64,000 nucleotides of DNA from NCBI RefSeq assembly GCF_002214805.1, contig NZ_CP019914.1, forward strand, positions 1,674,001-1,738,000. The letters are read 5' to 3'. Within the stretch, counting starts at the first letter, position 1. Every line of letters starts with the position of its first letter. Positions 1 to 64,000 of the stretch are shown here, one piece after another. Made by a program: the position numbers and the translations under genes. Below the pieces are notes generated by a model. That model was not told where the DNA came from and did not search any database. It worked only from the letters and a program-made list of their open reading frames with translations. Source of the stretch: Brachyspira hampsonii. GTDB taxonomy: Bacteria > Spirochaetota > Brachyspiria > Brachyspirales > Brachyspiraceae.

Positions 1-945
1 TATATTCTTTTAATTGCCTATTTATTTTCTTTTATAATAGGTTTCTCTTCAATACTTTTTTCTATTATATATTATATAATAGAAAGAGTTGCATGGCTTA
101 AATATTATATAATATTTTTATTTACTTTTTCTCTTCTTCTTTTGATAAGGGCTGTAAAAATTCTAAGTTTTTTAACAGTGCCATATTTCATGTCTAATAA
201 TATATTTAATACATTATACTTCTTTAGTTTTTCTGTAGCTATGTCATTAATGCTATATTTTATACCGGCATTTCTATATAGATTTTTAAATATAAAATGG
301 AATTTCAAACAAAATATCATATATATCAGCATATCAATAATTCATTTTATATTAAGCATATTAGGAATATTGATAAAGTTTGATATGTATATAATAAGCA
401 GTATTATTTTTTATATTTCTATAATTGTAATATTTATAATAGGGGCAGTAAATTATAAGAATATAAAAGATAAGACTATGAAATTAATAGTAAAGATACT
501 TGGACTTATAACTATAATAATATATCCGGTTCTTATATATCAGCTTATTATTTATAGAATTGAAGCATCTGATATAGGTTCTATGGATATAACATTGGTA
601 TTGTTTTATATATGGTGGAATTTAGTAATGCTTGGTTATTTATCTTGGTATTTTATCAATATTCTTAATAATAAAATATCAAAATCAGGTAATATTAATT
701 GTGAAAGCACTATAGAAGATGGTATTAAATATAATAATAATGTAGAAAAAAAAGAAATAGATGTGAATTTAACTAAAAGAGAGAAAGAAATATTATCATA
801 TCTTCTTGATGGAAAAACTAATAAAGAGGTATCATTAATTTTAAGTATATCTCTTAATACGGTAAATAATCATGTAGCCAATATATATGAGAAATCAGGT
901 GTAAAGAATAGGGTAGAATTAGTAAATAAGTTTTCTAAAAAATAG
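1..945 (+). CDS. LuxR-type membrane-bound transcriptional regulator (5' end outside window)
   Basis: The frame is open from base 1, so the true start lies upstream; an internal TTG at 142 is not a credible start. The visible part begins with roughly six or seven hydrophobic segments with few charges, then a short Asn/Lys-rich linker, then a C-terminal LuxR/GerE helix-turn-helix over the last 60 residues. The helix-turn-helix shows the usual signature: LTKREKEIL, then GKTNKEVSLILSIS, then NTVNNHVANIYEKSGVKNR. This layout suggests a membrane sensor that binds DNA directly from the inner membrane. The ligand and target genes are unknown. A strong hairpin at 992-1023 closes the gene. The DNA-binding domain is certain; the sensor role is inferred. 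Confidence 0.85.
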   Translation, partial: YILLIAYLFSFIIGFSSILFSIIYYIIERVAWLKYYIIFLFTFSLLLLIRAVKILSFLTVPYFMSNNIFNTLYFFSFSVAMSLMLYFIPAFLYRFLNIKWNFKQNIIYISISIIHFILSILGILIKFDMYIISSIIFYISIIVIFIIGAVNYKNIKDKTMKLIVKILGLITIIIYPVLIYQLIIYRIEASDIGSMDITLVLFYIWWNLVMLGYLSWYFINILNNKISKSGNINCESTIEDGIKYNNNVEKKEIDVNLTKREKEILSYLLDGKTNKEVSLILSISLNTVNNHVANIYEKSGVKNRVELVNKFSKK

Positions 946-991
946 CTTTCAATTATGTATATAATTACTTGTTTATGATAACTTAATTTTT

Positions 992-1023
992 AAAAATAGT
1001 AAGAATAATAACTTACTATTTTT
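992..1023. terminator. Bidirectional Rho-independent terminator
   Basis: A 12-bp inverted repeat (AAAAATAGTAAG / CTTACTATTTTT) with an 8-nt loop has A and T runs on both sides. It lies between the end of the LuxR-type gene on the plus strand and the end of flgM on the minus strand, so it can serve both convergent transcripts. Confidence 0.8.
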
Positions 1024-1064
1024 AAGATTAGATTAAAGATGAGCTAAATATATAAGAGAGTCTA

Positions 1065-1358
1065 TTATTCTATAGGCATAGAATCTATTATAGAATTAGC
1101 CAAAGAGTTTAATACTTCTTCTCTTAATGCACCATCTTGCATGTATAATTCTAATCTTTTTTTAGCTTCTGCAATTTTTTCTTCTCTTACATCTGGAGCT
1201 TCTTTGATGATGTTCATTAGTTTTTCATTTTGCAAAGCTAATCTTGATTCATTAGAAATTTCTATTCTATCTGAACCCATTTTAGAAACTTTTTCATTAT
1301 ACTTAATATTAGATTTTTGTTGTATATTTGATGTGCCGCCTATTTTATCAATTGTCAT
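1065..1358 (-). CDS. flgM: Negative regulator of flagellin synthesis FlgM (anti-sigma-28)
   Basis: A 97-residue product beginning MTIDKIGG, as FlgM proteins typically do, with the FlgM C-terminal pattern: REEKIAEAKKRLELYMQDG, then two helices ending SLANSIIDS. FlgM binds the flagellar sigma factor FliA and is exported when the hook is complete, so late flagellar genes switch on. The start was chosen at 1358 because AAGGAG lies 7 nt upstream; a longer reading to 1424 would only add rsmI sequence in another frame. The first 11 bases overlap the end of rsmI, so the flgM ribosome-binding site is inside the rsmI coding sequence. The two genes are probably co-transcribed and perhaps translationally coupled. 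Confidence 0.88.
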   Translation of the reverse strand: MTIDKIGGTSNIQQKSNIKYNEKVSKMGSDRIEISNESRLALQNEKLMNIIKEAPDVREEKIAEAKKRLELYMQDGALREEVLNSLANSIIDSMPIE

Positions 1359-2094
1359 AGTCTGACTCCTTACATAAATTATTTTCGGCATTAGCCTTGC
1401 ATACTTTAGATTTTCTATTATCAATTATAATACAAAATTCTCCTTTAGTTAGTATACTACCATCTATAAAAAAATCAAGGATATTTTTAGCTTCTGATCT
1501 TATTATTTGCTCAAATTGTTTGGTGATTTCTCTTCCGATAACAATATCCGTTTTTTCTCCGAATATGTTAACAATATCTTCTATGCATTCTTTTACTCTA
1601 TAAACAGATTCATATATTACTATTATTGTTTTCTGATTATTATATAAGTCCTTTAATTGATTCCTTCTTTTGCCTGATTTATTGGAAAGAAATCCTACAA
1701 ATAAAGTGTTGCCTGAAATTCCTGAAACTGATAGTAAAGAAGTGAATGCTGATATTCCTCCTACAGGCACTATCTTTATATTTTTTTCTATTGCCAATTT
1801 TATGATGCTTACACCGGGATCGCTTATGCATGGAGTTCCTGCATCGCTTATTATGGCAGCTGAGTTTCCATTTAATATTTCATTTATATATTCATTTATT
1901 CTATATTCTGATGAATGGCTATGATAAGAAAACAATTTATTTTTTATATTATAAAAGTTAAGTAGTTTTATGGCAACTCTTGTATCTTCTGCTAATATAA
2001 AATCTACATTTCTAAGTATTTTCAAAGCTCTTATAGTTATATCTTCCATATTTCCTATAGGGGTAGCAACTACATATATTACGCCATTTTCCAC
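1348..2094 (-). CDS. rsmI: 16S rRNA (cytidine-1402-2'-O)-methyltransferase RsmI
   Basis: A 248-residue tetrapyrrole-methylase-fold protein. It carries the RsmI hallmarks VVATPIGNMEDIT at residues 8-20, LAEDTR near 34, SDAGTPCISDPG at 83-94, VGGISAF, and a late KTIIVIYES segment. RsmI methylates the ribose of C1402 in the decoding centre of 16S rRNA. The start is a GTG: the frame stays open upstream to about 2200, but no ATG, GTG or TTG occurs there, and the N-terminus produced by the GTG matches the family (M..GVIYVVATPIG). No good Shine-Dalgarno precedes it, so a non-standard upstream start remains possible. flgM follows with an 11-base overlap. Confidence 0.93.
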   Translation of the reverse strand: MENGVIYVVATPIGNMEDITIRALKILRNVDFILAEDTRVAIKLLNFYNIKNKLFSYHSHSSEYRINEYINEILNGNSAAIISDAGTPCISDPGVSIIKLAIEKNIKIVPVGGISAFTSLLSVSGISGNTLFVGFLSNKSGKRRNQLKDLYNNQKTIIVIYESVYRVKECIEDIVNIFGEKTDIVIGREITKQFEQIIRSEAKNILDFFIDGSILTKGEFCIIIDNRKSKVCKANAENNLCKESDYDN

Positions 2095-2259
2095 TATATT
2101 TTTATTATTCTCATTATTTATTATTTCTTCTGTAAACTCTTCATCAGTTTTTATATCATTGCTAATTATTTCTTTATTTTTAATAGTTATTCTCCATTTA
2201 TTTATTTATCTTTATTATATATTAAAGTTTTTATTAATACAATAATACCATAAATAAAA

Positions 2260-2275
2260 TGTTTCACATGAAACA
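2260..2275 (+). promoter_or_regulatory. parS-like 16-bp palindrome, copy 1
   Basis: TGTTTCACATGAAACA differs by one central base from the widely conserved ParB-binding parS consensus TGTTTCACGTGAAACA. The symmetry extends outwards through AAA/TTT flanks. It is intergenic, upstream of rsmI. Its exact reverse complement lies at 2458-2473. A transcription terminator is less likely, because folding would leave almost no loop. Confidence 0.6.
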
Positions 2276-2280
2276 TTTTT

Positions 2281-2380
2281 ACGCACGGTTGATAGATTAA
2301 TAATATATTAGGAATGTTTTTATATATTTGTTCTTAAATATATATTTTTTAATCGTGCGTTTGATTAGGGGCGGGCGGGC
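2281..2380. repeat. Intergenic repeat, short form (A block plus G tract)
   Basis: ACGCACGGT at 2281 and its near-complement ATCGTGCGT at 2352 bracket about 60 bp of AT-rich DNA. They are followed by GGGGCGGGCGGGC at 2368-2380. The same blocks recur in the other long gene-free stretches of the window. It sits exactly between the two parS-like sites. Confidence 0.75.
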
Positions 2381-2457
2381 TTAATAAAATTTCTTTAATT
2401 AATAAAATTATATCTGAAAGCTAATAATGTTAATAATTAATCCTTAAATAAAGAAAA

Positions 2458-2473
2458 TGTTTCATGTGAAACA
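2458..2473 (-). promoter_or_regulatory. parS-like 16-bp palindrome, copy 2 (inverted)
   Basis: TGTTTCATGTGAAACA is the exact reverse complement of the site at 2260-2275, 198 bp away, and also has one mismatch to the parS consensus. Flanking AAA/TTT bases are shared. The stretch 2474-2606 up to the next gene is AT-rich and shows nothing else that I can name. Confidence 0.6.
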
Positions 2474-2606
2474 TTTTTGTATTTAAATAAATTACTATCA
2501 ATTACGATATTTAGCATAAAAATAAATTTAAAACAATATTTTATTTTAAGTGTTTTAATATGTTTTAAAACTTGTAAAATATATTAATTAATATAAAATT
2601 ACTGAC

Positions 2607-3533
2607 ATGAATATAAAAGAAAAAATTCTTAATATAAAAAGAAAATTAATAAGAAGAAAAGATATACTATTTTCTGTTATAGTATCTTTTATACTGCATA
2701 TATTTTTATTCAGCTTTATAAATACTTCTATAATGCAGGAAGTATTCGCTTATGAAAAGGCTAAAAAAGAAGCAGAAGAAAGATATAAAAAAGATGATTA
2801 TATGTTTTTGGTTGAAACTCCGGAAGTAGAAGAGGAAGAAAGTAAAGAAGATACTCCTTTCGCCTCTGATAAAACATTAAGATCTAAAGGGCAGACAGAT
2901 GTTAATCCTTCAAAAGTATTTTCCGACACTTCAGTTTTTTCTTTTTTAGGAGACGGAGCTAATAGCCCAATAATAGAAAGAAGACCTACAGAAAATATTA
3001 AGCCTAATAATAATCAAAATCAAAATAGAGAAAAAAAAGAATTAGGAAAAGATATATCCAGAGATAATGTAGAAACTTATAAACCTAAAAATCCTGGAAT
3101 TAAAGGAGATACTAAAATACCTGCATCATTTGAAGAAGGTGCTGACAGAGCCGTTGTTTTTTCAAGTGAAACAGGAAGTATGCAGCTTGGTACTAAGGCT
3201 CAGGAATATTTTTGGTATTTCTATGCATTGGTTGGTTCTATAAGAGATTCTTGGTATCTTACTATACCAAATCAGGCTCATTATTTGGGACTTATAAGAA
3301 CTGATGAGGTTGAAGTTCTGCTTTCTATAGATGAAGAAGGAAATATAGAATTTGAAAAGTTTTTAAAAACTTCCATATTTGGTCAGACTAGCCTTGATAA
3401 TTCATGTTCAAAGGCTGTTGAATATGCTAAAAAGTTAAAGCCTCCTCCTCAAGGTTTATGGAATGATTATGCTGAAAATGGTAAAATTTATATACCATTT
3501 AAATTTATATATCAAAATTTTAGCAGGGATTAA
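2607..3533 (+). CDS. TonB-like energy-transducer protein
   Basis: A 308-residue protein with a basic N-terminus and one membrane helix (about residues 20-42), then a charged coiled/low-complexity stretch (EEAKKEAEERYKK; acidic VETPEVEEEES), an Asn/Lys/Pro-rich linker of about 100 residues, and a compact C-terminal domain from about residue 195. The C-terminus follows the TonB pattern: an aromatic helix, then EVEVLLSIDEEGNIEF, then a helix, then LKPPPQGLW and a final strand. TonB proteins couple the inner-membrane proton force to outer-membrane receptors. No ExbB/ExbD or receptor gene is in the window. No clear ribosome-binding site precedes the ATG. The EIIA gene follows 33 bp downstream in the same direction. 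The TonB assignment is by layout and C-terminal pattern only. Confidence 0.65.
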   Translation: MNIKEKILNIKRKLIRRKDILFSVIVSFILHIFLFSFINTSIMQEVFAYEKAKKEAEERYKKDDYMFLVETPEVEEEESKEDTPFASDKTLRSKGQTDVNPSKVFSDTSVFSFLGDGANSPIIERRPTENIKPNNNQNQNREKKELGKDISRDNVETYKPKNPGIKGDTKIPASFEEGADRAVVFSSETGSMQLGTKAQEYFWYFYALVGSIRDSWYLTIPNQAHYLGLIRTDEVEVLLSIDEEGNIEFEKFLKTSIFGQTSLDNSCSKAVEYAKKLKPPPQGLWNDYAENGKIYIPFKFIYQNFSRD

Positions 3534-3566
3534 TTATCTTTTATTTTTATTTATTTAGGAGTTTGT

Positions 3567-4028
3567 ATGAGTTTTATTGAAAAATATAATATTTTTTTGG
3601 AAAATGATTTTTCGTCTAAGGATGAACTTTTTGATTTTATATCTAATAAATCAAAAGAATTAAACATATCATCTAGTGTAAGCGAAGTAAAAGATGGACT
3701 ATATGATAGAGAAAAAGATGGTAATACTGTAATAGCTGATATGATAGCTATGCCTCATGCAAGAATAGAATCTATTAATGATTTAAAAGTTATTCTTATA
3801 TCATTAAAAAAACCAATACTCTATAATGAAGAAGAAAGTATTGACTTGGCATATTCTATATTGGCACCGATTGATGCTAATGACGAGTTTATTGATATAC
3901 TAATGTTAGTTGCCATTATTGTTCAGGACGGAGAATTACAAAATGTTATAAGAAATTCTAAAGCTGGCGAAGAAGAGAAAATATCAAATATGATAGACGA
4001 AGCATTAAAAATATATAATCAAATATAA
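3567..4028 (+). CDS. PTS EIIA component, fructose/PtsN type
   Basis: A 153-residue single-domain protein. The segment VIADMIAMPHARIESI contains the PTS EIIA type-2 active site, with His64 in PHAR as the phosphorylated residue. There is no EIIB or EIIC domain and no PTS permease nearby, so a regulatory PtsN-like role or a shared EIIA is as likely as direct sugar uptake. TTTAGGAG stands 7 nt before the ATG. The gene follows the TonB-like gene after 33 bp, suggesting one transcript. Confidence 0.82.
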   Translation: MSFIEKYNIFLENDFSSKDELFDFISNKSKELNISSSVSEVKDGLYDREKDGNTVIADMIAMPHARIESINDLKVILISLKKPILYNEEESIDLAYSILAPIDANDEFIDILMLVAIIVQDGELQNVIRNSKAGEEEKISNMIDEALKIYNQI

Positions 4029-4274
4029 TATTTTGTTATATATTTTTTATAAATTTATACAAAATTGCTGCTTATTTTCAATATAAGCTTATTTATTTTA
4101 ATATTCAAATTTAATCATTACAAATAATTTAAGACATACAATTCTATTTTAATATTTTTATATTTTTGTTATAATAATATATATCATTATATAATAAATT
4201 AAAATAATATGATATATGATGCAGATTTATAAATTACAACTATTAAAAAATATACGAAATCAAATATAATATAA

Positions 4275-4302
4275 TTGACAATTTTTATATAAATGTTATA
4301 AT
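4275..4302 (+). promoter_or_regulatory. Sigma-70-type promoter of the Fe-alcohol dehydrogenase
   Basis: Perfect TTGACA (4275-4280) and perfect TATAAT (4297-4302) are separated by 16 bp, about 35 bp before the ATG at 4339. AGGAG at 4326 is the ribosome-binding site. The remainder of the 310-bp gap from 4029 is AT-rich and shows nothing else recognisable. Confidence 0.8.
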
Positions 4303-4338
4303 TTAGAACAATAAAAAGATATTTTAGGAGATTAAATA

Positions 4339-5508
4339 ATGTCAAGATTTACAATTCCTAGAGATTTATACTACGGTGATAATGCTATGGAGGAATTAAA
4401 AAATTTACAAGGTCATAAAAAAGCAATAATTGTTACAGGAGGCTCTTCTATGAAAAGAGGAGGATTCCTTGACAAATGTGAAAAAATATTAAAAGAAGCT
4501 GGTTTAGAGGTTAAAATTTTTGATGGTGTTGAACCAGACCCTTCTATAGAAACAGTTTATAAAGGTGCTGAGGCTATGAGAGAGTTTAACCCTGATTTAA
4601 TAGTAGCTTTAGGAGGCGGTTCAGCTCTTGATGCTGCCAAAGCTATGTGGGTTTTCTATGAATATCCTGAGAAAAAATTCGATGATATTAAAACTCCTTT
4701 CACTATGCCTAAACTTAGAAAAAAAGCTATATTTGCAGCTATACCTTCTACAAGCGGTACTGCTTCAGAAGTTACAGCTTTCTCAGTTATAACTGATTAT
4801 TCTACAAATATTAAATACCCATTAGCCGATTTTGAAATCACTCCAGACATTGCTATACTTGATTACTCAATACCTATGACAATGCCTGAAACAGTTTCAG
4901 CTGATACAGGTATGGATGCTCTTACTCACTCTATAGAAGCTTATGTTGCATCACTTAGAACTGATATAACAGATGCTTTATCTATGAAAGCTATATATAT
5001 GATAGTACATAACATAGAAAAAGCAGTTAAAGGTGATAAAGAAGGAAGAGCAAAACTTCATGTTGCACAATGTTTGGCTGGTATGGCTTTCTCAAATGCT
5101 TTGCTTGGTATAGTTCACAGTTTGGCTCATAAAACAGGTGCAGAGTTTCATATCACACATGGAAGATGCAATGCTATACTTCTTCCTTATGTTATAGAGT
5201 ACAATTCAAAAGTTTGTGCTGACAGATTTGCTGATATAGCAAGAATGCTTAAACTTTCAGGAAACACTGATGCAGAACTTACAGCTTCATTAGTTAAAAA
5301 AGTAAAAGAATTAAATGCTAAGTTAGGCATTAAACAAACTTATAAAGAAAACGGAGTAACAGAAGAACATTTCAAACAAAAATGCGACAGTATAGTTAAA
5401 AATGCCGTTACTGATCCTTGTACAGGTTCTAACCCAAGAGAGACAGATGAAGCTAATATGAAAAAAGTATTAGAAGCAGCTTACTATGGAAATGATGTCA
5501 ACTTTTAA
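4339..5508 (+). CDS. Iron-containing alcohol dehydrogenase (butanol dehydrogenase-like)
   Basis: A 389-residue group III alcohol dehydrogenase that reduces short-chain aldehydes to alcohols with NAD(P)H during fermentation. The nucleotide-binding GGGSALDAAKAM is at residues 92-103. The metal ligands are visible as D193 and H197 (DTGMDALTHSIEAY), H260 (GIVHSLAH) and H274 (HITHGRCN). Length is normal for the family. It is a single-gene unit between a near-perfect promoter and a strong terminator, which suggests high expression. A second, more distant paralogue lies at 52588-53748. The exact substrate cannot be told from sequence. Confidence 0.9.
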   Translation: MSRFTIPRDLYYGDNAMEELKNLQGHKKAIIVTGGSSMKRGGFLDKCEKILKEAGLEVKIFDGVEPDPSIETVYKGAEAMREFNPDLIVALGGGSALDAAKAMWVFYEYPEKKFDDIKTPFTMPKLRKKAIFAAIPSTSGTASEVTAFSVITDYSTNIKYPLADFEITPDIAILDYSIPMTMPETVSADTGMDALTHSIEAYVASLRTDITDALSMKAIYMIVHNIEKAVKGDKEGRAKLHVAQCLAGMAFSNALLGIVHSLAHKTGAEFHITHGRCNAILLPYVIEYNSKVCADRFADIARMLKLSGNTDAELTASLVKKVKELNAKLGIKQTYKENGVTEEHFKQKCDSIVKNAVTDPCTGSNPRETDEANMKKVLEAAYYGNDVNF

Positions 5509-5532
5509 TTAATATATTCTAATCATAGTTTT

Positions 5533-5568
5533 CCCCAAGTGTTATTGATATAATGCTTGGGGTTTTTT
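5533..5568 (+). terminator. Rho-independent terminator of the Fe-ADH gene
   Basis: CCCCAAG (5533-5539) pairs with CTTGGGG (5556-5562) and is followed by six T residues. Confidence 0.9.
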
Positions 5569-5589
5569 ATATATTATTAAGCTTAATTT

Positions 5590-5602
5590 GGGGCGGGCGG
5601 GC
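5590..5602 (+). repeat. Isolated G tract of the intergenic repeat family
   Basis: GGGGCGGGCGGGC is identical to the G tract at 2368-2380. Here it stands alone, without the ACGCACGGT blocks, between two convergent terminators. Confidence 0.6.
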
Positions 5603-5614
5603 TTATTAGATTTT

Positions 5615-5654
5615 AAAATAAAAAGGCTTACCATTATATTATAACAGCAAGCCT
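5615..5654 (-). terminator. Rho-independent terminator of the HEAT-repeat gene
   Basis: Read on the minus strand, AGGCTTG and TAAGCCT form a stem around an AT-rich loop, followed by TTTTTATTTT. It lies 28 bp past the stop of the gene at 5682-6833. Confidence 0.7.
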
Positions 5655-5681
5655 AAAATATATATATATATATATAACTTT

Positions 5682-6833
5682 TTAATTAGGGTTATCAGCA
5701 GAGCTATTTTTTACACCTGAAAGTGATTCTTCTATTGTAACAGCTGAGGAATCTTTATCTTCGCCTATAACAGATTTTGCAAGATTCTTTATTTTATCGC
5801 TTGCAGATGAATCTGCTAATTTTTTTATAGCATCATACATATTTCCTGTAGGTGCTGATTCTTTATATAAATTAATTATTTCCATAGTGATAGCTTCTGA
5901 ATTATCATTTTTAAGTCTGTATAGAAGAAGTTCCTCTATTTCAGGCTCGGATTTATAATTAGACAATGCTTTAATAGCATAAATTCGTACAGAATCGCTG
6001 TCATTTTTAGCAGCTTCTATTATATCTTTTTTTACATCTCCATAAGCACTATATTCAGGCAGTACATATATAACCCTTGCTGTAATTTCCGGTAAGTCTT
6101 CAGCAAGAAGTTTCTGAAGTATCTCATAATTTTCAGCACTAGGATAAGCCCCCAATGCAACAACACCCATATATCTAACCAAAGCAGGCTCTCCGGCATT
6201 CTGAGCCGCATTCTGACAAATCTTCTCACCTTTAGTATTTTTAGTTTCGCTGAAATATCTTAATATCTCAACCTTAGTGCTTGAAGCAGCAGTATTATTT
6301 GTATATATTTCTAGTAAATAATCCGCAGCCATCTCTGATTTTATAGCCCCCAAAGCATTTACCATACTGTCTAATACAAGACCTGAAGCATTAGAAATTT
6401 CAGACATTATAGGAACTTCATATTGAATATCCGGATAAATGGAGCATAAATAATAAGCATCTTTTCTAACATTATCATTTTCATCTTTAATAGCATATTC
6501 TATTACAGCTTTGGCATTATCATTTTTATTTTGCTTAAAAAAATTGATAATCTCGCTTTTAACTCTGTTATTCTTTTCTTCAGGATAATGATTAGCAAGC
6601 ATTGCGATATCGGCTTCATTTTTAGTTCTTTTTATTTTAGCTATAGTTGATATTTTTTGTGTAGGAGTTCCATATTTAAAAGCTTTTTCATATTCAGGAT
6701 TTATAAGCCCTGATGAAGTATTAGTTGAAATAGTAGGGGATATTGTAGGAGCTTCATTTGTAGGACTTTCTGAAAAAGCTTCAAAATTAATTAAAATAGT
6801 GAATAATAAAATGCAAATAATAATATTTCTCAT
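5682..6833 (-). CDS. Exported HEAT-repeat protein
   Basis: A 383-residue protein with an N-terminal signal sequence (about residues 1-21, hydrophobic IIICILLFTILINF) and a short Thr/Ser/Pro-rich linker. A series of helical repeats of about 35 residues runs from residue 55 to 360, each with a pattern such as DEADIAMLANHYPEE, DENDNVRKDAYYL or NDSDSVRIYAIKALSNY. These fit HEAT/PBS-lyase-like repeats, which act as protein-binding scaffolds; no catalytic motif is visible. It is the last gene of a minus-strand group, separated by a terminator from the OmpA-like lipoproteins upstream. Periplasmic location is inferred from the signal sequence. Confidence 0.75.
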   Translation of the reverse strand: MRNIIICILLFTILINFEAFSESPTNEAPTISPTISTNTSSGLINPEYEKAFKYGTPTQKISTIAKIKRTKNEADIAMLANHYPEEKNNRVKSEIINFFKQNKNDNAKAVIEYAIKDENDNVRKDAYYLCSIYPDIQYEVPIMSEISNASGLVLDSMVNALGAIKSEMAADYLLEIYTNNTAASSTKVEILRYFSETKNTKGEKICQNAAQNAGEPALVRYMGVVALGAYPSAENYEILQKLLAEDLPEITARVIYVLPEYSAYGDVKKDIIEAAKNDSDSVRIYAIKALSNYKSEPEIEELLLYRLKNDNSEAITMEIINLYKESAPTGNMYDAIKKLADSSASDKIKNLAKSVIGEDKDSSAVTIEESLSGVKNSSADNPN

Positions 6834-6860
6834 AAAATAAAAATTTCCTTAAAGTTTATA

Positions 6861-6900
6861 ATAAAAACCTCCTTTAAAATGTGAATAATAAAGGAGGTTA
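6861..6900 (-). terminator. Rho-independent terminator between the OmpA-like and HEAT genes
   Basis: An 11-bp perfect stem AACCTCCTTTA (6866-6876) / TAAAGGAGGTT (6889-6899) is followed on the minus strand by TTTTTAT. The strand also carries AAAGGAGG, which resembles a ribosome-binding site but is about 40 bp from the next ATG. Confidence 0.85.
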
Positions 6901-6924
6901 ATTTTACTATTTATTATAATGTAA

Positions 6925-7578
6925 TCAGTTTCCCTGATATGTACTTTCTTTTCTAACATCCAAATTAGAAATATAAGTATTATATTTTACTAAATCTTCA
7001 TCATTGGCTATTATAACAAACTCATATCTTCTAAGCTCATTTTGAGTAGGATATTCAGGCAGAGCCTCACCAAGAGGACTTTCTATAACTCTTTCTGAAG
7101 GAATACCTTTAGCCAATAAGTATGCCTTACCATTTTTAGCTCTTACAACAGAAAGATTGTAATTATAAGGATATGCTTTTCCTCTATTGCTTGTATGTGC
7201 TTCCAAAACTATATTCACATTAGGATTCTTCTCTAAAAACTCTATTACCTGATTGAATGACATTTCTGCTGATGCAGGCATATTAGTTTCTACAAATTTG
7301 AATATTACTTTTGGAGTAGTTTCTAAAATTCTTCCTCTTTCAGTATCTCTTATTGAAGTATCTACAGGAAGATAAAGCTCTTCAGAACTAGATGTCAATG
7401 TTTGAGTATCTGATTCCATATTTGTATCAGCTACCACTTCTTCAGGTTTTGGTTTTTCTTCTTCTACTGCAGGAGGATTGTCTGCTATAACTACATCTTC
7501 CGGTGTTGTGCTTGTAGGCGTACTTTTACATGCTATGACAAAGATCAATAAACTAAAAATAAATAAAAGTTTTTTCAT
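6925..7578 (-). CDS. OmpA-like lipoprotein (second of a tandem pair)
   Basis: A 217-residue protein. Residues 1-17 form a lipoprotein signal ending in the lipobox FVIAC, so Cys17 is the likely lipidated residue. A Pro/Glu-rich linker follows. The C-terminal domain from about residue 85 fits the peptidoglycan-binding OmpA/MotB fold: NVNIVLEAHTSNRG (usual V.I.GHTD.RG), then LSVVRAKNGKAYLLAKGIPSERV, then ELRRYEFVI. The usual GHTD core is changed to EAHTS. It probably anchors the outer membrane to peptidoglycan. The paralogue at 7600-8211 lies 21 bp upstream in the same operon. Confidence 0.82.
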   Translation of the reverse strand: MKKLLFIFSLLIFVIACKSTPTSTTPEDVVIADNPPAVEEEKPKPEEVVADTNMESDTQTLTSSSEELYLPVDTSIRDTERGRILETTPKVIFKFVETNMPASAEMSFNQVIEFLEKNPNVNIVLEAHTSNRGKAYPYNYNLSVVRAKNGKAYLLAKGIPSERVIESPLGEALPEYPTQNELRRYEFVIIANDEDLVKYNTYISNLDVRKESTYQGN

Positions 7579-7599
7579 TATCTTACTTAAACCTCGACA

Positions 7600-8211
7600 T
7601 TAATTTGTTTCTTTATTAATGTCGACAGTTTTAGCAAAATCGTTATATTTTTTCAAATCATCTTCAGTCATTATTATTATGAATTCACTTCTTCTATTTT
7701 CTTTGAGAGTAGGGTATTCAGGCAAAGCCTCCCCGAATGCATTTTTCAATAATCTGCTGTTTTCTACCCCCAATTTTATTATATAATTAAAGCTCTTATC
7801 AGATCTTCTTTGAGATAGAGCATAGTTATAAGGAGCAGGACCTTCTTTACTTGAATGTCCTTCAGAAATTATTCTAATATCCGGATTATTATTTATTATT
7901 TGATAAACTAAGTTATAGGCCTCTTTATAAGTTCCTATTTCTATAGTATTATCAAATCCGAATTTTACTTCATAAGTTGAGCCCGGCTTACCAACATCTG
8001 CTTTAGATTTAGGGTCATGAAGCACCAATATTTTTCCTCTTGGAGTTTCTCTAACAGTAGCTCCGTCAGGTAGGTTAAGCCCTTTAGCATTTTGATTGTT
8101 AGCCTCAGTTGTTTTGAATCCGCTATTTTCTTCTGGACCAGTAGCAACAGGGGCACTTTTACATGCAGCCGCTATAATCACTACTGACATAAGTAAAAAT
8201 ATTTTTTTCAT
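7600..8211 (-). CDS. OmpA-like lipoprotein (first of a tandem pair)
   Basis: A 203-residue paralogue of the downstream gene. The lipobox is IAAAC (Cys17). A short linker is followed by an OmpA-like C-terminal domain: DIRIISEGHSSKEG, then ALSQRRSDKSFNYIIKLGVENSRL, then KENRRSEFIIIM. Both proteins share the block AFGEALPEYPT or PLGEALPEYPT, so the pair came from duplication. A peptidoglycan-anchoring role is inferred from the family. No promoter stands out in the 195-bp AT-rich gap upstream (8212-8406). Confidence 0.82.
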   Translation of the reverse strand: MKKIFLLMSVVIIAAACKSAPVATGPEENSGFKTTEANNQNAKGLNLPDGATVRETPRGKILVLHDPKSKADVGKPGSTYEVKFGFDNTIEIGTYKEAYNLVYQIINNNPDIRIISEGHSSKEGPAPYNYALSQRRSDKSFNYIIKLGVENSRLLKNAFGEALPEYPTLKENRRSEFIIIMTEDDLKKYNDFAKTVDINKETN

Positions 8212-8406
8212 AATTATATTTCCTTAAGTATCATATTTTGTATACTATTATATTAAAACAATTAACATAATATATATTTATAACAATAATAATAATATAT
8301 TCGTAAAATTTAAAAAATGATAGTTATTTTCATATATCTCCATTAATCATTTAATACATAATATTAAAACTACATTTACAACATTTTTATTTAAGTTATA
8401 TTATTT

Positions 8407-10119
8407 TTATGATTTTTGATATATGCATTCAAATGTATCGCCTAAATTATTATTTTTTGCTAAAGAATTATATATTCCTGATAGAAAATTATTCTTTCTA
8501 ATAAGATTAAAGCCGAATATATCGCAGAATCTATTATAATAAACGCTTTGATTTTCTAAATTTATGCATTTCAATGAATATTTAGACATAAGTATATCAA
8601 GAGACTTAGGATTAGCCTCAAATGCATGGTCTGAAGGTACTATAGAAAAATAGTTCTTATTAAATATGCCGCTTAAACCATTGCCATTAGGAGTAGCAAA
8701 GGCCAATATTCCATCATCTTTAAGAGAATAAATTATACGCTCTAAGATACTTTCAAAATTGTATATATGTTCTATAACATACCAAGCAGTTATTATGTCA
8801 TATTCTTTTTCTTTATATTCAAAATCAAGCAAAGAGCAATTATGCACATTGAGATTAAGAGTATTTATACAGTAATTTGATGCATATTCGCTTATCTCTA
8901 TACCTTCTGTTTCATATCCGTATTCTCTTGCCTCTTTAAGAAAAAAACCCATTGCACTTCCTATATCAAGTATTTTTCCATTAGGCTTTATTTTTCTTAT
9001 TTTTTCTAATCTTCTTTTAGCCAAAGAAGTTAAATTAGCACTGTCTTCCTCATAAGTTTTACCGTATTGATTCTTATAATCCTCAACAAAATATTTAGAT
9101 GAATAGTCTGTAAAAGGAGGAAGAAAATATTTTCTAAATAGAGTACTGCATTTTTTACATTTATATAGATTAGATTCCAAATTTCTATTTTTCATTTCTA
9201 TATTTCTGCTTTTACAAAAAGGGCATTCTATATCTTTAAAATCTTTTATATTATCTATTATAGTTTTTATACGATCTAAAGATTTTTCTGTATTAATTAA
9301 TTTGCCTTTTTCTCTAAACTTATTTTGTATATCATCATTAAATAAAAATTCTCTTAATTTATTTACCGCTGTATTTGTATCTATATTTTGAAAGAATCCT
9401 AAATTAAAGAATAATTCCTCCTGACTTTTTGCCAAATCATCATGATATTTTGTAGGAGAGAGCAAAATAACAGGGATTGAGGATTCTATACATTCAAAAG
9501 CAGTTAATCCGAAATATGTTATAACGGCACTATATGGATTTTGAAATATATCTGTTCCGAAATTTTTATATCTTATATTACTGTATTCGCTTTCTTTCTC
9601 TGTATCTATCAATACAAAGTTTTTATTTTCTATTTTGCTTATTATTTCTATGGCTTTATTTTTTAATTCATTATTAAATCCTAAATATAGAAGTACAGGA
9701 GCATCGGCATCATATTTTGGTTTTACATTAGAGTTTAATATAGTGGCTATAAAAGGCTTTATATTTACCTCTTTGGAATTATCTATATTAGGGAGCATCT
9801 CTATAACTATATCAGCCAATACTCTCTCATTTCCTACACTATCTACTATTATAACACTGCTTATTTTTTTTAATTCTCTTATATATGCTGAATCTACTTC
9901 TCTGCTGTCTACTATTATCAAATAAGGATTTAAATTTTTTATTTCATTATATTTGCATGTATTTATAGTATTATCTTTAAATATACCGCTGTTATTATTA
10001 ATAGAAGAAAATGTGAAATTATAATATTCTTTTAATTTATTTGATATAAATTTCATACGAGTAATATGTCCGAACCCGTATATTGTTCCTATATCAGTTA
10101 TTATACATATATCCTGCAT
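8407..10119 (-). CDS. Fusion: PseG-like nucleotide-sugar domain, zinc ribbon and SAM methyltransferase
   Basis: A 570-residue three-part protein. Residues 1-290 resemble PseG/MurG-type GT-B enzymes: the start ICIITDIGTIYGFGHITRM has the GxGHxxR motif, and YFGLTAFECIESSIPVILL matches their C-terminal nucleotide-sugar site. Residues about 298-325 form a zinc ribbon (CPFC, then CKKC). Residues 350-560 are a class I methyltransferase with the SAM motif KILDIGSAMGFFLKEA, then GIEISEYA and DIITAWYVIEH. Such enzymes act on sugars of surface glycans or flagellin, but no pseudaminic-acid or glycosyl gene neighbours are present. Domain identities are good; the substrate is unknown. Confidence 0.78.
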   Translation of the reverse strand: MQDICIITDIGTIYGFGHITRMKFISNKLKEYYNFTFSSINNNSGIFKDNTINTCKYNEIKNLNPYLIIVDSREVDSAYIRELKKISSVIIVDSVGNERVLADIVIEMLPNIDNSKEVNIKPFIATILNSNVKPKYDADAPVLLYLGFNNELKNKAIEIISKIENKNFVLIDTEKESEYSNIRYKNFGTDIFQNPYSAVITYFGLTAFECIESSIPVILLSPTKYHDDLAKSQEELFFNLGFFQNIDTNTAVNKLREFLFNDDIQNKFREKGKLINTEKSLDRIKTIIDNIKDFKDIECPFCKSRNIEMKNRNLESNLYKCKKCSTLFRKYFLPPFTDYSSKYFVEDYKNQYGKTYEEDSANLTSLAKRRLEKIRKIKPNGKILDIGSAMGFFLKEAREYGYETEGIEISEYASNYCINTLNLNVHNCSLLDFEYKEKEYDIITAWYVIEHIYNFESILERIIYSLKDDGILAFATPNGNGLSGIFNKNYFSIVPSDHAFEANPKSLDILMSKYSLKCINLENQSVYYNRFCDIFGFNLIRKNNFLSGIYNSLAKNNNLGDTFECIYQKS

Positions 10120-10199
10120 AAATCTTACAACTATTTAAAATTTATTTATAATCTTAATTATTATATAGCAAAAAAAGCATTATTACAAATTAATATTTA

Positions 10200-10216
10200 G
10201 GGGGTGGGTGGGCGGG
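10200..10216 (+). other. Predicted G-quadruplex motif
   Basis: Five G, then three runs of GGG, separated by single-base loops (T, T, C) in 17 bp. Four runs of at least three G with 1-nt loops is the most stable class of G-quadruplex motif. It lies between the ankyrin gene's 3' end and the start of the fusion gene, both minus-strand, so the transcript would carry the C-rich strand. Confidence 0.7.
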
Positions 10217-10249
10217 CAGATAAGATAAAAAAACAAAATAGAATTTTAT

Positions 10250-10963
10250 TTAATTATTTTCTCTATTTTTTATATAATTACTTATCATATCATTTATTCT
10301 ATTCATAGTTTTTAATTCTTCATCGTTTTCATTATTTTCATTACTTTTTAAATAAATATATGCATTATCTTTATTATTATCAGTTTCATAAATATTGATA
10401 TTGTTTTCAAGAAGCTCTTTTACTATATCTTCTCTAAGCATTAAGCATGCATACATAAGTCCATTAACCCCATCATTAGTTTTATCATTTATATTTGCAT
10501 GATAATTTATAAGAAGTTTTAATATTTCAGTATTATCATGATTACAGGCATAAATAAGCGGAGTAAATCCTTCATTATTTTTTGTATTAACATCAGCATT
10601 ATATTTTAATAATAGCTTAACAGTATCAATTTTTTTATAAAAAACAGAAATAAGCAAAGCATCAAAACCCTGTTTATTTTTGATATTTAAATCGGCATTG
10701 TTATTAAGTAAAATTTCAGCTATTTTGTCATGTCCGTAAAATGAAGCAAATATCAAAGCAGTCCAATTTTCTTCCGTCTGCAAATTTATGTCAGCATTAT
10801 TTTTTATTAATTCTTCTGCAATACTGACTCTATTGAATATAGAGGCAAGCATCAAAGCAGTAAATCCTTCATCATCTAATTTGTTTATATCTATATTTTT
10901 ATTTAAGCATTCTTTTAATGTTTTTAAATCTCCATTTTTAGCAGCATCAAAAAACTCTTTCAT
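10250..10963 (-). CDS. Ankyrin-repeat protein
   Basis: A 237-residue protein made of about six ankyrin repeats, each with the consensus form G.TALMLAS...NRVSIAEELIKNNADINLQ. No signal peptide or membrane helix is seen, so it is probably cytoplasmic. The last 40 residues are Asn/Glu-rich and non-repetitive. Ankyrin repeats bind proteins; no partner is evident. It lies after the PotD-like gene on the same strand, separated by a perfect hairpin at 10990-11016. Confidence 0.88.
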   Translation of the reverse strand: MKEFFDAAKNGDLKTLKECLNKNIDINKLDDEGFTALMLASIFNRVSIAEELIKNNADINLQTEENWTALIFASFYGHDKIAEILLNNNADLNIKNKQGFDALLISVFYKKIDTVKLLLKYNADVNTKNNEGFTPLIYACNHDNTEILKLLINYHANINDKTNDGVNGLMYACLMLREDIVKELLENNINIYETDNNKDNAYIYLKSNENNENDEELKTMNRINDMISNYIKNRENN

Positions 10964-10989
10964 ATATTTAAAGCCTCAATTTTATTTAT

Positions 10990-11016
10990 GGGTTAAAGTA
11001 TATTTTACTTTAACCC
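10990..11016. terminator. Perfect hairpin between the PotD-like and ankyrin genes
   Basis: GGGTTAAAGTA (10990-11000) and TACTTTAACCC (11006-11016) form an 11-bp stem with a 5-nt loop. There is no immediate U run on either side, so it may be an attenuator, a processing site or a weak terminator. Confidence 0.6.
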
Positions 11017-11051
11017 AATCATTTTTATATTTTTTAGAAGTTAAAAATTAA

Positions 11052-12290
11052 TTAATAAGTTTTTTTTCTAGTTTTTTTAATAACTATAGCAGCAATTAAT
11101 ATAACCGCAATAACAGATATTATAATAATACTGTTATTTGATTTGGTAGTTTCTGTGGTAAGCATTTCTTTCCAAAGGCTTTCCATAAGCAAACTATCTT
11201 TCCCATCAGGATTGGCTACATAATGAATCATATTTTCCATAGCCTTTTTATCCGGATATATTCTCCTATCATTTTTTACTTCGTCTGGCATCATATTAAC
11301 AGCTGTCATATTAGGAGAGGCATATTCTATATAATTGGCATTTGCCAAAGCAACCTGAGGCTCGCATAAGAAATTAAGAAACATATGAGCTTCTTCGACA
11401 TTTTTAGCATTTGCAGGTATAGCTATGCATTCAACAAATGCATTTCCGCCTTCTTTAGGAATTGCAAAATTAAGATTAGTATTATTTGCTATGGTTCTTA
11501 AAGCATCTCCTCCATAAGTAATTCCTAAATAAGCGGATTCTGATTCCATTTTGTCAAATATCTCATCCATAACATATCCCTGAACAATAGGTTTTTGTTT
11601 TTTTAAAGCCTCATAAGCATTTCTTATTTCGGTTTCATTTGTACTATTTACATTATATCCCAAATATCCTTTAGCAGCGGCAAAAGAATCTCTAAGCCCA
11701 TAAGCCATTAATATTTTATCTTTATATTTTTCATCAAATAATAAAGACCAGCTTACATCTTCAGGCTTAACATCAACTTCTTTCATATTATATATTATGC
11801 CGCTCATTCCCCAAGTATATGGAATAGTATATTCGCCGTTTTTATCATAAGCTAATGATAAGAAGAAAGGATCTATATTAGTTCTTGCAGGAAGTAAATC
11901 TATATTCATTTTTTGCACCAATCCTTCTTTAATCATTCTTATGACCATATAATCTGTAGGAAATATCAGATCATAATCAGTATTTCCTAATTTTAATTTT
12001 ATATAAAGCTCTTCATTAGAATTAAAGGTTGTATAATTCACTTTAATACCTGTAAGATCTTCAAATTCTTTTACTATATTCATAGAATCATCAGAACCGT
12101 CAGCTATATATTCGCCCCAGTTGCATATATTTAATATTCTGTTTTGACCTTTAAATTTTTCATAATAATTTAAATCTAATTTAGTTTTATCTAATTTCTG
12201 ACCTAAAAGAATATTATTAGATAATATTAAAAAAAAGCACATAATAGAAATTATGTGAAAAATAAAATCGTGAAATTTTAATTTTTTCAT
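11052..12290 (-). CDS. PotD-like spermidine/putrescine-type binding protein with C-terminal membrane anchor
   Basis: A 412-residue protein with an N-terminal hydrophobic signal (residues 9-30) and a periplasmic-binding-protein body of the PotD/PotF type: ILNICNWGEYIADG, then DLIFPTDYMVIRM, then WGMSGIIYN and FLNFLCEP. Members of this family bind polyamines for an ABC importer. No PotA, PotB or PotC gene is nearby. Unusually, it ends with a second hydrophobic helix (about residues 385-404, IIIISVIAVILIAAIVI) and a basic tail, so it appears anchored at both ends or at the C-terminus. That suggests a sensor or a membrane-tethered binder rather than a free transporter subunit. Polyamine specificity is inferred. 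Confidence 0.82.
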   Translation of the reverse strand: MKKLKFHDFIFHIISIMCFFLILSNNILLGQKLDKTKLDLNYYEKFKGQNRILNICNWGEYIADGSDDSMNIVKEFEDLTGIKVNYTTFNSNEELYIKLKLGNTDYDLIFPTDYMVIRMIKEGLVQKMNIDLLPARTNIDPFFLSLAYDKNGEYTIPYTWGMSGIIYNMKEVDVKPEDVSWSLLFDEKYKDKILMAYGLRDSFAAAKGYLGYNVNSTNETEIRNAYEALKKQKPIVQGYVMDEIFDKMESESAYLGITYGGDALRTIANNTNLNFAIPKEGGNAFVECIAIPANAKNVEEAHMFLNFLCEPQVALANANYIEYASPNMTAVNMMPDEVKNDRRIYPDKKAMENMIHYVANPDGKDSLLMESLWKEMLTTETTKSNNSIIIISVIAVILIAAIVIKKTRKKTY

Positions 12291-12481
12291 TTTTGATTTT
12301 TTCTCCTTTTGTAACTATTATAAAAACTAACTTCTAAAAAATAAAGATTCTATTTTATATAATAAAGTTAATATTTTCAATTATATTTATATTTTTTTAT
12401 ATATTTTTATTGCAAAAACTTATTTTATTATTTAGAATATAAAAAAACTTTACATTAATGATAGCAATTAGGATTTTTAAA

Positions 12482-14059
12482 ATGAAGAGATTTACTGCAT
12501 TTATAATTTTAATATTATTTTTATTTTTTTCATGCTCAAAAAAAGATATGCCGCTTCCTGATGATAAGATAGGGGAGCTTATACTAAATCCTAACGGACA
12601 AACTCCATTATCATTACTATACAAAACAGAAACCAACAATAATTATCCTGTTACAGTGATAACAAAGGGAATGCTTGGAGATAATGATATAATATTTACT
12701 TACCCTAAAAATTACGGATCTAATTTTGCTATACATGGCATGTACTCTGAGAATACAAATACAGTTTATATTATTAACGGCACTAACAGAATAGCAACCA
12801 ATATAATAGTAGATAAACTTTATATTGACGGTCTTTATATACCAGCTACTAACAGAGTTATAAAAAATTTAGTTTCTGAAGAGAATGTATATTTTGCCGG
12901 TATCAATGATGAAAGTTCAATAAGCAATTTAACTGATAATAATGAAGAGATATATTTTGCTAGCCCTGTTATAAACAGAAGCTGGAAAGGGCTATTTTTA
13001 ATGGGAGTAAGCAGGAACGGAAATTTGCGTTATGTGAATTATTCCAACTTCTATCTTACCAATGAAATAGCAAAGGTAATTGATGAGGATAATGATATTG
13101 TTATTTATGACACTATGGGAGTAAGCGATTTACTTGGAAATGCAAAACTTGATGTTACAAAACTTGATATAGGCGTTCATCATGACACTATAAGAAAAAA
13201 ATCTAACAGTAATTATATAATGCTTGCAAATTCTGCTTGGGGTGTTGAAGATAGGATTTGTGAAGTTGATAGCAATGGAAATATGATTAGGGATTTGTAT
13301 GTAGGAGATTTGATAAAAAAGATAGTGAATAAAAATGGAGATGAGGCAGAGAAAGAGTATTTAAAAAAACTTATTTTTGATGAAGACAATAAATATTACA
13401 GTATTGGAAGAAAAAAAGATTTTCCTATGGATTGGGCTCATTGTAATTCTTTAGTTTATGATGAGGCTAATGATATACTTTATTTATCTGTAAGAAGTTT
13501 AGCAGTTATGGCAGTTGCTTACAGTGAATGGGAGCTTATTTGGTATATGGCTGATGATACATTAGACACTATGGAATCATATAATCCTTACGGCAGATAT
13601 TTAAAAGATTTAAAATCATTTGATCCTTATAAGGTTCTTGGAGATGGCAATACAGACGGACCTAAAAGTCAGCATGCTTTATTTTTAATATCAACAAATG
13701 TAATAGGTATGTTTGACAATCAGGGTGATGAAGATATTAATCCTAATGGCTCAAGGTATGTAGAATATAAAATCACTGGTTCTCATGGTTCTTGGAAAGC
13801 TGAAAAAATTTATGAGTATAAAACAGAAAATAAATTATATTCTCACTATATATCCGATATTGATTTTTTAAGTAATGGGAATATGCTTCTTGATTTCGGA
13901 AATAATTCACAGATAATGGAAGTAAATAAAGAAACGAAAGAAGTTTATTATCATTTAAGATTTGGAATAAAAACTTGGGGTATTTATAGAATTGATAAAA
14001 TGCCTTTATATTATTCTGATGGGTATAAATATAGTGAAGATAGTTCTTTTGTGAATTAG
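12482..14059 (+). CDS. Arylsulfate sulfotransferase (AssT family) lipoprotein
   Basis: A 525-residue protein with a lipoprotein signal (lipobox FFSC, Cys18) and an arylsulfotransferase beta-propeller. AssT moves sulfate from one phenol to another without PAPS, through a sulfo-histidine. Four residues important in the E. coli enzyme have counterparts here: His233/234 (GVHHDTIRKK), His320 (DWAHCNSL), Arg338 (LYLSVRSL) and the catalytic His398 (GPKSQHALF). GDGNTDGPKSQHA and FDNQGDED are typical. The start at 12482 was chosen over 12458 because AGGA lies 8 nt before it. Lipid anchoring differs from the soluble periplasmic form in enterobacteria. No AssT-partner dsb genes are present. Confidence 0.85.
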   Translation: MKRFTAFIILILFLFFSCSKKDMPLPDDKIGELILNPNGQTPLSLLYKTETNNNYPVTVITKGMLGDNDIIFTYPKNYGSNFAIHGMYSENTNTVYIINGTNRIATNIIVDKLYIDGLYIPATNRVIKNLVSEENVYFAGINDESSISNLTDNNEEIYFASPVINRSWKGLFLMGVSRNGNLRYVNYSNFYLTNEIAKVIDEDNDIVIYDTMGVSDLLGNAKLDVTKLDIGVHHDTIRKKSNSNYIMLANSAWGVEDRICEVDSNGNMIRDLYVGDLIKKIVNKNGDEAEKEYLKKLIFDEDNKYYSIGRKKDFPMDWAHCNSLVYDEANDILYLSVRSLAVMAVAYSEWELIWYMADDTLDTMESYNPYGRYLKDLKSFDPYKVLGDGNTDGPKSQHALFLISTNVIGMFDNQGDEDINPNGSRYVEYKITGSHGSWKAEKIYEYKTENKLYSHYISDIDFLSNGNMLLDFGNNSQIMEVNKETKEVYYHLRFGIKTWGIYRIDKMPLYYSDGYKYSEDSSFVN

Positions 14060-14164
14060 TGCATAAGCATATAAACTTTATGCTATTATAATTTACAACA
14101 TAAAGAAGTGTAATTAAAATATTAAATTCTGCCGAGATATTATTCTATATAATAGATTTATTAT

Positions 14165-14620
14165 TCATTGTAAATCAGTATTCCAATTAGCTGACTGTAT
14201 CATGATATCAATATCATTAAATGCTTTTGATAATTTATCAAATTCTTTTTGTATTTCTTTAATATTAATTAATACAGTCATTTTTACTTCATTTTTTGCT
14301 GTTCTAAAATCTTTGCTGTTTACTTCTTTTAAGATGCTTTTATAAATATCCATTTCTCTGCTTAATTTATCCCTTATATTAATGGCTTCTGATATAGACA
14401 CTCCGATTTCTAGTTTTGTTGTATGTTCTTTATTACTAATTTTAATAATTAAATCTGATAATTCATTATTTGTTTCTATATATTCTTTAATTAAATCATT
14501 AGGGTCTTCATTATTTTCATTATCTTCTTTTATAATAACATTATTTTTTACTCTTTTTTTTAGATTATCAATTTTTTTTATATATTCATCTTTTTTTAAT
14601 AGTGCTTCTCCTAGTTTCAT
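14165..14620 (-). CDS. DIP1984 (septicolysin-like) family protein
   Basis: A 151-residue, mostly helical protein. It matches the DIP1984 family pattern: MKLGEALLKKDEYIKKIDNL at the start, a middle DPNDLI block, SISEAINIRDKLSREM, and the characteristic ending IMIQSANWNTDL. Function is not established; some members are annotated septicolysin. The start at 14620 was chosen because AAAGGAG lies 7 nt upstream; the in-frame ATG at 14647 has no ribosome-binding site. Nothing in the neighbours hints at a role. Confidence 0.8.
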   Translation of the reverse strand: MKLGEALLKKDEYIKKIDNLKKRVKNNVIIKEDNENNEDPNDLIKEYIETNNELSDLIIKISNKEHTTKLEIGVSISEAINIRDKLSREMDIYKSILKEVNSKDFRTAKNEVKMTVLINIKEIQKEFDKLSKAFNDIDIMIQSANWNTDLQ

Positions 14621-14687
14621 AAAATTCTCCTTTAAATTTTTTGACATAAATTTATTTTGTAGTATTATATATCTATAAGGCTAAAAT

Positions 14688-15113
14688 ATGAACAGATTAT
14701 CAAAAATAATAATATTATTTTCTTCATTTTTTATATGCAGCTGTCTTAATTTTAATACAGGTTCATTATCTTTTGACAGTAATAATGGAATAGATGATAA
14801 ATATTATGGTACTTATGAAGGATCAATTACTGTAAGAGAAAATAATAATTTAAGTTCTCAGGCATTTGTTAGTGTAACATTAGGAAGCGGAAGTGCTTTA
14901 TCTATAAGAATGAATGGAAGCCTTATAAACTTTTATAATACTGCCTATAAAGAAAATATAATAAAAGTTTCTGATAATGTATATAAAGTTGCTATTACTT
15001 CATCAGGATATAAATATGATTTTACACTATCTTTCAATAGCAGTTATATGAATTTTTCTTTTTATGCCAATAATAATACCTTAGGCGAAGGCAATTTAAC
15101 AAAGATAAGATAA
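14688..15113 (+). CDS. Small lipoprotein of unknown function
   Basis: A 141-residue protein with a signal sequence ending ICSC (Cys18 or Cys19 region), then a Ser/Asn-rich linker and a beta-rich domain with the start YYGTYEGSITVREN and the repeated S/N/Y pattern of lipid-anchored surface proteins. I do not recognise a family. It reads away from the DIP1984 gene across a 67-bp divergent gap. No enzyme motif is visible. Confidence 0.7.
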   Translation: MNRLSKIIILFSSFFICSCLNFNTGSLSFDSNNGIDDKYYGTYEGSITVRENNNLSSQAFVSVTLGSGSALSIRMNGSLINFYNTAYKENIIKVSDNVYKVAITSSGYKYDFTLSFNSSYMNFSFYANNNTLGEGNLTKIR

Positions 15114-15140
15114 TTACTATATATAATTTTGTATAAAAAT

Positions 15141-15332
15141 GCACGCAAAGCAGAGTTTAAAATATAAGTTTAGTAAGAATTATAATTTAAACAATTAATA
15201 AAAATGCATTTACCGTGCGTTATGTAGATTTTAAGTTTAAAAAAGTTTGGGCGGGTGCTTTAATTTCTAATTAGGCTTTAAATATGATTAGCATTGAAAG
15301 TTCTAATATAGTATTAAATTTTAAAGGGCGGG
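15141..15332. repeat. Intergenic repeat, partial copy
   Basis: The copy has a worn ACGCA block at 15142, ACCGTGCGT at 15212, TTTGGGCGGGTGC near 15247 and AAAGGGCGGG at 15323, in the standard order A - B - C of the family. It fills most of the 234-bp gap between the small lipoprotein and the HAD gene, which shows no other feature. Confidence 0.75.
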
Positions 15333-15347
15333 AAATTAGAATAAAAT

Positions 15348-16031
15348 TTAATTATATTTAAAATTATTATCTATATAATTTTTTACTTCTATTAAATCAT
15401 TAAATTTCTTATATGATAATTCTTTTTCATCTTCTTCAGATAATAAAAGCAAATCAGGAACATAAAATCTTTTTTCTATATCAGCATTTTTAGCAGATAA
15501 AAGACCATTTTTAGAATCTTCTAATATTATTACATTATTTTTATCAGCATTAAAATAACTGCATACATTATTATATAGATCAGGATAAGGCTTTGGATGC
15601 TCAGCTTCATCACCGCAAATTATATAATCAAATTCTTTTTTGAGATTAGTTTTATCTAAATATAAATCAACTTTTTTTCTTATGCTTGAACTTGCTATAG
15701 CTTTTTTTATTTTTTTATCTTTCAAAAAATTAATAAGCTCAATAGCACCATTTTTTATATTTATACCATCTTCTTTTACTATATTAAAAGCCTCTTCAAT
15801 TTGATTATTTATAATATCATAAAATGTTTTCTCATCAATTTTTGATATTTCTATAATGGTATTTTTTATAGAAGCTTCATTTGAACCTAATATTTTACTG
15901 AAGAATAATTTTTCTACATCAATATTAACATTATAATTTTTAAAAGTTTTTTTCCAAGCTTTTAAACTTATAGTTTCAGTATCAAGTAAAAGCCCATCCA
16001 TATCAAATATTACTAAATCTAATTTATTCAT
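15348..16031 (-). CDS. HAD-superfamily phosphatase (beta-phosphoglucomutase-like)
   Basis: A 227-residue HAD hydrolase with a four-helix cap. Motif I is DMDGLLLDTE (Asp10 nucleophile, Asp12), motif II is KKAIASSSIRKK (Ser/Thr), and motifs III/IV are CGDEAEHPKPYPDLY and VIILEDSKNGLLSA. It belongs to the subgroup of beta-phosphoglucomutases and sugar-phosphate phosphatases. The exact substrate cannot be named. It is a lone gene between two repeat regions. Confidence 0.88.
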   Translation of the reverse strand: MNKLDLVIFDMDGLLLDTETISLKAWKKTFKNYNVNIDVEKLFFSKILGSNEASIKNTIIEISKIDEKTFYDIINNQIEEAFNIVKEDGINIKNGAIELINFLKDKKIKKAIASSSIRKKVDLYLDKTNLKKEFDYIICGDEAEHPKPYPDLYNNVCSYFNADKNNVIILEDSKNGLLSAKNADIEKRFYVPDLLLLSEEDEKELSYKKFNDLIEVKNYIDNNFKYN

Positions 16032-16217
16032 AGTATTTATAAACCTTAAAATTTACTGATTAATGATAATAATATAATACGGATTTTTTTCAATATGATA
16101 ATCAGTATTTTACTATAAAATAAATTTAATTGCCGTACAAAATTTATATATAAAATAAAACTTAAATAAAATAATAAATAATTTCTTGTGAAAAGTATAC
16201 TATTTTTAATTTTATTT

Positions 16218-16760
16218 ACCGCACGGTGAGCAAAATTTTAAAGCATAATAAAATTTGAATTATTAAACTATTTATATTTTTAGTTTAGCTATGGTTGCGG
16301 TATATTCGCTGTAAATTTAAAAAATCTTGGGTGGGTAGCTAAAATAACTGTTTGAAATAAAAAAGAAAAATAATTTAAAAATTACAGAATAAATTAAAAA
16401 GACTAAAGGGTGGCAAGTGTAATTAAATTTTAAAACTTTATTTACATACCCCGCCCTTTTATTTTTATAATTATAATCTGCAATTTTTAACTTATTTATG
16501 TTTAAAGATTAATTAGAAATTAAAGAACCCGCCCAAGTTTTAATTAGATTTAAAATCTATTTAACGCACGGTGAGCAGATTTTAAGATATAATATAAGTT
16601 GAATTATTAATCTATTTATATTTTTAATTTAGCTAACCGTGCGTTGAGATATTTTTAAAATTTAAAAAATGCTTGGGTGGGTGTTGTAAATTCTAATGAA
16701 GCAATAAAAAAATAAAAAACAGAAATAAAAGATAATATTAAAAAATATAAAGGGCGGGCA
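16218..16760. repeat. Intergenic repeat, full double unit (left copy of direct pair)
   Basis: The order is ACCGCACGGT (16218), a worn GGTTGCGGT (16292), CTTGGGTGGGT (16326), AAAGGGTGGC (16406), CCCCGCCCTTT (16448), ACCCGCCCAAG (16527), ACGCACGGT (16564), ACCGTGCGT (16635), CTTGGGTGGGTG (16672) and AAAGGGCGGGC (16750). It is near-identical over its length to 20001-20550 in the same orientation. Bases 16032-16217 are AT-rich with no gene; TGCCGTACAAAATTTATATA from 16131 recurs, slightly changed, at 17100. Confidence 0.85.
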
Positions 16761-16856
16761 GATGTAATAAAAATTAAGTAAATATAAATGACAATTTTTG
16801 ACACATGCATATGCTATAATAACAATATTGAATAAATATTTAAGGAGTATATTTTT

Positions 16857-17092
16857 ATGGATATTTTTGAAATTATAATGAATGCAATTGATGATATTGA
16901 TGAGGGCTTTGAAAATGTTTTAGAGGCATTGAATAACAAAATAGAAGGTAAAAAATAGATAATGAAGATTCGGCAGAAGAGATAGAAAATAGAGAAGAAA
17001 CAAATATTATAGATATATCAGCAGAATACATTTCAGAAGAAAATATTGACGATTCAAATAAAATACATATAGGAAAAATAGATGATAATTAA
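16857..17092 (+). pseudogene. Small acidic protein gene with one-base frameshift in an A run
   Basis: TAAGGAG precedes an ATG at 16857 that opens a 33-residue reading frame (MDIFEIIMNAIDDIDEG...) ending at TAG 16956-16958 just after GGTAAAAAA. One frame over, the sequence continues without a stop for 43 codons of the same acidic composition (DNEDSAEEIENREETNIID...) to TAA at 17090-17092. The span is 236 bp, so restoring one base in the A6 run gives a single 78-residue acidic protein. An extended -10 (TGCTATAAT, 16812-16820) lies upstream. It could be decay, a sequencing error, or deliberate slippage on the A run. I recognise no family. Confidence 0.6.
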
Positions 17093-17131
17093 GAATTAAT
17101 TGCTGTATAAAATTTATATATAAAATAAAAC

Positions 17132-17160
17132 TTGAATTTCAATTATTTTTTACATATAAT
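17132..17160 (+). promoter_or_regulatory. Predicted promoter of the TPR-patatin pair
   Basis: TTGAAT (17132-17137), a 17-bp spacer and TATAAT (17155-17160) lie 31 bp before the ATG at 17192. Confidence 0.65.
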
Positions 17161-17191
17161 TATTATAGAATATATCTAATTGGAGCTTAGT

Positions 17192-18940
17192 ATGGATTTT
17201 AATCTACCAATGCCTTATGACAAGGATTTAACAGAAGAAGAAAAAACTGCTATAGATAAGTATGTGGATAAAGTTTATGAAGAGTTCAAAGATAATGGAA
17301 AACAATTGACAAGATTGGCAGCACAAGCAAGTTCTGCAATATCTGCAGGAAAAGCAAAAGCTGAAAAATTAGCGAATCAGGGATTTTTGAAAAATTTATG
17401 GGGAAATATTACAGGAAAAAATAGAAAATTAAGAGGAGAGATAGATAGAGATTTTGCCATATCTCAGCAAGCATGCATAAAGATGATACAAAAACTAGCA
17501 CAGCAGGGTAAATTGACTTTTGATGCTATAATGGGGGTAAACTTAAAACTTAACTGTTTAGTAACTCAAATAGATAAAGAGTTTAATAAAGTATATTCTC
17601 AAATGCATGAAATGATGATTGTGTCAATGTCTAATTTGACTAGAGAGTCCATAAGAATAGATAAACTAGAAAGAAGTATGAATGTTGTACATCTTGAGTC
17701 AACTATAGAATATTTAGGGTTTGACGGTGTATTGTATAAAGACTTAGAAAATAATAATGAAAAAATGCTATGTATTATTTCTGATTTCTTTTTGGCTACT
17801 AAAGGTAAGTACTCTATTAATGATTTGATGATGTTAAAACCTATGATGAATAACATAGGAATAAATCCAAACGATAAAATAAGTATGATTAGCCTTTATA
17901 ATACGCTTTTATCTAACAAAAAAATAGCTGATAAATTCTTTGAGGCATTGGATAAAGCAAAATTAAATGAGCTTGAAGATATAGAAGTGCCTTTGCTTGG
18001 AAATATCAAAAAAATAGAAAAGCTCGAAACAGATGAAAAATATATTGTAGACAGCATAGTTGATATGTCAGGCAAAGATGAAAAAGAAGTTAAGCTTAAT
18101 TTACTAAAAAATTATGCGGCTAGTAATTTAAATATGGATTTGGAGAAAGAAAATTCATATTTTGATTTGTCAGTGGCTATGATAAACGAATTGACAGATA
18201 TAGACTTAGTGGAGATAGAAGAAAAAGAAGAAACTCCTAAAATATCAGCTTCAGTAAATTTAATTTTTGATTTAGCAGTAGAATTAGAAGAAGAAGAAAA
18301 TCCTGAAGGAAGTTTATATTTATTAGAAAAAGCTAAAGAACATGGATTAGATACAGCAGAATTATATGAAGCAATAGGAAAAGCTTTATTTGATTTAGAA
18401 GAATATGAAGAAGCTGCTGAAAATTTTGAATTATCTATAGAAAAAGGATTATATAATCATGCTACCAATTATTTTACTGCAATGAGTTATGTATATGCAG
18501 GAAATCCTAAAAAAGCAAAAGAAGCTATGACAAAAGCAGTTAAATTAAAGCCAAATAGCTATGCCGCAAATATTAATTTAGGAGTAATATACAGGAAACT
18601 TGGTGAATATTCAAAAGCTGTAGAATACTATGATAAAGCAATAAAAATCAATAATGAAATACCTTTGGCATTTATAAATAAAGCTGAAGCATTAATAGCA
18701 AGCGGAGAAAATAGATTTTTAATAGAAGAGGCATTAAATAGAGCAATATCTTTAAACCCAAGCTATGCTGACGGACTTAAAACTACAACAGGAACATTTT
18801 ATAAAGATTTATCAGGAAGGCTTAGATATTCCTATTATAAAGACAATAATTCCTCGGATAATTTAGTCATAAAAAAAGAAAAAAAGACCAAAAAAAATAA
18901 TGGTTTCTTCTCTTATATTGATTTTTTCAATAATCTTTAA
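17192..18940 (+). CDS. TPR-repeat protein with uncharacterised N-terminal helical domain
   Basis: A 582-residue protein. Residues 1-170 are helical and charged (with FLKNLWGNITGKNRKLRGEI); residues 170-350 form a mixed domain rich in Lys/Glu/Asp; residues about 355-540 hold at least four or five TPR units, for example EEYEEAAENFELSIEKG and GEYSKAVEYYDKAIKINN. No signal peptide or membrane helix is seen. I do not recognise the N-terminal domain. The start at 17192 has GGAG 6 nt upstream and is preferred over the TTG at 17180. The patatin gene follows after 30 bp, so a TPR adaptor for that lipase is a reasonable guess. Both lie between the long direct repeats. Confidence 0.8.
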   Translation: MDFNLPMPYDKDLTEEEKTAIDKYVDKVYEEFKDNGKQLTRLAAQASSAISAGKAKAEKLANQGFLKNLWGNITGKNRKLRGEIDRDFAISQQACIKMIQKLAQQGKLTFDAIMGVNLKLNCLVTQIDKEFNKVYSQMHEMMIVSMSNLTRESIRIDKLERSMNVVHLESTIEYLGFDGVLYKDLENNNEKMLCIISDFFLATKGKYSINDLMMLKPMMNNIGINPNDKISMISLYNTLLSNKKIADKFFEALDKAKLNELEDIEVPLLGNIKKIEKLETDEKYIVDSIVDMSGKDEKEVKLNLLKNYAASNLNMDLEKENSYFDLSVAMINELTDIDLVEIEEKEETPKISASVNLIFDLAVELEEEENPEGSLYLLEKAKEHGLDTAELYEAIGKALFDLEEYEEAAENFELSIEKGLYNHATNYFTAMSYVYAGNPKKAKEAMTKAVKLKPNSYAANINLGVIYRKLGEYSKAVEYYDKAIKINNEIPLAFINKAEALIASGENRFLIEEALNRAISLNPSYADGLKTTTGTFYKDLSGRLRYSYYKDNNSSDNLVIKKEKKTKKNNGFFSYIDFFNNL

Positions 18941-18970
18941 TTATATATTTAATAAAAGGATAAAAACATT

Positions 18971-19981
18971 ATGGATAAATTGGGGCTTGTTTTGGATGGC
19001 GGAGGCGGTAAGGGGGCTTATCAAATCGGCGTTTGGAAGTACTTGAAAGAGGTTGGGCTCGACAGAAATATAAAGGCTGTTTCAGGGGCTTCTGTTGGGG
19101 CTTTGAATGCCTGCTTTTTCGCTTTGGACGATTACAAATTAGCCGAGAAAATTTGGACTAGAGAAATCAAAAACAAAATATTAAGCATTGACATAGAAAG
19201 CACTATTAAAGGTTTCGGCAAATATGGCTCTATGCTTATGACCAATCCTGCCGTTGCTGCTTTTGTGGGTGTTCTTGCTTCTACAGGGGTTCTATCTAGG
19301 GACGGTCTTGTGAGCATTATAAACAAGCATATTGATTTAAACTATATTTCAAATATGGATTTTCCTATTTATTGTGCTTGTACTCATATACCGTCATTTG
19401 ATGCCCATTATTTCAAATTAAATGGAAGAAGTGAAAAAGACATGATTGATATACTTCTTGCCTCATCTGCCATACCTATTTTATTTCCTGTAGAGAAAGT
19501 TGACGGCGAAATATATTTAGATGGCGGTATAAAAGATAATTCTCCTCTTACTCCTCTTTATGATGAAGGCTGTACCGACATAATGGTTATACATTTGAAA
19601 GCTGATGAGATTATAAAAGACAGAAGAGATTCATCAGCTGTTATATACGAGATATGTCCTCAGGAGGATTTAGGCAATCTTATAAATGGTACTTTGGATT
19701 TTTCTCCGGAAGGTGCATACAGGAGAATTGAACAAGGTTATAATGATGCCAAAGAAGTTTTAGAGGCTGCTGTTGAAATTGCTAAGGCTCAGGCTGGTAT
19801 AATAAGAGATTTAGATATTATGAAAAGTCATGAGAAATCATTCAAACAAAATAGAAAACAAGCACTAGAAGAAAGACAGAAATTAAAATCTAATTTAAAC
19901 AGTACAATGAAATCATTTATGAATATAGAAGAAGCTAAAAAAAATTATCTAAAAGAACAGAAAAGAAAAAATATTGAGTAA
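18971..19981 (+). CDS. Patatin-like phospholipase
   Basis: A 336-residue serine lipid hydrolase. The oxyanion loop is DGGGGKGAYQIG (residues 9-20), the nucleophile is Ser41 in GASVG, and the catalytic Asp184 is in YLDGG. These enzymes hydrolyse phospholipid acyl esters with a Ser-Asp dyad. The C-terminal 90 residues are helical and strongly charged (Lys/Glu/Gln-rich), probably a binding tail. There is no signal peptide, so it acts in the cytosol or is secreted another way. Bases 18971-19330 are clearly richer in G and C than the neighbours, which suggests a different origin or retained ancestral codons. It follows the TPR gene by 30 bp. Confidence 0.92.
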   Translation: MDKLGLVLDGGGGKGAYQIGVWKYLKEVGLDRNIKAVSGASVGALNACFFALDDYKLAEKIWTREIKNKILSIDIESTIKGFGKYGSMLMTNPAVAAFVGVLASTGVLSRDGLVSIINKHIDLNYISNMDFPIYCACTHIPSFDAHYFKLNGRSEKDMIDILLASSAIPILFPVEKVDGEIYLDGGIKDNSPLTPLYDEGCTDIMVIHLKADEIIKDRRDSSAVIYEICPQEDLGNLINGTLDFSPEGAYRRIEQGYNDAKEVLEAAVEIAKAQAGIIRDLDIMKSHEKSFKQNRKQALEERQKLKSNLNSTMKSFMNIEEAKKNYLKEQKRKNIE

Positions 19982-20000
19982 TAGATTTAAAATTCTATTT

Positions 20001-20550
20001 AACGCACGGTAAGCAAAATTTTAAAGCATAATAAAATTTGAATTATGACATAACTTTATATTTTTAGTTTTGTTATGGTTGCGGTATATTCGTCGTAAAT
20101 TCAAAAAAATCTTGGGTGGGTAGCTAAAATAACTGTTTGAAATAAAAAAGAAAAATAATTAAAAAATTACAGAATAAATTAAAAAGACTAAAGGGTGGGC
20201 AAGTGTAATTAAGTTTTAAAACTTTATTTACATACCCCTCCCTTTTATTTTTATAATTATAATCTGCAATTTTTAACTTATTTATGTTTAAAGATTAATT
20301 AGAAATTAAAGAACCCGCCCAAGTTTTAATTAGATTTAAAATCTGTTTACCGCACGGTGAGAAAAATTTTAAATCATAATGAAATTTGAATTATAATATA
20401 AATTTATATTTTTAATTTAGCTAACCGTGCGTTGTGGGATTTTTAAAATTAAAAAATGCTTTGGGTGGGTGCTGTAAATTCTAATTCAGCAATAAAGAAA
20501 TAAAAAACTGAAATAAAAGATAATATTAAAAAAGCATAGAGGGCGGGCAA
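20001..20550. repeat. Intergenic repeat, full double unit (right copy of direct pair)
   Basis: The block order is that of 16218-16760, in the same orientation, and long stretches match base for base, for example around TCTTGGGTGGGTAGCTAAAA and the CTGCAATTTTTAACTTATTT segment. Differences are scattered substitutions and short indels. It begins 20 bp after the patatin stop and fills most of the gap to aspS. Confidence 0.88.
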
Positions 20551-20569
20551 TGAGAATAAATTTTAAAAA

Positions 20570-20609
20570 AATAAAAGCCCCACTATGTAAATATAATGGG
20601 ACTTTTTTT
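20570..20609. terminator. Bidirectional terminator between patatin and aspS
   Basis: AAAGCCCCA and TGGGACTTTTTTT form a stem of about 7 bp with one G-U pair around an AT-rich loop, with A and T runs on both sides. It sits between convergent genes. Confidence 0.75.
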
Positions 20610-20628
20610 ATTAATAATTATTAAAAAA

Positions 20629-22389
20629 TTATTCTTCTATACTTAAATGAAGTTCTTCTAATTGATCTGCATCTACAGTAGAAGGACAGCCGCTCATTAA
20701 ACATTGACCTTTTTGTGTTTTAGGGAATGCTATAACTTCTCTAATACTGTCTTGTTTTTGAAGAAGCATAACAACTCTGTCTATACCATAAGCCATACCG
20801 CACATAGGAGGAGCACCGTATTTTAATGCATCAAGTAAGAATCCAAATCTTATTTTAGCTTTCTCATCATCTATACCTAAAAGACTAAATATTTTAGCCT
20901 GTACTTTACTGTCATAAATACGCTGACCGCCTCCGCCTATCTCATTACCATTTAATACCAAGTCATAAGTATCACTTCTTACTTTTAATACATCAGTATC
21001 TAATAAGGCAACATCTTCAGGTACAGGAGCTGTAAATGGGTGGTGAGTAGCGGATATTCTTTTTTCTTTATGATCATACTCAAATAATGGGAACTCTACT
21101 ACCCAAAGGAAATTTAATTTATCTTTATCTATTAAATTTAATTTCTCAGCAACTCTTAATCTTAAATTACCCAAAGCATCGAATGTAACTTTCGGAGTAT
21201 CTGCCACAAAGAATAGTAAATCTCCTTTCTCTGCTTTAGTAACTTCTAATATTTTTTTCTGATTGTCTTCAGAGAAGAATTTAACTATGTTTGATTCAAG
21301 TCCTTTATCAGTAACTCTCATCCAAGCAAGCCCTTTAGCTCCGAAAATGCCTACATATTTTGTGAAGTCATCAATATCTTTTCTGCTTAATTTTTCACCG
21401 CCTTTAGCATTTAAGCATCTTATTATAAACTTATTATCTAAAGCATTTTTAAATACGGCAAAATCACAGCCTCTAACCGCGTCCTCAACATTGATAAGTT
21501 TTAATTCAAATCTAGTATCAGGCTTATCGCTTCCGTACATCTCCATAGCATCATAATAGTTTAATCTAGGAAAAGGAGTAGGTAAGTCAATACCGTAAAC
21601 ATCTTTAACTATATTAGCAGTAACATTTTCCATAATAGATAAAAACTCATCAGTATTAAGGAAAGAAGTTTCAATATCTACTTGTGTAAACTCAGGCTGT
21701 CTATCTGCTCTTAAATCTTCATCACGGAAACATTTAGCTATTTGATAGTATCTGTCAAAACCTCCTATCATAAGTATCTGTTTAAATATTTGAGGAGACT
21801 GAGGCAATGCGTAAAAATCCCCTGCATTTAATCTTGAAGGAACGAGGAAGTCTCTAGCACCTTCTGGAGTGCTTTTATTTAATATAGGAGTTTCTACATC
21901 TATAAAGCCATTATCAGATAAATGTTTTCTAAAGGCATTAGTAATTTGAAATCTTTTATATAGATTATTAAATACAGTTGGTCTTCTTAAATCCAAATAT
22001 CTGTATTTTAATCTTATATCTTCACCTGTATCAATATCATCTTCTAGTAAGAAAGGAGGAGTTTCAGAAGTATTAAGAAGCTCCATTTTTTCAACCATAA
22101 CTTCTATTTCACCTGTAGGAATTTTAGGATTTACCATTTCAGGACTTCTAGCTCTAATTTTTCCTTCTACGCTGATAACATATTCGCTTCTTAAATCCTG
22201 AGCTTCATTATGTGCTTCTTTGCTTATTTCAGGATTGAATACTATTTGTACAAAACCTGTTCTGTCTCTTAAATCTACAAATATTACACCGCCATGATCT
22301 CTTCTTCTTAAAACCCAGCCTGCTAGCTTAACTTCTTTACCGATATCATCTTTTGTTAATATTCCATTATAGGCACTTTTAAAACGCAT
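20629..22389 (-). CDS. aspS: Aspartyl-tRNA synthetase
   Basis: A 586-residue class II synthetase of the bacterial type. It has the N-terminal anticodon-binding OB fold (GWVLRRRDHGGVIFVDLRDR), motif 1/2 regions (TPEGARDFLVPSRL, then QSPQIFKQ and FRDEDLRADRQPEFTQ), a GAD insertion of about residues 285-400, and motif 3 (GMAYGIDRVVMLL). It charges tRNA-Asp. Whether it also charges tRNA-Asn cannot be told without seeing gatCAB elsewhere. Single gene; the start ATG at 22389 has GAGGGAGC upstream. Confidence 0.96.
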   Translation of the reverse strand: MRFKSAYNGILTKDDIGKEVKLAGWVLRRRDHGGVIFVDLRDRTGFVQIVFNPEISKEAHNEAQDLRSEYVISVEGKIRARSPEMVNPKIPTGEIEVMVEKMELLNTSETPPFLLEDDIDTGEDIRLKYRYLDLRRPTVFNNLYKRFQITNAFRKHLSDNGFIDVETPILNKSTPEGARDFLVPSRLNAGDFYALPQSPQIFKQILMIGGFDRYYQIAKCFRDEDLRADRQPEFTQVDIETSFLNTDEFLSIMENVTANIVKDVYGIDLPTPFPRLNYYDAMEMYGSDKPDTRFELKLINVEDAVRGCDFAVFKNALDNKFIIRCLNAKGGEKLSRKDIDDFTKYVGIFGAKGLAWMRVTDKGLESNIVKFFSEDNQKKILEVTKAEKGDLLFFVADTPKVTFDALGNLRLRVAEKLNLIDKDKLNFLWVVEFPLFEYDHKEKRISATHHPFTAPVPEDVALLDTDVLKVRSDTYDLVLNGNEIGGGGQRIYDSKVQAKIFSLLGIDDEKAKIRFGFLLDALKYGAPPMCGMAYGIDRVVMLLQKQDSIREVIAFPKTQKGQCLMSGCPSTVDADQLEELHLSIEE

Positions 22390-22551
22390 ATTGCTCCCTC
22401 TTCTTTAATTGATTATTTGTTTTATTGTTTAAAATTTATTAAAAAATAAGATACATTTCTTTTTTGAATAAACATAATTATTATATTATAAATAGGTATA
22501 AAAATCAATTACTTAATAGAAGTTATATTGCAAAAATAATTTTATATTATT

Positions 22552-22598
22552 AAAGCATTAATATATTCATTTTTTAAAATGGTATATTAATGCTTTTT
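22552..22598 (-). terminator. Terminator of the ABC importer operon
   Basis: AAAGCATTAATATA (22552-22565) pairs with TATATTAATGCTTT (22583-22596), a 14-bp stem. It ends 6 bp past the permease stop. On the minus strand the tail is only TTTA, so termination there may be partial. Confidence 0.6.
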
Positions 22599-22603
22599 AA
22601 TTA

Positions 22604-24274
22604 TTAATATTTTTTGTTTTTAATTGTAAATATCGAAAATAAACCTATAAAAATTATAGATATTACTATTAGAGAGCTTCCATATACCATTCCAAGCTCT
22701 ATTCTCTGACTTCCTATTGCATTAACTATTGCAGTCGTTATAGGTCTGTTATTAGCAACTGATGCAAAAGTAGGAACTCCATAATCTCCCATTATAAATA
22801 TAAAAGTTATGATAAGGCTGAAAGAAATACCTGTTAACATCATAGGTAGAATAACTTTAAAAAATGTAATAAATCCATTGGCCCCTAAACTTTTAGATGC
22901 TTCTTCTATAGATTTAGGAAGAGATATTAGAGATGCGGATGAATTTCTAACCATTACAGGAAGTCTCAAAATAATAAATGCTAAAGGCATAAACCAATAA
23001 GTACCTATGAAAGTTATATTTAATACTAAAATATTTGGTACATTATATGAAGCAATTAATGCTATAAGAATAGTTGAAGGCGGAAGTATCCATGGGAGCA
23101 TACATACATTTTCTAAGAGAGTTCTGCCTTTAATTTTAGTTCTAGTAATAACATATGAAGCAAATATTCCTATAAAAGCAGATACAATTGTAGCTATAAA
23201 TGCTATTATGATGGAATTATATATAGGCTGTATATTTCTGGAATTTTTAAATACATTTATATAATTTTCTAGAGTATATTGATCATGAAATACAGATGCC
23301 CATCTTCCAGATTTTCCAAAAGATATTAGAATAACAGCTATAATAGGAAGTATTATAATAATTGATAGGATAGTAACATATATAGTTGCAATTTTTGATA
23401 TTGTTTTATTTTTTATAGGAGTAAATGGTATTAAAGAACCTTTGAAATCTTTACCGGAAAAACATTTTAATTCATAATATCTAATTACAGAGATAACAAT
23501 AATAATAATCAAAGATAGTAAAACAGCTTGAGTAGCGGCTAGATTTATATATCCTGCTTGTTTACTGAAGTATATTTCTGTGCTCATTACTCTAAAATTA
23601 CCTCCTATAATCATAGGGGCTGAAAATGATCCTGAAGCTGATAAAAAAGTTAAAACAGCAGCTCCTGTAATATGAGGTCCGAAAGATGGAAAAACTATTT
23701 GAAAGAAAGTTCTAAATTTTCCAACACCTAAACTTTTTGCTGCTTCTATTTGTGATACATTTATCCTTTCTATAGCTTCTGTTGTAAGCAAATAAAAATA
23801 TATATACTGAGTAAAAGCATGTATTAGTAATATTCCGCCAAATCCCTCTATAGAATAACTATTTAAAGGAAGTCCCAATAGTTCTCTTAAAGGCCATCCT
23901 ATAAAACCTCTTACACCATACAAAAATACATAAGCAACTACGACAACTGTACCTGGTACTACCATAGGCAGTAGAACAATTATATGGTATATTCTTCTAA
24001 AAGGAATTTGAACAGCATGTATACACAAACTTAAACTGCATCCTATAATACCGCATATTATGACTGTGCTAAATGATAATAATAATGTATTGAAAAAAGC
24101 AGAAGACAAATTGGGACTTTGGAATATTTGTTTATAGTTATAAAATCCAAAATTACCATTTTTAGTTAAACTTGATATTAGAGTTATTAAAGATGGATAA
24201 ACTGCAAATGCAAATAAATACCATATTAATAAAGCTAAAAATAAATAAAATATAATAGATTTATTTTTCAACAT
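22604..24274 (-). CDS. ABC importer permease, fused double-domain (FbpB-like)
   Basis: A 556-residue membrane protein with about 12 hydrophobic helices in two homologous halves. Each half has the EAA loop that docks the ATPase: EAAKSLGVGKFRTFFQIVFP in the first half and EASKSLGANGFITFFKVILP in the second. This fused arrangement is typical of iron(III)/FbpB and related phosphonate-type importers. It is the last gene of a four-gene operon (2H phosphoesterase, binding protein, ATPase, permease) and follows the ATPase after 12 bp. Substrate is unknown. Confidence 0.9.
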   Translation of the reverse strand: MLKNKSIIFYLFLALLIWYLFAFAVYPSLITLISSLTKNGNFGFYNYKQIFQSPNLSSAFFNTLLLSFSTVIICGIIGCSLSLCIHAVQIPFRRIYHIIVLLPMVVPGTVVVVAYVFLYGVRGFIGWPLRELLGLPLNSYSIEGFGGILLIHAFTQYIYFYLLTTEAIERINVSQIEAAKSLGVGKFRTFFQIVFPSFGPHITGAAVLTFLSASGSFSAPMIIGGNFRVMSTEIYFSKQAGYINLAATQAVLLSLIIIIVISVIRYYELKCFSGKDFKGSLIPFTPIKNKTISKIATIYVTILSIIIILPIIAVILISFGKSGRWASVFHDQYTLENYINVFKNSRNIQPIYNSIIIAFIATIVSAFIGIFASYVITRTKIKGRTLLENVCMLPWILPPSTILIALIASYNVPNILVLNITFIGTYWFMPLAFIILRLPVMVRNSSASLISLPKSIEEASKSLGANGFITFFKVILPMMLTGISFSLIITFIFIMGDYGVPTFASVANNRPITTAIVNAIGSQRIELGMVYGSSLIVISIIFIGLFSIFTIKNKKY

Positions 24275-24286
24275 TATGATAGTCCT

Positions 24287-25345
24287 TTATATATTTTCTA
24301 TAGGTATTAAACTGTTATAATTAAAAGATAATCTTACTTTCTTTCCTTCTAATTCTTTAAAATCTTTATCATAGCAGCTTATATGAATTAATTTTTCATC
24401 ATCTATTTTTACAAATATTGATGAAATAACCCCAAAAAATTTATAACTTATCAATGTACCGTCTAAATATATTTCATCATTTTTTTTATTTTCATTGGAT
24501 AATATTATATCAATTTTTTCAGGTCTAATTGAAAATAGCTGTTCATTATCATAATCTTTAAATAAATTTGTATTATTGTTTCCTGAATTGTTCATAGCTG
24601 AAATTAATCTAGATTTATTCAAAATATTTGTATTTCCTACAAAATTAGCAGTAAAAGTATTTTTAGGAAAATGATATATATTTTTTGGTGTATCTAATTG
24701 ATATACTTTTCCCATATTCATAACAGCTATTTTATCAGCTAAATATAATGCTTCTGACTGATCATGCGTAACATATACCATAGTTATTTTTTCTATGTTT
24801 TTAATTCTCATTAATTCTTCACGCATTTCTTCTCTGAGTTTTAAATCTAAATTGGACAATGGCTCATCTAAAAGAAGAAGTCTTGGTTTTATTGCAAGTG
24901 CTCTTGCAAGTGAAACTCTTTGCTGCTGTCCTCCTGATAGTTCATGAGGAAACCTTTTTGCAAATTTTTTTAATCCCATCAAGTTTATATAGTATTCTAA
25001 TATTTCTTCTATTTCTTTTTTGCTTTTTTTCCTTATCTTTAATCCGTAAGTTATATTATCTTCCACTCTCATATTTGAGAATAAAGCATAGTTTTGAAAT
25101 ACCACTCCTATTCCTCTTTTTTCTGTAGGAATATTTACTATTGATTCTCCGTTTATTAATATATCGCCGCTGCTTGGTTTTTCAAAACCAGCTATCATTC
25201 TCAATATAGTTGTTTTTCCGCATCCCGAGGCACCTAATAAAGAAAAAAATTCTCCGTCTTTAATTTCAAAGTTAACATTATCTACTGCTGTATAATTATC
25301 AAATTTTTTAGTTAAATTTTTTATAGATAATTCTGTTTTTTTCAT
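24287..25345 (-). CDS. ABC importer ATPase (FbpC/PotA-like)
   Basis: A 352-residue nucleotide-binding protein. Walker A is GASGCGKT (residues 38-45), Q-loop VVFQNYALF, signature LSGGQQQR (136-143), Walker B LLLLDEP (156-162) and H-loop YVTHDQSEA. The C-terminal 100 residues form a TOBE-like domain (FSIRPEKIDIIL). It powers the adjacent permease and lies between it and the binding protein. Typical of the iron/spermidine/sulfate importer class. Confidence 0.93.
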   Translation of the reverse strand: MKKTELSIKNLTKKFDNYTAVDNVNFEIKDGEFFSLLGASGCGKTTILRMIAGFEKPSSGDILINGESIVNIPTEKRGIGVVFQNYALFSNMRVEDNITYGLKIRKKSKKEIEEILEYYINLMGLKKFAKRFPHELSGGQQQRVSLARALAIKPRLLLLDEPLSNLDLKLREEMREELMRIKNIEKITMVYVTHDQSEALYLADKIAVMNMGKVYQLDTPKNIYHFPKNTFTANFVGNTNILNKSRLISAMNNSGNNNTNLFKDYDNEQLFSIRPEKIDIILSNENKKNDEIYLDGTLISYKFFGVISSIFVKIDDEKLIHISCYDKDFKELEGKKVRLSFNYNSLIPIENI

Positions 25346-25374
25346 TTATTAGTACCTCCTAAATATTGATTTTG

Positions 25375-26379
25375 TTATTTACTCCTTATATTATCATCAA
25401 AATATTTTACCCATTCTCCCATTTTTTCAGATACATAAGCCCAATCTATATCCATAGATGGTATATCAAATTCTTTCATCCATTGAGGAGATTCGGCCAA
25501 AGCATTAGGATCTGTAGGCATCCTGTTAAATTCATTTGCCAATATTATCATATTTTCTTTACTTCCTGCAAATTCTATAAATTTTTGTGCATTTTCAGGG
25601 TTAGGTCCATTTTTTACAGCAGCAATAGCATCTATAATATTTATTACTCCGCTTTCTGTTCTAGCTATATCCCAAGGATAATTTGATTTGTATATTCCAT
25701 CAGCTATATATGGCAGAACAAACATAGAAATATTACCTATAGGTGAGTTAATATCATTATACATAATTCCTGATTCAGCATAATATCTGTAAACATTATC
25801 ATCAAATTTCTTTAAAAAATTCCAAGCTCCTTCTATACTATCCTGCTTTTCAAACTGATAAACCATTACCGCTAAAAATATGTTTGCTGTACCTCCTGCC
25901 CTAAGCCATAATAATTTATCTTTGAATTTTGAATTAGTTAAATCTGACCAATCTTTTGGTATTAAATCACCTTTTACATTATTAGTATTATAAAATAAAA
26001 CAGCAGGTGTCTGCATAGGTCCATACCAATATCCGTCTTTATCAACGAACATAGGATCTATATTATCTTTCCAAGTAGGATTTGATTTTTCTAATAATCC
26101 CTCTTTTTTTAAAATTTCCATATAAGTTGCAGAACCGCCGTACATAACATCTGCTTTAGGACTGTCTTTTTCAGATCTTATTCTTTCAACTACAGCATCT
26201 GTTCCCGCTTGAACAAATTCAACATATATACCTGTTTCCGCCTCAAATCTTTCTGCTATATTTTCCAATAAAGGATCTGTATGCGGTGAATAAATTACTA
26301 CCTTCTCCTTATTGTTCTTGCTAGAACATGAAACTATAAGAACAAATATTAAACTGAAAATAAAATATTTTTTTAACAT
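25375..26379 (-). CDS. ABC importer substrate-binding lipoprotein (FbpA-like)
   Basis: A 334-residue solute-binding protein with a lipobox IVSC (Cys18). The body matches the iron(III)/2-aminoethylphosphonate binding group: VVIYSPHTDPLLENIAERFE, then GTDAVVERIRSE, then DVMYGGSATYMEI, then WYGPMQTPAVLFYNT. The adjacent Tyr pair that usually binds ferric iron in FbpA near the C-terminus is not evident, so an organic or phosphorylated ligand is as plausible as iron. GGAGG precedes the ATG. It is the second gene of the operon. Confidence 0.88.
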   Translation of the reverse strand: MLKKYFIFSLIFVLIVSCSSKNNKEKVVIYSPHTDPLLENIAERFEAETGIYVEFVQAGTDAVVERIRSEKDSPKADVMYGGSATYMEILKKEGLLEKSNPTWKDNIDPMFVDKDGYWYGPMQTPAVLFYNTNNVKGDLIPKDWSDLTNSKFKDKLLWLRAGGTANIFLAVMVYQFEKQDSIEGAWNFLKKFDDNVYRYYAESGIMYNDINSPIGNISMFVLPYIADGIYKSNYPWDIARTESGVINIIDAIAAVKNGPNPENAQKFIEFAGSKENMIILANEFNRMPTDPNALAESPQWMKEFDIPSMDIDWAYVSEKMGEWVKYFDDNIRSK

Positions 26380-26388
26380 GAATACCTC

Positions 26389-27081
26389 CTAATTTTTTAA
26401 AATTGATATTATAAAATATTTCAACATATTCTCAAAATAACAATATTCTACAGGACCAAGACTGACTTTATTAAAATTTGAAGTTAATCTTTTATTAATA
26501 ATTTCTAATGTATTAAAAATAGTTTCTTTTTCAGTATCCGTAAATTCTTTTATGATATACGAAATAGATACATGAAATTCATAATTTTCTTCATTATGAT
26601 TCACCATACCAGTAACATCTTTTATAACTTCTCTGAATTTTTTTAGCTTTTTTTCTTCTTCCAAGTTATAAGGCTCCATTAAAAATTGTATTCCTTCAAA
26701 GTTATCTTGAACTCTCAATTTTTTAGCATTCATTATAAATCCTTCAGGTTTATATAGCTTTGGAATGCTATTAAAAAAATATGTCATCATATCGCTAAAA
26801 GGAGTATCTAAAGGCATGTTTTTAACCCAATTATTTTCCATTCTTACATCATCACATACCCCTTCAAATATTGTCATATGATAACTGTCATTTGGAAGTA
26901 ATGCCAATTTATTATAAAAATCTGAAATAGATAATTCTCCTGAAGAATAATTGGCAAATCTAAAAAAATTACTATTTTGAGGTATATGACATATAAAAGT
27001 ATTGCCCTTAAAAGGTCTAGCATTTCCGTCAGGATAAAATTTCTTGAATTCTCCTGTTACACATGAAGTAAATTTTTCCAT
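26389..27081 (-). CDS. DUF1868-like 2H phosphoesterase
   Basis: A 230-residue soluble protein with two H-x-S/T motifs in similar strand contexts, SYHMTIFEG (His68, Thr70) and EFHVSISYI (His170, Ser172), the signature of the 2H phosphoesterase fold. The pattern FEGVCDDVR...WVKNMPLDTPFSD is that of the DUF1868 branch. 2H enzymes hydrolyse cyclic or linear phosphodiesters. There is no signal peptide. It is the first gene of the ABC importer operon, 9 bp before the binding-protein gene, so it probably processes what the importer brings in. The substrate is inferred only to be a phosphodiester. Confidence 0.78.
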   Translation of the reverse strand: MEKFTSCVTGEFKKFYPDGNARPFKGNTFICHIPQNSNFFRFANYSSGELSISDFYNKLALLPNDSYHMTIFEGVCDDVRMENNWVKNMPLDTPFSDMMTYFFNSIPKLYKPEGFIMNAKKLRVQDNFEGIQFLMEPYNLEEEKKLKKFREVIKDVTGMVNHNEENYEFHVSISYIIKEFTDTEKETIFNTLEIINKRLTSNFNKVSLGPVEYCYFENMLKYFIISILKN

Positions 27082-27145
27082 AAAAACTGTCCATAAAAAT
27101 TTTTGTATATAATTAATAGTATATTAAAAAAAGACTTGATGTCAA

Positions 27146-27191
27146 ATATTTTGTTCTTTTTTTAAAAAATAAATAAAAAAGAACAAAATAT
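27146..27191. promoter_or_regulatory. Large palindrome in a divergent promoter region, candidate LacI-type operator
   Basis: ATATTTTGTTCTTTTTT (27146-27162) and its exact reverse complement (27175-27191) are separated by 12 bp. The site lies between the divergent ABC importer operon and the LacI-type gene, where the regulator would be expected to bind both. Confidence 0.55.
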
Positions 27192-27232
27192 ATTGTGTTG
27201 ATTTTTTATTGATAAAAATATATTATAATATA

Positions 27233-28194
27233 ATGACAGTAAGAGAAATAGCATCTATAACAGGATTGTCATCAACTACAGTCCATACAGCTTTAAAATA
27301 TCCAAATAAAGTAAGTCCTTCTGTACTTGAAAAAATAAACAAAGTTCTAAAGAATATTGAAGAAAATCCTAAAAAAATAAGAGAGGTTTATATAATACTT
27401 CCGCATATAAATTCTTTTTATACCACATTTTTAATAAAAGCCATAGATCTGCTTAATAAAGAAAACATAAAAGCTATACCATTTATTACCAATGAAGATA
27501 TAGAAAAAGAAGAAGAATTTATTTCTAAAATAAATTTTTCTACGCGTACAGGTATTATATTTAATCCTGTAGATCAGGATGTGGAATATTCTTTTTTAAA
27601 AAGGAAGAAAAAAAGCCAATAATCCTTACAATGAATAGAACTCTAAACAAATATAAGGTTGATATGACTTTAAAATTAGCAAATAAAGAAGCATCAGAGA
27701 TGGCGGTAAGAGCATTAGCAGATGAAAATAATAAGAATATTTTATTAATAAATTCAGGAAATAACAATATAATAACTGCAAAAGAGAGAAGCGATGGATT
27801 TAATGAAGCTATTAGAAATGATTCAAATATAAGTGGAGATATAATATTTACTAATTTTAATGATTGGAAAAGCTCTTATGAAATATTGAATCAATATAAA
27901 GAAAAAATAAAAAATTATGATGCCATCATCTCCACAAGCGAATTAATAACATGTGCTATTTTAAAAATATTTAAAAATATGAGTATAAATATACCTCAGG
28001 ATATAAGACTTATAACATTCGATACATCACCAACTTTTGAAGCTTTATCTATATCAAATATTTCTTTTTCTCCTAGTTCAATGGCAAATAAAGCAATAGA
28101 ACTTTTATTGACAAAAAGTGCAGAGGATAATTATACAACAGAATATATATTTTTACCTAAATTAAGATTACTTGGAAGTGAAAAAAGAAATTGA
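27233..28194 (+). pseudogene. LacI-family transcriptional regulator, frameshifted
   Basis: The ATG at 27233 opens with a textbook LacI helix-turn-helix (MTVREIASITGLSSTTVHTA). The frame ends at TAA 27620-27622, but the LacI sensor domain continues one frame over to 28194 (KPIILTMNRTLNKYKVDMTL, then NILLINSG, RSDGFNEAI, LITFDTSP). The join lies in TTTTTTAAAAAGGAAGAAAAAAA (27592-27614 is the run area), and the 962-bp span is one base short of a 320-residue gene. One base lost in the T6, A5 or A7 run explains it. No ribosome-binding site precedes the ATG; TATAAT ends 3 bp before it, so the mRNA may be leaderless. It faces the ABC importer operon and is its likely regulator. Loss of function or a sequencing error are both possible. 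Confidence 0.82.
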
Positions 28195-28209
28195 TAATTA
28201 TATAAGTTT

Positions 28210-28752
28210 CTAATCAAAGATATAATTTCTATAACAGAAAATTAATATCTCTAAATTATAATCGAATTCAAATCTTTTAAATATTTTTATAATTTCTTTT
28301 ATAGTTTCACCTGAGGCATAAACATCATCAATCAATAATATATTTTTATTTTTTATTTTTTCTGTATTTATTATTTCAAAAGCATCTTTAATATTTTCGC
28401 TTCTTTCTTTTAGAGTTTCTAAAAATTTCTGTTCTTTTATATCTTTTTTTATTTTTATAAGTTCATATTTTTCTATATTGAACTCTTTAGAAATATAATC
28501 AGCAAAAAAATCCATTATACCGTTATTTTTATTTGAAGGCACATAAAGTATGATGTCAAATTTTTTATTATTTGTTTTTATATAATCATAATAATAATTT
28601 TTTATATTTTCTATTATTTTTATAGGAAAATCAATATCCTTTTTTTTGAATGCTCTTAATTTATCGCCAAGTTCTTTATCCAAATCTCCTAATGCTGTTA
28701 TAGGTATATTATCTATACTGAATTTTTTATAAGCAGTAAAAATATTACTCAT
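28210..28752 (-). CDS. Phosphoribosyltransferase-fold protein (ComF-like)
   Basis: A 180-residue protein with a PRPP-binding motif ILLIDDVYASGET (residues 138-150), preceded by the usual ComF-like region (DIILYVPSN, then KFLETLKERSENIKDAFEI). The N-terminal zinc cysteines of ComF are absent. Type I PRTases act in nucleotide salvage; ComF-like members are linked to DNA uptake. The first 8 bases overlap the upstream membrane gene, so the two are probably translated together. Function in detail is unknown. Confidence 0.75.
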   Translation of the reverse strand: MSNIFTAYKKFSIDNIPITALGDLDKELGDKLRAFKKKDIDFPIKIIENIKNYYYDYIKTNNKKFDIILYVPSNKNNGIMDFFADYISKEFNIEKYELIKIKKDIKEQKFLETLKERSENIKDAFEIINTEKIKNKNILLIDDVYASGETIKEIIKIFKRFEFDYNLEILIFCYRNYIFD

Positions 28753-29245
28753 TAGTTTTATCTTTTAATATTAAGTACATTACACTTGCAAAAATCCAAT
28801 TTACTATTATTCCCTTATATCCTAGAATAACTCCGTTTAACCAAGTGTTAATATTGATATCAAAAATAAATGTAAGAATTACGGATGATAACCTTCCTAA
28901 TATTAATGCAAATAATGAAACTAATATAAAAGATATCTTTTTATTTTTCATTACACTTATTGAAGCTGAAAACACTATGCCTTCAAATATCAAAAAATAT
29001 AATGTTGGAGGCATAGGCATATTTGTAAGAAAATAATTCAAAATAGGTGATATAAAGCTAAGTACTATTAAAAATATAGGATTTAATATATAAGCTCCCA
29101 AAGACAATGCAAAAAATATAGGAAGGAATTCTGTGCCTTTAAATCCGAAATAATGTGTTATAATAGGGGAAGCTAAACTTATAATGCTTAATAAAAATAA
29201 TATAAAAATATTGACATTAATTTTTCTTAAAGATAGAGCTTTCAT
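28745..29245 (-). CDS. Multi-spanning membrane protein, ECF S-component-like
   Basis: A 166-residue protein with about five hydrophobic helices (residues 10-30, 35-60, 65-95, 100-125, 135-160). The size and helix pattern, with GFKGTEFLPIFFALSLGAY in the second helix, resemble vitamin/precursor-binding S subunits of ECF transporters. No EcfA or EcfT gene is near. The downstream PRTase overlaps by 8 bases. The S-component call is by topology only. Confidence 0.5.
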   Translation of the reverse strand: MKALSLRKINVNIFILFLLSIISLASPIITHYFGFKGTEFLPIFFALSLGAYILNPIFLIVLSFISPILNYFLTNMPMPPTLYFLIFEGIVFSASISVMKNKKISFILVSLFALILGRLSSVILTFIFDININTWLNGVILGYKGIIVNWIFASVMYLILKDKTNE

Positions 29246-29310
29246 AAAAATATCCTGATTAAATTATTTTACTATGTATTATACTTAAATATTAATATTT
29301 GTCAAAATTT

Positions 29311-30088
29311 ACGCACGGTAATTAGATTACAAAATATAAAAATATTTTAATTTATAATTAAAACAATAAACAAAAAATCATTAAGCGTGCGTTGTGTAAT
29401 TTTTTAATTTAATAAAAACTTGGGTGGGTGCTAATATTTCTTTATTAGTATTTAAGAAAATATAAACGCAAATTTCAGAATAAAGTATTAAAGAATAAAG
29501 GGCGGGGCATGTAATAAAAGTTTTAAAACTTAATCACATTTGCCCACCCCCTAGACTTATAACTTAAATCTGGAATTTCTATTTTTTATTTTTTTATTGC
29601 TAAAATTAGAATTTTTAGCTGCCCACCCAAGATTTTTTTAAATTTACGACAAATATACCGCACGCAGAATAGAACCTAAAATATAAATCGACTAATAATT
29701 ATAATTTAAACAATATATAAGAGTTTCATTAACCGTGCGTTTATAAGATTAAAAATTTAAACAACACTTGGGTGGGTGTCTTGAAATTCTAATTAAGCAT
29801 TAAGAAAAATAGAACATAATTTTCAAAACTAATTAAAAAATATAAAGGGCGGGGTATGTAATTAAAGTTTTAAAATTTAATTACACTTTCCCACCCTTTA
29901 GGCTTATAACTTAAATCTGGAATTTCTATTTTTTATTTTTTTATTGCTAAAATTAGAATTTTTAGCTGCCCACCCAAGATTTTTTTAAATTTACGACAAA
30001 TATACCGCACGCAGGGTAAAATTAAAAATATAGAATAATTTATAATTTAAATTTATTATATATTATAAAACTGAATTTACCGTGCGTT
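29311..30088. repeat. Intergenic repeat, long form with internal duplication
   Basis: The array runs ACGCACGGT (29311), GCGTGCGT (29385), CTTGGGTGGGTG (29420), AAAGGGCGGGG (29496), CCCACCCC, CCCACCCAAG (29623), ACCGCACGC (29657), ACCGTGCGT (29732), CTTGGGTGGGTG (29767), AAAGGGCGGGGT (29834), CCCACCCAAG (29970), ACCGCACGC and ACCGTGCGT (30079). A 112-bp segment at 29556-29667 is repeated exactly at 29903-30014. Bases 29732-29888 recur as a perfect inverted copy at 33409-33565. It fills the gap between the ECF-S-like and FAH genes. Confidence 0.9.
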
Positions 30089-30106
30089 AAAACCCATTAA
30101 TAATAA

Positions 30107-31003
30107 TTATTCAGCGAAATTTATAAGCTCGCCTATATTTTCTATAGAGCAAATTATTTTATCCCCACTTTTCATGTACTTAGGAGGATTAAAAGACATT
30201 CCTACACCACCCGGAGTTCCTGTTGCAATTATATCTCCAGCTTCTAAAGTCATTCCTTTTGATATATCAGATATTAAATAATTTACATCATTAATCATAT
30301 ACTTAGTATTTGAAGATTGTCTTGTTTCATCATTTAAAATACTTTTTATATCAAGCTTCAATGGCTGTTTCAAATCATCTTTATAAACTATGCATGGTCC
30401 CATAGCACTGTATGAATCTAAACTTTTCCCCTTATACCATTGAGAATGTTTTTTTTGTAAGTTTCTTGATGATATATCATTAAATATACTATATCCGAAT
30501 ATATAATCATTAACTTCTTCAGGCTTTATATCTTTTGCAGTTTTTCCAATGATTACAGCTAATTCAACTTCATAATCAAGGCATTCATCTAAATCAAATC
30601 TTGCTTTTATCTTATCTCCAAAACCGATTATCTCTATAGCCCTTTTAGAGAAATATACAGGTGCTTTAACTTCTTTAAAATATTTCATATCTTTTTTTAT
30701 TTCACTTAAATGATCGCTGTAATTAACCCCTACACATATAATATCATGAATAGGTTTTCTTATAGGAGATAATATTTTAACATTATCTATGGAATATGCT
30801 CTTTCAAAATTTTCTTCTGCATATTTTAATTTATTTAGTATATTATTATCTTCGTTAATCATATTTATTAATTGTATCATAGGATTAGAATCACATTTAA
30901 AGTCAGATATTATTTCATTAATAGCAATAACTTTATTTCCATCCTTACTTAATATACCTACAGATTCAGTATTATTCCATTCAACAAAGGATACGAATTT
31001 CAT
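30107..31003 (-). CDS. Fumarylacetoacetate hydrolase-family protein
   Basis: A 298-residue FAH-fold protein. The N-terminal small domain is followed by IICVGVNYSDHLSEI, then the metal-binding core CLDYEVELAVIIGKTAKDI (acidic ligands), GYSIFNDISSRNLQ, and the C-terminal GDIIATGTPGGVGM. These enzymes split or decarboxylate 2-oxo-4-ene/1,3-diketo acids using Mg2+. The start at 31003 is preferred over 31009 because GGAG then lies 8 nt away instead of 2. It is a lone gene between a repeat region and the divergent helicase gene. The specific substrate is unknown. Confidence 0.88.
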   Translation of the reverse strand: MKFVSFVEWNNTESVGILSKDGNKVIAINEIISDFKCDSNPMIQLINMINEDNNILNKLKYAEENFERAYSIDNVKILSPIRKPIHDIICVGVNYSDHLSEIKKDMKYFKEVKAPVYFSKRAIEIIGFGDKIKARFDLDECLDYEVELAVIIGKTAKDIKPEEVNDYIFGYSIFNDISSRNLQKKHSQWYKGKSLDSYSAMGPCIVYKDDLKQPLKLDIKSILNDETRQSSNTKYMINDVNYLISDISKGMTLEAGDIIATGTPGGVGMSFNPPKYMKSGDKIICSIENIGELINFAE

Positions 31004-31161
31004 TATCATAACTCCAAAAAATATTTTTATTGATATATTAAACTTTAGCAGCTGATTATTATTTTAAAAAATTTAGGTAATTTTTAAAGTTTTTTAATCA
31101 ATAGTGTTTCGTACATTATAGTAAATTTATAAATGTTTTTCAATATAGATGTAATAAAAAC

Positions 31162-31189
31162 TTGAATATTAAATAATATACAATATAAT
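31162..31189 (+). promoter_or_regulatory. Predicted promoter of the UvrD/PcrA helicase gene
   Basis: TTGAAT (31162-31167), a 16-bp spacer and TATAAT (31184-31189) lie 29 bp before the ATG at 31219. Confidence 0.7.
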
Positions 31190-31218
31190 AAATATCTATT
31201 ATATTTAAGGTGCATGTT

Positions 31219-33198
31219 ATGAATATACTTGAAAATGTGAGCGAAGTTCAAAAAGAAGGAATACTGCATACAGGAAGTCCATTGCTTCTTTTAGCAGGTG
31301 CCGGAAGTGGTAAGACTTTAGTTATCACTAGAAAAATAGCTTATCTCATTAATGAGCTTGAAGCAGCTCCTGAAAATATAATGGCTGTAACTTTTACTAA
31401 TAAAGCTGCACATGAAATGAAAGAGAGAGTATGCAATTTGCTTCCGGATATTAAGCCAAGCAGATTATTTATTAGAACTTTTCACTCTGCATGTTTAAGA
31501 ATATTAAAAGAGAATGCACATTTCTTAGGATATAAATCCAATTTTCTTATTTTAGATGAGGGAGATAAAGCATCAGTTATTAAAAGAATTATGAAAGAAG
31601 AGGAAGTTCCAAAGAGTATATCACAGAAACTTATAACAAGATTTATATCTAATGTGAAAAATTCAATAGATGACGGCATAGTTTTCGACAGAGATATTTT
31701 TGAAAATATTTATAAAAAATATACAGACTATGAACTTAATGAAAATGTAATGGATTTTGATGATTTAATTTTAAATACTATAAAATTATTTGAACAAGAA
31801 AATAAGGTTTTAAATTATTATAGAAATAGATTTAAATATATTTTGGTAGATGAGTTTCAGGATACTAATCCTCAGCAGTATAAATTAATAAAATTATTAA
31901 CACAGGATGCAGAGAATGATTTAACTGTTGTAGGCGATGATGATCAGAGTATATATGCCTTCAGAGGAGCAGATGTTTTGAATATACTTGATTTTGAAAA
32001 AGATTATCCTAATACAAAGATAATTCGTCTTGAGGAAAATTACAGATGCCCTAAAGATATTGTAGAAGCTGCTTTGAGTGTCATAAAAAATAATACTAAT
32101 CGTCATGAAAAGAATGTATTTTCAAATAAGCCTAATGAGTTTAAAATAGAAAATTGGATTTGCTATAGTGATTTAGAAGAGGCTAGAAGTGTAGTTAATG
32201 AAATAGAGTCCCTATTTGATAACGGATTTGAGGCAAGGGATATTGTTGTATTGTTTAGAACTAATAGCCAATCAAGAGCTTATGAAAAGGAGTTAAGACT
32301 TCATTCTATTAATTATAAAATAGTAGGGGGAGTTGGATTCTTTGAGCGTACTGAAATAAAAGATGCGATTTCTTTTTTAAGGCTTATGACAGGTTTCGGC
32401 GATAACTTCAGTGTAAGAAGAACTATCAATGTTCCGCCTAGAGGAATAGGGGAGAAGAGCTTCAGCAATTTTGAAACTTTTGCAAATACTAGAAAATTGA
32501 CTCTTTATAACGCTATTGATTATATTGATGAAGCAGGACTTACAAAAAAGGTTATCTCAAATATGAAAGCCTATAAAAGCATTATAGAAGAATATGCTAT
32601 AAAAATAAAAGAGGATATTATCAATGAAGAAGGTATTCATATAGAGTTATTATTCTTTGAGTTTTTAAAAGATATAGATTATTTTTCAATTTTTAAGAGT
32701 GATGGAAACGAGAGAGTAATAACTGCAGAAGAGAATATAAAGGAGCTTTTCAGAGGTTTTTATGATTATAAATCAATGGAGCCTAATGCTTCACTTATAA
32801 CATTTTTAGAAGAAAATACTTTATACAGAGATATAAATACAAATGATGATAAAGAGGATTATATAACATTGATGACTATTCATAATGCTAAAGGTTTGGA
32901 ATTTGATGTAGTGTTTATGACGGGAATGGAGCAGGGAGTTTTTCCTCATTATTTTTCACTTGAAGAAGAAAAAGGTATAGATGAAGAGAGAAGGCTTTGT
33001 TATGTAGGCATAACAAGGGCAAGAAGAAAACTTTATCTTACATACTCAAAAAAAAGAAGAATAAGCACTGGTATAATGGAGCAGATACCTTCTTCATTCT
33101 TAATGGAGATACCGAAAAAATTAATGCTCATAAAAGAAAAGGCTAATTATTATTCTGGTAATTATATTGATATAGATGAAGATGCTTTTGATTATTGA
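31219..33198 (+). CDS. UvrD/PcrA/Rep-type ATP-dependent DNA helicase
   Basis: A 659-residue superfamily 1A helicase that unwinds DNA 3' to 5' in repair and replication restart. Visible motifs: Walker A AGAGSGKT (residues 26-33), motif Ia MAVTFTNKAA, motif II LVDEFQDTNPQQY, motif III GDDDQSIYAFRGA, motif IV VLFRTNSQSRAYE, motif V TIHNAKGLEFDVVF and motif VI ERRLCYVGITRAR. It is slightly shorter than typical UvrD/PcrA (700-740), mainly at the C-terminal tail, and lacks the usual basic/Tudor ending. The start at 31219 has AAGG 8 nt upstream and is preferred over the GTG at 31210. It lies between the inverted repeats. Confidence 0.93.
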   Translation: MNILENVSEVQKEGILHTGSPLLLLAGAGSGKTLVITRKIAYLINELEAAPENIMAVTFTNKAAHEMKERVCNLLPDIKPSRLFIRTFHSACLRILKENAHFLGYKSNFLILDEGDKASVIKRIMKEEEVPKSISQKLITRFISNVKNSIDDGIVFDRDIFENIYKKYTDYELNENVMDFDDLILNTIKLFEQENKVLNYYRNRFKYILVDEFQDTNPQQYKLIKLLTQDAENDLTVVGDDDQSIYAFRGADVLNILDFEKDYPNTKIIRLEENYRCPKDIVEAALSVIKNNTNRHEKNVFSNKPNEFKIENWICYSDLEEARSVVNEIESLFDNGFEARDIVVLFRTNSQSRAYEKELRLHSINYKIVGGVGFFERTEIKDAISFLRLMTGFGDNFSVRRTINVPPRGIGEKSFSNFETFANTRKLTLYNAIDYIDEAGLTKKVISNMKAYKSIIEEYAIKIKEDIINEEGIHIELLFFEFLKDIDYFSIFKSDGNERVITAEENIKELFRGFYDYKSMEPNASLITFLEENTLYRDINTNDDKEDYITLMTIHNAKGLEFDVVFMTGMEQGVFPHYFSLEEEKGIDEERRLCYVGITRARRKLYLTYSKKRRISTGIMEQIPSSFLMEIPKKLMLIKEKANYYSGNYIDIDEDAFDY

Positions 33199-33210
33199 TT
33201 GTCAAAAATA

Positions 33211-33641
33211 ACGCACGGTTAATGAAATTTTATATATTGTTCAAATTATAATTATTAATCGATTTATATTTTAGATTTTATTCTGCGTGCGGTGTATGCA
33301 TTTTAAATTAAAAAAAATACTTGGGCGGGCAGCTAAAAATTATAATTGAACAAAAAAGAAATCAAAAATTAATATTACAAATAAAAATCATAAGCCTAGA
33401 GGGTGGGCAAGTGTAATTAAATTTTAAAACTTTAATTACATACCCCGCCCTTTATATTTTTTAATTAGTTTTGAAAATTATGTTCTATTTTTCTTAATGC
33501 TTAATTAGAATTTCAAGACACCCACCCAAGTGTTGTTTAAATTTTTAATCTTATAAACGCACGGTGAATAGAATTTTGTATATTGTTTAAATTATAATTA
33601 TTAGTCGATTTATATTTTAAGTTTTATTCTGCGTGCGGTAT
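33211..33641. repeat. Intergenic repeat, inverted relative to 29311-30088
   Basis: The order is ACGCACGGT (33211), TGCGTGCGGT (33285), CTTGGGCGGGC (33321), GAGGGTGGGCAAG, CCCCGCCCTTT (33442), ACCCACCCAAG (33520), ACGCACGGT (33557) and TGCGTGCGGT (33630). Bases 33409-33565 are the exact reverse complement of 29732-29888. It directly follows the helicase stop. Confidence 0.9.
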
Positions 33642-33642
33642 A

Positions 33643-33676
33643 ATAAAAAATCCGGCAAATAAATTTACCGGATTCT
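33643..33676 (-). terminator. Rho-independent terminator of the small-membrane-protein cluster
   Basis: On the minus strand ATCCGG and CCGGAT form a stem enclosing an AT-rich loop with further pairing, followed by TTTTTTATTA. It lies 22 bp past the stop of the gene at 33698. Confidence 0.85.
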
Positions 33677-33697
33677 AATAATTTTTATATTTGAGAA

Positions 33698-34219
33698 TTA
33701 TAATTTTTCTAGAAGTTTTTTAGCAAATACAGCTCCAAAACCTATAACAGCAGCAACTACTACTAATTGGAAAATACCTTCTATGATATCATCCAAGTTG
33801 TATAGCATGTAATGCATTCCGAAAAATCTTGAATAGAATATAAATAATGCAGTTAATGCCAATATTCCAATTACAGCCATAATAATTATTATACTTTTAT
33901 TAGATTTATTATTTTTTTCTTTAACAACTATAATATCTTTTTTTTCATTATTAGCTTCGCTTTCATTTGCTTTTGCTTCTTTAGTATCTTTTGAATCTAT
34001 TTTTTTAAATAAAATAAAAGCAAACATTATCATTACAGCAAAAACAGAAATTTTTAATAATGCTTCTATAACTTCATCGAAATCATGCATTAAATAAAAC
34101 ATATAATACTGCAAACCCAAAAATCTTATTGCCGCTATAAATAATGCCGCTGCCGCAATAGAAGCTGCAATAATTATAAACTTTTTTGATTTTACAACAG
34201 ACATTATGTTATTTTTCAT
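33698..34219 (-). CDS. Small membrane protein with two copies of a shared module
   Basis: A 173-residue protein with four predicted membrane helices (about residues 13-33, 55-72, 109-130, 150-167) in two similar halves separated by a charged cytosolic linker (residues 74-108). Each half reads FLGLQYYMFYLMHDFDEVIEALLK or FFGMHYMLYNLDDIIEGIFQ in part, followed by a hydrophobic helix and a Lys-rich end. The same module, (D)xxDxIExxxKLV then a helix then KK, occurs once in each of the next two upstream genes. I recognise no family. It is the last gene of a three-gene operon. Confidence 0.72.
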   Translation of the reverse strand: MKNNIMSVVKSKKFIIIAASIAAAALFIAAIRFLGLQYYMFYLMHDFDEVIEALLKISVFAVMIMFAFILFKKIDSKDTKEAKANESEANNEKKDIIVVKEKNNKSNKSIIIIMAVIGILALTALFIFYSRFFGMHYMLYNLDDIIEGIFQLVVVAAVIGFGAVFAKKLLEKL

Positions 34220-34244
34220 CCTTCCCTCCTTTATAAAAAATAAC

Positions 34245-34799
34245 TTATCTTATCCTTTTTTTATCATCTTTTAATTTATATTCAGGTTTTAATTCATAAA
34301 CTTTTTCATATCTAGGATCATTTTCTCTGCTGTCTATATTGCTTTTAATATTACCGGGAATCCTTCTTTCTCTTCTTTCATAATCCCTCATATCATATTC
34401 ATATTGTATGTTATCTTCTTTTATTCTTTCTCTTTTATTATTGTTTCTTTCATTTTTATAATCATCTTCATAATCATCGTAGTACCTATCATTTCTTACT
34501 CTATTATCATAATCATCTTCATAGTCATCATAATATTCCTCTCTTCTTCTAATCTTTCTTCTTCTGCTAGGTTTCCTATAATCATCATCTCTATCATTCT
34601 TTCTTATTTTTCCTGAAGTGTTATCATCTTTTAAAACCTTTTTTATGAAGTATACCACAGCCAATATTACAACAACCATTAGTACTAGTTTTACTATATC
34701 TTCAATAAAATCATCTACATCATCAATTAAATCAAAACAGTACAGATTTGCCGCAATGATTAGATTGAAAATAAAAGCTTTTAATCCTAATTTTTTCAT
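34245..34799 (-). CDS. Small membrane protein with shared module and charged repeat tail
   Basis: A 184-residue protein. A signal-like N-terminus (MKKLGLKAFIFNLIIAANLY) is followed by the shared module CFDLIDDVDDFIEDIVKLV, a membrane helix and KKVLKDD. The remaining 120 residues are very rich in Arg, Asp, Glu and Tyr, with a tandem duplication of YYDDYEDDY (about residues 88 and 105). Such a tail may bind nucleic acid, metal or a partner protein. The N-terminal 55 residues closely match those of the 66-residue gene upstream. Function unknown. Confidence 0.72.
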   Translation of the reverse strand: MKKLGLKAFIFNLIIAANLYCFDLIDDVDDFIEDIVKLVLMVVVILAVVYFIKKVLKDDNTSGKIRKNDRDDDYRKPSRRRKIRRREEYYDDYEDDYDNRVRNDRYYDDYEDDYKNERNNNKRERIKEDNIQYEYDMRDYERRERRIPGNIKSNIDSRENDPRYEKVYELKPEYKLKDDKKRIR

Positions 34800-34829
34800 T
34801 ACTTACTTTCCCCCATTAATTTTTACTTA

Positions 34830-35030
34830 TTACCTATCATCAGAATTAGAGTCTTTTTTAACATATTTTTTAAATATATATACTCCTGCTGCTATTATTA
34901 CCACAATACCAATTATTTTTGCCAAATCATCAAAAATAAAATCAAAAGTATCTTCTATTAAATCAAAACAGTATAAATTAGCAGTCATAATAAATATAGA
35001 TGCTAAAGCCATTAAACTTAACTTTTTCAT
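34830..35030 (-). CDS. Minimal single-module membrane protein
   Basis: A 66-residue protein consisting only of a signal-like N-terminus (ending ANLYCFDLIEDTFDF), the shared acidic helix (FIFDDLAKII), one membrane helix and a short basic end (FKKYVKKDSNSDDR). It has the strongest ribosome-binding site in the cluster (AAGGAGG) and is first in the operon, 30 bp before the next gene. The conserved ANLYCFDLI block is shared with the neighbour. It may be the minimal form of the family. Function unknown. Confidence 0.7.
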   Translation of the reverse strand: MKKLSLMALASIFIMTANLYCFDLIEDTFDFIFDDLAKIIGIVVIIAAGVYIFKKYVKKDSNSDDR

Positions 35031-35065
35031 ACTATATTACCTCCTTATTAATCTCTTATAATTAA

Positions 35066-35094
35066 AGTATAGCACATTAAATAAGTTTTGTAAA
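35066..35094 (-). promoter_or_regulatory. Predicted promoter of the small-membrane-protein cluster
   Basis: On the minus strand TTTACA (35094-35089), a 17-bp spacer and TATACT (35071-35066) lie 35 bp before the ATG at 35030. Bases 35095-35268 show nothing else that I can name. Confidence 0.7.
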
Positions 35095-35268
35095 GCTAAA
35101 TTTAAATAAATTTTACAAAAAATATAGTATTGTAAATAAAATGTAAAGTAATATATAATACAAATCATACATTTTTGGCAAAAATTTAAAATAATTTCTT
35201 ATATTTAGAGGATAGAATTTACTAAATATTAATTTTTGTATATAAATATATTTTAAGTAAAAAAAATA

Positions 35269-35296
35269 TTGATTAATAGCTGATATAAAATATAAT
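35269..35296 (+). promoter_or_regulatory. Predicted promoter of the OppA-like gene
   Basis: TTGATT (35269-35274), a 16-bp spacer and TATAAT (35291-35296) lie 32 bp before the ATG at 35329. Confidence 0.7.
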
Positions 35297-35328
35297 GTTT
35301 AAATAAAAAATTATATAGGATAGCAGCC

Positions 35329-36942
35329 ATGAAAAAGATTATATTTATGATTTTATCTCTAAGCATAATAATATTGTTTATGTCATGCTCAGGAGGAAAA
35401 GATGAGAAGGGGGTTATATATATTAATGTCGGACCTGAACCAAAAACTATAGACCCTGCTTTAAATTCAACAGTAGATGCTAATATTTATATTCAGCATG
35501 TTTTTGAGGGATTGGCAACTAGAGATAATGATAATAAAATAGTGCCGGGTGTTGCTGAGAGCTGGGATATAAGCGATGACGGATTAACTTATACATTTCA
35601 TATAAGAGATAATGCTAAATGGTCTGACGGTAAAAAGATTACAGCAGAAGATTTTGTTTATTCTTGGCAAAGAGTAGTTGATCCTATTACAGCGAGCGAA
35701 TATGCTTATCAATTTGAACCTGTTTTAAATGCGATGGATATAAATTCCGGTAAGAAACCTGTTTCTGAATTGGGTGTAAGAGCTATAGATGAAAACACTT
35801 TTGAAGTAAAATTAAATGCCCCTACTGCTTATTTTTTAGAGTTAGCGGCTTTTTATACATTTTATCCTGTTAGAAAAGATATGATAGAAGAAAATGCAGA
35901 TAATTGGACACTTTCTCCTGATACTTATATAGGCAACGGACCTTTTATAATGACAGAAAGAAGAACAGACGACAGAATTGTAGTAGTAAAAAATACTAAT
36001 TATTGGAATGCTGATAATATAGTTCCTGAAAAGTTGGTATTTATACTTATGCAAAATGGCACTGCTGCTGTTGCCGGTATAAAAGAAGGCTCTTTACATT
36101 TTGCCAATAATCCTCCGCTTCAGGATATTGAGAATTTAAAAAGTGAAGGTTTAATGCATATTTCTCCTTATCTAGGTACATACTATTATTGTTTAAATAT
36201 TACTAATGAGATATTAAAAGATGTAAGAGTTCGTAAGGCTTTAACTTTGGCTATAGACAGAAATTATTTAGTAGAACAGGTAACTAGAGCCGGACAGCTT
36301 CCTGCAAGTGCTTGGGTTCCTAGCGGAGTGAATGATACTGAAGGGGCAGAAGGTGATTTCAGAAAAGTCGGAGGCGATTATTATAGTATAAAAGCTGAAG
36401 ATTATCAAAAGAATTTAGATGAGGCAAAAAAACTTTTAGCTGAGGCTGGTTATCCTAATGGGGAAAATTTCCCTGTTATAGAGTTTAAGTCAAATTCAGG
36501 AGAGCATATACAAATATTTGAAGCTATACAGCAGATGTGGAAATCCGGACTTGGTATAGATTCTACTATAGCACAGGAAGAATGGGCTACTTTCCAAACT
36601 ACAAGACAGGAAAAAAATTATGTTATAGCTCGTCATGGATGGATAGCTGATTATAATGATCCTATGAGTTTTTTGGGCGTATTTTTAAGCTATAGTATAC
36701 AAAATAACGGCGGTTATTCTAATAAAGCTTATGATGATAAATTGAAACTTGCTATGTCTACAATAGATCAGGATATAAGAATGAAAGCTATGCATGAGGC
36801 AGAAGATATACTTATGGAAGATATGGGGTTAATACCTATTTATTTCTATACTGATCCTATTATGGTTAGTAAAAAGTTATCAGGTGTTATTTATGATCCT
36901 CTAGGAGCACATAAATTCTTCTATGCAAAATTATCTGAATAA
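35329..36942 (+). CDS. Oligopeptide-binding lipoprotein (OppA-like)
   Basis: A 537-residue SBP_bac_5 family protein. The lipobox is LFMSC (Cys20). The body shows the family pattern: VGPEPKTIDPALNSTVDANI, then VFEGLATRD, then GVAESWDISDDGLTYTFHIR, then AKWSDGKKITAEDFVYSWQR. It captures peptides for an Opp/Dpp importer. No permease or ATPase gene is adjacent, so it must work with transporters coded elsewhere. Its own promoter and terminator make it a single-gene unit; Brachyspira species are known for several such lone copies. Confidence 0.93.
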   Translation: MKKIIFMILSLSIIILFMSCSGGKDEKGVIYINVGPEPKTIDPALNSTVDANIYIQHVFEGLATRDNDNKIVPGVAESWDISDDGLTYTFHIRDNAKWSDGKKITAEDFVYSWQRVVDPITASEYAYQFEPVLNAMDINSGKKPVSELGVRAIDENTFEVKLNAPTAYFLELAAFYTFYPVRKDMIEENADNWTLSPDTYIGNGPFIMTERRTDDRIVVVKNTNYWNADNIVPEKLVFILMQNGTAAVAGIKEGSLHFANNPPLQDIENLKSEGLMHISPYLGTYYYCLNITNEILKDVRVRKALTLAIDRNYLVEQVTRAGQLPASAWVPSGVNDTEGAEGDFRKVGGDYYSIKAEDYQKNLDEAKKLLAEAGYPNGENFPVIEFKSNSGEHIQIFEAIQQMWKSGLGIDSTIAQEEWATFQTTRQEKNYVIARHGWIADYNDPMSFLGVFLSYSIQNNGGYSNKAYDDKLKLAMSTIDQDIRMKAMHEAEDILMEDMGLIPIYFYTDPIMVSKKLSGVIYDPLGAHKFFYAKLSE

Positions 36943-36949
36943 TAAAATT

Positions 36950-36992
36950 GGCGGATTTAATATTTAATATTTAATATAAAATCCGCCTTTAT
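36950..36992 (+). terminator. Rho-independent terminator of the OppA-like gene
   Basis: GGCGGAT (36950-36956) pairs with ATCCGCC (36981-36987), extended by AT pairs on the inner side, then TTTATTTA. Confidence 0.85.
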
Positions 36993-37029
36993 TTATGTAA
37001 TTTCTATACTACTAGACATTTTTTTAAAT

Positions 37030-37057
37030 TTGTCTTTTTTTAAAAAAATGTTATTAT
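37030..37057 (+). promoter_or_regulatory. Predicted promoter of the small gene at 37087
   Basis: TTGTCT (37030-37035), a 16-bp spacer and TATTAT (37052-37057) lie 30 bp before the ATG at 37087. This supports the shorter start, because the longer reading would begin inside the promoter. Confidence 0.55.
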
Positions 37058-37086
37058 ATACATATAAAATATTTGGAGATTATATT

Positions 37087-37404
37087 ATGTTATTAAAAGA
37101 TAGAAATGGTCTTTATAGAGGTAAGGCAACAATAAAAAACTTTTTCACTTTTGATATAGATTTAGAAGCTTCAGTAGATGAAGATGGCGATATAAAAGTA
37201 ACTACCATAGCACCTATAGTAGGAAAGATAAGTCATAGTATATCTTTGGGAGCATCTTATGATAAAGATGATTATGACATGAAATTTGGAGATGATATTT
37301 TTCATATACACTTTGATTCCAATAATTCTATAGAAATAGAATTACCTGAGAAAATTAATGGAAGTTTTATAGTAACTAGGAATGTAATTTTACATAGGGT
37401 ATAA
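37087..37404 (+). CDS. Small protein of unknown function
   Basis: A 105-residue soluble protein beginning MLLKDRNGLYRGKATIKNF, rich in beta-type alternation (FDIDLEASVDEDGDIKV, KISHSISLGASYDKDDYD). There is no signal or membrane helix. The start at 37087 was chosen because GGAG lies 8 nt upstream; the ATG at 37030 falls in a promoter-like region. It is followed by a terminator and stands alone. I recognise no family. Confidence 0.65.
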   Translation: MLLKDRNGLYRGKATIKNFFTFDIDLEASVDEDGDIKVTTIAPIVGKISHSISLGASYDKDDYDMKFGDDIFHIHFDSNNSIEIELPEKINGSFIVTRNVILHRV

Positions 37405-37410
37405 AAATAA

Positions 37411-37450
37411 AAATCAGCTCTCTTAATTTATCTTAAGGAACTGATTTTTT
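37411..37450 (+). terminator. Rho-independent terminator of the gene at 37087
   Basis: AAATCAG (37411-37417) and CTGATTT (37441-37447), with inner CTT/AAG pairing, precede a T6 run. Confidence 0.75.
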
Positions 37451-37545
37451 GTATATTTATATAGAAAAAAGTTTTATTATAAAAAGCTAATTTATAAAAT
37501 GGCTGCCATATTTAATGGAAAACATAGAATAAAAAAATAGGGTAT

Positions 37546-37619
37546 TGGGCCAGCAGGGACTTGAACCCCGGACCCGATGATTATGAGTCATCTGCTCTAA
37601 CCGACTGAGCTACTGGCCC
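37546..37619 (-). tRNA. tRNA-Met (anticodon CAU)
   Basis: The minus strand folds into a full cloverleaf: acceptor GGGCCAG/CTGGCCC, D stem GCTC/GAGC, anticodon stem GATGA/TCATC with loop CTCATAA (anticodon CAT), T stem CGGGG/CCCTG with loop TTCAAGT, and discriminator A. The 3' CCA is not encoded. The first pair is G-C, so it is not a typical initiator with an unpaired first base; elongator Met is most likely, although tRNA-Ile2 read through lysidine has the same anticodon. Confidence 0.93.
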
Positions 37620-37751
37620 CTAATTCTCAAGAAAAATCTTCTTTAGATTTAGCTATTATATAATAAAGAAAAAAAAAGTCAATACTTGAATAATTATTTT
37701 TTTATTTTTGTATGTAAATATTGCATTAAATACTTTTTTGTATATTTACTA

Positions 37752-37779
37752 TTGACTTACTAAAATAAATTTACATAAT
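37752..37779 (+). promoter_or_regulatory. Predicted promoter of the EFR1-type gene
   Basis: TTGACT (37752-37757), a 16-bp spacer and CATAAT (37774-37779) lie 42 bp before the ATG at 37822; GGGAG at 37808 is the ribosome-binding site. Confidence 0.65.
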
Positions 37780-37821
37780 AAATTATTATATAATAAAAAT
37801 ACATGAAGGGAGTATGTTTTT

Positions 37822-38649
37822 ATGAAAGTTGACAAAGTTTATTCAATATATTATAGTGCTACAGGTACTACTCAGAAAATTGTTTCTTTTGTTGGCGAGA
37901 ATATAGCAAAGAAATTGGGAGTGCCTTTTGAAAAGTATGATTTTACTTTACCAAAGAAAAGAGAAGGAATATTAGAGTTCAAGGAAAATGATTTAGTAAT
38001 ATGCGGAACTCCTACTTATGCAGGAAGAATACCTAATGTTATGCTTCCATATTACAAAAATAATATTAAAGCTAAGGGGGCTTTAGCTGTTCCTATAGTA
38101 TTATACGGTAATAGGAATTTTGATGATTCTTTAATAGAGCTTAGAAATACTATGCAGGAAAATGGATTTTATACTATAGCAGGAGCAGGGTTTATAGGTG
38201 AGCATGCTTTTTCTTATGTTCTTGGGGCAGGAAGGCCTGATGATAAGGATATGTCTATTGCTGCTGAGTTTGTCGAAAAAGTTGTGGAAAAAATTCAAAA
38301 TATGAATGATATTCCTAAAGAACCTATTAAGGTTAGAGGAAATGATCCTATTCGTCCTTATTATATGCCTAAGGATAAACATGAACATGCTATAGATATA
38401 TTAAAAGTTAAGCCTAAAGTAGATACTTCAAAATGTACAAACTGCAAAACTTGTGCCCATGTATGTCCGCTTGCTTCTATTGATTTTGATGACATAACAA
38501 AATATGTAGGTAAATGTATAAAATGCGGTGCCTGTGTGAAAAAATGTCCTGAACATTGCAGGTATTATGATGATGAAGGATACTTATACCATCAGCATGA
38601 TTTAGAAGATGAGTTTAAAAGAAGAGCTGAGCCTGAATTATTTTATTGA
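37822..38649 (+). CDS. EFR1-type flavodoxin/ferredoxin fusion
   Basis: A 275-residue electron-transfer protein. The N-terminal flavodoxin-like domain has the FMN phosphate loop YSATGTTQ (residues 11-18) and CGTPTYAGRIPN near 61. The C-terminal domain is a bacterial ferredoxin with two [4Fe-4S] motifs: Cys205, 208, 211, 215 and Cys232, 235, 238, 242 (CTNCKTCAHVCP and CIKCGACVKKCP). The EFR1 family (flavodoxin plus 2[4Fe-4S]) is common in anaerobes. The partner oxidoreductase is not in the window. Single gene with its own promoter and terminator. Confidence 0.9.
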   Translation: MKVDKVYSIYYSATGTTQKIVSFVGENIAKKLGVPFEKYDFTLPKKREGILEFKENDLVICGTPTYAGRIPNVMLPYYKNNIKAKGALAVPIVLYGNRNFDDSLIELRNTMQENGFYTIAGAGFIGEHAFSYVLGAGRPDDKDMSIAAEFVEKVVEKIQNMNDIPKEPIKVRGNDPIRPYYMPKDKHEHAIDILKVKPKVDTSKCTNCKTCAHVCPLASIDFDDITKYVGKCIKCGACVKKCPEHCRYYDDEGYLYHQHDLEDEFKRRAEPELFY

Positions 38650-38660
38650 TATCAATTTAT

Positions 38661-38689
38661 AAAAGCCATGAAATTGTTTCATGGCTTTT
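38661..38689. terminator. Bidirectional terminator between convergent genes
   Basis: AAAAGCCATGAAA and TTTCATGGCTTTT form a near-perfect stem with a short loop, with A and T runs on each side. Confidence 0.9.
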
Positions 38690-38703
38690 ATAAACTTTAA
38701 ATA

Positions 38704-39360
38704 TTATTCTTCTTCTGATGACTCGCTGTCTTCTTCTTCTGTATTTCCTGAGGCTTCTCTTAAAACTTGTTTTATAGCATCAAATATTTCTCTTGCCTTT
38801 GCTTTAGTTATATCTGAGGTTTTAGTTTTTTTAGTGATAGATGCTTTTTTTAATATCATATCTCCATATACATTTCCTATTCCGCTTAATATTAAAGGAT
38901 TTTTTATAAGTTTCTCCACTGTTGTATCATTATCTGATAATAATTGGCAGAATAAATTATAATTGAATTGTTTAGTAAGAGGATCATATCCTATTTGAGG
39001 CATTGTTGTCGAATCCTTCCAAATAGGTATTATTTTAGTAATTTCATTTTTATCCTTGCTTTCATCTACAACAAAGAAATTGCCATGATCCGTTTCTAAT
39101 TTTAATATGCTGTTTTTATATTGATCATCTTCAGTTAATACAAAGGAGCCGTTGGGGCCTAAATCAATAAGCATAGCATCTTGCGAAAACTGGAAATGTA
39201 TATATCCTCCATAGCGTAAAACATCTATTATTTTCTGTCCTTCTATATCTTCCATTTCTTTATATTGCTTATCTATGGCTTCTATCTTATTTATATAAGA
39301 ATAACAAATTTCGCTTTTAATGGAGTTTATTAATGTAATTAAATTTGGCAGTTCTTTCAT
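38704..39360 (-). CDS. Fpg/Nei-like DNA glycosylase homologue, probably non-catalytic
   Basis: A 218-residue protein with a two-domain Fpg/Nei layout. The N-terminus reads MKELPNLITL where active Fpg has MPELPE; the catalytic Pro2 is Lys here, Glu3 is kept, and Glu6 is Asn. The helix-two-turn-helix is clear: NPLILSGIGNVYGDMILKKA, matching the family GIGNIYADE. The beta-hairpin Lys (usual RRGKYL) is replaced in LRYGGYIHF. The C-terminal zinc finger is absent, replaced by a Glu/Ser-rich tail. DNA binding without base excision, or an altered chemistry using Lys2, is suggested. This branch is described in other anaerobes as a reduced Fpg-like protein; I infer the loss of activity. Confidence 0.78.
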   Translation of the reverse strand: MKELPNLITLINSIKSEICYSYINKIEAIDKQYKEMEDIEGQKIIDVLRYGGYIHFQFSQDAMLIDLGPNGSFVLTEDDQYKNSILKLETDHGNFFVVDESKDKNEITKIIPIWKDSTTMPQIGYDPLTKQFNYNLFCQLLSDNDTTVEKLIKNPLILSGIGNVYGDMILKKASITKKTKTSDITKAKAREIFDAIKQVLREASGNTEEEDSESSEEE

Positions 39361-39474
39361 AACTTATAATCTTCCTATAGTATTATGTTTACTTTATATT
39401 TTAGCATGAAAGAAAAAAAAATCAAATTTTATAACATACCTATAGGGCTTTATTAATTATAAATTTAATAAAAA

Positions 39475-39795
39475 CTTGGGCGGGTGCTTTAAACTTCTAA
39501 ATAAGCATTGAAGAAAAATAAAATATAATTTTCAAAATGAATCAGAAAATATAAAGGGCGGGGTATGTAATTAAAGTTTTAAAATTTAATTACACTTGCC
39601 CACCCTATATGCTTGTAATTTTAATCTGTAATTACCATTTTTTATTTTTTTATTATTAAAATTAGACTTTTAAGATGCCCACCCAAGTATTTTTTAATTT
39701 ATAATGAATACACCGCACGCATAGTAAAACTTAAAATATACATATATTAATAATCATAATTTAAATAATATATAAAATTCTTTTCACAGTGCGTT
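39475..39795. repeat. Intergenic repeat copy
   Basis: CTTGGGCGGGTGC (39475), AAAGGGCGGGGTATG (39553), TGCCCACCC (39598), GCCCACCCAAG (39677), ACCGCACGC (39712) and a worn AGTGCGT (39788) run in the family order. It fills most of the gap between the Fpg-like gene and purA; bases 39361-39474 are AT-rich with nothing else seen. Confidence 0.85.
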
Positions 39796-39828
39796 TAGCA
39801 GGTAACAAATTTAAATAATATAAAAAAT

Positions 39829-39866
39829 AAAAAGCCTGCATTTTATTCATACAAAATACAGGCTTA
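39829..39866 (-). terminator. Rho-independent terminator of purA
   Basis: On the minus strand AAGCCTGTATTTT and AAAATGCAGGCTT form a stem of about 13 bp (one mismatch), followed by TTTTATTTT. It lies 22 bp past the purA stop. Confidence 0.88.
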
Positions 39867-39887
39867 AATATCTTATCTTTATATAGA

Positions 39888-41171
39888 TTAAAAAATATTT
39901 TTAACGATTATAGTTTCATCTCTTCCTGCTCCTACTGAAACAATAGAAATATCTGTTTCTATTACTTCACTTAATCTTTTTAAATACTTTTTAGCATTTT
40001 CCGGAAGTTTATCATATTCTCTAATTTCTCTAGTGCTAGTTTTCCAGCCTTCAAACTCTTCATACACTGGCTCAGCTTTTGAAAGTATATCCAAATCTGC
40101 AGGATAACCTTCTAATATCTCACCATTATATTTGTAGGCAACACATATTTTTAATTTATCCAAATCATCTAATATATCAAGCCTAGTTACAGCAATAGAA
40201 TCAAGTCCGTTCACATAGGAAGCATATTTTACAACGCAGGCATCAAGCCAACCGCATCTTCTTGGTCTTCCAGTAACAGTGCCGTACTCTCCGCCTTTGT
40301 CTCTTATAGCCTGTCCTATATCATCATGAAGCTCTGAAGGGAAAGGTCCTTCTCCCACTCTAGTAGAATAAGCCTTTACAACTCCTATAACATTATCAAT
40401 CTTTCTAGGTCCCACACCTGAACCAGTACAAGCTCCTCCGGCAGCAGGGTAAGATGATGTTACATAAGGATAAGTACCATGATCCAAGTCAAGCATAGTA
40501 GCCTGAGCTCCTTCAAACAATATATTTTTTTTCTCTTTAATAGCTTTATTTAATATTGTAGTAGTATCAGCGACATAAGGTTTTAATCTCTCAGCATATT
40601 CCAAATACTCTTTTAAAAGTGCATCATAATCAAATCCGTCATGATTATAAACTTTTTTAAGGAGTTTATTTTTAAGCTCAAGATTAAACTTTAATTTTTT
40701 AGCAAAAACTTCTTTATTCATCAAATCAACTATTCTTATACCCAAACGGCTGGATTTATCCATATAACAAGGACCTATACCGTTTTTAGTAGTACCTAAT
40801 TTATTTTCTCCAAGATCCTCTTCCTGAAGTTCATCAAGAAGCCTATGATAAGGCATTAATACATGAGCCCTGTTAGAAATTTTAAGATTAGATATATTAA
40901 CTTTCTTCTCAGCAAGAGCGTCTATTTCACCCAAAAAAACTTTAGGTTCTATAACAACTCCATTACCTATAACGCAAACTTTATCCTTATAAAGTATACC
41001 AGAAGGTAAAAGTCTTAATTTATATTTCACATTATCCACCACAACGGTATGACCTGCATTACTTCCGCCCTGAGAACGAACAACATATTCGCAGTTTTCG
41101 GCAAGATAATCCACTATTTTACCTTTGCCCTCATCACCCCATTGAGTGCCTACTATAATTACTGAAGCCAT
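39888..41171 (-). CDS. purA: Adenylosuccinate synthetase
   Basis: A 427-residue enzyme that joins IMP and aspartate with GTP in AMP synthesis. The phosphate-binding loop is WGDEGKGK (residues 11-18), followed by SQGGSNAGHTVV, then GIGPCYMDK, then FEGAQATMLDLDHGTYPYVTSS, and the C-terminal GVVKAYSTRVGEGPFPSEL and RRCGWLDA. Length is standard. AAGGAG stands before the ATG. Single gene with its own terminator. Confidence 0.97.
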   Translation of the reverse strand: MASVIIVGTQWGDEGKGKIVDYLAENCEYVVRSQGGSNAGHTVVVDNVKYKLRLLPSGILYKDKVCVIGNGVVIEPKVFLGEIDALAEKKVNISNLKISNRAHVLMPYHRLLDELQEEDLGENKLGTTKNGIGPCYMDKSSRLGIRIVDLMNKEVFAKKLKFNLELKNKLLKKVYNHDGFDYDALLKEYLEYAERLKPYVADTTTILNKAIKEKKNILFEGAQATMLDLDHGTYPYVTSSYPAAGGACTGSGVGPRKIDNVIGVVKAYSTRVGEGPFPSELHDDIGQAIRDKGGEYGTVTGRPRRCGWLDACVVKYASYVNGLDSIAVTRLDILDDLDKLKICVAYKYNGEILEGYPADLDILSKAEPVYEEFEGWKTSTREIREYDKLPENAKKYLKRLSEVIETDISIVSVGAGRDETIIVKNIF

Positions 41172-41318
41172 TTTTCAACTCCTTGTTTTATTATGCTAAA
41201 ATATAAGATTTAAAAAAACTTATAAAAAACACACGATTGCTATTATATGAATATTTTGTAAGAATTTCAAGCTACTTTTAATAGAAATTTCTATTAAAGA
41301 TAATATTAAAATTGATAA

Positions 41319-42416
41319 CTATTGAATATTTAATTTATTTTTTATATCTTCTATTTTCTCATAAGCTTCTGTATAACTGTCATCTAATTCAATACATTTA
41401 TTATAATCTTCCAAAGCATCTTTGTATTGTCCCAAATTATATTTGACATCTCCTCTTCGTAAGTATGGTTTAGCGTAAAAAGGATTTATCTCTATAGATT
41501 TATTAAAGTCTTCTATAGCTCCTTGATAATCTTCCAATTTATTTTTAACTGCTCCTCTAAAATTATAAACATAATTATCAAAACTATTTAATTCTATACT
41601 TTTATTACAATCTTTTATAGCTTCATTATAATTTTTTAATTTATATTGAGAAAAAGCTCTATTCTGATAGGCTTCAATAAAAGATGTATTTAATTCTATA
41701 GCTTTATTATAATCTTTAATTGCTTCTTCATTTTCTCCCAAATCACTTTTTACAAGACCTCTAGAATTGTAATAATCTGCCTCCTTTGGATTTAATTTTA
41801 TAGCTTTATTTAAATCTTCAATGGCTTCATTATATTGTTTTAATGCATATTTAACATATCCTCTATCAGAATAATAATATGGATCTTTAGGTTTTAATTC
41901 TATAGATTTATCAAAATCTTTTATAGCCTCTTCATATTTTTTCAATTTATTTTTAGCTAATCCCCTAAAATAATAATAATCTGCATTTTTTGGTTTTAGT
42001 TCTATAGATCTGCTATAATCTTCAATTGCTTCTTCATATTCACCTAATTGACATTTGGCATCTCCTCTGTTGCAATATACATAATCAGCTTTAGGTAATC
42101 TTTCAATACATATATCATAATCTTTTATTGCTTCCTCATACTCTTCTAAATTATATTTAGCAACACCTATGTTATTGTAAGCTATTCTATGTTTTGGATT
42201 TAATTCTATACATTTTGTAAAATCTTTAATTGCTCCTTCATTATCTTCTGCATCAATTTTTACAATTCCTCTCATATTATAATAATTTGTATTATTAGGC
42301 TGAAGTTCTATGGCTTTATCAAAATATTTTATAGCTTCTTCATATTTTTCTTCTTTTTTTAATGCTAATGCCTTTTTATAAAACTCTTTTGCATTTTCTT
42401 TATTTTCATCTTTCAT
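41319..42416 (-). CDS. TPR-repeat protein (paralogue 1)
   Basis: A 365-residue protein made almost entirely of about ten 34-residue TPR units, each close to A..YYNRGIAKY.L..YEEAIKDFDKAIELNPK. No signal peptide or membrane helix is visible, so it is probably cytoplasmic. TPR arrays are protein-binding scaffolds. It follows a paralogue after 19 bp; the first 15 and last 35 residues of the two are near-identical, showing a recent duplication. Confidence 0.9.
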   Translation of the reverse strand: MKDENKENAKEFYKKALALKKEEKYEEAIKYFDKAIELQPNNTNYYNMRGIVKIDAEDNEGAIKDFTKCIELNPKHRIAYNNIGVAKYNLEEYEEAIKDYDICIERLPKADYVYCNRGDAKCQLGEYEEAIEDYSRSIELKPKNADYYYFRGLAKNKLKKYEEAIKDFDKSIELKPKDPYYYSDRGYVKYALKQYNEAIEDLNKAIKLNPKEADYYNSRGLVKSDLGENEEAIKDYNKAIELNTSFIEAYQNRAFSQYKLKNYNEAIKDCNKSIELNSFDNYVYNFRGAVKNKLEDYQGAIEDFNKSIEINPFYAKPYLRRGDVKYNLGQYKDALEDYNKCIELDDSYTEAYEKIEDIKNKLNIQ

Positions 42417-42435
42417 AAAACATTCCTAAATATAA

Positions 42436-43536
42436 TTATTTATTTTCTAATTTATTTTTTATATCTTCTATTTTTTTATAAGCTTCTGTATAACTGTTAT
42501 CTAATTCAATGCATTTATTATAATCCATCAAAGCATCTTTATATTCTTCTAAATTATATTTACTATCCCCTCTATTAAAATAAGGATTAGGATAAAACGG
42601 ATTTAATTCTATAGATTTATTGTAGTCTTCAATAGCTTCTTTATAATTTTTTAACTCATTTTTTATTAAACCTCTATTATTGTATAAATAGCAGTTAAAA
42701 GCATCTAACTCTATAGCTTTGTTTAAATCTTCTATAGCTTCATCAAATTGTTTCAAATTATATTTAGCATCTGCCCTGCTATTATATGCTTCTACATAGT
42801 TGTTATCTAATTCTATAGCTTTATCAAAATCTTTTATAGCATTATAATAATTTTCTGAATATAAATATGCATTTCCTCTGCCGTAATAATAATCTGGTTC
42901 GTTTTTACCTAATTGTATACATTTATCAAAATCAATTATAGCTTCTTTATAGTTTTCTAAGTAAGCATTAGCATAAGCTCTGCTATGATAAGCCTCTATA
43001 TATCTAGGTTTTAATTCTATGACTTTGTTAAAATCATTTATTGCTTCTTGATAATTTTCCAATTTTATATTAGTATTTCCTCTACCGTAGTAAGCCATAG
43101 CATCACTTTGTCTTAATTCAATAGTTTTATTATAATCTTCAATAGCTTCTTCATATTCTCCCAAAGCATATTTAGCTCCAGCTCTTTGAAAATAAGCATT
43201 AATAATAAAATCTGGTTTTAATTCTATACATTTAGTATAATCTATAATAGCATTTTCATATTCTTCCAAATCACACTTTACATTTCCCCTATAGTAATAA
43301 GCAGATAATAAATTTGGTTTTAATTCTATAGCTTTATCAAAATCTTCTATTGCTTCTTCGTAATTATCTAAAATATATTTAGAAAGTCCTCTATTATTGT
43401 ATGCATGTATATAATTAGGGTTTAGTTCTATAGCTTTATTAAAATATTCTATAGCATCTTCATGTTTATTTTTATTAAATAATTCCTGTCCTTTCTTATA
43501 AAATTCTTTTGCCTGTTCTTTGTTTTCATCTTTCAT
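42436..43536 (-). CDS. TPR-repeat protein (paralogue 2)
   Basis: A 366-residue protein of about ten TPR units, co-oriented with and directly upstream of paralogue 1. Both share starts of the form MKDENKE.A.EFYKK and ends of the form CIELD.SYTEAYKKIEDIKNKL. Repeat spacing is even, apart from a one-residue insertion near residue 108 (PDFIINAYFQRAG). Probably a two-gene operon. Partner proteins are unknown. Confidence 0.9.
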   Translation of the reverse strand: MKDENKEQAKEFYKKGQELFNKNKHEDAIEYFNKAIELNPNYIHAYNNRGLSKYILDNYEEAIEDFDKAIELKPNLLSAYYYRGNVKCDLEEYENAIIDYTKCIELKPDFIINAYFQRAGAKYALGEYEEAIEDYNKTIELRQSDAMAYYGRGNTNIKLENYQEAINDFNKVIELKPRYIEAYHSRAYANAYLENYKEAIIDFDKCIQLGKNEPDYYYGRGNAYLYSENYYNAIKDFDKAIELDNNYVEAYNSRADAKYNLKQFDEAIEDLNKAIELDAFNCYLYNNRGLIKNELKNYKEAIEDYNKSIELNPFYPNPYFNRGDSKYNLEEYKDALMDYNKCIELDNSYTEAYKKIEDIKNKLENK

Positions 43537-43675
43537 AGATTATCCTAAAAATATGTAATTGTTATATAATTATAATATATTAAAAAATAAATTCTATAAT
43601 TTTTATTATGTAAATATTTAATTTTATGTTAAAATTATATAATTAGTTGGTATTATTTTTATTTAAGGAATATTT

Positions 43676-44974
43676 ATGTCATCAGAATTGAGCTATGAAA
43701 AATTAGAACTTATTTATAATACTATGGAACAAATTTATAATAAAAAAATTAACTGTGCAGACGGACTTAAAAATCTTGAAAATAAAATATCGGAATATAC
43801 GTATAATTCTTATGCTAGGCTTTATGATACTTTTAAAAAAATAAAAAACGGAGAAGGTTTTGATAAATTATTAGGATTTCAGTTTTATAAATTCTTTATG
43901 CAAAAAATAGCAAATAAAAATAATATAGAAGAGTTAAACAATGCATTAAAAGCTAGTAAAGAATATATTATATACAGAAATCTAAAACAATCAAAAATTA
44001 TAGATTTATGCAAAGACCTATCAGCACAATATAAATCTTCAATTTCTTTTGATGAATTTGAATACAGTAAAAATAAAAGCGAAAAAACAGATGATGAAGA
44101 AATTACACAAACTAATGATAAATCGGATAATTCATATAGTAAAGAAAATTTCCTTAATGAAGTTTTTATATCTGAAGAAAAGTACGACACTATTTATAAT
44201 TTATTAAAAAGAAAAAAGAATATTATTTTTCAAGGCTCACCCGGAGTTGGTAAAACTTTTCTTGCTAAAAAACTAGCTTACTCAGTCATTGGAGAAGCTG
44301 ATGATAATAAAATAAAAATGGTGCAGTTTCATGAAAGCTATTCTTATGAAGATTTTATTATAGGTTATAAGCCTTCGGATAAAAACTTTGAATTAAAAAA
44401 CGGTGTGTTTTATGATTTTTGTTAGAAAGCCTCTTCCGATATGGATAATGATTATTTTTTTATAATAGATGAGATTAACCGCGGAAATATATCTAAAATA
44501 TTCGGCGAGCTTTTAATGCTTATAGAGGCTGACAATAGAGATGCTGAAATTATACTTCCTTATAATAATGAAAGTTTCAGCGTGCCTAATAATTTGTATA
44601 TTATAGGTATGATGAATACTGCAGACAGAAGCATTGCTGTTATTGATTATGCACTGCGAAGAAGATTTTGCTTTGTAGATATTGAGCCTGCTTTCGGAAA
44701 TGAAAAGTTTATAAACTATTTGAAAGAAAAGAATATAAACGATAATCTTATAAATAAAATAAATACAAAGTTTATTGAGTTAAATAATATTATAAAAAAT
44801 GATAAAATACTAGGCAGAGGCTGTACTATAGGTCATAGTTATTTCTGCGATAAAATAGATGAGGAAGAATACAAAAATATTATAGAATATGAAGTAGCTC
44901 CTACATTAAGAGAGTATTGGTTTGATAATGAAGAGAAAGCAGAGAAGGAAATAAAAAAGTTATTAGATATATAA
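43676..44974 (+). pseudogene. mcrB: McrB-type AAA+ GTPase, interrupted by an in-frame amber codon
   Basis: The gene starts at 43676 and would give 432 codons, but TAG at 44423-44425 (codon 250) stops translation after GVFYDFC. The same frame then continues without further stops (KASSDMDNDYFFIIDEIN...) to 44974. Walker A GSPGVGKT (residues 187-194) is before the stop; Walker B FFIIDEINRGN, the MMNTADRS sensor and the arginine-finger region ALRRRF are after it. So the truncated product lacks the catalytic half. The N-terminal 160 residues form an unrecognised helical domain, in place of a DNA-binding domain of other McrB proteins. AAG to TAG would explain the change. The mcrC gene downstream is intact. 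An amber-suppressor or sequencing error cannot be excluded. Confidence 0.85.
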
Positions 44975-44989
44975 TATAATTTTTATAAA

Positions 44990-46048
44990 ATGAATAGCAA
45001 TATAAAAATACCTATTAAAAATATATACTACATGCTATCTTATGCTTGGAATATTTGGAATACTATTGATGAAGATAATGATAAAAAAGAAATCTTTGGA
45101 GATGAAAAGTTTGATAATATTTATAATGTTATGGGATATATTATTAGTATCTTTTTAGAAAAATTAATTAAAAGATGTTTTTATAGAGGCTATATCACTT
45201 TGGAAGAAGATTTATCAGTATTAAAAGGAAAAATTAACTTCTCAGAATCTATAAAAAGAAATACTCTTAATTATAAAAAGCTAGTATGCAGTTATAATAT
45301 ACTCTCTAATGATATACTCTTTAACCAAATAATAAAATATACTTTGAATAAAATTATTAATTACAAAAATATAGATAATGATATTAAAGAAAAATTAATA
45401 AAATTAAATCATTACTTTATAAAAATAAAAAATATAAATGTTAATGACAGAACTTTCAAATTATTAAAATATAATAAAAACAATATGCATTACAAAATGA
45501 TAATTAATATATGCAAATTCATACATAAAAATTTATTAGTTAATAAAAATAGCAGTGAATATTCGTTTATAGATTTTAATGAAGAAAAAAGAATTCATAT
45601 ACTCTATGAGAAATTTGTTTTAAACTTTTATAAAATATATTTTTTTAATAATAAAAATATAAAAGTAAAAAACAAAACTATAAAGTGGAATATAAATAAT
45701 AATGAATATATACCTATAATGAAAACAGATATTATGATTTATGATCATGAAAAATGTTTAATAATAGATACAAAGTTTTATAAAAATATATTAATAAAAA
45801 ATAATGATAAAGTTTCTTTAAGAAGCAGCCATTTATATCAAATATTTTCTTATATGTCTAATATTAATAATTTTTATAAAAGGTTTAAAACAGTCAAAGG
45901 TGTTTTGCTTTATCCATTATGCTCTGACAATATTAATAAAGAATATAAAATAAATGATAAATATTTTGCAGTTAATACAGTAGATTTGAACTCTGATTTT
46001 ACAATCATAAAAGAACAGTTAATAAATATAGTAAAAAATTATTTTTGA
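44990..46048 (+). CDS. mcrC: McrC-type restriction subunit (PD-(D/E)XK nuclease)
   Basis: A 352-residue McrC-like protein that supplies the nuclease of McrBC, which cuts DNA carrying modified cytosine. The N-terminal part (IPIKNIYYMLSYAWNIW) is the usual McrC start, and the C-terminal nuclease core is MKTDIMIYD (Asp247) followed by CLIIDTKFYK (Asp260, Lys262) and SHLYQIFSYMSN. No clear ribosome-binding site precedes the ATG; 15 bp separate it from the mcrB end, so expression probably depends on mcrB translation. With mcrB broken the system is likely inactive, unless the amber codon is suppressed. Confidence 0.88.
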   Translation: MNSNIKIPIKNIYYMLSYAWNIWNTIDEDNDKKEIFGDEKFDNIYNVMGYIISIFLEKLIKRCFYRGYITLEEDLSVLKGKINFSESIKRNTLNYKKLVCSYNILSNDILFNQIIKYTLNKIINYKNIDNDIKEKLIKLNHYFIKIKNINVNDRTFKLLKYNKNNMHYKMIINICKFIHKNLLVNKNSSEYSFIDFNEEKRIHILYEKFVLNFYKIYFFNNKNIKVKNKTIKWNINNNEYIPIMKTDIMIYDHEKCLIIDTKFYKNILIKNNDKVSLRSSHLYQIFSYMSNINNFYKRFKTVKGVLLYPLCSDNINKEYKINDKYFAVNTVDLNSDFTIIKEQLINIVKNYF

Positions 46049-46068
46049 TATGATAAATTTAATTAAAA

Positions 46069-47232
46069 CTACCTTGAATACATTTGACTGTTTCTTGCTT
46101 TATAGCTATTCATAAGTCTGTAAACTTCATCAGGATTTAAAGCCTGTTCTACATTTATAGTAACATTCCAAATATCGCCTTTAGAAAAACCTTGCTCCTG
46201 AAATTGAGCATTGCTTTGAACTGTGATTTTTCCTGATTTATTGCTTACAAGTTCAGCACCCATTTCTCCAACAATTGCAGAGCCTCCGTCTGGAATAGTG
46301 TATCCTGTTGTACCAAATGCAAATTGAGGTGCTTGAGGAGGATTAGATTTTACACTGTCTAAAGCATTAGCTGATGATACTATACCAGAAGCAGCAGAAA
46401 TAGCAGATGATATTGCTGTTGCAGATATCACAAGACCAGCAGCAAAACCAACAGGTCCTCCCTGAGCAAATGAAGCAGCTACTCCTAAAGCAGATTGAGC
46501 TATAGCAAGCGAAGGTATTAAAACGGCATCCGCTATAGCTTTTGCTTTTTCCATTTCTGCTAGTTTTACTTCATTATCCCATTCAGCATACGCTTTATTA
46601 TACTCTGCCTGTGCAAGCTGTTTTTCAAGTAATTCTCTTTGAGTTTGTATGTCTTTTTCTTTTTGTAAATCTTCTTTTTCTTTATCCTGTTTTTTCTTTA
46701 ACTCTTCCTGCTTTATTCGTATAGCCTCAGCACTCATAGCATCTTTACTTTCAATGGCAAGTTCAAGCTCTTCATCAAGTCTTGATAAATAGTTTTCATA
46801 ATCCTCATCGTCCTGAATTTTTTTATTTTCTCTTAACTCTCTTTGATAATCATCAAACTCCTGTAATTTATTTTTAGCTTCTTCTATCGCCTCATCATAA
46901 GAACTTAAATCATAATGAAAAAAGTCAGAAAAACTTGCACTTAAATCTTTATATATGCTGGATACACTAGAAATAGAATCTTTTATGCCGTCAGTAAAAT
47001 TTTTTATATTAATACTTTTAATGCTTTCATCAAGAGAGTTTATAGAGGATGATGTATTATCTATAGCTTTATTTGCTTCTTCTGCCGAGCTTGTAAAATC
47101 ATTAAATGTTTTTGATGAATCATTAAAAAACATAGAAGTTTCATATACTGAATTTATTTTATTTATACTTTCTTCTATGTTCTGTAATTCTTTATTAGTA
47201 TTAGAAATATTTTTATCTAGATTGCTGTCCAT
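46069..47232 (-). CDS. Phage tail tape-measure-like protein
   Basis: A 387-residue protein. The N-terminal 200 residues are helical and predicted to coil (long Glu/Lys/Gln heptads from about residue 130 to 235, for example KQDKEKEDLQKEKDIQTQRE). Then comes a hydrophobic Ala/Gly/Ser region (about residues 240-300) and a C-terminal domain with FAFGTTGYTIPDGGSAIVGEMGAELV, a motif common at the end of phage tail-length proteins. It is short for a full tape measure (usually over 600), so it may be truncated or specialised. Last of three co-oriented tail genes. Confidence 0.7.
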   Translation of the reverse strand: MDSNLDKNISNTNKELQNIEESINKINSVYETSMFFNDSSKTFNDFTSSAEEANKAIDNTSSSINSLDESIKSINIKNFTDGIKDSISSVSSIYKDLSASFSDFFHYDLSSYDEAIEEAKNKLQEFDDYQRELRENKKIQDDEDYENYLSRLDEELELAIESKDAMSAEAIRIKQEELKKKQDKEKEDLQKEKDIQTQRELLEKQLAQAEYNKAYAEWDNEVKLAEMEKAKAIADAVLIPSLAIAQSALGVAASFAQGGPVGFAAGLVISATAISSAISAASGIVSSANALDSVKSNPPQAPQFAFGTTGYTIPDGGSAIVGEMGAELVSNKSGKITVQSNAQFQEQGFSKGDIWNVTINVEQALNPDEVYRLMNSYKARNSQMYSR

Positions 47233-47260
47233 ATTTATAAACCTCTTTCATTAACTATAA

Positions 47261-48847
47261 TTAAAAACCGCTATTATTTAATATTCTCTCAAGATTTTTT
47301 CTTCGCTCTTCCTGATTATATAAATAATTGGTAAGATTAATATTCATCTTTGAAAGTTCCAAATCTATATTAAGAGAATTTTTTTCAAATTTATAATCTA
47401 TTGTCCGTATATTCATATCTACTATTCTTGAACCTATATCAAAAAAGCAAATGAATTTATCATATAAAATATTGCCTCTCTCTGAAGTTATTATAATATT
47501 TCTTTTATCGTATCCCCTTACATCAAACACACCAAATCCATTAGTAAAATACTTTCTTTGAAAATGTTCCTTATCCTCTATTTGAAATACTGCTGATATA
47601 TTTTTTTCTTCCCCCTGAATACCATTAGAAAAGAATATAACTATTTTTGTGATATTATAACTTTGATTGCAAATCTGTTTATAATATTTATCTATATCTG
47701 TAAGAGCAACAGACTGCTGCTGTTTATAATTAGGATATTTTCTATATTCTATACTAGCATCAATGTCTATGATATCCGATGAATAAACTTCATTTAATCT
47801 GCTTTCTATTTCTGTAAAATCATTAAAATCTATAATTTGATAAAAGTTATTAGTTGGCTTTAATATGCATTCTATACATTCATTAATATTCAAATCATAG
47901 TTTTTGCTGTTGAGAGTTTTTATTTTAACTATTTCTTTTTTGGTTTGATTAGTTAAGAATTGATAAGCAAAATTATAAGCTAAATCATAATTTTCTAATT
48001 TATATTCTATTTCAAATATATCAGTTTTTATTCCTATTTCTTGTTCTAATGGTATTGGAGGATATAGTTTATCAGCACCTACTATTTTAGGAAGCGTCCT
48101 ATATACTTCTTCTTCATTACCTTCATCATCTGTAATTGTATCTTTCATCTTGATAATATAACGGCTTACTAAATCGGCAGAATCCTCTTCATACTCGCTG
48201 TCTGAAAAATCATTATTATGCCAATTTAATTTTTTAGCAGGTATATCTGAAAATTCTTTGAAATAAAAATATCCGTCAAAATCCACACCCCAGCACCAAG
48301 TATCAGATAAATTTTCTTCTACCTCATCAAGTATATCAGAAATATTTTTTCCGCTGAAAGACATTGTTATTTCTTTATCATTATTAAGAGTAATATTTTT
48401 TTCATCAAATATTATATTCATCTCTTCAATTTTTTCTCTTAAAGATAAAACTATATCCAATGCTCCTTTGGTTGATTCCAATATTAAATCGCCTTGTATA
48501 TACTGATGAAGAAGTCTTCCCCATATAGGGATAATACTTAAATTAAGCTCCGCATTATCTATACTTTCAATATATCCGGAAAATCTTTTCTTACCATTGA
48601 GATAATATTCAACTTTATCATTGATATTAAAATAATTAAGAGGCATACTAAAACTTACTTTGCTTACATCGCCTCCTCTTTTATTAATTTTAAACTCATA
48701 ACTTGAATAAGTATTATATGTATTTTCTGAATATATATTTCCATTAATTTTTATATAAGTAGCAAATTCTTCAAAATTAATATAAGAAGCAGGAGGAAGT
48801 TTATATATTTTATTTCTTAAAAAATGATAAGGCTTTCTCTTAATCAT
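47261..48847 (-). CDS. Phage tail/baseplate hub-like protein
   Basis: A 528-residue beta-rich protein. The N-terminal part (residues 35-115) has a pattern of tail-hub proteins, with KINKRGGDVSKVSFSMPL, then NINDKVEYYLNGKKRFSGYI. No lytic or peptidase motif is visible. Its ATG overlaps the stop of the upstream Dit-like gene by 4 bases. Assignment to the hub is by fold-type pattern and by position next to a Dit-like gene. Confidence 0.55.
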   Translation of the reverse strand: MIKRKPYHFLRNKIYKLPPASYINFEEFATYIKINGNIYSENTYNTYSSYEFKINKRGGDVSKVSFSMPLNYFNINDKVEYYLNGKKRFSGYIESIDNAELNLSIIPIWGRLLHQYIQGDLILESTKGALDIVLSLREKIEEMNIIFDEKNITLNNDKEITMSFSGKNISDILDEVEENLSDTWCWGVDFDGYFYFKEFSDIPAKKLNWHNNDFSDSEYEEDSADLVSRYIIKMKDTITDDEGNEEEVYRTLPKIVGADKLYPPIPLEQEIGIKTDIFEIEYKLENYDLAYNFAYQFLTNQTKKEIVKIKTLNSKNYDLNINECIECILKPTNNFYQIIDFNDFTEIESRLNEVYSSDIIDIDASIEYRKYPNYKQQQSVALTDIDKYYKQICNQSYNITKIVIFFSNGIQGEEKNISAVFQIEDKEHFQRKYFTNGFGVFDVRGYDKRNIIITSERGNILYDKFICFFDIGSRIVDMNIRTIDYKFEKNSLNIDLELSKMNINLTNYLYNQEERRKNLERILNNSGF

Positions 48848-49638
48848 ATTAAAATTCCTCTTTTATATCTTATAGAAGCCTTAACACAAGTTTGATTACT
48901 TTCTAAATAAAATACATTATTACCAACATTTAATTCAGGCTGCACTCCTTTATAGTTATATGAAGCTCCATTTACATTCAATTTCTCTCCATCAAAATCT
49001 ATATTATAAACTCCGTTTCTTAGTTCACCGCTGAATTGTATGCCGAAGTTTTGTCTATTAGCAAATAAAAATTCTAATGTTCCGCCTACTACAATAAACT
49101 CTAAATTAAAACTCACAGGCACAGGTACTAAACTTAATGATTTGTAATTTATATCCTGTTTATTTTCCTCTATAATAGGAAGTTCATATTCTTCTTCTTT
49201 TTGTCTTAGAAAAACTTTATCCAATGCCTCAAGGGATATATCTACAACTCCAAGATTATTTATATATTTTATATTATATCCTCCAACAGATTTCATAATA
49301 TATTCTGCTTCATAAATTTCATCTTCAAATATAGTTCTTATGAAATATCTTTTAACATTACTTGATAAAATCATGCTTGTATATTTAGTGTATTGTTCTT
49401 CTATTCTTACCCAAGAACCTAATTCATTTTTATATTCATAAATAGGAATTCCTATATTAAAAGCTCTTCCGCTTGAAATATTTCCTATACCTGTTTTTAT
49501 AGAATATGATCTGCTTCCGTCCGTTACTTTATAATCTGTTTTTATATCATCAGCCTTGATGCTTTGCACCGTATTTATAATATCAAAAATTTCTTCTGAA
49601 TATTTATCTCTTACTATCAGTTGAAAATCGAAAGCCAT
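48844..49638 (-). CDS. Phage distal-tail (Dit)-like protein
   Basis: A 264-residue beta-rich protein starting MAFDFQLIVRDKY, with a pattern of distal-tail proteins in the first 150 residues and a second beta domain from about 165 (VPVPVSFNLEFIVVGGTLEFLF...). It overlaps the hub-like gene by 4 bases and is the first of three tail genes. No capsid, portal, terminase or integrase gene is seen on either side. The function is inferred from gene order and fold-type pattern. Confidence 0.55.
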   Translation of the reverse strand: MAFDFQLIVRDKYSEEIFDIINTVQSIKADDIKTDYKVTDGSRSYSIKTGIGNISSGRAFNIGIPIYEYKNELGSWVRIEEQYTKYTSMILSSNVKRYFIRTIFEDEIYEAEYIMKSVGGYNIKYINNLGVVDISLEALDKVFLRQKEEEYELPIIEENKQDINYKSLSLVPVPVSFNLEFIVVGGTLEFLFANRQNFGIQFSGELRNGVYNIDFDGEKLNVNGASYNYKGVQPELNVGNNVFYLESNQTCVKASIRYKRGILI

Positions 49639-49726
49639 GATAAAAACTCCTTATATGTTTATATTAATAGTAAAAAATATAAGGAATTATAAGCATTATT
49701 AGTTTTATCTTTAATAAAATTATTTA

Positions 49727-50154
49727 ACGCACGGTGAGCAGATTCTCATTTATAATATAAATTAGAATTTTTAATAATCATATATTTTAAATTTGTTTAC
49801 CGTGCGTTGTATACATAAAAAATTTAAAAATAACTAGGGTGGGTGCTATAATTTCTAATAAAACAATAAAGAAATAAAAAACAAAAATTACAAAATAAAT
49901 TACAAATTCTAAAGGGTGGGCAAGTGTAATTAAATTTTAAAACTTAATTTACATACCCCGCCCTTTTATTTTTTATGCTTAACTTTGAGATTATAATTTT
50001 AATTTATTTTGATGCTGTATTTAGAAATTAAAGCACCCGCCCAAGTGATTATTAAATTTAGAATTTATTTAACGCACGATAAATGCATTTTTATTTATTA
50101 TTTAAATTAGAATTTTTAATGATTATATATTTTAAATTTTATTTACCGTGCGTT
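49727..50154. repeat. Intergenic repeat copy
   Basis: ACGCACGGTGAGCAG (49727), ACCGTGCGT (49799), CTAGGGTGGGTGC (49836), AAAGGGTGGGCAAG (49911), ACCCCGCCCTTTT (49955), CACCCGCCCAAG (50033), ACGCACGAT (50072) and ACCGTGCGT (50145) form one complete, nearly symmetrical A-B-C-C'-B'-A' unit, the clearest in the window. Confidence 0.9.
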
Positions 50155-50190
50155 GTGTTCGTAAGAAATTTAAAAATAATATAAAAATAA

Positions 50191-50222
50191 AAGCATCAAG
50201 TATTTATTATACCTGATGCTTT
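50191..50222 (-). terminator. Rho-independent terminator of the chemoreceptor gene
   Basis: AAGCATCA and TGATGCTT form a stem around an AT-rich loop, followed on the minus strand by TTATTTTTATA. It lies 24 bp past the stop of the chemoreceptor gene. Confidence 0.85.
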
Positions 50223-50245
50223 AAATTCAATTTAATAAAATAATT

Positions 50246-52378
50246 TTAGAATGAAGCAAAGCCATCATCTGTCATTTCATTAGAAGTTGAAGAATATGTA
50301 GCTCCAAACTCATCATTTCTAACTGTATTATTATTTTGTTTTTGAGCTTCCATCTCTCTTTCTCTTTCTATAGAAGGTGGTACTTTCAATTCTTTTTTAT
50401 GACTTTCTTTTTTACTGAAGTCTTGTTTTTTTGTATTTTCAATTTTTATTTCTTGTTTTTTATTATCTTCTTTTATTTCTTGTTTAGTTTCTTTTTTTAT
50501 TTTTCTTGAATTTCCTTTCATTAAATCATCAGCACTTAATTTAAAGAAACTAACAGTATCTTTAAGAGCATTTGCCTGAGCAAGAAGTGATTCAGATGTA
50601 TCAGCACTTTCCTGTACTAAAGAAGCATTATTCTGAGTTACGGTATCCATTTGAGCAACGGCCTTGTTAACCTGATCTACACCAGTCTGCTGTTCCATAG
50701 CGGTAGCACTTATATCCTGCATTATCCTAGCAGTATCTTCTATTTTCTGCTGAATATCAATAAATATGTCTTGGGACTGACGGGCTGTTTCTGTAGCTTT
50801 ACTAATTTTTTCATTTGTATTATCAACTAAAGCAGTAATATCCTTAACAGATGACTGAGTAGTTTGTGCTAAGTTTCTAACTTCAGATGCCACTACAGCA
50901 AAACCTTTACCCTGATCTCCTGCTCTTGCCGCCTCAACTGCAGCATTCAACGCTAGTATATTAGTTTGAAAAGCAATGTCTTCAATAATTTTAGTTATAT
51001 TTTTAATTTTTGTACTAGCCTCATAAACTTCTTCTATATTTATTGTAGTTTCAGCAATAATTTTACCGGCATTTTCAACAGCCTCTTTTGAAGCAAGCAT
51101 CATATTATTACCTTCAACAGCATGATCAGTAGAAGATTTTATTGTAGATGCCATCTCTTCCATAGAACTTGCAGTTTCCTCAAGGCTTGCAGCCTGAGAT
51201 TCAGTTCTTCTTGATAAATCAATATTTCCCTGTGATAATTCCTGAGCGGCTTTTACTATATTATTAGAAGCAGTATTAACCTCTGTAATAGTTTCAGCAA
51301 GTTTTCTTCTCATGCTAACAAAAGATTTTGATAAAACGCCTATTTCATCTTTTCTAGGTTTTATACGCTGCTTAATATTGCTTAAATCGCCCCGCTCTAT
51401 TTCCTGTGCTTCTTCAACCACTATTTCAAGAGGCTTAGTTATAGTTCCAATAAATAAACTTACAAATATTGCAAGAGCAGCTATTGATATAATGCCTATT
51501 ATTACGCTTGCTATTATTAATTTTGTATTCTGTGAAAATATTTCATAATCCATCATAGCAAGTGCTATTATCCAAGGTCTGCTTTTCATTTTATAATAAG
51601 CTGCAGTTCTTTGATCTCCATTTACATCATAAGTAATTATACCATTTCTGGCACCTGCAAAAGCCTGCTTATATATAGGATTAATTTCCATATTGGCTAT
51701 ATTTTCATACTTTGAATCCATTATATTATAAAGGCTTTCACTAGTTATAAAAAGTCCGCCTGTGTCTCCTAAATCTATATTAGAAAAATGTGTTTGATGC
51801 AGTACAGCCCAATCTAAAAGAACATATATATATCCTGCATTTTGATTATTATTGTTTTTAACAAGTTTGACAGCCGGCATAGCCCATTTGCCTGTAACTT
51901 CTGACTGCATTAAAATATCTCCGTATACAATTTCATTATTATTAGCAGATACTTTAGACCAAGTTTTTGGAATATAATCTTTCAAATTTCTTCCTACAAG
52001 CGTAGATGATACAGAATCAGCAATTATATTCCCATTCATATCCGCAAGTCCCATATTAATCATATACATATTATTATTTTTAAAATTCTTTATTGTACTT
52101 AATAATAATTCTAATGTAACGGCTTCATTTCCTTCTAAGTATCGAAGAACTACAGGAGTTACAGCATAAGTATTTATTAAGGAGCTTTCTAAATCAAACC
52201 AAGTATCTAAAACAGAAGCATATCCTGCTATAGTACTGTTAAATCCTCCGAGTTTACTGTCGCTTATACCTTTACTTCCTATTCTTATAGAAGATACGAG
52301 CATTGCTATTATTATAACCACAACCATAATACATATAACAAAAGGCATTCTAAATGCTAAGCTGTTTATTTTTTTCAT
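50246..52378 (-). CDS. Methyl-accepting chemotaxis protein
   Basis: A 710-residue chemoreceptor. First membrane helix residues 11-30, a periplasmic dCache-like sensor (35-283), second helix about 286-311, HAMP about 312-362, then a long coiled coil with the highly conserved signalling tip [20 protein letters not shown] from residue 467 and [16 protein letters not shown] to 505. After the coil a 100-residue Lys/Gln-rich linker ends in GFASF, which looks like a C-terminal tether for CheR/CheB (compare NWETF). The signal it senses is unknown. Single gene. Confidence 0.95.
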
Positions 52379-52530
52379 ATATTATTATTCTCCAAAATAA
52401 AAATTTATTTAGAATAAATAAATATTATTATATATATAGTAACAAATAATTGAATTTTTTGATAAAATTTAACAATTTTTTTAAAAAATACAATCTATTT
52501 TATAAAAAAATTATAATATAATTGCAAAAC

Positions 52531-52560
52531 AAAAGCTATAGTAAAATAACTATAGCTTTT
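52531..52560. terminator. Terminator of the second Fe-ADH gene
   Basis: AAAAGCTATAGT and ACTATAGCTTTT form a 12-bp perfect stem with a 6-nt loop. On the minus strand it lies 28 bp past the Fe-ADH stop. Confidence 0.85.
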
Positions 52561-52587
52561 CTTTATTTATAAAATTAATATATAAAA

Positions 52588-53748
52588 TTATTTATAAGAT
52601 TTTTCTAAAACACTTAAAACTTCTTCATCTGTAAAATTGTGAGGATCACATTCAAATAATCCACCCATAGCAAATTTAGCATTTTTAGCTATAGCTGGCA
52701 AATCTTCTTTTTTCATTCCATAATCTGAAAGCTTCAAATTATCAACTCCGCATGCTTTTTGTAAATCAACTAATGCATCAACAAAATCCATAGCTTTACT
52801 TGCATCTTTTTTACCCAAAGCCTTAGCCATATTAATCATTTTTTCATCGCAGTCATGTGAATTAGCAATAACTGTATAATATTCTTTACTAATAATGATA
52901 AGTCCTGCCCCATGTTCGAGTTTAGGATAATAAGCACTCATAGCATGTTCCATAGAATGTTCAGAAGTACAGCTTGAAGTGCTTTCCACTATACCGGATA
53001 AAGTATTAGCCATAGCAACATTCTCTCTGGCTTCCATATTGTTTCCGTCTTTAACAGCATCTGCTAAACTTTTTCCTATAAGTTCTATAGCCTTTAAAGC
53101 AAATAAATCACTCATTTCGCTAGCTATTTTATTTATATAACCTTCTGTACTGTGGAATAATGCATCAAAACCTTGATAAGCTGTAAGTTTTGGCGGAACT
53201 GTTTTCATAAGTTCAGGATCTACTATAGAAAGATAAGGGTAAGTTTTTTCATATCCGAATCCTATTTTTTCATTTCCATTTGTAATAACAGTCCAAGGAT
53301 CTGCTTCTGTTCCTGTACCAGCAGTTGTAGTTATTGCCACTATTGGTAAAGGATCATTTGGTATAGGCTTACCTTTACCTGTACCTCCGGATATATAATC
53401 CCAATAATCTCCGTCATTTGTCGCCATTATAGCAATAGATTTTGAAGAATCCATACTGCTTCCGCCGCCTATTCCTATAACAAAATCACAGTTTTCTTTT
53501 TTAGCCAAAGCAGCACCTTCCATTACATGATCTTTAATTGGATTAGGAAGTATTTTGTCAAATAGAACATGATTTACATTTGCTTTATCTAATTGTTCTT
53601 CCAATCTTTTTAAATATCCGTATTTTTTTACGGATGTACCGCCTGTAACTATTAATGCTTTTTTGCCTGGTAATTTTTGTTTATGCAGCTTTTCTAATGA
53701 ACCGCATCCAAATATTACTTTACTAGGCATATAAAAATTAAAATTCAT
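52588..53748 (-). CDS. Iron-containing alcohol dehydrogenase (second copy)
   Basis: A 386-residue group III dehydrogenase. The nucleotide loop is GGGSSMDSSK (residues 94-103). Metal ligands are visible as Asp195 and His199 (YQGFDALFHS), His264 or 268 (SEHSMEHAMSAY) and His279 (KLEHGAG). It is only distantly related to the copy at 4339-5508; it carries TAGTGTEADPWTVIT, typical of the BdhA/YqhD-like or lactaldehyde branch. The substrate cannot be fixed. ATTACTACC stands before the ATG; no clear ribosome-binding site. Confidence 0.9.
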   Translation of the reverse strand: MNFNFYMPSKVIFGCGSLEKLHKQKLPGKKALIVTGGTSVKKYGYLKRLEEQLDKANVNHVLFDKILPNPIKDHVMEGAALAKKENCDFVIGIGGGSSMDSSKSIAIMATNDGDYWDYISGGTGKGKPIPNDPLPIVAITTTAGTGTEADPWTVITNGNEKIGFGYEKTYPYLSIVDPELMKTVPPKLTAYQGFDALFHSTEGYINKIASEMSDLFALKAIELIGKSLADAVKDGNNMEARENVAMANTLSGIVESTSSCTSEHSMEHAMSAYYPKLEHGAGLIIISKEYYTVIANSHDCDEKMINMAKALGKKDASKAMDFVDALVDLQKACGVDNLKLSDYGMKKEDLPAIAKNAKFAMGGLFECDPHNFTDEEVLSVLEKSYK

Positions 53749-53833
53749 ATTACTACCCCTTATAATAAAATCAATATATTATGTTTACTATTATATACCT
53801 ATAATTTATTTAAATCAAATTAATTTATTATGA

Positions 53834-56800
53834 TTATGAATGGGGAATTTTTTTAATTATTTGAAGATATTTAATAAATCTTTTTATTTTTATATTTTTT
53901 TTATTTATACTCAATGCTTTTTTATAATAGTTTAAAGAATTATTAAAATACTCATTTACTTTTCTATGTTTTTTATATTTAAAATAATAGCATATCCCTA
54001 AACTAAAATAAACTTCATAATTATTCCTGCCGTAATAATTATTTTCTATAGACAGATTATAATTATATATAGCTCTGTCTAAATATTCTTCATCTGGTTT
54101 TTGTTTTTTATATAAGAGTAAATATATATCTCCCATAAGCGAATATGCTTCTACATTTCCAAGATTAACAGAAGAAATCAGATTATCAAAAGCATTTTCT
54201 ATAAAATACATTTTTGAAGTTTTTTCAAATAAATGCTTTAATATTAATGCTCTATTATAATTGCATTTAGGATATTTAGAGTTTATATCCAAAACTCTGC
54301 TGTAGCAGTGAAAAGAGTTTACAGCATATTCATAATTTTTAGTTTTAAGAAATATTTGATAATGCATCATTCCCATATCAAAATAATAATCTATATTATT
54401 TTTTTCTATATTAATTATATATTCCAAATAAAATAATGAAAATAAAGCATATTTTATTCTTTTGGTAATAAAAAATAAATGTTTAAAAAAATCAATGCAT
54501 AACCTTATAGAAAATATATCTATATTCAAGCTGCTAAGACATTTACTAGCCTTTATAAGATATTTATTATTTTTATGAATATCATACATAACATTATTTA
54601 AAATAAATAAATATTTATTTGCAAGAATTCTATTTTCATGCATAAGATTGATATATTTATCAAAATAATCATTTATAATGATTTTGTCATCATATTCGCT
54701 GAATAATATAAAATAGATATTTCCAATTTTTTTATAAATAATATCTATACCTGCACCATTATCTAAAGCTGAATTATAATAATCTAAAGATTGCATAATA
54801 TATTCATATTTAGTTTCTTTATCAAAAGTATTATTAGAAATTTTTAAATGATATATATCAGCTAATCCTTCTAATGATATTAATGATTTTTTATTATTAT
54901 ATAGTACAGTTTCAAAGCAGGATAAACTATTATTAAAAATTTCTTCAACATTATAATTACTGTAGAGATTATTATACAAAAATCCCAAATTCTCAAATGC
55001 AGTATAATATGTACTGTCAATATCAATAGCTTTAAGATAATTTTTTTCAGCTGATTGATAATTCTCAAAACTGCTTTCTAATAATTGCAAATGATAAAGA
55101 AGTGCCAGATTATAATATAATGTTTTATCATATTCATTTATTTCTAAAGCATAATTAAAATTTTCCAAAGCAGTATTAAAATATTTTATATCCTTTTTTA
55201 CTTTGTATGCCTCATAATAGAGTATAGCTTTCTGAGATAAATTTTTTATATCATATCTGAAATTATTAAAATGCTTTTCTATATATGATAGAGATAAATT
55301 AAAGTATTTATCGCTGTTATGATCTTCAATATATCTAAGCCTATAAAGATCGCTTATAGCAATGAGTGAATTTGAATGGCTGAAAAATAATAATGATTTA
55401 CTGAAAAATTCATCTCTTAAATTATTATCATAGCATGAAAAATTATCTCTCAAACTATTACTATATAAAAAATGATAAAAGCATCCCAAGTTATAATTCA
55501 TATAATAATTTAATACATTATCATTATCTAATTGTCCTTCATTTAATAAAGTTTCATAATCATTAATAACAAATTTAAAATAATTCACATCATCAAAATA
55601 TAAAAATGCCAATCTGTATAGTTCAAATCTATTAATATATGTATAAAAATAATCGGGGTCTATGGCAAGAGCTTTATTATAATAAAATAAAGAATTATCA
55701 AAATCATCTTTATTTTTAGTTATTGAAAATCGGCATTCATATAAGTAGGCAATAGAATTTAATATATCTGTATCATCTGTATCCAAATGATTGAATGCCG
55801 ACATAGAAGCATTAAAATATAATTCATCTTTTGTATTTTTATAGCATAAAATATAAATGTGTGCTATAAAATAATATGCATTATTATCTGAATTTTTAGC
55901 TTCATTGTAATAATTCATAGCAGAAGAAAAGTCTTCGCTATTCTTAGTTAAACTATATCTCATACAGTAAATATATCCTAAAAGAGGATATAATATATTA
56001 TTAGAATTATTAACTTCTTCTATTTTTTTTAAAACAGAAACAGCATCGTCAGAAAAATGTATGTATTTACTATACTTAAACATAATAGTATGTAAAAAGC
56101 CTACATTAAGTAAAATATCAATATCATTATATGTGTAGTATAAATCTATATAATAATTTATAGAAAGCAAATAATAGTCAGGATTTTTAGTAAGAAGAAA
56201 TTGATCTTTATATAATTTAGATATATGCTCTAAGGCGAATATATTATCATTATCAAAATCTAATATTTTTAAATATTCCTCTGCCGCAATATTAAAATGT
56301 TTTTCTTTTTCTGCATTTGAATACTTACATTTATAGAGTGAAAAAATATTATAGCTTAAATTTATATCACTGCCTATTAAATTTAATACTTCCTTGTAAG
56401 ATTCTAATGCTTTATTAAAATATTCATTATTTTTAGTTATTGTGTATTTAAAATGATTTAATATTGCTAAAATAAAATGACTAATTTCATTATTATGATG
56501 AATTATTCTTTCTATATGATCTGATGCTATGTCATAATAAATATCATCATAATCATAAATATATTTAGTATAATATAAAAATGCTGCCTTATTTCTAGCG
56601 TATAAATTACCGCTGTTTTTTATAAGTATTGAATTTATGCTTCCTATAACATTTTCAAAACTTTCATTATCGCCGTTATAAGCACATTCATCTATATAAG
56701 AATCTACAAGCAGTGGAAGTATTGCAGTATCATTATATTTAATATTTAGCTTTTTATCATTTTTTAGTTTTTCAGTTAAATCATAAAAAAATGAATCATT

Positions 56801-56887
56801 ATCTTCCAATGTTTCAAAATTGAGTTTTTTAAGAAATGAAAGTCCTGAATCTGCTTTCATATTATGAATAAAATTATAATAATTCAT
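53834..56887 (-). CDS. Large TPR/Sel1-like repeat protein
   Basis: A 1017-residue protein of irregular helical repeats of about 34-36 residues, many with the motif YYNKALAIDPDYF, YYKKALSINKKNI or YLKAIDIDSTYYTAFENLGFLY. The Asn and Tyr content is very high (clusters such as NNNDNIFAL). No signal peptide, membrane helix or catalytic motif is visible. It is a scaffold type. Its divergence between repeats suggests an old expansion, unlike the regular TPR pair at 41.3-43.5 kb. Single gene. Confidence 0.82.
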   Translation of the reverse strand: MNYYNFIHNMKADSGLSFLKKLNFETLEDNDSFFYDLTEKLKNDKKLNIKYNDTAILPLLVDSYIDECAYNGDNESFENVIGSINSILIKNSGNLYARNKAAFLYYTKYIYDYDDIYYDIASDHIERIIHHNNEISHFILAILNHFKYTITKNNEYFNKALESYKEVLNLIGSDINLSYNIFSLYKCKYSNAEKEKHFNIAAEEYLKILDFDNDNIFALEHISKLYKDQFLLTKNPDYYLLSINYYIDLYYTYNDIDILLNVGFLHTIMFKYSKYIHFSDDAVSVLKKIEEVNNSNNILYPLLGYIYCMRYSLTKNSEDFSSAMNYYNEAKNSDNNAYYFIAHIYILCYKNTKDELYFNASMSAFNHLDTDDTDILNSIAYLYECRFSITKNKDDFDNSLFYYNKALAIDPDYFYTYINRFELYRLAFLYFDDVNYFKFVINDYETLLNEGQLDNDNVLNYYMNYNLGCFYHFLYSNSLRDNFSCYDNNLRDEFFSKSLLFFSHSNSLIAISDLYRLRYIEDHNSDKYFNLSLSYIEKHFNNFRYDIKNLSQKAILYYEAYKVKKDIKYFNTALENFNYALEINEYDKTLYYNLALLYHLQLLESSFENYQSAEKNYLKAIDIDSTYYTAFENLGFLYNNLYSNYNVEEIFNNSLSCFETVLYNNKKSLISLEGLADIYHLKISNNTFDKETKYEYIMQSLDYYNSALDNGAGIDIIYKKIGNIYFILFSEYDDKIIINDYFDKYINLMHENRILANKYLFILNNVMYDIHKNNKYLIKASKCLSSLNIDIFSIRLCIDFFKHLFFITKRIKYALFSLFYLEYIINIEKNNIDYYFDMGMMHYQIFLKTKNYEYAVNSFHCYSRVLDINSKYPKCNYNRALILKHLFEKTSKMYFIENAFDNLISSVNLGNVEAYSLMGDIYLLLYKKQKPDEEYLDRAIYNYNLSIENNYYGRNNYEVYFSLGICYYFKYKKHRKVNEYFNNSLNYYKKALSINKKNIKIKRFIKYLQIIKKIPHS

Positions 56888-57002
56888 ATTGTAATTTTCT
56901 ATTTTTGTTTTATTCTTTCAATTTTTTATAAATTATAAAATTAACAATTATATTATATATGTAAAAACAATTTATTTAAACATAAAAAATAATTTTATAT
57001 AA

Positions 57003-57035
57003 AAAAAGAAGAGATTGATTATCTCTCCTTTTTAT
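57003..57035 (-). terminator. Rho-independent terminator of the Spy/CpxP-like gene
   Basis: On the minus strand GGAGAGAT and ATCTCTTC form a stem with a 4- to 6-nt loop, followed by TTTTTTT. It lies 27 bp past the gene's stop. Confidence 0.8.
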
Positions 57036-57061
57036 AATACTTAGTTTTGTTTATGTATGAA

Positions 57062-57427
57062 TTATTTATTGTTTTTTATTTCATTATATTTTTTAAAAAA
57101 ATCATTGGTTATATTTCTTAATTCTTTAGCATACTTTATATTTAAATTTATAGAATTATTAATAATAAGTTCATCAGGATTTTTTTTATACATTTCTGAA
57201 TTTATTTTAGTTCTTTCTAAATATATTCTTTTTCTTAGTTCTAATATTTTAGGCTGATATTCTTTTTTTAATTCCATTATTTTATATAATTGTTCTTTGG
57301 TAAGAGAATTTTCATTGTATATAAAGTAAGTATAAGGTTCATTACTACAATAATAATTTTTTCTTTCAGCGAATAATGATACAGATAATACAACTGTAAT
57401 AAATACAACTAGAATAACGCGTTTCAT
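57062..57427 (-). CDS. Spy/CpxP-like small periplasmic protein
   Basis: A 121-residue protein with a signal peptide (about residues 1-20, cut after SLFA) and a helical domain with LTKEQLYKIMELKKEYQPKI, the LTxxQ-type start of the Spy/CpxP/zinc-resistance family, then a long charged helix LRKRIYLERTKINSEM and a closing helix. Family members are ATP-independent periplasmic chaperones or metal-response proteins. It is a single gene upstream of a terminator. Confidence 0.7.
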   Translation of the reverse strand: MKRVILVVFITVVLSVSLFAERKNYYCSNEPYTYFIYNENSLTKEQLYKIMELKKEYQPKILELRKRIYLERTKINSEMYKKNPDELIINNSINLNIKYAKELRNITNDFFKKYNEIKNNK

Positions 57428-57545
57428 AGTTTTCTCCTAACACCAATTTTAATATATAGTAATTAGACGAATGACATGATTAAAAGTTTCCAAATATTTT
57501 AACTCAGGACAATAAAATTTGTAAATTTTTTGCTTTGTTTTAATT

Positions 57546-57632
57546 CCCACCCTCTAAGCTCGATACTTTAATATGAATTATAATATTTATTTTCTTTTTT
57601 ATTTTTATTTAACTTATTAACGCCCACCCAAG
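57546..57632. repeat. Intergenic repeat, degenerate half copy
   Basis: CCCACCCTCTAAGC (57546) and CGCCCACCCAAG (57621) match the C' and B' blocks of the family. The A blocks are missing. Confidence 0.65.
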
Positions 57633-57656
57633 TCTTTATTAGGTTTATAGAATTAA

Positions 57657-60431
57657 TTACCAAGACATCTGAAATCCGAAACCTACATATAAATCGTTTA
57701 AAGTAGGATAATTTACTATTGTATTTTTATCTAAAGTTGTAGGAAGTCTTAAAGCTAATAATATATAAGGCTCTCCTGTTACAATATTTTGATAACCTGA
57801 TACAGGAATGCTCGCATCAAATCCTACTTTTAAAGCTGCAGAATGCATATATTCTTTTGAGTAATAAGCAAATCTATATGAAATCGAAGCGAAAAAATTA
57901 TCAAAATATATATGACTTAAATTAAAATGGGAACTTAAATAACCTAAAAGTTCAACATCACCGCCTAAAAAATAATTTGATTTATATTTTTTATTTTTTA
58001 CATAAGCATAAAATTCCTCAGGAGCACTTACCTCTCTTACTCCGAATACTGTAGAGTTTCCATCAAATGCTGTATTTGTAGCGAATGCATAAGAACCATA
58101 AAAACTTGCTCTTATAGGAACATATCTTGTTTGAAACTTTGTACTGAAATCTATTGCAAATTTATTGTATTTAATAGAGTATGTAGGAATAACTGTAAGA
58201 TTAACTAAATCATCTCTGTATGGTTTGTCGGTTTGCACTCTGAATATCATTGATGCTTTTAATGAAACATTAACAGTATATGAAGAATATTTCCAAGTAA
58301 ATGCTGATGATGTATTAGTTTGAGGATTAACAAATTCTGAAAATAAAGCTCCTGAAATTGTAGGTTCTAATAAGAAATGCACTTTATCACTTTCTGTATT
58401 AATTAAAAACTTCATGGAAATGTATGTATTTAATCTCCAATAATTGTATTTAGAATATACTACATCGCTTTTAAACCCGAAATATAAAGGATAAAGCATA
58501 CTAAAAGATGTAACTGTTAATTCTGTTTGCAGAAAATTAGAAGGTATATCATATCCAAGCCATATTAAAGCCAAATCATTTGCAGAAGGAGAGGCAACTA
58601 CAGACAGTATTCCAAGTCCGTTTACAAGAAAAGGAAAACTATCACTCATCTGAGGCAGAGGCACCCACATAGCCCAAGGCTTAAAATATTTAAAAGAATT
58701 ATAATTTCCAATCTCCATTTGAGGAGTAAATTCATATTTGTTTATTGTCTTATCAGTGTATGTGAAATTTTTTGTTGTAGATGAATTATCTGTATACTTC
58801 ATAAGCATGTCAAATTCTGAAAATCTTCCTTTATAATAAATATTTTCTCCTGCATATACAGCAGAAAATACCCCTCCTGAATAGTCTTTTGTGTATAGCT
58901 TAATGCTGTTATTGTTTAAATCAATTTCACCTAGCTTGTAAAATCTGTCATTATTATTGTATGAAAAAAGAAGTTTATTATTTGAATACCTTAAATATCT
59001 TACATAGTTTAAAGTATTATCTTTTGTATCAATATATCTTAATGTTTTATTATTATAATTAAATATTGCTATATGTTTTATTCCATTTTCTGTAACTATC
59101 AATGCTATATTATTATCATCAATAACCGCAGGAAAACCGTATCCGAAATTATCATTGGCTTGTAATAAAATTTCTTTTTCATTATTTTCATTTATATACA
59201 CTAAAATAGAGTTATGCAAATCTTTTGATATTCCTATAATCCCATTTCTAAAATATCTTGCATACTGAATATCAAACCATTTTCTTTTAGTTCTTATTTT
59301 TTTATTTAAATCATATTCTTTTATAATGTATTTATAAAGTCCTCCGTTATACATATATGATACTATCAAGGCATTGCTTCCGTCTTTTGATATATCCAAG
59401 CTTTCAGAGCTTTGGTCTATTAAAAACTCAAGTTTCAAATCTTTTTTATTGTTTTGATTATTTCTTTTTTCTTTATAAGAATATAATGCTCCAATATCTC
59501 CGTCTATATAGTATAAAGTATCATTGTATGAAGCAATATCATTAATAAAAGTTTCTTTCTCATTTACTCTCAATTCTTCGCTTGGATTAATATCTGTAAG
59601 TACCAAATAGTTTTGAAAGTCAGACCATATTTCAGTAAATTTTATACCATATACTTTTTTAAAAGCTCCGTAAACTCCAGAGTTATAAATAAGAAATGAA
59701 AAGCTGAGACTAGTTTGCATTTTTTTCCAAAACTCATTATATTTCTCCATTCCAAATCTATCCTGAATATATTTTGAGAAAAGTCCGCCGTATTCATAAT
59801 ATATATCTCCATAAGGTCTTTTATTCCATAAGTAAGATGTTTGAATTGGTGTTCTAAAATTGCCTTCAAATATATCCTGTCTTAATCTCTGTTTAATAAT
59901 CGGGTCATTAGCTCTTCCAAATCCTGTAAAACTTTCCATACTTACAGGAGCCCCCTCTATCATAAAAGGCATAGCATTAAGATGTACAAAAGAAGCCCAA
60001 TTTCCCATTACCTTAGTTGCAAGTCCCGTATTTTCCGAAGCCATAGTTAGTAAATGAGTAAGTTCATGTATAAATACTGTTTCAAAGTTATTATTATAGC
60101 TAGTGAAATTTTCATCCATATTAGTATCATATAGAATAAGAGCTGAATATGGTATTATCATTGCTTCCGAATTAAATATATTAAAGTCTGGAGTTATAGT
60201 TATAGGTATTTTTCCTCTTACTGTGCTATTTAAAATTTTAGAATATTTATAGTATATATCATCAGCTACTTTTGCCAGATTCTCAGCTGTTCTCCTGGAC
60301 TCTATAGGAAAGATTATTTCAAATTTTTCTGTTTGTATAGTATATAATTTTCTAAACGGTTTGAAAACTTGAGGGTAAAGATTAGCCGCCATAATAAGAA
60401 TTAAAGCAAAAAATAAAACAGTTTTTTTCAT
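57657..60431 (-). CDS. Exported gluzincin-type metalloprotease fused to a propeller and outer-membrane barrel
   Basis: A 924-residue protein. Signal peptide about residues 1-20. A peptidase-MA-like domain at 30-280 carries the zinc motif HELTH (His122, Glu123, His126) with a likely third ligand Glu159 in FMIEGAPVS. From about 285 to 570 a repeat region of strands (DISKDGSNALIVSY, NNIALIVTENGIKHIAIF, NNKLLFSYNNNDRF) fits a TolB-like beta-propeller. From about 580 to the end, amphipathic aromatic strands end in GFGFQMSW, an outer-membrane barrel signature. It would hold a protease on the cell surface or in the periplasm. The barrel and propeller are read from patterns only. Confidence 0.8.
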   Translation of the reverse strand: MKKTVLFFALILIMAANLYPQVFKPFRKLYTIQTEKFEIIFPIESRRTAENLAKVADDIYYKYSKILNSTVRGKIPITITPDFNIFNSEAMIIPYSALILYDTNMDENFTSYNNNFETVFIHELTHLLTMASENTGLATKVMGNWASFVHLNAMPFMIEGAPVSMESFTGFGRANDPIIKQRLRQDIFEGNFRTPIQTSYLWNKRPYGDIYYEYGGLFSKYIQDRFGMEKYNEFWKKMQTSLSFSFLIYNSGVYGAFKKVYGIKFTEIWSDFQNYLVLTDINPSEELRVNEKETFINDIASYNDTLYYIDGDIGALYSYKEKRNNQNNKKDLKLEFLIDQSSESLDISKDGSNALIVSYMYNGGLYKYIIKEYDLNKKIRTKRKWFDIQYARYFRNGIIGISKDLHNSILVYINENNEKEILLQANDNFGYGFPAVIDDNNIALIVTENGIKHIAIFNYNNKTLRYIDTKDNTLNYVRYLRYSNNKLLFSYNNNDRFYKLGEIDLNNNSIKLYTKDYSGGVFSAVYAGENIYYKGRFSEFDMLMKYTDNSSTTKNFTYTDKTINKYEFTPQMEIGNYNSFKYFKPWAMWVPLPQMSDSFPFLVNGLGILSVVASPSANDLALIWLGYDIPSNFLQTELTVTSFSMLYPLYFGFKSDVVYSKYNYWRLNTYISMKFLINTESDKVHFLLEPTISGALFSEFVNPQTNTSSAFTWKYSSYTVNVSLKASMIFRVQTDKPYRDDLVNLTVIPTYSIKYNKFAIDFSTKFQTRYVPIRASFYGSYAFATNTAFDGNSTVFGVREVSAPEEFYAYVKNKKYKSNYFLGGDVELLGYLSSHFNLSHIYFDNFFASISYRFAYYSKEYMHSAALKVGFDASIPVSGYQNIVTGEPYILLALRLPTTLDKNTIVNYPTLNDLYVGFGFQMSW

Positions 60432-60687
60432 AAATAAATGATAGTATATTATAGTTTAGTATTTTTGCAATAAACTGTTATATATATCTTAATTATAATT
60501 AAAAAAAATTGAATAAATAAAAAATATTAGATTGCATAACCTTAAAAAATAAAGTTTACATAACAACATTAGTATAGTCATTATTAAAACTCCGATATTA
60601 TTTTTTATTAAAATAACTTCGCCTGCTGTTTGTTTACCGTGTGTATTATGAAATTATATCTTTAATAAAAATATTTATAATACAAAA

Positions 60688-61095
60688 TTATTTTTTTATA
60701 GTAATAATATATAAAGAAATAAATATTAATCCAAAAAGTATAAATAAAGTATAAAGAATACATTCAGAAAAAGGAAGTTTTATATCTCTTGGTTTTTCAT
60801 GGTTATACCATAATATTAATTTATCTCCTACTTTTCTAAAATGATAATAGCTTTTTAAAGTAGTGTATAATTTTCCGTATTTATCAGTATCATAACTTAT
60901 TACCATTGTGTTTTCATATCTTATTTTTCTGTGTTTATATACCTTTTTGCTATTATATTGTTCTACTATGCATACTGTATGTATATAATTTTTTGTACCA
61001 ATAAAAATAGAAAAAATCCCTATTATTCCGCCTGCAAATAAAAATATTCCTGCAATAAAAATTATTATTCTATATATTTTTTTATCCATAAGCAT
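60688..61095 (-). CDS. Small membrane protein, DUF3592-like
   Basis: A 135-residue protein with a membrane helix at each end (about residues 10-30 and 108-130) and a beta-type middle that contains a block shared with the partial gene at 63805, GTKNYIHTVCIVEQYNSKKV. The layout resembles DUF3592 proteins. No ribosome-binding site is visible at the first ATG (61095); the ATG at 61089 is an alternative. Function unknown. Confidence 0.65.
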   Translation of the reverse strand: MLMDKKIYRIIIFIAGIFLFAGGIIGIFSIFIGTKNYIHTVCIVEQYNSKKVYKHRKIRYENTMVISYDTDKYGKLYTTLKSYYHFRKVGDKLILWYNHEKPRDIKLPFSECILYTLFILFGLIFISLYIITIKK

Positions 61096-61110
61096 TAATT
61101 TAAATTAAAT

Positions 61111-61146
61111 ATAAGCAAACTTTAAATTAAGCCTGCTTATTTTTAT
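61111..61146 (-). terminator. Possible terminator of the symporter gene
   Basis: ATAAGCAAACTT and AAGCCTGCTTAT form an imperfect stem just past the symporter stop. The T run is better on the plus strand, so the role on the minus strand is uncertain. Confidence 0.4.
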
Positions 61147-61172
61147 AAAAAGATAGAAGAATATCTTATAAT

Positions 61173-62354
61173 TTAACTTGTACCATCTTTTTTAAATATA
61201 CCCTGAAGTATTAAAGCTAAAGCACCGTCTCCTGTAACATTACATGCAGTACCGAAACTGTCCTGTAATGCAAATATAGCAAGTATTAAAGCAGTACCAT
61301 CATCATTAAAGCCTAAAACAGAAATTATTATTCCCAAAGAAGCGACAACTGTTCCTCCCGGTACTCCCGGAGCTCCAACAGCAAATATGCCAAGTAATAT
61401 AATGAATAAAATCATGGTGCCAATGTCAGGTAAATGTCCGTATAATATTTTAGATATAGTCATAACAAAGAAAGTTTCTGTAAGTACTGAGCCGCATAAA
61501 TGTATAGTTGCTCCCATAGGTATTGCAAAGTTCACAATATCTTTGTCTAAAGCATCAGATTTACTTGCACATTTCAAAGCTACAGGTAAAGTTGCCGCTG
61601 ATGACATAGTACCAACTGCAGTAAAATATGCAGGTCCGTAATGTTTAAATACTCTTGCCGGATTTTTCTTTGATACAATTCCGGCTATAGAATATAAAAA
61701 AGTAAGCCATATAAAATGTCCTATTATTGCTATGATTATAATTATTAGAAATACAGGCACACTTTTAATTATAGTACCCTCATAGGATAAAGTGGCAAAA
61801 GTAGTCCCTATATAAAATGGTAATATTGGTACTACAACATTATTTACTAAAAATAATATTATATTATTAAGTTCATCTAATAGATTTTCAAAATATTTTG
61901 ATTTAGTTTTGATAACGGCCACCCCGCCACATATAGCCAAGAATAATGCAGTTATTACCGGAAATATTGGGTTAATATCTAATTTAAATATTATTTCAGG
62001 AAGTTCTTTACCTCCTGCAACATTTGAAGCTATATTTAAATTAGGAATTATTATATATCCTGCAATAGCAGCAAATAAAGCAGCACCTACTGAAGAAAAA
62101 TATGCTAAGGCAAGTATTACTCCTAACATCTTATTTGCTTTGCTTCCCATTCTAGTAATAGCAGGGGCAATAAATCCTAATACTATTAATGGAACCATAA
62201 ATGATATTACTTGATTAAGTACATATTTGATAGACTGTATTACATTAATTACAGCTTCATTACATACCATACCTATTATAATACCTAATGCTATGCCTAG
62301 TAAAAGCTTTATTAATAAATAGTCTTTTTTTCCTTTTGGTTCTAGCTCTTCCAT
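61173..62354 (-). CDS. Dicarboxylate/amino acid:cation symporter (SDF family)
   Basis: A 393-residue membrane protein with about eight membrane helices and two re-entrant loops. The start MEELEPKGKKDYLLIKLLLG and the blocks FTAVGTMSSAATLPVALKCA (serine-rich hairpin), NFAIPMGATIHLCG and SVLGFNDDGTALI..DSFGTACNVTGDGA belong to the GltP/SstT group. It imports glutamate, serine or C4 acids with Na+ or H+. The serine-rich and NxxGD motifs are intact. It is a single gene. Confidence 0.93.
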   Translation of the reverse strand: MEELEPKGKKDYLLIKLLLGIALGIIIGMVCNEAVINVIQSIKYVLNQVISFMVPLIVLGFIAPAITRMGSKANKMLGVILALAYFSSVGAALFAAIAGYIIIPNLNIASNVAGGKELPEIIFKLDINPIFPVITALFLAICGGVAVIKTKSKYFENLLDELNNIILFLVNNVVVPILPFYIGTTFATLSYEGTIIKSVPVFLIIIIIAIIGHFIWLTFLYSIAGIVSKKNPARVFKHYGPAYFTAVGTMSSAATLPVALKCASKSDALDKDIVNFAIPMGATIHLCGSVLTETFFVMTISKILYGHLPDIGTMILFIILLGIFAVGAPGVPGGTVVASLGIIISVLGFNDDGTALILAIFALQDSFGTACNVTGDGALALILQGIFKKDGTS

Positions 62355-62531
62355 AAAAATATCCTTAAAATTTATGTTATAAAAAAAATAGTATATTCAA
62401 TTTATATACATTTGCAAATAAAATTTACTATTTATTAAAATTAAAAATACATTTGAAAATTATCTTTATTAAAAAGAGTGTAAATACAGCCATAAAGCTG
62501 CAGTAGCTATTTTTTTATTCCTGCCGTATTT

Positions 62532-63494
62532 TTAAATATTACTATTTATACCCTGAACTATATTTTTCTCTTTCATCTTTTTTGTTATTAGATTTATTAT
62601 TTCGCCTTTTGATTTTGTCCATTTAGGGGCTATCAAACTATCTCCCAAACTGTCTCCCATTAAACGAACTATTATAGTATTAGATCTCGTAAAAGAAATT
62701 GCATCGCTTATTAAATCTATATAAAAATCTTCATCTAAAGTAGGGAACTCATAATCTCTATACATATTCTCAAAATAAGAGCCTTTTACTATATCAAGCT
62801 GATGAAATTTTACAGCATCAATTTGTAAAGCCGATACATCTTTAACAGTTTTTATCATATCATCTCTGCTTTCTAATTCTATTACTTTATTATTAATTTT
62901 TTTAGGCAGTCCGAATATTATATGAGTGCATATTATGATATTACTATAATTTGTTTTTATATGATTTACCATTTCAGCAAAAGATTTATAATCATGACCT
63001 CTATTAATAAATTTGGAAGTTTCATCATTTGAAGACTGAAGTCCCATTTCAAGCCAAATTTCTTTACCAGATGAATAAGATAACTCACTAAGTTCTTTTA
63101 GCACATCATCTTCAAGCATATCGCTTCTAGCTCCGAACATTAGCCCAACGCATTCATCAAAATGCACTAATTTATTAGCATATTTTAAAGATTCTTTAGA
63201 AGCTAACTGTGATAATGGTGTACCTAGCTGAAAGTATCCGTAGAATTTTTTATATCTTTCTTTATAGTTTTTTAATCCGTTAATCCATTGATTATTAATA
63301 TCTTCTTCTGCTACATAAGGAGGTTTATAGCTATTTAAATTACAGAATCTGCATCCGCCTTCATTAGCTTTATGGGCACAGCCGAAATCTGTATCTATAG
63401 AAATTTTTCCTACTTTCACTCCGAATTTATTTTTAACATAATCAGAAAATGAATAGTAATTTTTATTGTTTTGTTTATTATCTTTGTTTTGCAT
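62532..63494 (-). CDS. TIGR01212-family radical SAM protein (YhcC-like)
   Basis: A 320-residue radical SAM protein. The [4Fe-4S] cluster cysteines are Cys39, Cys48 and Cys51 (CAHKANEGGCRFC), with the YhcC-type start YYSFSDYVKNKFGVKVGKIS and the later EMGLQSSNDETSKFINRGHD and FHQLDIVKGS. The reaction is not established for this family. It is a single gene; a weak hairpin lies at 62490-62520 but no convincing terminator. The gap 62355-62531 shows nothing else. Confidence 0.9.
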   Translation of the reverse strand: MQNKDNKQNNKNYYSFSDYVKNKFGVKVGKISIDTDFGCAHKANEGGCRFCNLNSYKPPYVAEEDINNQWINGLKNYKERYKKFYGYFQLGTPLSQLASKESLKYANKLVHFDECVGLMFGARSDMLEDDVLKELSELSYSSGKEIWLEMGLQSSNDETSKFINRGHDYKSFAEMVNHIKTNYSNIIICTHIIFGLPKKINNKVIELESRDDMIKTVKDVSALQIDAVKFHQLDIVKGSYFENMYRDYEFPTLDEDFYIDLISDAISFTRSNTIIVRLMGDSLGDSLIAPKWTKSKGEIINLITKKMKEKNIVQGINSNI

Positions 63495-63804
63495 ACTTCT
63501 TTTAGTATAGCATAAATTTTCAAAACTGAAAGCATTATAATGTATATTGATTTTTAGTTTTTATATGTTAGAATCCTGATATAAATTTATGTAGTAAATA
63601 GTTTTTATAAATAAAAAGTATTTTTAGTTTTTTTGATAAATGTATTTCAGAATACAATGTGTTTATTAAAGCAATAACAAAAGAGTTAACCATCATAAAA
63701 GTGTTGCAAATTAAAGTGAAGGCTAAACTATTTTAATGAAAAATTAATATTGTTTTAAATTTCATATATTATTAAAATTATTAAAAAATAGTGTGTGGGT
63801 AATA
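63495..63804. other. Gene-free stretch upstream of a partial gene
   Basis: A 310-bp AT-rich gap between two divergently oriented genes (YhcC-like on minus, DUF3592-like on plus). I see no tRNA, repeat block or clear terminator. No convincing promoter could be placed for either gene. Confidence 0.5.
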
Positions 63805-64000
63805 ATGAGTAGAAGAAAAATTTCAATTATAGAAAAAATATTAGTATGTTCTGTAGGAATATTTTTAACTTTTGATGGGGTAGTAGGATTCTTTTCCTTT
63901 ATTAATACAAGAAATTATATTCATACTGTGGGAGTAGTTGAAGAGTTAGATAGAAGAAAAATAGTATATAACCCTAGAAAAACTGGATATAAAAAGGTAA
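63805..64000 (+). CDS. Small membrane protein, DUF3592-like (3' end outside window)
   Basis: The ATG at 63805 opens a frame running to the window end (65 codons). It begins MSRRKISIIEKILVCSVGIF, has one membrane helix, and contains INTRNYIHTVGVVEELD, closely matching GTKNYIHTVCIVEQYN of the gene at 60688-61095. So the two are paralogues on opposite strands, 2.7 kb apart. The Shine-Dalgarno (GTGTGTGGGT region) is weak. Function unknown. Confidence 0.7.
   Translation, partial: MSRRKISIIEKILVCSVGIFLTFDGVVGFFSFINTRNYIHTVGVVEELDRRKIVYNPRKTGYKKV

Follow-up and report, generated by a model that had tools for sequence, protein, structure and literature searches.

Small membrane proteins of comparable design

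The major coat protein of Inoviridae, encoded by gene VIII of M13, is synthesized as a precursor of 73 aa, in which a signal peptide is followed by an acidic amphipathic helix, a membrane helix and a basic C-terminus. TrbC/VirB2 pilins (PF04956) are likewise short, hydrophobic membrane proteins bearing a signal peptide, and in BlyA-type and other small holins a membrane helix is also followed by a charged tail. Small bitopic proteins often regulate larger membrane pumps, transporters or proteases. FXYD proteins, AcrZ and KdpF are small single-span regulators, some of which are acidic in the segment outside the membrane and basic at the end inside.

The locus considered here lies in a window of 64,000 nucleotides (contig NZ_CP019914.1, positions 1,674,001 to 1,738,000) of the Brachyspira hampsonii genome (3.19 Mb, one contig). 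Its three genes, A, B and C, encode proteins that share one module of an acidic helix, a membrane helix and a KK end. The product of gene A is similar in length to the M13 gene VIII precursor and has the same order of parts.

Organization of the locus

The features of the locus are given below (positions in the window).

34830..35030, minus strand: gene A, 66 aa, from the open reading frame and its translation
34245..34799, minus strand: gene B, 184 aa, from the open reading frame and its translation
33698..34219, minus strand: gene C, 173 aa, from the open reading frame and its translation
35066..35094, minus strand: promoter TTTACA-17-TATACT with an extended TG, 5' of gene A, found by a scan of the window and aligned across 24 genomes
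35088..35118, no strand: inverted repeat TTGTAAA-N17-TTTACAA, candidate operator, overlapping the -35 element of the A-B-C promoter
33647..33676, minus strand: intrinsic terminator, 21 nt 3' of gene C, with a 13-pair stem (4 G-C) followed by TTATTATACC

The order of transcription is A, B, C, with gaps of 30 nt (A/B) and 25 nt (B/C), and the genes appear from this layout to form a single compact, operon-like cluster. A preliminary description of this DNA had proposed a three-gene cluster with products of 66, 184 and 173 residues, in agreement with the ORF calls and translations, and had called the promoter and terminator clean. Both elements are present: the -35/-10 region and one upstream arm are conserved in an alignment of the upstream regions of 24 genomes (G082 and G159 were left out), and one terminator-like site is found against 0.3 expected. 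The promoter scan as a whole gives no excess, however, with 14 promoter-like sites against 18.8 expected from shuffles.

The inverted repeat occurs once in the window (0.02 expected), its longer form is a single site genome-wide, and at the A-B-C cluster 19 genomes of the alignment of 24 have it in exact form. A common operator regulon was considered and rejected: TTGTAAA-N13-19-TTTACAA is found 0–7 times per genome, against 0–4 for a reversed-pattern control. A second recurrent operator-like site, followed by a gene which we take to be oligoendopeptidase-F-like, is seemingly part of the promoter of that downstream gene, so a shared regulator is not claimed.

On the 3' side of the unit lies an intergenic repeat consisting of two 87-nt direct copies (33210-33296 and 33556-33642; 90% identical, 346 nt apart), the edges of which are ACGCACGGT and GCGTGCGGT. 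The end motifs recur in the window about 346–347 nt apart near 29.7–30.1 kb and 49.8–50.1 kb, and the genome contains partial copies of the repeat at about 20 sites.

Relationship between the three products

Profiles of A, of the B module and of the first and second halves of the gene C product (C1 and C2), each aligned from 19 genomes (18 for C), were compared using hhalign. The closest pairs are A and B (E 2.2e-30) and C1 and C2 (E 6.2e-17), followed by B and C2 (E 2.2e-7), B and C1 (E 2e-6), A and C1 (E 2.2e-5) and A and C2 (E 2.9e-5). A and B are related over their entire shared length; the likeness to C spans about 31 columns, comprising the acidic half-helix, the membrane helix and KK.

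Membrane proteins match one another for cheap reasons, and the control was therefore confined to segments: the columns of C were permuted only inside the terminus, hydrophobic, acidic, hydrophobic and tail segments, which preserves both layout and composition. The observed score was reached by none of 150 shuffles for A–C1, B–C1 and B–C2 and by 2 of 150 for A–C2, so the match of the modules is not reducible to generic hydrophobicity. A profile built of the C module only, run against whole genomes, retrieves B in 10 of 26 of them, with E-values from 9e-6 to 1e-4. Judged from the profile E-values, the segment shuffles and this retrieval, all three products are homologous; the link of A and B to C is weaker than that between A and B, but survives the layout-preserving shuffles. 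The proposed distribution of the module, one copy in A, one in B and two in C, is upheld.

Gene A product

The 66 residues of A comprise a predicted signal peptide (1–21), an acidic amphipathic helix (22–38), a membrane helix (approximately 39–53) and a KK tail. All listed A sequences have C, S or G immediately before F22; such small residues fit cleavage by signal peptidase and not a lipobox, and the signal peptide is likely cleaved before F22. The possibility that A is a bacterial lipoprotein was rejected, since only 45% of 24 A sequences have C at this position, the rest having S or G.

Averaged over 24 A sequences, identity to the residue in the window amounts to 97% for the acidic segment 22–38, 71% for the membrane helix, 59% for the signal peptide and 57% for the tail; 20 of the 24 carry the segment FDLIEDTFDFIFDDLAK without any change. 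Residues F22, I25, F29, I32, L36 and I39 recur at a spacing of 3–4, and the hydrophobic moment of the acidic segment at 100 degrees is matched by 13 of 2000 shuffles.

Gene B product and its tail

The module occupies residues 1–61 of B and is followed by a charged tail; the hydrophobic moment of its acidic segment is matched by 3 of 2000 shuffles. Two details noted earlier can be read directly from the translations, namely the stretch NLYCFDLI (residues 18–25 in A), which is common to A and B, and the 9-mer YYDDYEDDY, present in two exact copies in the B tail. The 125 residues of the tail (60–184) include 38 R+K, 35 D+E and 15 Y. In the AlphaFold model of B, one helix (3–61) is followed, after residue 62, by a chain mostly with pLDDT<50, and the tail is probably a disordered cytoplasmic polyampholyte.

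B measures 84–112 aa in 8 genomes and 146–198 aa in the other 18. Two end motifs, YEYD(M/L)RDY..RRE and RYEKVYELKPEY(K/R)LK, were found by a scripted test in 16 of 16 long-tailed B and in 0 of 8 short B; two further long-tailed B (G082 and G159) also show both motifs, as read from the sequence listing. DDY-rich DNA elsewhere (G000:1624197-1624490) was rejected as a relative, because it encodes an aspartate-rich protein of 135 aa without the module, and the likeness is of low complexity only. This 135 aa protein (L084 2595-3002) is made up mainly of repeats of D, Y, F and E, and the gene upstream of it is presumably phosphoglycerate-kinase-like.

Gene C product and module duplication

Each of the two module copies of C has a presumably uncleaved leading membrane helix, so that four membrane helices are predicted. 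The AlphaFold model, which is of low confidence, places helices at 12–33, 48–87, 105–134 and 136–172. The acidic stretches of C are less clearly amphipathic, their moments being matched by 242 and 51 of 2000 shuffles.

A single-module C of 70–83 aa is found in 7 genomes. In a module tree of 39 rows from 23 genomes, which is short of columns, C1 forms one clade (98/94), and C2 and single-module C are not cleanly separated. The occurrence of single-module C in seven genomes and the single C1 clade point to a tandem origin of the longer protein, and the data fit one duplication within C. The same 18 of 26 genomes that have a two-module C also have the long tail of B; this may reflect one shared ancestry rather than functional coupling. 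The series from single- to two-module C with a matching change in the B tail could be regarded as a natural experiment on how sets of homologous membrane proteins grow by duplication.

Distribution, neighbourhoods and selection

Genes A and B are present in all 26 Brachyspira genomes. The order A-B-C is identical in 25 of them, so relatives of one gene are accompanied by the other two; the exception, G010, retains A and B and lacks gene C. A scan of one genome per species (84,980 species) revealed 14 named loci with the A-B-C genes, all of them in Brachyspira, B. hampsonii being the most similar among the named isolates.

Outside the genus, the search for A and B gives weak matches (E 1.4e-5 to 0.0098) in 16 of 366 genomes of the phylum. 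Four of the loci of these 16 genomes with E<=0.01 were read (G279, G302, G141 and G150; L076, L077, L079 and L080) and contain no relative, and the other 12 were judged by their short spans and weak scores. The matches in G279, G302 and others of the same kind (best E 1.4e-5; read at L076 and L077) cover the signal-peptide part of a 91–97 aa protein whose remainder is quite different. Additional same-genus matches in G005 (L078 and L085) were likewise set aside as signal-peptide or hydrophobic likeness. For the family's other genera, represented by three genomes, the best E is 0.097 (G061). Relatives were not found in viral_contigs, and those of A were not found in 50,697 phage records. The family thus appears to be confined to the genus Brachyspira, with no credible outside relative in the genomes searched.

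The upstream neighbour of the unit varies: of the 26 genomes, 9 have an oppA-type gene there, 5 have murA, 5 an EamA transporter and 4 nfeD, and the other 3 show no large ORF (one representative of each type was confirmed by Pfam, the others being assigned from the N-terminal sequence). The A-B-C unit therefore occupies at least four chromosomal settings and was retained whole while its surroundings changed. In G002 (L022 1-3780) and G120 (L073), several kb 5' of gene A contain no sizeable ORF and possibly carry RNA genes. In the B. pilosicoli group (L021 2750-4687), a 640–660 aa ankyrin-repeat protein with a signal-peptide-like start is encoded on the same strand about 90 nt or less after gene C.

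For nine species pairs, dN/dS (NG86) is 0.04–0.30 for A, 0.08–0.20 for B and 0.09–0.32 for C, that is, 0.04–0.32 over all 27 comparisons. Purifying selection acts on all three genes. A gene set present in each species sampled from this genus of gut pathogens, strongly constrained and absent from the sampled relatives, marks biology peculiar to the genus.

Possible function

The preferred explanation, to which a probability of roughly 0.4 is assigned, is a Brachyspira-specific hetero-oligomeric inner-membrane assembly of A, B and C with the B tail as a tether. The preliminary description had likewise suggested a multi-subunit membrane assembly, perhaps with one subunit acting as a fused dimer; both co-assembly and such a role of C are hypothetical. 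A-B-C would be a core operon of the genus, and its three homologous products would associate with one another in the inner membrane. A and B would be exported and, upon cleavage of the signal peptide, become bitopic, with a periplasmic acidic helix, one membrane helix and a cytoplasmic KK-rich end. We infer this topology from the lysines after the membrane helix of each module and from the positive-inside rule, according to which a lysine-rich flank lies on the cytoplasmic side. C, with its module present twice and its leading helices uncleaved, would span the membrane four times. The acidic helices could pair via their hydrophobic faces (in A, the six residues from F22 to I39 listed above), with the membrane helices packed below them; the hetero-oligomer could be nucleated or spaced by C, and the long charged tail of B with its end motifs could tether a cytoplasmic or membrane partner. 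At a guess, the complex would scaffold or regulate some process of the cell envelope that is particular to Brachyspira. A more specific version, namely a previously undescribed machine of this genus in which a polymer or ring of modules is capped or spaced by the doubled subunit and sends a disordered tail into the cytoplasm for an envelope role, is considered doubtful.

Homology of the products, retention of the order in 25 of 26 genomes, integrity of the unit in varied settings, short gaps of 30 and 25 nt and one promoter and one terminator were counted in favour of an assembly, as were the low dN/dS of all three genes, the conservation of the acidic segment of A, the high hydrophobic moments in A and B and the joint occurrence of long-tailed B with two-module C. 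Counted against it were G010, where C is evidently dispensable, the weaker amphipathicity of C and the low confidence of the AlphaFold models. The persistence of A and B without C in G010 would equally suit paralogues that arose by local duplication and act independently, with no common complex, and A/B and C1/C2 are plainly duplication products; nevertheless, the unit is kept together across at least four neighbourhoods, and this explanation is regarded as unlikely. It is possible, though still on the improbable side, that A, B and C are small regulatory subunits, alternative or combined, of a larger pump, transporter or protease encoded elsewhere, on which the acidic periplasmic helix docks. 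The acidic helix of A is its most conserved segment (97%), which is what docking on a conserved partner would predict, and in different species the unit adjoins membrane-associated genes (oppA-type, EamA, nfeD). However, none of the neighbours is constant, so they indicate no partner, and the likeness to FXYD proteins and AcrZ is putative.

Two further readings relate the unit to particles or filaments. The outline of small hydrophobic proteins with charged tails recalls holins, and sub-threshold matches link B to BlyA and C modules to Phage_holin_2; an origin from a phage or gene-transfer agent (holin, spanin or pore type), with a role in membrane permeabilization or particle release, could be considered on these grounds. 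It is made very unlikely by the negative searches of viral_contigs and, for A, of phage records, by the loci read, where no phage genes were recognised next to the unit, and by genus-wide retention under purifying selection. Still less probable are pilin-like or filamentous-phage-coat-like subunits, A and B, polymerizing out of the membrane. Part order and size like those of the M13 gene VIII product and the sub-threshold TrbC/VirB2 match to A would agree with this, but the profile of A has no convincing alignment with the coat protein (see below), and the loci that were read show no recognisable assembly ATPase next to the unit.

Comparison with known families

As had been stated in the preliminary description, no recognised family accounts for the three proteins: no Pfam/NCBIfam model exceeds its cut-off for A, B or C, and among the remaining sequences of alignments A4 and A5, listed by E-value only, the best E is 0.0018. 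A search of PDB sequences gave no match at E<=1 for either profile, and Foldseek of the PDB with the model of C gave nothing better than E 2.4. The AlphaFold models are of low confidence (pLDDT 55.2 and 60.6, pTM 0.20 and 0.28) and uninformative on assembly. PHROG contains no match to A at E<=0.5; A4 members match it weakly, mainly in unnamed families, with a best E of 0.00087 in 1 of 15 members. The parts of the Brachyspira literature that were available contain nothing pointing to A-B-C; locus tags were unmapped, so absence from print is not claimed. In PMC5764319, bhlp16/bhlp17.6 are termed 'small membrane proteins' and stand among outer membrane protein genes, which makes them a separate matter from A-B-C.

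The suggested 'new class' holds in a narrow sense, that of a protein family not described before and restricted to a single genus. By its sequences, the family is new and genus-restricted, and its design of three homologous genes is unusual. Small membrane proteins are an ordinary kind, however, and the restriction of such proteins to one genus is common enough to limit the surprise.

Aligned by hhalign, the A profile and M13 gene VIII give E 0.2 over 9 columns, that is, no sequence relationship. Unlike gene VIII, A-B-C belong to the chromosomal core of the genus, without recognised phage genes alongside, and inovirus genes such as the assembly ATPase were not recognised near the unit in 26 loci, as judged from ORF starts and position (7 neighbours were scanned with Pfam). 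The match of A to TrbC/VirB2 (E 0.036, 14.7 bits) is below the cut-off of 27.9, and no conjugation genes were recognised beside A-B-C. B matches the BlyA holin at E 0.011 (15.7 bits, below the cut-off of 52.85), and no lysis or phage context was recognised around A-B-C in the loci that were read. Phage_holin_2 is matched below threshold by 2 of 12 C-module sequences (best E 0.0042; the one member with bits shown scores 15.3, under the cut-off of 32) and by gene C of the window at 14.7 bits, below the same cut-off. A-B-C may resemble FXYD proteins, AcrZ and KdpF in outline; they would differ from these regulators in comprising three homologous proteins encoded together, one of them internally duplicated.
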